Positions 1 to 15,051 of a stretch of DNA of 15,051 bases are shown here, piece by piece (the stretch's first letter is position 1; the number at the start of each line of letters is the position of its first letter). The notes beneath the pieces are model-generated. The model was not told the origin of the DNA and made no database searches. It saw only the letters and a list, made by a program, of their open reading frames with translations. The position numbers and the translations under genes are program-made. This DNA is from Pseudomonadota bacterium (GTDB taxonomy: Bacteria > Pseudomonadota > Gammaproteobacteria > Xanthomonadales > Xanthomonadaceae), in assembly GCA_023423675.1 (NCBI GenBank), contig JAFAFD010000419.1, positions 1 to 15,051 of the forward strand, in the 5' to 3' direction.

Positions 1-861
1 CATGCCGCCCTGCTGCAGCGCTTGGCTGGTCATGTTCACGCCTCCTTCCGGATCCAGCAGGAACTTCTCGATCAGCGCACTGGCCCAGAACGATGCCGAC
101 ACGCGGATCACCATGTCCAGCGCGATCGAGATCATCGCCGACAACACGGCCATCGAGAACATCGTACCTATGCCATAGAACAGCCATTTCTGGAAAAGCG
201 TTTTGGTCTGCTCGAACAACAGACAGAGGATGAATAATGGACCCAGGCCAATGAACAACGCCAGCGCCACCTCATAGAGCAACAACATCGAACCCGCCGT
301 GACCGCGGGGCCGCCCGTTCCGATACCCACTGCCCAGAGCGCGCGATTCTTGTCGTCGCGCAGGTTGCCATCATTGAGCACGTTGATGGCGTCGATGCTC
401 GACAAGCCTACCTGCATCCAGGCAAGGCTCTTGTCGATCTGGTCTTCCGGCGACTCATTCTTTCCGGTCACCACATACGTGATCTCGTTCTTCAGGTCCT
501 TGACCAGAAAGTTTTTCAGACTGCCGCCGAACATCGCCATGCTGGTGGCCACACTGACGATCAATGCTGCGCGTGCCATGTTGGTCACCAGAACCATCAT
601 CGAGTCGCGGCTGCGACCGGTCACGATGCGGAACCCCTGGATCAACACCCACAGCGTCATCAGGGTCAAGGCGATTCCGCCGACCCAAGACATCATGTTG
701 CCCAGCAACTCGATGCCGAATTGATCGATCCGCTTGCGCAGGTAGGAGAGGATCAACCGGAAGAACACGAAGTCCCCGATCGACTGTACCCGCACGGCGT
801 AGCTCAGCAGCTCGTGCAAGCCGCCAGAGAAGTCAAAGTTGGTGATCGATCGAGTGTTCAT
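1..861 (-). CDS. virB6: VirB6, T4SS inner-membrane channel protein (3' end outside window)
   Basis: The frame is open from ATG at 861 to the left edge with no stop, giving 287 residues of a longer protein. VirB6 is the polytopic inner-membrane component of the T4SS translocation channel. Hydrophobic segments are visible at about residues 53-77, 94-112, 190-215 and 228-255. A polar, probably periplasmic loop lies at about 120-175. The motif TLFQKWLFYG near residue 221 has the conserved central Trp region of the family. It lies 75 bases after virB5, in the same direction. An AGGA stands about 9 bases before the ATG, and CAGGA directly abuts the start. It is last in the visible virB order, as expected. 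The base composition is visibly lower in GC than the flanking housekeeping-like genes (57% in one sampled line). Missing C-terminus: family members often carry a further soluble tail. Confidence 0.88.
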   Translation of the reverse strand, partial: MNTRSITNFDFSGGLHELLSYAVRVQSIGDFVFFRLILSYLRKRIDQFGIELLGNMMSWVGGIALTLMTLWVLIQGFRIVTGRSRDSMMVLVTNMARAALIVSVATSMAMFGGSLKNFLVKDLKNEITYVVTGKNESPEDQIDKSLAWMQVGLSSIDAINVLNDGNLRDDKNRALWAVGIGTGGPAVTAGSMLLLYEVALALFIGLGPLFILCLLFEQTKTLFQKWLFYGIGTMFSMAVLSAMISIALDMVIRVSASFWASALIEKFLLDPEGGVNMTSQALQQGGM

Positions 862-936
862 TCCTGATGGTCCTGTCTGATTCCTTCACGCCGGGCGCCG
901 ATCCCTGGCGGGTGCTTCAACGTTTTCCGGCGTCGA

Positions 937-1728
937 TCAATCGATGCTGAGCGCGGTCTTCAACGCAACCGTCTTTACGAGGTCCTTCGCTAGTCCGTTC
1001 TTCCCCTTAAGCGCCTGCTGGGCAACGATCTTCTGGTTGGCTTCCATCACTTCGATGTATGCATCGTAGGCCTTTACCCTGGCCTCGAAGTTCTGGATTG
1101 CAGCGTTCATTTCGTTGGCCGTGCGCAGGGAGTCGCTTGCCCCTGCGGTCATGTCGCCCAGCCGGCTGCTGTTGAACCGGAAGCTGGCGATCTCATCGAG
1201 GCTCTTCAGGAATGACGGGCCGGTGCGCTGCATAAAGTCCACGGCGTCATTGTACTTGCGGTTTTGCATCATGCGGATGTTCACGCAGATCTGCTGTTGC
1301 TGGGCCTTCCAGTCGCCGTTTGAATCAAAGACGATCGACGTCAACAGACCCTTGAGATCAGCACCCGTGCCACAGGTCTGCGCGACCAGGTAGTTGTCCG
1401 CCACAGGCGTCAGCGGCGCCGCATCAGGCAGCCCGAAGCTGTTCATGATGCCCTGCACCTTGACCAGAGCTTCACGGTACTCCTGGATGGTCTGGTTCCA
1501 GTCCTTCAACCAGTTCGCGTTTTCCTTGATGAACTGCGCCTTCTCCTGAACCTTCGAAGCAAGCGTATTTAACTGGTTGAGGAAGTGCTGGCCGAGGGCA
1601 GGCCCGGTTTCCTGCACAGGTCCGAATGCGCCGGCATTGGTGGCAGTCATCGCCATCGCCACGCCCAGTGCCAGAGCGATCGGCTTGAAAATTTTGCGGG
1701 CGCGTGCCCGAGACTTGACGTTGTTCAT
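937..1728 (-). CDS. virB5: VirB5-like T4SS pilus-tip protein
   Basis: This is a 263-residue secreted protein. I chose ATG 1728 over the upstream in-frame start at 1761 because AGGAG sits 6 bases before it and because it places a normal signal peptide at the N-terminus: basic residues to about 15, a hydrophobic core at about 17-28, and a likely cut after Ala34 (NAGA/F). The mature part is mostly helical and Gln/Lys-rich, with two cysteines (in QTCGTG and QQICVN), as in VirB5 proteins, the minor pilins that localise to the pilus tip. VirB5 proteins diverge strongly, so the call rests on position between virB4 and virB6, the signal peptide, and the all-helical character more than on a motif. GC is about 55% in a sampled line, lower than the rest of the window. 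It starts 60 bases after the virB4 stop. Confidence 0.8.
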   Translation of the reverse strand: MNNVKSRARARKIFKPIALALGVAMAMTATNAGAFGPVQETGPALGQHFLNQLNTLASKVQEKAQFIKENANWLKDWNQTIQEYREALVKVQGIMNSFGLPDAAPLTPVADNYLVAQTCGTGADLKGLLTSIVFDSNGDWKAQQQQICVNIRMMQNRKYNDAVDFMQRTGPSFLKSLDEIASFRFNSSRLGDMTAGASDSLRTANEMNAAIQNFEARVKAYDAYIEVMEANQKIVAQQALKGKNGLAKDLVKTVALKTALSID

Positions 1729-1734
1729 CGAATA

Positions 1735-1739
1735 CTCCT
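1735..1739 (-). promoter_or_regulatory. Ribosome binding site fixing the virB5 start
   Basis: AGGAG on the minus strand is 6 bases before ATG 1728. It supports that start over the in-frame GTG/ATG-type start 33 bases upstream. Confidence 0.75.
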
Positions 1740-1788
1740 GCTGTACTGAGTGACGCCCCACTTGCCTTCCCCTGTTACTGGTCCGCCT

Positions 1789-4227
1789 TCAGGCGGCGTC
1801 AGGCTCGGCTGCCTTGCCAGAGCCCTTGCGATTCTTGTAGAACTCTTCCAGCCACTGCTCCGGCGTCAGCTCGTCCACCGTCACGCGCGCACGAATGGCT
1901 GCGGTCTGCAGCACGCGGTGCATCACGTCGATGTTGTCGGTAGACGCGGAGATCACCGACAGGATGTCGTCCATGCCGCGCAGGTTGAGCTGGCAGACGC
2001 TGGATGCGTGACCCTGCTTGACCAGGAAGCAGCGCGAGCGCTCGTCCAGTGCGGTGACCACCCGGAACTCCGCCTCGGTCAGCTTGAGGCCATCCATGTA
2101 GTCGCTCTTGCTGGCATTCGGATTCGGCAGCAGGATCAGCGTGGCCGTCTGCTCGACCAGCGCCGCAGAGATGTCGCTCTTCAGCGCATCTTCCGGGCTC
2201 TGCGTAGCGAAGATGCCCAAGCCGTTCTGTTTACGGATGGTCTTCTGCTTGTTCTTGGCAAATTCCTTCAGGCCACCCTCGCCGTCCAGTATCTTCCAGA
2301 ATTCGTCCATCACGTAGATCAACGGACGACCGTCGATCAGCGACTCCAGGCGGTGCAGCAGATAGTTGATGACCGGCACGCGCACTTCGGGGTTGTCGAT
2401 GATGTCGGTGTAGTCAAAGCCGATGATGTTGGCCTTGCTCAGGTCCACCGTATCGACCGGGTTATCGAACACCCAGCCCAGCGAATTGCCTGACGTCCAG
2501 CGGCGCATCCGCGCGTACAGGCCATCGTCTCCCATGTTGGGCTGGCTCTTCTGTAAGTTGGTCATGCTGCGCAGGTGGATCGGTGTGTCGAGCATGCTCT
2601 CGACCGCGCGGTAGATGTCCTCTTCCTCGCGGGCGCTGTACTCACGCTTGCCGGCCAGAACCTTGATGAGATCGGCCAGGAACTGCACGTTGCCTTCGTT
2701 GTTCTCGCACTGGAACGGATTGAAGCCGGTCGGCGCACCGTTCTCCAGAGCCAGGTAGTTGCCGCCGCAGGCGCGCACGAAGATCTCCGCGCCGCGGTCC
2801 TTGTCGAAGAAGAAGATGGTCGGCGACGGCTCGTACTTCTGCACCTGGCTGAGCAGGAAGTTGATCAGCGCGGTCTTACCCGTACCCGACTTACCGATCA
2901 CCATGGTGTTGGCGATGGCCTTCTCACCCAGCGAATTCTCCGACGGGTGGGTAGCGTGGAAGTTGAAGTAATACGGCTGCCCGTTGGTGGTCTGCAGCGT
3001 CGTCACGCAGTCGCCCCACGGGTTGTTGTGCTGCTTGCCGGTGGCGAAGTTGTGCAGCGGCGACAGCCCGAGGAAGTTCAGTGAACTGACATTGGCCAGA
3101 CGCGTGCGGTAACGCCAGTTGCCCGGCAGCTGCGAATAGAACGAGGACGTGACAGCCAGGTCCTCCTTGGTCGACACGAAACCGGCATTGGACAGCTCGG
3201 CGCGCGTGGTGGCGACGTTCTGCGACAGCTTTGCCTGACTGTCGCCATACACGGTCATGATGAAGTGGTACTCACCCAGCACGAAGTTGCCTGAGGACAG
3301 CTGATCCATCGCTTGATCGAGTTCGACGATCTGGCTGACGGCCTTGTCGCCCGAGGAAATCATCATGCCCTTGGTGCGGTCCAGCACCTTCAGTGCGTCC
3401 TGGCGACCCATCGGGCTGAAGGAATGGGTGATGACGTACTCGTAGTCCAGGTACTTCAGTCCATTGAGGATGCCCGGGTACGTACCCTCGGCATACTCCT
3501 TGATGTTCAGGATGGCACCAAAGTGGTTTGCGCCATTGGGGGTATTGATGACGAAGTCACCGGTCTTGGCCGAGAACATGTGCCGGCTGACCGGGAGATA
3601 ATCCTTCACCGGGGCGGACAGCACCGGAACCGGCTCATCGATGCGGTTGATCAGGTAGCCGAACAGCTCCAGCGTTTCGGAGAAGACCACGCCGTTTTTT
3701 GCTTCGTACATGCCCATGCGATACGGCGCGTAATCGCGAATGACAGCTTCAACGTTGCCAGCCAGTTCCAGCAGCTTTTCGACGGCCTGTTCCTGCTCTG
3801 CACGCAGCTTCTCGACGTTGGCCGACTTCTCGACGAAGCGCTTACCGGCCACGACCGGACGATAGATCATCGTCAGGTACAGCTCGTTCTGCATGATGCG
3901 CTGCGAGGACAGCATGCCCATGTACTGGTCGGACACGTCCTGGTTGAAGCGCTGCTTGAACGTGCTCTTGCCCTTCAGCGTGCGGCGACGGCGGATATCG
4001 TGCACCCAGAAGGCGACATTGACGAAATCCGGTGCGCGCAGGGTCTGAAGCAACCGGTTGAACGTATTGTGCCGGTGCTCCAGTTCCCACTCCTCTCGAC
4101 CGACAAACGGCAGCCCTTCCAGATGCCACGTCAACAGGTAATCACCGCCCGTGGTCTTCACCACATTCGGGGCTACATGCGACGACAGGGGAATGAATTC
4201 GCTGATGGAGGTGTCTGGGCTGAACAT
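1789..4227 (-). CDS. virB4: VirB4, T4SS hexameric ATPase
   Basis: This is an 812-residue protein of normal length for VirB4, the largest T4SS ATPase, which powers pilus assembly and substrate transfer at the inner membrane. An N-terminal VirB4/CagE domain (about 1-400) is followed by a RecA-like motor. Walker A is GKSGTGKT at 445-452 and Walker B is LIYVMDE at 636-642 (Asp641, Glu642). An ATQSPEDA motif follows at 674-681. All catalytic residues are intact. The reading frame stays open 45 codons upstream, to 4362 inside virB3, but that extension has no family likeness. MFSPDTSISE at 4227 begins the conserved part and has GGAAG about 7 bases upstream, so I start there. This leaves an 83-base gap after virB3 that holds a GTAG-headed hairpin. 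The 3' end carries a small CCGCC/GGCGG dyad over the stop codon. Confidence 0.97.
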   Translation of the reverse strand: MFSPDTSISEFIPLSSHVAPNVVKTTGGDYLLTWHLEGLPFVGREEWELEHRHNTFNRLLQTLRAPDFVNVAFWVHDIRRRRTLKGKSTFKQRFNQDVSDQYMGMLSSQRIMQNELYLTMIYRPVVAGKRFVEKSANVEKLRAEQEQAVEKLLELAGNVEAVIRDYAPYRMGMYEAKNGVVFSETLELFGYLINRIDEPVPVLSAPVKDYLPVSRHMFSAKTGDFVINTPNGANHFGAILNIKEYAEGTYPGILNGLKYLDYEYVITHSFSPMGRQDALKVLDRTKGMMISSGDKAVSQIVELDQAMDQLSSGNFVLGEYHFIMTVYGDSQAKLSQNVATTRAELSNAGFVSTKEDLAVTSSFYSQLPGNWRYRTRLANVSSLNFLGLSPLHNFATGKQHNNPWGDCVTTLQTTNGQPYYFNFHATHPSENSLGEKAIANTMVIGKSGTGKTALINFLLSQVQKYEPSPTIFFFDKDRGAEIFVRACGGNYLALENGAPTGFNPFQCENNEGNVQFLADLIKVLAGKREYSAREEEDIYRAVESMLDTPIHLRSMTNLQKSQPNMGDDGLYARMRRWTSGNSLGWVFDNPVDTVDLSKANIIGFDYTDIIDNPEVRVPVINYLLHRLESLIDGRPLIYVMDEFWKILDGEGGLKEFAKNKQKTIRKQNGLGIFATQSPEDALKSDISAALVEQTATLILLPNPNASKSDYMDGLKLTEAEFRVVTALDERSRCFLVKQGHASSVCQLNLRGMDDILSVISASTDNIDVMHRVLQTAAIRARVTVDELTPEQWLEEFYKNRKGSGKAAEPDAA

Positions 4228-4267
4228 ACGACTGCTTCCAAAGAGGTGCTGCGAAGGATTTTCGTCA

Positions 4268-4304
4268 GGAGCCGACGGGCACTGGCCGCCCGTCGGTTCC
4301 CTAC
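4268..4304 (-). repeat. GTAG-headed hairpin, REP/SMAG-like element between virB3 and virB4
   Basis: On the minus strand GTAG (4304-4301) is followed directly by a long hairpin. The arm at 4300-4288 pairs with 4280-4268 around a 7-base loop. The core is nine perfect pairs (CCGACGGGC/GCCCGTCGG), extended by one G-U and three more pairs. No U-tract follows, so it is not a simple terminator. Stenotrophomonas maltophilia is known to carry many short palindromic REPs that begin with GTAG (SMAG elements), often just behind stop codons. This one begins 6 bases after the virB3 stop. I see only one copy here, so membership of the repeat family is inferred from its shape. Confidence 0.6.
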
Positions 4305-4310
4305 CGGCCC

Positions 4311-4619
4311 TCAATCCATGCGGGCCGGCTTGTCGCGGTAGTGATTCGGGCTGAACACCCACATGCCGTCATGCTCACGCGCGTTTCGAACCCGGAGCTT
4401 GACCATCAGGCGCAATCCCAGCAGCCGGAAGATCATCTCGTCACGCTTGGCCATCTGCCGCATGATGAAAACGGCGACCGGAATGGTCAGCAGGAACCAG
4501 AAATTCGTATACATGCTGAGCAGGAGCAGTCCACCGGCCACTATGAAAAATGGCAGGTAAGGCACGCCCAGAAACATGGCCGGGCGGGTGCAGCCGCGAA
4601 ACACGACGTTCTTATGCAC
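4311..4619 (-). CDS. virB3: VirB3, T4SS inner-membrane protein
   Basis: This is a 102-residue protein of typical VirB3 size. VirB3 is a small inner-membrane partner of VirB4. It has the family opening FRGCTRPAMFLGVP at 7-20, two adjacent hydrophobic segments at about 15-35 and 38-55, then a basic cytoplasmic tail containing KRDEMIFR. The start is GTG at 4619. Its first 8 bases overlap the end of virB2 (GTGCATAA contains the virB2 stop), and there is no clear ribosome binding site of its own, so translation is probably coupled to virB2. A strong GTAG-headed hairpin follows the stop. Confidence 0.93.
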   Translation of the reverse strand: MHKNVVFRGCTRPAMFLGVPYLPFFIVAGGLLLLSMYTNFWFLLTIPVAVFIMRQMAKRDEMIFRLLGLRLMVKLRVRNAREHDGMWVFSPNHYRDKPARMD

Positions 4620-5025
4620 CGTAGATCTGGCCGACGTGCTTCAGGGCTTCGATCGTCATGGTGACACCGCCACCCACGTTTTCGCACGAACCGGCGTCCT
4701 TCCCCAGCAGCATGCGGGCGATCTGGCCAGCCGCGCCGATCAGCACGCCACCGATCAGGATCGGGGCCACGTCGCCGATGCGCTTGTGGGCGAAGGCGAT
4801 CTGGTAGCCAGCGAAGACCACGGCGATGGTCACCACGGCGATGGAGGCCATGTTGAGCAGGCCGTTGACGTTGGAGAAGAAGCCGCAGACGCGCTCATCG
4901 GTGCCGCCGTAGTCCGTGCCCGCGAAGGCCTGGGGGGCGAAAAGCACACCGGCAAATGCGGCGGCCATGAGCATGGTCTTCAGCGTGCGCTGGGCCTGTA
5001 CGACGTCGAGATTGAACTGCTTCAT
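4612..5025 (-). CDS. virB2: VirB2, T4SS major pilin precursor
   Basis: This is a 137-residue pilin precursor. ATG 5025 is chosen because AAGGA lies about 9 bases upstream and because it yields a correct signal sequence. The open frame extends 62 codons further upstream with no pilin features. The signal peptide spans about 1-35, ending in APQAFA with a likely cut before Gly36. The mature pilin is about 102 residues and has two hydrophobic helices at about 56-77 and 86-107, joined by a short basic cytoplasmic loop (HKRIGD). Cys47 and Cys114 flank the helices and could pair in the periplasm. VirB2 assembles into the extracellular pilus and may line the transport channel. A 73-base gap with a 7-bp hairpin separates it from virB1; its 3' end overlaps virB3 by 8 bases. 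Confidence 0.93.
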   Translation of the reverse strand: MKQFNLDVVQAQRTLKTMLMAAAFAGVLFAPQAFAGTDYGGTDERVCGFFSNVNGLLNMASIAVVTIAVVFAGYQIAFAHKRIGDVAPILIGGVLIGAAGQIARMLLGKDAGSCENVGGGVTMTIEALKHVGQIYGA

Positions 5026-5063
5026 GGATGGATTTCCTTGTTGATGGACTAACACAACTGAAT

Positions 5064-5085
5064 CGACCGGCCGGGGGACCGGTCG
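5064..5085 (-). other. Intercistronic hairpin between virB1 and virB2
   Basis: The dyad is CGACCGG (5064-5070) and CCGGTCG (5079-5085), a perfect 7-bp stem with an 8-base loop. It lies about 39 bases before the virB2 start. No run of U follows on the minus strand, so it is more likely an mRNA processing or stability element than a terminator. Confidence 0.55.
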
Positions 5086-5098
5086 CACCACGACTTCG

Positions 5099-6073
5099 TC
5101 AGAACACGAAGGCCGCATCCCCTGCGGGAATCTGTTGAACCGGCGCGGCAGGTGCCGCCGCCGGTGCGTTGTAAGCATTGCCAGGTGCCGCAACCGGCTG
5201 ATTGCGTTCATTCCACGGACGGAGCATCACCGGAGCATCGCTGCCGCCGGCAACGCCCCCCGGCAGCTGCTGCGGCATGGCCAGGGAGGGCTGCTGCGCC
5301 GCGGTCTGCGGCATTTGCTGCGGCAGCGGCTGCGGATAGCCCTGGGGCGCCTGCGCCTGCGGCTGCATCGCGCGATCCACCGAACCCAGCACCACCCGCG
5401 ACAAAGCCTGGTCGGCGATGTTGAGCAGGCTTCCGCGCGCCATCGCGCCGGTCGAGGGATAGACGGTGTAGGCACGCGCAGGGTCATTGCTGGGGACATA
5501 GACCGGCGCCGTGTTCTGCGCCACGATCCGTGCTTCCATCGGCGACACGCTCTGCGGGTGGTGTTCGACCTTGACCACGCGGCGCTCGCCGCGGTTGACC
5601 ACGTCGATGGGGGCTACGCCATTGCTGGCCAGCTGCTGCCCGCGTCGCATCGAGTCATAGATCTTCTGCACGTAACCGTGGCGGAAGCCGGTGGAAAAAT
5701 TGCCCGAGTAGTAGCAGCTGAAGGACTTGCCCCAGTCCTGCCCCGAGCGCTTGTAGCACTCGGCCAGGATGCGTGAACCGGCCTGCAGGTTGGCACACTG
5801 CTGGAAGGCCTTTTCGTAGGAATCCAGGCCGTACTTGCCGAGGTTGTAGCGGTTGACCTGGGCCAAGCCGACCGAGAAGTTGTAGCCCTTCTCTTCCAGC
5901 ATGCGCACCGTCGCCAGCGCTTCATCCAGCGCCTTGGGCTGCCGCACCAAGGCACCGCCCACCACGCCGATGGCATAGGGGTTGCGCGAGGATTCGACAT
6001 TGATGACGTGCTGCATCACGTCCATGGAGACGGCCATTTCCGGGCACGCCATCATTTCCAGACCTGGGAGCAC
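5099..6073 (-). CDS. virB1: VirB1, T4SS-associated lytic transglycosylase
   Basis: This is a 324-residue protein. The N-terminal half is an SLT-type lytic transglycosylase that cleaves peptidoglycan so the T4SS can cross the cell wall. The catalytic Glu is residue 27 in VESSRNPYAIG; GLAQVN at 69-74 and YYSGN at 121-125 complete the SLT fold motifs. A long low-complexity C-terminal half follows, rich in Pro, Gln and Ala at about 236-315, which is longer than the catalytic core needs. The start is GTG at 6073, supported by GGAGG 8 bases upstream inside virB11; virB11 ends only 3 bases before. The N-terminus has no hydrophobic signal peptide, although the enzyme must act in the periplasm, so export is unexplained by the sequence. 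Confidence 0.93.
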   Translation of the reverse strand: MLPGLEMMACPEMAVSMDVMQHVINVESSRNPYAIGVVGGALVRQPKALDEALATVRMLEEKGYNFSVGLAQVNRYNLGKYGLDSYEKAFQQCANLQAGSRILAECYKRSGQDWGKSFSCYYSGNFSTGFRHGYVQKIYDSMRRGQQLASNGVAPIDVVNRGERRVVKVEHHPQSVSPMEARIVAQNTAPVYVPSNDPARAYTVYPSTGAMARGSLLNIADQALSRVVLGSVDRAMQPQAQAPQGYPQPLPQQMPQTAAQQPSLAMPQQLPGGVAGGSDAPVMLRPWNERNQPVAAPGNAYNAPAAAPAAPVQQIPAGDAAFVF

Positions 6074-6076
6074 GGT

Positions 6077-7120
6077 TCAGCCCTCCTGCCCCTGGGCACG
6101 CCCAGGATTGAAGTCGATGCCAGTGATGTAGCGCGCGCCGGCATGCGCCTTGATGTGCACGACGATATCGATGGTCATCATCAGCAGACGCTTGATGACG
6201 TTGAACTCCAGGCCCGAGCCTTCACTGGATGCCTTGACCATCAGCGCCAGCTGGTCCCAGGTCTGTTCCGGGCTGCCGGCGTGGCAGCTGGTGATCGAAC
6301 CAGGATGGCCGGACGCGCAGTTACGGATGAAGTAGAACGCCTCATCGCCGCGCAGCTCGGCCAGGATGATGCGCTCTGGCTTCATGCGCAGGCAGGCTTC
6401 CATGCAGCTCTTGGCGGTGACATTGCTGGCGCTCTGCCCGCCCTTCGAATACAGCAGGTGCACCACGTTGGGTTGGGTCAGGAACAGCTCGCGGGCATCC
6501 TCGATGGTGACCAGGCGCTCGCTGTCCGGAATGTGGTTGACCAGCGCCTTCATGAAGGTGGTCTTGCCGCTGCCGGTCGCGCCGGACACGACGATGTTCT
6601 TGCGGTACATCACCGCCCGCCGGAAGAACTCGGCGTACTCGCGGGTATGCCGCAGCTCCAGCAGCTCGCGGTCCTGCTCGCTCAGGCTTCCGTCCTGCTC
6701 AAGGATCTGGGCGAAGAAGCCGTCCTCGTGGTACTGGGTGAGCGACTTGGTGTGCTTGGACGGCAAGCGGATGGTGATCGACACCTTGCCGGCATCGCAC
6801 GCCGGGGGAATGACGAACTGGGCACGCTGCCCGGTCGGGAAGGTCAGCGACACGACCGGATCGGCATCGGTGATGCGCTGGCCGGTGTTGCTCTCGTTGA
6901 CCACGGCGGTGCAGAACTGCCGGGCCCGCTCGAATGTCAGGCCCGGCACATCCACCCGCTGCCACCCCGCGCGCGTCTCCAGGTACAGCTCGCCCGGACG
7001 GTTGATGCAGATTTCCGTCACTTCAGGCGAGGTCATGTACTCGGCGATGCCCAGCACTTCGTACTGATAGCGCAGGAAATCGCTGGAGACGAGGGCGAGG
7101 GGTGACACTTCGGCGTCCAT
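6077..7120 (-). CDS. virB11: VirB11, T4SS traffic ATPase
   Basis: This is a 347-residue hexameric ATPase of the PulE/VirB11 family, of typical length. It acts on the cytoplasmic face of the inner membrane and is thought to switch the machine between pilus assembly and substrate transfer. Walker A is GATGSGKT at 180-187. An Asp box (TIEDARE) lies at 205-211, Walker B (IILAELRGDE) near 251-260, and a His box (GHPGSITSCHA) at 271-281; all are intact. The N-terminal domain, about 1-160, has the usual VirB11 pattern (EVTEICINRPGELYLE). ATG 7120 stands 14 bases after the virB10 stop, with only a weak ribosome binding site, and the 3' end is 3 bases from virB1. It belongs to the tightly packed virB9-virB1 block. 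Confidence 0.97.
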   Translation of the reverse strand: MDAEVSPLALVSSDFLRYQYEVLGIAEYMTSPEVTEICINRPGELYLETRAGWQRVDVPGLTFERARQFCTAVVNESNTGQRITDADPVVSLTFPTGQRAQFVIPPACDAGKVSITIRLPSKHTKSLTQYHEDGFFAQILEQDGSLSEQDRELLELRHTREYAEFFRRAVMYRKNIVVSGATGSGKTTFMKALVNHIPDSERLVTIEDARELFLTQPNVVHLLYSKGGQSASNVTAKSCMEACLRMKPERIILAELRGDEAFYFIRNCASGHPGSITSCHAGSPEQTWDQLALMVKASSEGSGLEFNVIKRLLMMTIDIVVHIKAHAGARYITGIDFNPGRAQGQEG

Positions 7121-7134
7121 GGTCGTTCTGTCGG

Positions 7135-8379
7135 TTACCGGCGCGGGTTGAGCACATTGGTGAAGTCAACGTCCTTGGCGACGTAGACGTTCACGATGGT
7201 GCCCTGGTTGATGGTGACCGTCGGCGGGCGACGGCCTTCGCTGAGCGCCTCGTTGGCCAGGCGTTCCATGGTGCGTGCGGTGGCACTCTCATACGGCGAC
7301 TGCACCGCGAACCCATTGCTGCCGATGGTCGTCGATTCCGGGCCATGCTCTGCAGCGGCGTATTTGAAGGCGTCGGCGATCAGGCTGATCATCAGCGCCG
7401 ACGCGATGCGGCTACCCCAATGCGCGCTGTACTGGCCCGGATGACCTGCGCCACCCAGCCCATCGACGCCCGGACTGGACATGGCCACGTCGATACCATT
7501 GGGCGTAGTGATACGGTCCCAGATGACCTCGACACGCTTGCCCGAGGGGCCGCCACCGTAGGCACCGTAGATCTTCGAACCCTTTGGCAGCAGCAGGCTG
7601 CGGCCGTTGATCGAGTAGACCGGCTCGGTGAGCAGGCAGGAGGTGTAACCGGCCAGGTCGGTGATGATGCGGGTTTCCAGCACGCAGCGCAGGTAGGTGC
7701 CTCGCACCAGCAGCGCATCGGGGCTCTGGATGTAGGTGGCACTGGACACATCTTCGACATCCGGCCCGCGACGGACTTTGGCCGGCGCTGCATTCTGACC
7801 GCCCAGGAACTGGGCTTGGGCCTGCAGCGCACGCGCATACTCATCCGACTCACTGAAACCACCGGGCTGCTGGTCGCCGTTGCCAACCATGCCGCCCGTC
7901 GAGCCCATGCGACGCTCCGCCAGGGTCGGACCACGCGGCTCACTGCGATCATCCATCGAAAGCGGCGAGGCCGGACGAGTCGGGCCCTCCGGTTGCGGGA
8001 GCGGCGGCAACGGCTGCGCCACGGGAATCGGCTCGGCCGGACCGGTCGCTGCGGGCGAGTCGACGCCCGGCAGGGTCGGCGTGCTGGCACGGGCGACCTG
8101 CGGCGGCGGCGTATCGTCCGCGGGCTCCCTGCCCTTGCGCAGCAGCAGGAAGCCCATCGCCAGCACCAGCACCAGGATGCCGCCCAGGAACATCAGCGCC
8201 TTGCGGTTCAGGCGCTGCTCTTCAGCCGAGCGCAGCTGCGGGGCAGCGGCGTCCAGATCGGGCGCGTCCTGGGTCCGGGCATTGCCGTAATACGGGTTGG
8301 ACGACGTCTCCTGGCCCGCCGGGTCCTGCCCGTACGGAGACTGATTCGGGTCGTTGCCCGGAGTGTTCTGCTGGCTCAT
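7135..8379 (-). CDS. virB10: VirB10, T4SS core-complex protein spanning both membranes
   Basis: This is a 414-residue protein. It has a Gln/Asn-rich cytoplasmic head (1-60), one transmembrane helix at about 61-80, a Pro-rich periplasmic linker at about 85-140, and the conserved C-terminal beta-barrel domain at about 210-400. The last contains LLLPKGSKIYGAY near 262-274, VEVIWDRITTPNG near 283-295, and the helical outer-membrane pore segment near 322-345 (GSRIASALMISLIADAFKYAA). VirB10 links the inner-membrane energy sources to the outer-membrane pore made with VirB7 and VirB9. The ATG overlaps the virB9 stop in an ATGA arrangement, so the two are translationally coupled. The sequence after the barrel ends in a typical TVTINQGTIVNVYV strand. 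Nothing is missing. Confidence 0.97.
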   Translation of the reverse strand: MSQQNTPGNDPNQSPYGQDPAGQETSSNPYYGNARTQDAPDLDAAAPQLRSAEEQRLNRKALMFLGGILVLVLAMGFLLLRKGREPADDTPPPQVARASTPTLPGVDSPAATGPAEPIPVAQPLPPLPQPEGPTRPASPLSMDDRSEPRGPTLAERRMGSTGGMVGNGDQQPGGFSESDEYARALQAQAQFLGGQNAAPAKVRRGPDVEDVSSATYIQSPDALLVRGTYLRCVLETRIITDLAGYTSCLLTEPVYSINGRSLLLPKGSKIYGAYGGGPSGKRVEVIWDRITTPNGIDVAMSSPGVDGLGGAGHPGQYSAHWGSRIASALMISLIADAFKYAAAEHGPESTTIGSNGFAVQSPYESATARTMERLANEALSEGRRPPTVTINQGTIVNVYVAKDVDFTNVLNPRR

Positions 8380-9155
8380 TTCTTCACGTTCCTTCGCAGA
8401 CCGACGACGAAGTCGCCGTGGCGGATGACCAGGTACGGGTACGTCCCGTGCACGATCAGCGTGTTGCCCTCAACGGTGGTGTTGACCACGAAGTCCTCAC
8501 CGTATTCCTTCTCGCGCCCGAAGACTGCCGGGAAAATGCCCGTCTTGTACTCCGGCGAATTCGGCAGCTTGAGGTAGGTGAAGCGGCCGTCGTCGTAGGC
8601 GTGCACCGGGATCAGCCACCCCATCTTCTTCGCCTTGCTGGTCGAATAGGAGTAGTTGAAGTTGTACTGGCGGTCCTTGGCCAGTTCGGTGCTCAGCAGC
8701 GGCTTGGCCTCTTCTTCCACCGCTTCCTGGGCTACGCCGAACACGGTCTCGTTCGGGTAGACGAACTCGATCTTGTACTGCACGCCAGCACGGCGGGCCT
8801 GTTCCAGCTGGCGCCAGTCGGTCGCCACCACCTTCAGTTCGAAGATGTAGGAATGGGTCTCGGTGCGCACCATCATGTTGGTGTCGACGTCGACGTTCTT
8901 CGGCTTGAGGTAGAAGACGTTTTCGCGACGGGTCAGCTCCCAGCCACTGCTGAAGCCGGTGCTGTAGTCGAGGATCTTCTCGTTCGGACTCAGCTCGATC
9001 TGGGTGGTCAGACCCAGGCCGGTACGAACCGGGTAGATCCGGTCCTTCTCATACTCGTATCGGTCCACTGCCTGTGCCATCGACGCGGTGGAAAACACCA
9101 GCGACAGCAACGACAGCAGCGCCAATGCGCTCCCCCTGACTTTTCGACTACTCAT
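8376..9155 (-). CDS. virB9: VirB9, T4SS core-complex periplasmic protein
   Basis: This is a 259-residue exported protein. The signal peptide spans about 1-29 (basic SSRKVR, hydrophobic ALALLSLLSLVF, cut after SMAQA). The N-terminal domain (about 30-140) includes RTGLGLTTQIELSPNEKI, typical of VirB9. The C-terminal domain (about 165-259) contains NFNYSYS, then TAVFGRE-like and GNTLIVHGTYPYLVIRHGDFVVGLRR strands that pair with VirB7 and VirB10 in the outer-membrane ring. ATG 9155 has GGAG 10 bases upstream. A 52-base gap separates it from virB8; the 3' end overlaps virB10 by ATGA. Length and motifs are normal for the family. Confidence 0.96.
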   Translation of the reverse strand: MSSRKVRGSALALLSLLSLVFSTASMAQAVDRYEYEKDRIYPVRTGLGLTTQIELSPNEKILDYSTGFSSGWELTRRENVFYLKPKNVDVDTNMMVRTETHSYIFELKVVATDWRQLEQARRAGVQYKIEFVYPNETVFGVAQEAVEEEAKPLLSTELAKDRQYNFNYSYSTSKAKKMGWLIPVHAYDDGRFTYLKLPNSPEYKTGIFPAVFGREKEYGEDFVVNTTVEGNTLIVHGTYPYLVIRHGDFVVGLRRNVKK

Positions 9156-9207
9156 CGGTTGCTTGCTCCATCAGCATTTCCGGTGGATTGGTTCTGTGCG
9201 CGGTTCA

Positions 9208-10242
9208 TTACCCACCCCGCATCGGTTGCGCCTGCGCGGGCTGCGTGCCCTGCGGCTGTCCCTGCATCGGCTGCGCCTGCTGCATCGGCTGGCCCTGCTG
9301 CATGGGCTGGCCCTGCTGCATGGGTTGCCCTTGCACAGGCTGGCCTTGCATCGGCTGGCCTTGCATCGGCTGGCCCGTGGCCGGATCGACCATCGGCGCC
9401 GCGGCCGGGCCGTTCGGGTCGTACATGCCCTGTGCCTGTGCTGCAGCCTGCTGCGCCTGCTGCGCTGCGTCCGCCTGCTGCTGCATTGCGCCCTCGTCGG
9501 GCACCGGCACGCCGCGGGCGTAGTCGTTGTCGACGCGGTACTCGGTGACCTGGAAGGCCAGCGGGTTGAGCACGCGATCCTGTTCGGACAACGCCAGGTT
9601 CTGGTTGTACTCGAAGCGCATCGTGACCAGCTGGTTGTCCAGGTAGGTCGAGACGCCGGTACGCTTGTCCAGCAGGCTGCGCTGGATGCGCACGGACGCA
9701 CCGCGGAAGCTGCCGTTAGCCTGTGCGGCGAGCGGCGTGATGCTGAGGATCTTCACGCGGATGGCCTTGCCGCGCCCATACATCACGAACGGGTTCTGCG
9801 GATTGTTGCCCGCGTAACGCTGCTTCATGCTCGCGCCCACCGCATCGGTGGACATCACGAAGACCAGTTCCCAGTCGCGCAGGCCCATCACAGCGGAGTC
9901 GTAGGACTCACGCGCCAGCACGTACTGGGCCACGTTGCTGCGGTTGACCGCTTCGTTGGTGGTGATCGTCTCGCCCTGGAACGTGCCGCGCAGGCGCGCC
10001 ACGGTGGCGGTGCCGGTGTAGGCATCAGCCATCACCAGGAACGGCACTTTTTCCTTCAGCGGGAGCATGTAGTAGTAGCCACCGGCCAAGGCCAGCGACA
10101 TCAGCAACGATGCGGTAGCCACCCACCACGCGCGCCGCTCGCTGCGGCGTGCCATGTCGGCCACGGTAATCTCATAGCTGACCGCCTTGGCGACCGACTG
10201 CTCGACCTTCTGGCTGTTGCCTGCATCCTTCTTGCGGAACAT
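9208..10242 (-). CDS. virB8: VirB8, T4SS inner-membrane assembly factor with repeat-rich tail
   Basis: This is a 344-residue protein, long for VirB8 (usually about 220-250). It has a cytoplasmic N-terminus (1-37), one transmembrane helix at about 38-60, and the periplasmic NTF2-like VirB8 domain at about 65-240, ending in the family motif NPLAFQVTEYRVD at 226-238. VirB8 is a dimeric scaffold in the inner membrane. The extra roughly 100 residues are Gln/Ala-rich (253-272) and then a degenerate repeat of GQPMQ / QQGQPM units from about 289 to 340. The matching DNA (about 9244-9375) is a set of 15- and 18-base imperfect tandem repeats. ATG 10242 has GGAAG 5-6 bases upstream. An 88-base gap with a very stable hairpin separates it from virB7. 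Confidence 0.95.
   Translation of the reverse strand: MFRKKDAGNSQKVEQSVAKAVSYEITVADMARRSERRAWWVATASLLMSLALAGGYYYMLPLKEKVPFLVMADAYTGTATVARLRGTFQGETITTNEAVNRSNVAQYVLARESYDSAVMGLRDWELVFVMSTDAVGASMKQRYAGNNPQNPFVMYGRGKAIRVKILSITPLAAQANGSFRGASVRIQRSLLDKRTGVSTYLDNQLVTMRFEYNQNLALSEQDRVLNPLAFQVTEYRVDNDYARGVPVPDEGAMQQQADAAQQAQQAAAQAQGMYDPNGPAAAPMVDPATGQPMQGQPMQGQPVQGQPMQQGQPMQQGQPMQQAQPMQGQPQGTQPAQAQPMRGG
9244..9375 (-). repeat. In-frame 15/18-base tandem repeats encoding the VirB8 tail
   Basis: On the plus strand, units such as TTGCATCGGCTGGCC (15 bases) and CTGCTGCATGGGCTGGCC (18 bases) follow one another with small changes. They encode GQPMQ and GQPMQQ blocks. Both unit lengths are multiples of three, so gain or loss of units keeps the frame. 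Outer limits are approximate because the edge copies decay. Confidence 0.8.
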
Positions 10243-10279
10243 GGATTCTTCCGTACTGCTGAAACATCAATGGGTGCAA

Positions 10280-10304
10280 CGCCCCTGCGCCAGGCGCGGG
10301 GGCG
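10280..10304 (-). other. Very stable hairpin between virB7 and virB8
   Basis: An 11-bp GC-rich stem (arms 10280-10290 and 10294-10304, one G-U pair, CAG loop) lies between the virB7 stop and the virB8 start. No U-tract follows on the minus strand, so it does not look like a terminator; an mRNA stability or processing role is inferred. Confidence 0.6.
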
Positions 10305-10330
10305 GCATGTTCGATGGTTTCCTGGATGAC

Positions 10331-10777
10331 TCAGCTGCCGCTGTCCGGATCAGGGCCCTTGGCCGACGCGGTCGGCGTCGATCCGGCGCTCTGCACGACG
10401 ATCTGGTTGCCGACGATGGACACGGAAACGCCCTGCGCCGAGTAGGCGGACGTGACGTCGATCACGGCCTGCTGCGCGTTGGTCGTATCAATCCGCGTCA
10501 CCGCTCCGTAGAGGGTGAAATCCGAGCTGAGGCGATAGTCCAGCGTGCGGCCGGAATCCTTGGCCCAACGGTCAAGCATGCCCTTGAGCGTGCCGTCCAT
10601 GGGCGAGGCCTGGTACACGTAGCTGGAATACAGCGGAATCTCGGTGGGGGCTTCCGCGAAACGGTTGACCGGCTTCCACCGGCCGCCGAAATCGGGTGCG
10701 GGCTTGGTGGCACATCCGGCCACCATCAACGCCGCCGCTGCGGCGATGGACAACTTTGCGATAAACGCCTGATTCAT
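10331..10777 (-). CDS. virB7: VirB7, outer-membrane lipoprotein of Xanthomonas type with extra C-terminal domain
   Basis: This is a 148-residue lipoprotein. I use ATG 10777 because it gives a proper lipoprotein signal: basic and hydrophobic residues 1-21, lipobox MVAGC, and Cys22 as the lipidated residue. The +2 residue is Ala, consistent with outer-membrane sorting. Residues about 24-48 (TKPAPDFGGRWKPVN... and EAPTEIPL) resemble the VirB9-binding segment known from X. citri VirB7. Ordinary VirB7 proteins are about 50 residues; here residues about 55-130 form an additional alpha/beta domain (GTLKGMLDRWAKDSGRTLDYRL, then AVIDVTSAYSAQGVSVSI) like the N0 domain of secretins. That is the hallmark of the bacteria-killing Xanthomonadaceae T4SS. 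The ribosome binding site is weak (GTGAAG). It is first in the virB operon and has a long structured leader. Confidence 0.93.
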   Translation of the reverse strand: MNQAFIAKLSIAAAAALMVAGCATKPAPDFGGRWKPVNRFAEAPTEIPLYSSYVYQASPMDGTLKGMLDRWAKDSGRTLDYRLSSDFTLYGAVTRIDTTNAQQAVIDVTSAYSAQGVSVSIVGNQIVVQSAGSTPTASAKGPDPDSGS

Positions 10778-10799
10778 ACGGGCTTCACTTTGACGTACG

Positions 10800-10833
10800 A
10801 AAAAGCAGTCCCGATGTTGGTCCCCTGGCTGCT
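10800..10833 (-). terminator. Weak attenuator-like stem with U-tract just before virB7
   Basis: On the minus strand AGCAGCC (10833-10827) can pair with GG-A-CTGCT (10811-10804), leaving A10809 bulged, followed by TTTT (five T at 10804-10800). The 15-base loop contains GGGGAC. The stem is short (5+2 pairs), so this is a weak candidate for transcription attenuation or a second CsrA site. It ends 22 bases before the virB7 ATG. Confidence 0.3.
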
Positions 10834-10857
10834 CCGGATTGGCATGACGCCAACCGG
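10834..10857 (-). other. Leader hairpin 2
   Basis: Arms CCGG-A-TTGGC (10834-10843) and GCCAACCGG (10849-10857) give nine pairs with one bulged base and a 5-base loop. It is 2 bases from the next palindrome and lies in the virB7 leader. Confidence 0.5.
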
Positions 10858-10859
10858 AC

Positions 10860-10881
10860 ACGCGTCGGGAACCCGACGCGT
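10860..10881 (-). other. 22-base near-perfect palindrome in the virB7 leader
   Basis: ACGCGTCGGG at 10860-10869 is followed by AA and its exact complement CCCGACGCGT at 10872-10881. It may act as a DNA-level operator or as an RNA stem of about 9 bp with a 4-base loop. No GTAG head and no U-tract are present, so it is neither SMAG-like nor a terminator. Confidence 0.55.
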
Positions 10882-10981
10882 AAGCGCGGCTTCACGACGG
10901 CTCCCCGGCGGCCCGAAGACCGCCAACCAGGTTGCTGAAAACGGTTACACCAACCCGTCCTCTCGCACCCTCACCAACTTC

Positions 10982-10998
10982 GGAACCATCCCTGTTCC
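10982..10998 (-). promoter_or_regulatory. Candidate CsrA/RsmA binding hairpin in the virB7 leader
   Basis: On the minus strand GGAAC (10998-10994) pairs perfectly with GTTCC (10986-10982), closing the 7-base loop AGGGATG. The string ACAGGGATGG overlapping the loop agrees with the in-vitro CsrA consensus ACARGGAUGU at nine of ten bases. A GGA exposed in a hairpin loop is the classic CsrA site. In X. citri CsrA represses the virB operon; its use of this exact hairpin here is inference. Confidence 0.55.
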
Positions 10999-11057
10999 TA
11001 TGGCTGAAACTCCTGGCCACTTCTGAAAGCGAGCTGAACCGAGAGGTCCCTGCGCCG

Positions 11058-11085
11058 TGCATAGACTGGCACAACCACGCGTCAA
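11058..11085 (-). promoter_or_regulatory. Possible sigma-70-type promoter for virB7-virB6
   Basis: On the minus strand TTGACG (11085-11080) and TATGCA (11063-11058) are 16 bases apart. The -35 agrees well with consensus and the -10 poorly. A dyad (11093-11106) abuts the upstream side. Transcription would start near 11050 and give a leader of about 270 bases. Confidence 0.4.
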
Positions 11086-11092
11086 ATCAATG

Positions 11093-11106
11093 TCAGACCA
11101 GTCTGA
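11093..11106. promoter_or_regulatory. Operator-like dyad TCAGAC-CA-GTCTGA
   Basis: This is a perfect 6-bp inverted repeat with a 2-base centre, ending 8 bases upstream of the possible -35 box of the virB promoter. No regulator family can be named from the sequence. Confidence 0.45.
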
Positions 11107-11113
11107 ATTGGAC

Positions 11114-11128
11114 AAACGCATGGCGTTT
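11114..11128. promoter_or_regulatory. Operator-like dyad AAACGC-ATG-GCGTTT
   Basis: This is a perfect 6-bp inverted repeat with a 3-base centre, located between the two other dyads upstream of the virB promoter. Its centre is about 21-22 bp, or two helix turns, from the dyad at 11093-11106. Confidence 0.4.
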
Positions 11129-11140
11129 TCTTGACGCGCT

Positions 11141-11160
11141 TCACAAATTTACATTTGTGA
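11141..11160. promoter_or_regulatory. AT-rich 20-base palindrome TCACAAAT-TTAC-ATTTGTGA
   Basis: This is a perfect 8-bp inverted repeat around TTAC in an AT-rich patch of a GC-rich region, beginning 34 bases beyond the virD4 stop. It looks like an activator or repressor site. Without a following U-tract it is not a convincing virD4 terminator. Confidence 0.5.
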
Positions 11161-11194
11161 GACCGCGTTATTTGCTCCATCGGATGCAGCTTCC

Positions 11195-12874
11195 TCACAG
11201 ATTCAGAACAGGAGCTTCCACTTTTGGCAGTAGACGCGACGTGAAATATTTATCTTTGTAGTAGCGGATCTTGTCGCACTGCACAGGATGCGGGATGCCT
11301 TCGTAGAGGAACACTTCCTTGTCCGGGCCCATCGCTTTCAGCTCCTGCGGCAGCATCAGCGCGCGACGCTCCTCGGTGAAACTGTGGGTCTTTTCACGCG
11401 CGTGGGTGACGTTCTTCTTGCGGATGGTGGTGTAGCCCAGCATGTCCGAATAGTCGTTGGCATCCTGCTGCTCACGCGGCGCGTAGAGGATCTGCAGCGC
11501 GTGGTTGGTGATGATCGTGCGGGAGATCTCCCTGCCATAGGTCGCGTCCAGCTGCGACATGCTCTGGATGATCGGCAGCAGGCGCACGTTGTAGCCGGCC
11601 ATGTAGGACACCGCCGAGGCGATGATGTCGACCTTGCCGATCGAGGTGAATTCGTCCATCAGCAGCAGGCACTGATACTTCAGGTCCGGGTTGGACTTGG
11701 GCAGTTCCTTGGTGTTGAGGTTGATCAGCTGGCTGAAGAACAGGTTGATGATCAGGCGGCTCTCGGCCAGCTTGTTGGGCTGGATGCCGATGTAGATGGT
11801 CATCTTCTTCTTGCGCACGTCGGTGAGCAGGAAGTCGTTGGTACTGGTGGCCTTGTCCAGCACCGGGTTGACCCAGGCGTTCAGCGGTTCCTTGAAGGTA
11901 CCCAGGATCGAGGCGAAGGTCTCATCGGCCTGGGACAGCATGTTGGCGAACGCCGAGCGCGCATTGCTGCTCAGGAACGGCCGTTCGGACAGGCTCTTGA
12001 GGAACTTCTTCAGCTCGGTGCCATCGCCCGAGGACAGGCGGTACACCGCGCCCAGCGTTGGCGTGCCCTGGCCGCCGGGGAAGCCGCTGGCGCGCTCGTC
12101 ATCCCAGTTTTCGAACAGGTAGAGGGTGAAGGCGATGAAGGCGTTGCGGGCCTGGCTGACCCAGAACTTCTGGTCCTCGGCACCATCGGGGTAGAGCATG
12201 GCGCCGATGCTCATCAGGTCCGAGATGCGGAAGGCCGGATCGTCGGAGACGTAACTGAGCGGGTTCCAGCGGTGCGTGCGGCGGTCTTCGGCGAAGGGAT
12301 TGAACAGGAAGATCTCCTGCCCCTGGCTGGCGCGCCAACCACTGGTCAGGTCGAAGTTTTCCTGCTTGATGTCCAGCACCACCAGCGACTCGCCGTACTC
12401 CAGCAGGTTCGGGATGACCACGCCCACGCCCTTGCCCGAGCGGGTCGGCGCGGCGAGGATCACGAACTGCTGGCCGTCAAGGCGCACCAGCTTGCCGCCA
12501 TGACTGCCGACGACGATGCTCTGCGCGGTCTTCTTGTACAGGCCGTGCTTCGCCAGGTCGGCACTGGTGGCAAAGCGTGCATCGCCGTGCAGCGATTTCT
12601 TCTCTTTCTTCAGCAGCCACACCAGGCTGCCCACCAGCACCACCAGCAGCGGCAGGCCGAAGCCCAGGTAGCCGGCCCACCTGATCTTGCCCACGAACGG
12701 GGCGACCTGTGGCTGGCCCAGCGCGCTGTAGTACTGGTAATAGGTATTCCAGGTGAACAGCTTGGTGTCCAGGCCAAGTAGCAACAGCGTCAGATAACCG
12801 GACAACGCGAAACCAAGCAGCAGGGCGACCACCGTAGCGATGGCGATGGTCAGGAACTTATTACTGGGCAACAC
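11195..12874 (-). CDS. virD4: VirD4, T4SS coupling protein (T4CP ATPase)
   Basis: This is a 559-residue type IV coupling protein, the receptor that selects substrates for the T4SS. In the Xanthomonadaceae killing system it binds effectors through their C-terminal XVIPCD domain. Two N-terminal membrane helices lie at about 8-35 and 66-88. Walker A is PTRSGKGVG at 143-151 and Walker B is LLLMDEF at 403-409. The all-alpha substrate-binding domain falls at about 190-330 between them. PIIQSMSQLDATYG at 434-447 is the usual VirD4 segment after Walker B. The start is GTG at 12874, with GGAGG 6 bases upstream. It follows the 85-residue gene by 36 bases and is separated from virB7 by 417 bases, so it may be expressed apart from the virB genes. 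Confidence 0.97.
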   Translation of the reverse strand: MLPSNKFLTIAIATVVALLLGFALSGYLTLLLLGLDTKLFTWNTYYQYYSALGQPQVAPFVGKIRWAGYLGFGLPLLVVLVGSLVWLLKKEKKSLHGDARFATSADLAKHGLYKKTAQSIVVGSHGGKLVRLDGQQFVILAAPTRSGKGVGVVIPNLLEYGESLVVLDIKQENFDLTSGWRASQGQEIFLFNPFAEDRRTHRWNPLSYVSDDPAFRISDLMSIGAMLYPDGAEDQKFWVSQARNAFIAFTLYLFENWDDERASGFPGGQGTPTLGAVYRLSSGDGTELKKFLKSLSERPFLSSNARSAFANMLSQADETFASILGTFKEPLNAWVNPVLDKATSTNDFLLTDVRKKKMTIYIGIQPNKLAESRLIINLFFSQLINLNTKELPKSNPDLKYQCLLLMDEFTSIGKVDIIASAVSYMAGYNVRLLPIIQSMSQLDATYGREISRTIITNHALQILYAPREQQDANDYSDMLGYTTIRKKNVTHAREKTHSFTEERRALMLPQELKAMGPDKEVFLYEGIPHPVQCDKIRYYKDKYFTSRLLPKVEAPVLNL

Positions 12875-12880
12875 CCGAAT

Positions 12881-12885
12881 CCTCC
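12881..12885 (-). promoter_or_regulatory. Ribosome binding site fixing the virD4 GTG start
   Basis: GGAGG on the minus strand lies 6 bases before GTG 12874. An ATG overlapping this site is in another frame and is not the start. Confidence 0.75.
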
Positions 12886-12910
12886 ATGATGCGCACTGGG
12901 GCGCGACGGC

Positions 12911-13168
12911 CTAGCGGCGGCGTCGTTGCGACGCCCATTTCCGCAGGTTGGTTTCATTTTCCAGCCCGGGCTCGATGCCCTCTTCACGCTCCAGCACCTC
13001 CAGGTACCGGCGCGCTTCGGCCAGCGACATCAGATCGGTCACACGTTCCCCGTCATCAGCGATGACCGTATGACCGATGACATCGCCGGGAGCGTACACC
13101 GGCGCGTGGGTCACCGCTACCAGCCGATAGCGGCCGCGCAGCTCGATTTGATGCGTGTACTCCTGCAT
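12911..13168 (-). CDS. Small hypothetical protein upstream of virD4
   Basis: This is an 85-residue cytoplasmic protein that I do not recognise. ATG 13168 has GGAG 8 bases upstream. The frame stays open for another 221 codons, but that part runs antisense to the HD-domain gene and has the composition of a shadow frame. The first 45 residues look like beta strands (QIELRGRYRLVAVTHAPVY, then GHTVIADDGERV). Next comes a probable helix (LMSLAEARRYLEVLEREEG), and the end is strongly basic (RKWASQRRRR). There is no signal peptide or membrane helix. It ends 36 bases before virD4 in the same direction, so it may share the virD4 transcript. It could be a DNA- or protein-binding accessory factor, but no function is supported. 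Confidence 0.75.
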   Translation of the reverse strand: MQEYTHQIELRGRYRLVAVTHAPVYAPGDVIGHTVIADDGERVTDLMSLAEARRYLEVLEREEGIEPGLENETNLRKWASQRRRR

Positions 13169-13218
13169 GCATTCTTCTCCGTGATGGCGTTCACATCTCG
13201 TGCCCGCGTCAGGCGATG

Positions 13219-13245
13219 ATGCCGCCCCTGCCGTGGTGGCGGCAT
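13219..13245. other. Hairpin in the divergent gap right of the virD4 unit
   Basis: ATGCCGCC (13219-13226) and GGCGGCAT (13238-13245) form a perfect 8-bp inverted repeat with an 11-base loop. It lies between two divergently read genes, so it is more likely an operator or a repeat remnant than a terminator; no U-tract is present on either strand. Confidence 0.45.
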
Positions 13246-13260
13246 GCAGGCGACGCAGAC

Positions 13261-13291
13261 GACAATGCACATCCGCGCATCGGAGATTGTC
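13261..13291 (+). promoter_or_regulatory. Dyad enclosing the ribosome binding site of the HD-domain gene
   Basis: GACAAT (13261-13266) and ATTGTC (13286-13291) are inverted repeats. Inside, CCG (13273-13275) can pair with CGG (13281-13283), overlapping the GGAG ribosome binding site. The stem is interrupted, so a role in limiting translation is only a suggestion. Confidence 0.3.
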
Positions 13292-13744
13292 ATGGTTTGG
13301 ATCGCACGCGCCCGTGCACTGGCCACCGCAGCCCACGCCGGGCAGGTCGACAAGGCCGGCCAGCCCTACATCGGCCATGTCAGCCGGGTGGCCGCCCGCG
13401 TCCGCGGCGACGCCGATGCCGAAGTGGTGGCCTGGCTGCACGACGTGGTGGAGGACTGCCCCGGATCTGCCGCGCAGGTGCAGGCGTTTCCGCCAGCAGT
13501 GCAGCGCGCGGTCCAGCTGCTGAGCCGCAACAGCACACCCGACGCCGACCACTATTACGCACGCATTGCCGCCGACCCGCTGGCACTGAAGGTGAAACAG
13601 GCCGATATCGCCGACAACGCCGATGAAGACCGGCTGGCCGCCCTGGATACCGCCACCGCCGAGCGCCTGCGCGTGAAATACCGGCACGCGCTGGCCCAGC
13701 TTGCCGCCCTGTCCGCGCCGACCGCTCCATCCATCGAACACTGA
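13292..13744 (+). CDS. Small HD-domain phosphohydrolase, SpoT/MESH1-like
   Basis: This 150-residue protein consists almost entirely of one HD domain. ATG 13292 is preferred over in-frame ATGs at 13244 and 13265 because GGAG stands 6 bases upstream. The opening (AHAGQ..KAGQPYIGHVSRVA) matches the start of RelA/SpoT-type HD hydrolases. Likely metal ligands are His29, His50-Asp51 (WLHDVVED) and Asp105 (KQADIADNAD), with spacings close to those of MESH1 and other small alarmone hydrolases. The usual LADR..N motif is altered to ADIADNAD, so the substrate is uncertain: (p)ppGpp, another nucleotide, or something else. No synthetase or TGS domain is present. It reads away from the T4SS genes and ends 76 bases before the MFS gene. 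No membrane segment or signal peptide is seen. Confidence 0.85.
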   Translation: MVWIARARALATAAHAGQVDKAGQPYIGHVSRVAARVRGDADAEVVAWLHDVVEDCPGSAAQVQAFPPAVQRAVQLLSRNSTPDADHYYARIAADPLALKVKQADIADNADEDRLAALDTATAERLRVKYRHALAQLAALSAPTAPSIEH

Positions 13745-13765
13745 TTTACCCTTGCGCGGGTGCCG

Positions 13766-13788
13766 CTGCTGCGGTGCAGCAGTACAAT
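13766..13788 (+). promoter_or_regulatory. Hairpin operator and -10 box before the MFS gene
   Basis: A perfect 7-bp inverted repeat, CTGCTGC-GGT-GCAGCAG (13766-13782), directly abuts TACAAT (13783-13788), a good -10 hexamer. No -35 is found at the right distance; TTGCGC at 13752 is 25 bases away. The dyad fills the spacer, as expected for a repressor or a MerR/other activator site. A start near 13795 would leave a leader of about 26 bases. Confidence 0.45.
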
Positions 13789-13820
13789 GGGCGGCTTCCC
13801 CCGCCCTGCCCGCCCCCCGC

Positions 13821-15017
13821 ATGAGCCCCAATTCCTCCCTGGCCGCGCGGCTGACGCCGCGTCAGCGCACCTGGATCATCCTTGCCCTGTCGCTGGGTGG
13901 CTTTGCCATCGGCACCAGTGAATTCGCCAGCATGGGCCTGATGCTGGAGATCAGCCGCGGCCTGTCGATCAGCGAGACCCAGGTCGGCCACCTGATCAGT
14001 GCCTACGCGATCGGCGTGGTGGTCGGCGCGCCGATCCTCGCCTTCATCGGCGCCTCGTTCCCGCGCCGCAAGCTGCTGCTGGCGCTGATGGGCTTCTACG
14101 CGGTGGGCAACCTGGCCAGCGCCCTGGCCCCCAACTACGGCACCATGCTGATCGCGCGCTTCGTCGCTGGCCTGCCGCATGGCGCCTACTTCGGCGTGGC
14201 GATGCTGGTGGCCGCGGCCATCAGCCCGGCCGGCCAGCGTGGCCAGGCGATGTCACGGGTGCTGCTCGGCCTGTCCATCGCGATCCTGATCGGCAACCCG
14301 CTGACCACCTGGCTGGGCCAGCAGCTGAGCTGGCGCACCGCCTTCGCCCTGGTCAGCGTGCTGGCCATCGCCACGGTGGTGATGATCGCCCGCTTCCTGC
14401 TGCCCGATCCGGACGAGGCGCGTACCTCGCCGATGCGTGAGCTGCGCGCGTTCAACACCACCCAGGTGTGGCTGGCGCTGGGCATCGGCGCGGTCGGCTT
14501 TGCCGGCATGTTCTGTGTCTTCACCTACCTCGCGCCGACCCTGGTGCAGGTGACCGGCGTGGCCGAGTCGTGGATGCCGCTGGCCGTGGGCGTGTTCGGC
14601 ATCGGCGCGATCATCGGCAACATCGCCGGCGGCTGGCTGGTGGACAAGTTCCACTTCAACGCCGCCGCCGTCGTGCTGGTGTGGTCCATCGTGATGCTGC
14701 TGCTGTACCCGCTGGCCGCGCAGTCGGTGTGGACCATCGGCCCGATGATCATCACCGTGGGCACCATGGGCGCGCTGGCCGCGGTGCTGCAGACGCGATT
14801 GATGGACGTGGCCGGCGAAGCACAGACCCTGGCTGCCGCATCCAACCACGCTGCCTTCAACACCGCCAACGCGCTGGGGCCGTGGCTGGGTGGCATGGCC
14901 ATCAGTGCCGGCTTCAGCCCGGCGACCACCGGCTATGTCGGCGCGGCCACTGCGATCGGCGGCCTGCTGTTGTGGTGTGTCTCGGTAATGGTGGACCGCC
15001 GCCGCAAGGCTGCCTGA
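13821..15017 (+). CDS. MFS transporter, DHA1-type efflux protein
   Basis: This is a 398-residue integral membrane protein with about 12 hydrophobic segments, of standard length for the DHA1 drug:proton antiporter group of the major facilitator superfamily. ATG 13821 begins MSPNSSLAARLTPRQR just before segment 1 (IILALSLGGFAIGTSEFASMGLM), whose GTSEF motif is typical of the AraJ/YdhP/PbuE-like members. IGASFPRRKLLLALM near 85-100 is the loop 2-3 motif, followed by LIARFVAGLPHGAYFGVA. It would export small molecules, sugars, nucleosides or drugs using the proton gradient; the substrate cannot be read from the sequence. Upstream of the ATG is a pyrimidine-rich run without a Shine-Dalgarno sequence. 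The frame is open upstream to 13701 inside the HD gene, but that extension is not credible. GC is high (73% in a sampled line), unlike the T4SS genes virB5/virB6. Confidence 0.92.
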   Translation: MSPNSSLAARLTPRQRTWIILALSLGGFAIGTSEFASMGLMLEISRGLSISETQVGHLISAYAIGVVVGAPILAFIGASFPRRKLLLALMGFYAVGNLASALAPNYGTMLIARFVAGLPHGAYFGVAMLVAAAISPAGQRGQAMSRVLLGLSIAILIGNPLTTWLGQQLSWRTAFALVSVLAIATVVMIARFLLPDPDEARTSPMRELRAFNTTQVWLALGIGAVGFAGMFCVFTYLAPTLVQVTGVAESWMPLAVGVFGIGAIIGNIAGGWLVDKFHFNAAAVVLVWSIVMLLLYPLAAQSVWTIGPMIITVGTMGALAAVLQTRLMDVAGEAQTLAAASNHAAFNTANALGPWLGGMAISAGFSPATTGYVGAATAIGGLLLWCVSVMVDRRRKAA

Positions 15018-15051
15018 GGTCCTGCACTCAGCCCATGCCGCTGGCAGGGGC

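Follow-up and report, generated by a model that had tools for sequence, protein, structure and literature searches.

A probable CsrA-site hairpin that may compete with a long-range helix in the virB7 leader of the Stenotrophomonas maltophilia complex

Introduction

The closest described system is the virB operon of Xanthomonas citri, orthologous to the one studied here, whose leader is bound and repressed by CsrA (PMC7286519); the initial annotation of this locus had pointed to the repression. In X. citri without csrA, virB message is 8 to 16-fold higher (Cenens and others, PMC7286519). The transcript start was mapped 249 nt before virB7, and the single GGA change that raised a reporter, +141 to GAA, did so 1.7-fold out of a 3-fold effect, leaving open the mode of CsrA action on virB (PMC7286519). 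Removal of nucleotides 1–72, which hold four GGA motifs, produced no significant reporter change in wild type, the only background for which the reporter section gives this deletion, and CsrA still bound RNA lacking nucleotides 1–73 (PMC7286519). Selected CsrA ligands mostly display the consensus RUACARGGAUGU with a six-base loop and with AC pairing GU, and one CsrA dimer bridges two sites 10 to 63 nt apart, a second site not always being needed (review PMC7652899).

The leader analyzed here resembles several known systems in part. Like the X. citri virB 5′UTR (PMC7286519), it belongs to the same operon, occupies the same intergenic place and holds several GGA sites; in contrast to it, the Xanthomonas leaders seen have no perfect stem of the hairpin that we call SL2 and carry a GGA in the virB7 ribosome site. 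Like the Escherichia coli glgC leader, it combines a GGA hairpin with a second site, an arrangement that in glgC is of high affinity and bridged by one CsrA dimer, but whereas the second glgC site overlaps the Shine-Dalgarno sequence, both GGA loops here lie more than 200 nt upstream (PMC7652899). As in E. coli iraD (PMC5574718), candidate CsrA sites lie far upstream and the start region is predicted to be hidden by structure; the coupling of iraD to a short upstream ORF is resembled by Xanthomonas leaders in which a stop overlaps the start codon, whereas the window has only a short leader ORF that is without its ATG and stops before virB7. Finally, the candidate site recalls the E. coli pgaA leader, in which CsrA binding and a competing RNA helix are mutually exclusive (PMC7652899).

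Results

The candidate hairpin lies in the leader of an X-type type IV secretion operon. On the minus strand of the stretch of DNA analyzed in full, which we call the window (15,051 nt), lies a locus for type IV secretion of the bacteria-killing X-type, with genes named here from gene order and from relatives of VirB7 (72 loci; the closest named relative found is from S. cyclobalanopsidis TPQG1-4, L021, at 97% identity). The hairpin falls within the 417-base gap between the virD4 end (11195) and the virB7 start (10777):

10331–10777, minus strand: virB7, first gene of the virB operon (open reading frame, start codon ATG at 10777)
10982–10998, minus strand: SL2 hairpin (stem GGAAC/GTTCC, loop AGGGATG, GGA at 10991–10989; from sequence and conservation)

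When 91 genomes of the genus were searched at the DNA level, 30 matched the leader and 61 gave no match. Our S. maltophilia complex sample comprises 29 distinct leaders, the window's among them, and our outgroup sample 12 other Stenotrophomonas leaders; relatives are not independent, with L043/L092 and L039/L042 forming near pairs among the outgroups. All four related genomes searched contain csrA. No leader similar to the window's was found in the plasmid collection, and Rfam gave no match in the window at gathering score, the one weak match in 10700–11200 reaching 15 bits where 50 are needed. Among the published matches listed for CsrA with Stenotrophomonas or virB leaders, no title concerns this hairpin or the helix described below, and by term counts the main text of the S. 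maltophilia T4SS paper (PMC6759196) mentions neither CsrA, RsmA nor UTR.

SL2 combines two features that 2000 shuffled leaders did not bring together. The initial annotation had described a CsrA-like hairpin here, and its description holds in each particular: GGAACAGGGATGGTTCC, at 10998 to 10982 of the minus strand, forms a perfect 5-bp stem around the seven-base loop AGGGATG, ACAGGGATGG agrees with ACARGGATGT at 9 of 10 positions, and base 10982 lies 205 bases from the virB7 ATG (10777), which places the loop GGA at −214. This GGA sits in the loop of a short hairpin, as in CsrA/RsmA target sites; SL2 differs from selected CsrA ligands in its seven-base loop and in having the A of AC opposite G (PMC7652899). 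Among 2000 dinucleotide shuffles of the 420-base virD4–virB7 stretch, any 5-bp hairpin with GGA in a loop of 5–8 bases appeared in 259 and a consensus match of at least 9 in 31, while none had both at the same site. The whole window holds 18 comparable GGA hairpins over both strands (6 and 12) and 13 sites with a consensus match of at least 8, SL2 being the sole such site inside such a hairpin. Folded alone, SL2 reaches −5.6 kcal/mol (z −2.1), with 10 of 200 shuffles equally stable. Counting against SL2, the 50-base block that holds it together with the neighboring hairpin SL1 folds no better than its shuffles (z −0.3).

SL2 is a real and non-random element whose conservation holds within a single species complex. 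All 29 complex leaders retain the loop GGATG, and SL2 is fully paired in 28 of them (99.3% of cells paired), the remaining leader (L035) having a broken closing pair, which counts against SL2. One pair changes on both sides, being A-U in 21 leaders and G-C in 8 (the window, L021, L002, L003, L004, L095, L096 and L098), probably through a single event between two clades, which limits its weight. The long-range helix P1 (below) would not by itself require the SL2 5′ arm to follow, so this two-sided change counts for SL2. Beyond the complex, an alignment that joins 4 complex leaders to the 12 other Stenotrophomonas leaders shows no change in the GGA, and the stem has all 5 pairs in only 1 of those 12 (L037) and 2–4 pairs in the other 11. 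For the expectation that stem and GGA loop are kept across Stenotrophomonas the outcome is mixed: both are kept within the complex and the GGA outside it, but the full stem is missing in 11 of the 12 leaders outside it. The primary sequence of a 45-base block around the hairpin is almost invariant across the 29 leaders. Taken together, GGA triplets are invariant in 4 of 9 cases against 54 of 263 for all triplets, a weak excess that also weighs against SL2 and gives no clear sign of greater conservation of GGA. The GGA adjoining the virB7 start is present in 12/12 other Stenotrophomonas leaders and 21/21 examined Xanthomonas leaders (L091 left out) and missing from 29/29 complex leaders, so an upstream site may have replaced it in the complex.

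A second invariant GGA lies in a neighboring hairpin:

11000–11020, minus strand: SL1 (stem GTGGC/GCCAT, 11-base loop CAGGAGTTTCA, invariant GGA at 11013–11011; from 29 leaders and the RNAalifold consensus)

The five SL1 pairs are unchanged in 29/29 leaders and so provide no covariation support, and the element can also be read as a Shine-Dalgarno-like AGGAG. Its GGA lies 22 nt upstream of that of SL2 (11013 vs. 10991), within the 10 to 63 nt range of a CsrA dimer (PMC7652899).

The consensus fold of the leaders replaces SL2 with a long-range helix. The RNAalifold consensus for the 29 leaders contains 70 pairs, of which 12 show two-sided change; it keeps SL1, drops SL2 and pairs 10987–10973 with 10821–10807 in a 14-bp helix, P1. 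P1, which competes with SL2, is a larger result than the hairpin itself; this longer fold is probably the older of the two and is predicted to be the stronger. The elements of this fold are:

10973–10987, minus strand: P1 5′ strand, containing the entire SL2 3′ arm (RNAalifold, pair counts, strand-swap test)
10807–10821, minus strand: P1 3′ strand, ending just before the virB7 start-codon hairpin (RNAalifold, pair counts, strand-swap test)
10824–10931, minus strand: inner leader, with P2 (10931–10924 with 10831–10824), the P3 hairpin (10923–10908) and the P4 hairpin (10858–10833) (two-sided changes)
10767–10806, minus strand: start-codon hairpin (GCUU.UUCGUACG / CGUAUGAA..AGGC), pairing the virB7 start codon (RNAalifold consensus fold)

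Together, P1, P2, P3, P4 and the start-codon hairpin have 99.4% of cells paired and six pairs with two-sided change (1 in P2, 3 in P3 and 2 in P4), a number reached by 0/500 shuffles. The complete window leader is also more stable than expected (z −2.9; 0/200 shuffles as stable), with a start-codon hairpin probability of 0.96; this hairpin is of low probability in L004 and L034 and is nearly invariant, so it draws no support from covariation. The predicted fold bridges the 205-base distance, with P1 setting the site beside the virB7 start. The virB7 start codon itself is predicted to be buried in its hairpin. The ribosome site that serves it, AAAGTGAAG, is a weak one that contains no GGA. In Xanthomonas, a possible second CsrA site is the ribosome-site GGAG at −12, which the consensus fold of 15 leaders places in a conserved hairpin with a four-base loop.

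Comparison among species supports P1 in 7 of 12 other Stenotrophomonas species. Within the complex, P1 shows one-sided changes only and does not beat its own shuffles. Among the 12 other Stenotrophomonas leaders, a strand-swap test of real against exchanged P1 strands found 7 of 50,000 permutations as low as the real pairing (0/50,000 with the window added, 0/50,000 for a pruned set of 10 leaders); this test was after the fact, P1 having been noticed by eye in RNAalifold output and relatives, and used an anchor pattern chosen separately for each species. Taken one by one, 7 of the 12 species had no more than 6 of 38 swapped pairs as good as the real pair, with letters that differ between species, while the other five (L036, L040, L044, L045 and L046) had 12 to 27 of 38. 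The duplex starts within one base after the GGA in 10/12. In 15 Xanthomonas leaders the same test fails (3705 of 20,000 permutations), although there too the consensus fold has TGGATGGT paired to conserved sequence near −45.

SL2 and P1 share bases 10986–10982 and are mutually exclusive. In the complete window leader P1 has a probability of 0.93–0.99 and SL2 of 0.00–0.03, so that SL2 is predicted not to be the dominant fold of the finished RNA; among 19 complete leaders L033 alone does not favor P1 over SL2, with P1 weak in L022 and L035 at one of the two 3′ ends examined. Unfinished window transcripts give SL2 0.85–0.88 for ends at −180 to −156, then 0.16 to 0.90 until −48, at most 0.06 from −36 and 0.00 from −24. 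Averaged over twelve ends from −180 to −48, SL2 probability is 0.58 in the window, and it is at least 0.5 in 5 of 20 leaders (the window, L021, L002, L023 and L034); another 7 leaders lie between 0.3 and 0.5, and the remaining 8 stay below 0.3 (0.06–0.08 in L028, L026 and L035). From −24 on it averages at most 0.10 in 19/20, L033 being the exception. In these models an SL2/P1 exchange is plausible in the window and close kin, and early SL2 preference is not general among leaders. In the isolated 48-base block, SL2 exceeds 0.5 only in the window and L032 among 19 leaders. For 16 of the 19, the window not among them, that block folds best as an alternative local fold B (GCCAG/TTGGT with GCCAT/ATGGT), which was rejected as a candidate and is absent from the RNAalifold consensus. 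Forcing SL2 in the complete leader costs 0.4–4.5 kcal/mol over 8 leaders (2.2 in the window). The predicted cost of opening the window's virB7 start hardly changes with it (from 10.4 to 10.9 kcal/mol), and an effect on translation is therefore not predicted.

A predicted promoter would place the transcript start upstream of the hairpin:

11058–11085, minus strand: predicted promoter, TTGACG (11085–11080), 16 bases, TATGCA (11063–11058) (pattern in relatives; start near 11052)

The initial annotation had named a start downstream of 10982 as evidence against its reading; the predicted start near 11052 lies on the other side and fits the position mapped in X. citri (−249; PMC7286519). A pattern search of the 29 leaders places TTGACG between −306 and −320 in 25, an earlier TTGACG having been matched first in L032, L033, L105 and L121, and the −10 box of those 25 begins TATG in 12 and TGTG or TGTT in 13. 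A consensus promoter scan of the window returned no promoters. Two dyads occur farther upstream. The dyad TCAGAC-TG-GTCTGA at 11093–11106, directly upstream of the predicted −35 box, is possibly a transcription-factor operator; relatives share TCAG..CTGA in 29/29 leaders, with six-base arms fully complementary in 20 and one further mismatched pair in the other 9, some changed on both sides (TCAGG..CCTGA). The second, TCACAAATGTAAATTTGTGA at 11141–11160, lies farther upstream of the promoter, and several relatives have TTCAC..GTGAA-like dyads there.

Leader reading frames differ widely among relatives. In Xanthomonas, GGAGT followed after about seven bases by ATG opens an ORF of 61–66 codons that ends in TGA; 11 of the 15 leaders of this type have it overlapping the virB7 GTG. 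This ORF, located at about −182 to −197, has a good ribosome site and ends GTGA over the virB7 start in L047, L052, L053, L055–L060, L064 and L066, a layout typical of translational coupling that is absent in L061, L069, L070 and L090. Eight Lysobacter loci (L063, L065, L067, L068, L072, L076, L079 and L085) have GGGGAGTTC-ATGGAC at the matching place, about −250, opening an ORF of 49–51 codons that starts MDRTI. At the position of the leader ATG the window has ATA, L021 and L002 have ATT and the other complex leaders ATG, and the ATG within the window's loop opens 14 codons only, with a stop at −170. Within the complex the leader frame ends in four ways: by reading through into virB7, by a stop on the virB7 start, or by a stop at −168 or at −195. 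In many S. maltophilia leaders (L023, L026, L028, L031 and others) no stop separates virB7 from the upstream ATG, which shares the virB7 frame; a start there would put 74–76 more residues ahead of the lipoprotein signal. Xanthomonas leader ORF pN/pS is 0.51 and 0.89 (two sets of five), and the X. citri authors judged an ORF in this gap to be unconserved and to have no canonical ribosome site (PMC7286519). A conserved leader protein in the complex was considered and rejected, given frames that differ between relatives and these pN/pS values.

Discussion

We read SL2 as a probable CsrA site that may compete with P1; its use by CsrA is plausible. In support of the CsrA-target interpretation are csrA in relatives, the X. 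citri precedent (PMC7286519) and conservation in the complex; against it stand the dispensable X. citri counterpart, the stem missing outside the complex and the dominance of P1. The X. citri GGA at +70 (CTATGGATGG) is the counterpart of the SL2 GGA by position and letters, and that at +57 is the TGGAGT motif, both placed on the near relative X. phaseoli L066. The dispensable X. citri region 1–72, which by register holds this counterpart, is the strongest evidence against a needed role for SL2 (PMC7286519). Two things limit this argument: in the Xanthomonas leaders seen the SL2 stem is absent, and they have a GGA in the virB7 ribosome site that the complex lacks.

One explanation, which we put first only tentatively, is a leader switch in which SL2 forms early and P1 late, and CsrA holding SL2 lowers virB output. 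Transcription of the virD4–virB7 gap would yield a structured leader, about 275 nt long, with two GGA sites near its 5′ end, SL1 and SL2, 22 nt apart, a spacing that one CsrA dimer could bridge. During leader synthesis SL2 could form and offer the better site, and once the bases just before virB7 emerge P1 would take over its 3′ arm. CsrA on SL1 and SL2 would delay or prevent P1, lowering virB output; mRNA decay or premature termination would be a likelier route to this than the opening or closing of the virB7 start. The elements, their conservation, the one two-sided SL2 change, the strand-swap support for P1 and the exclusion of SL2 by P1 are observed; we infer the transcription start, CsrA binding to SL2, the exchange and the direction of its effect. 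In a more far-reaching form, a CsrA-gated co-transcriptional RNA switch would operate in the complex, with a clade-specific SL2 folding first and the older P1 replacing it unless CsrA captures it, and SL2 would have arisen as the ribosome-site GGA was lost, control moving from the virB7 ribosome site to an upstream folding decision. That full scheme we consider unlikely.

The conserved block could instead be kept as a strand of P1, with P1 functional and SL2 a by-product; GGAUG would then be a single-stranded site, for CsrA or otherwise, adjoining P1, and CsrA, if it acts, would bind the GGA in the P1 fold. This is a possible though doubtful account. It fits a consensus that holds P1 and not SL2, real strand pairs that beat swapped ones in the 12 other Stenotrophomonas leaders, a duplex that begins beside the GGA in 10 of these, the high P1 probability in the window, and an SL2 that is incomplete in 11 of 12 outgroups and in most relatives unfavored even in unfinished leaders. 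It sits less easily with P1 changes in the complex that are one-sided and do not beat shuffles, with the 5 of 12 outgroups in which at least 12 of 38 swapped pairs are as good and with the failure of the test in 15 Xanthomonas leaders, and it leaves the invariance of the SL2 5′ arm and its matched change unexplained.

Two further accounts assign the block to something other than a competing fold. If it were the start of a leader ORF (AGGAG, spacer, ATG), CsrA could block its translation and virB7 would fall by translational coupling as in E. coli iraD. The Xanthomonas ORF that overlaps the virB7 GTG and the matching Lysobacter motif at 8 loci are consistent with such a role, as is an X. citri 1–72 deletion that removes the ORF start and is reported in wild type (PMC7286519). 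In the window, however, no start codon with a ribosome site occurs at the candidate CsrA site and the ORF does not end at the virB7 start; given ATA for ATG and no long frame after it, we do not adopt an iraD-type ORF here. With ATT in L021 and L002, only 14 codons from the in-loop ATG, four frame ends within the complex, the Xanthomonas pN/pS values and the X. citri authors' own verdict also against it, a leader-ORF role is rather improbable. More improbable still, to the point of being hard to credit, is that the block is kept for a non-RNA reason, such as a DNA-binding protein, with the hairpin arising by chance. Its nearly invariant primary sequence and the conserved dyads upstream of the promoter would suit such a role, but hairpin and consensus coincide in none of the 2000 shuffles, the leader fold is matched by none of 200, and several helices change on both sides.

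What is new here is that the SL2 3′ arm doubles as a strand of P1, whereas CsrA control of the virB leader was known, published for X. citri only. A conserved leader fold that brings an upstream GGA to the virB7 start, together with a competing hairpin, provides specific base changes to examine. If true, the leader-switch explanation would illustrate a way for a CsrA site to shift its place in a leader during evolution while control of the same operon persists.
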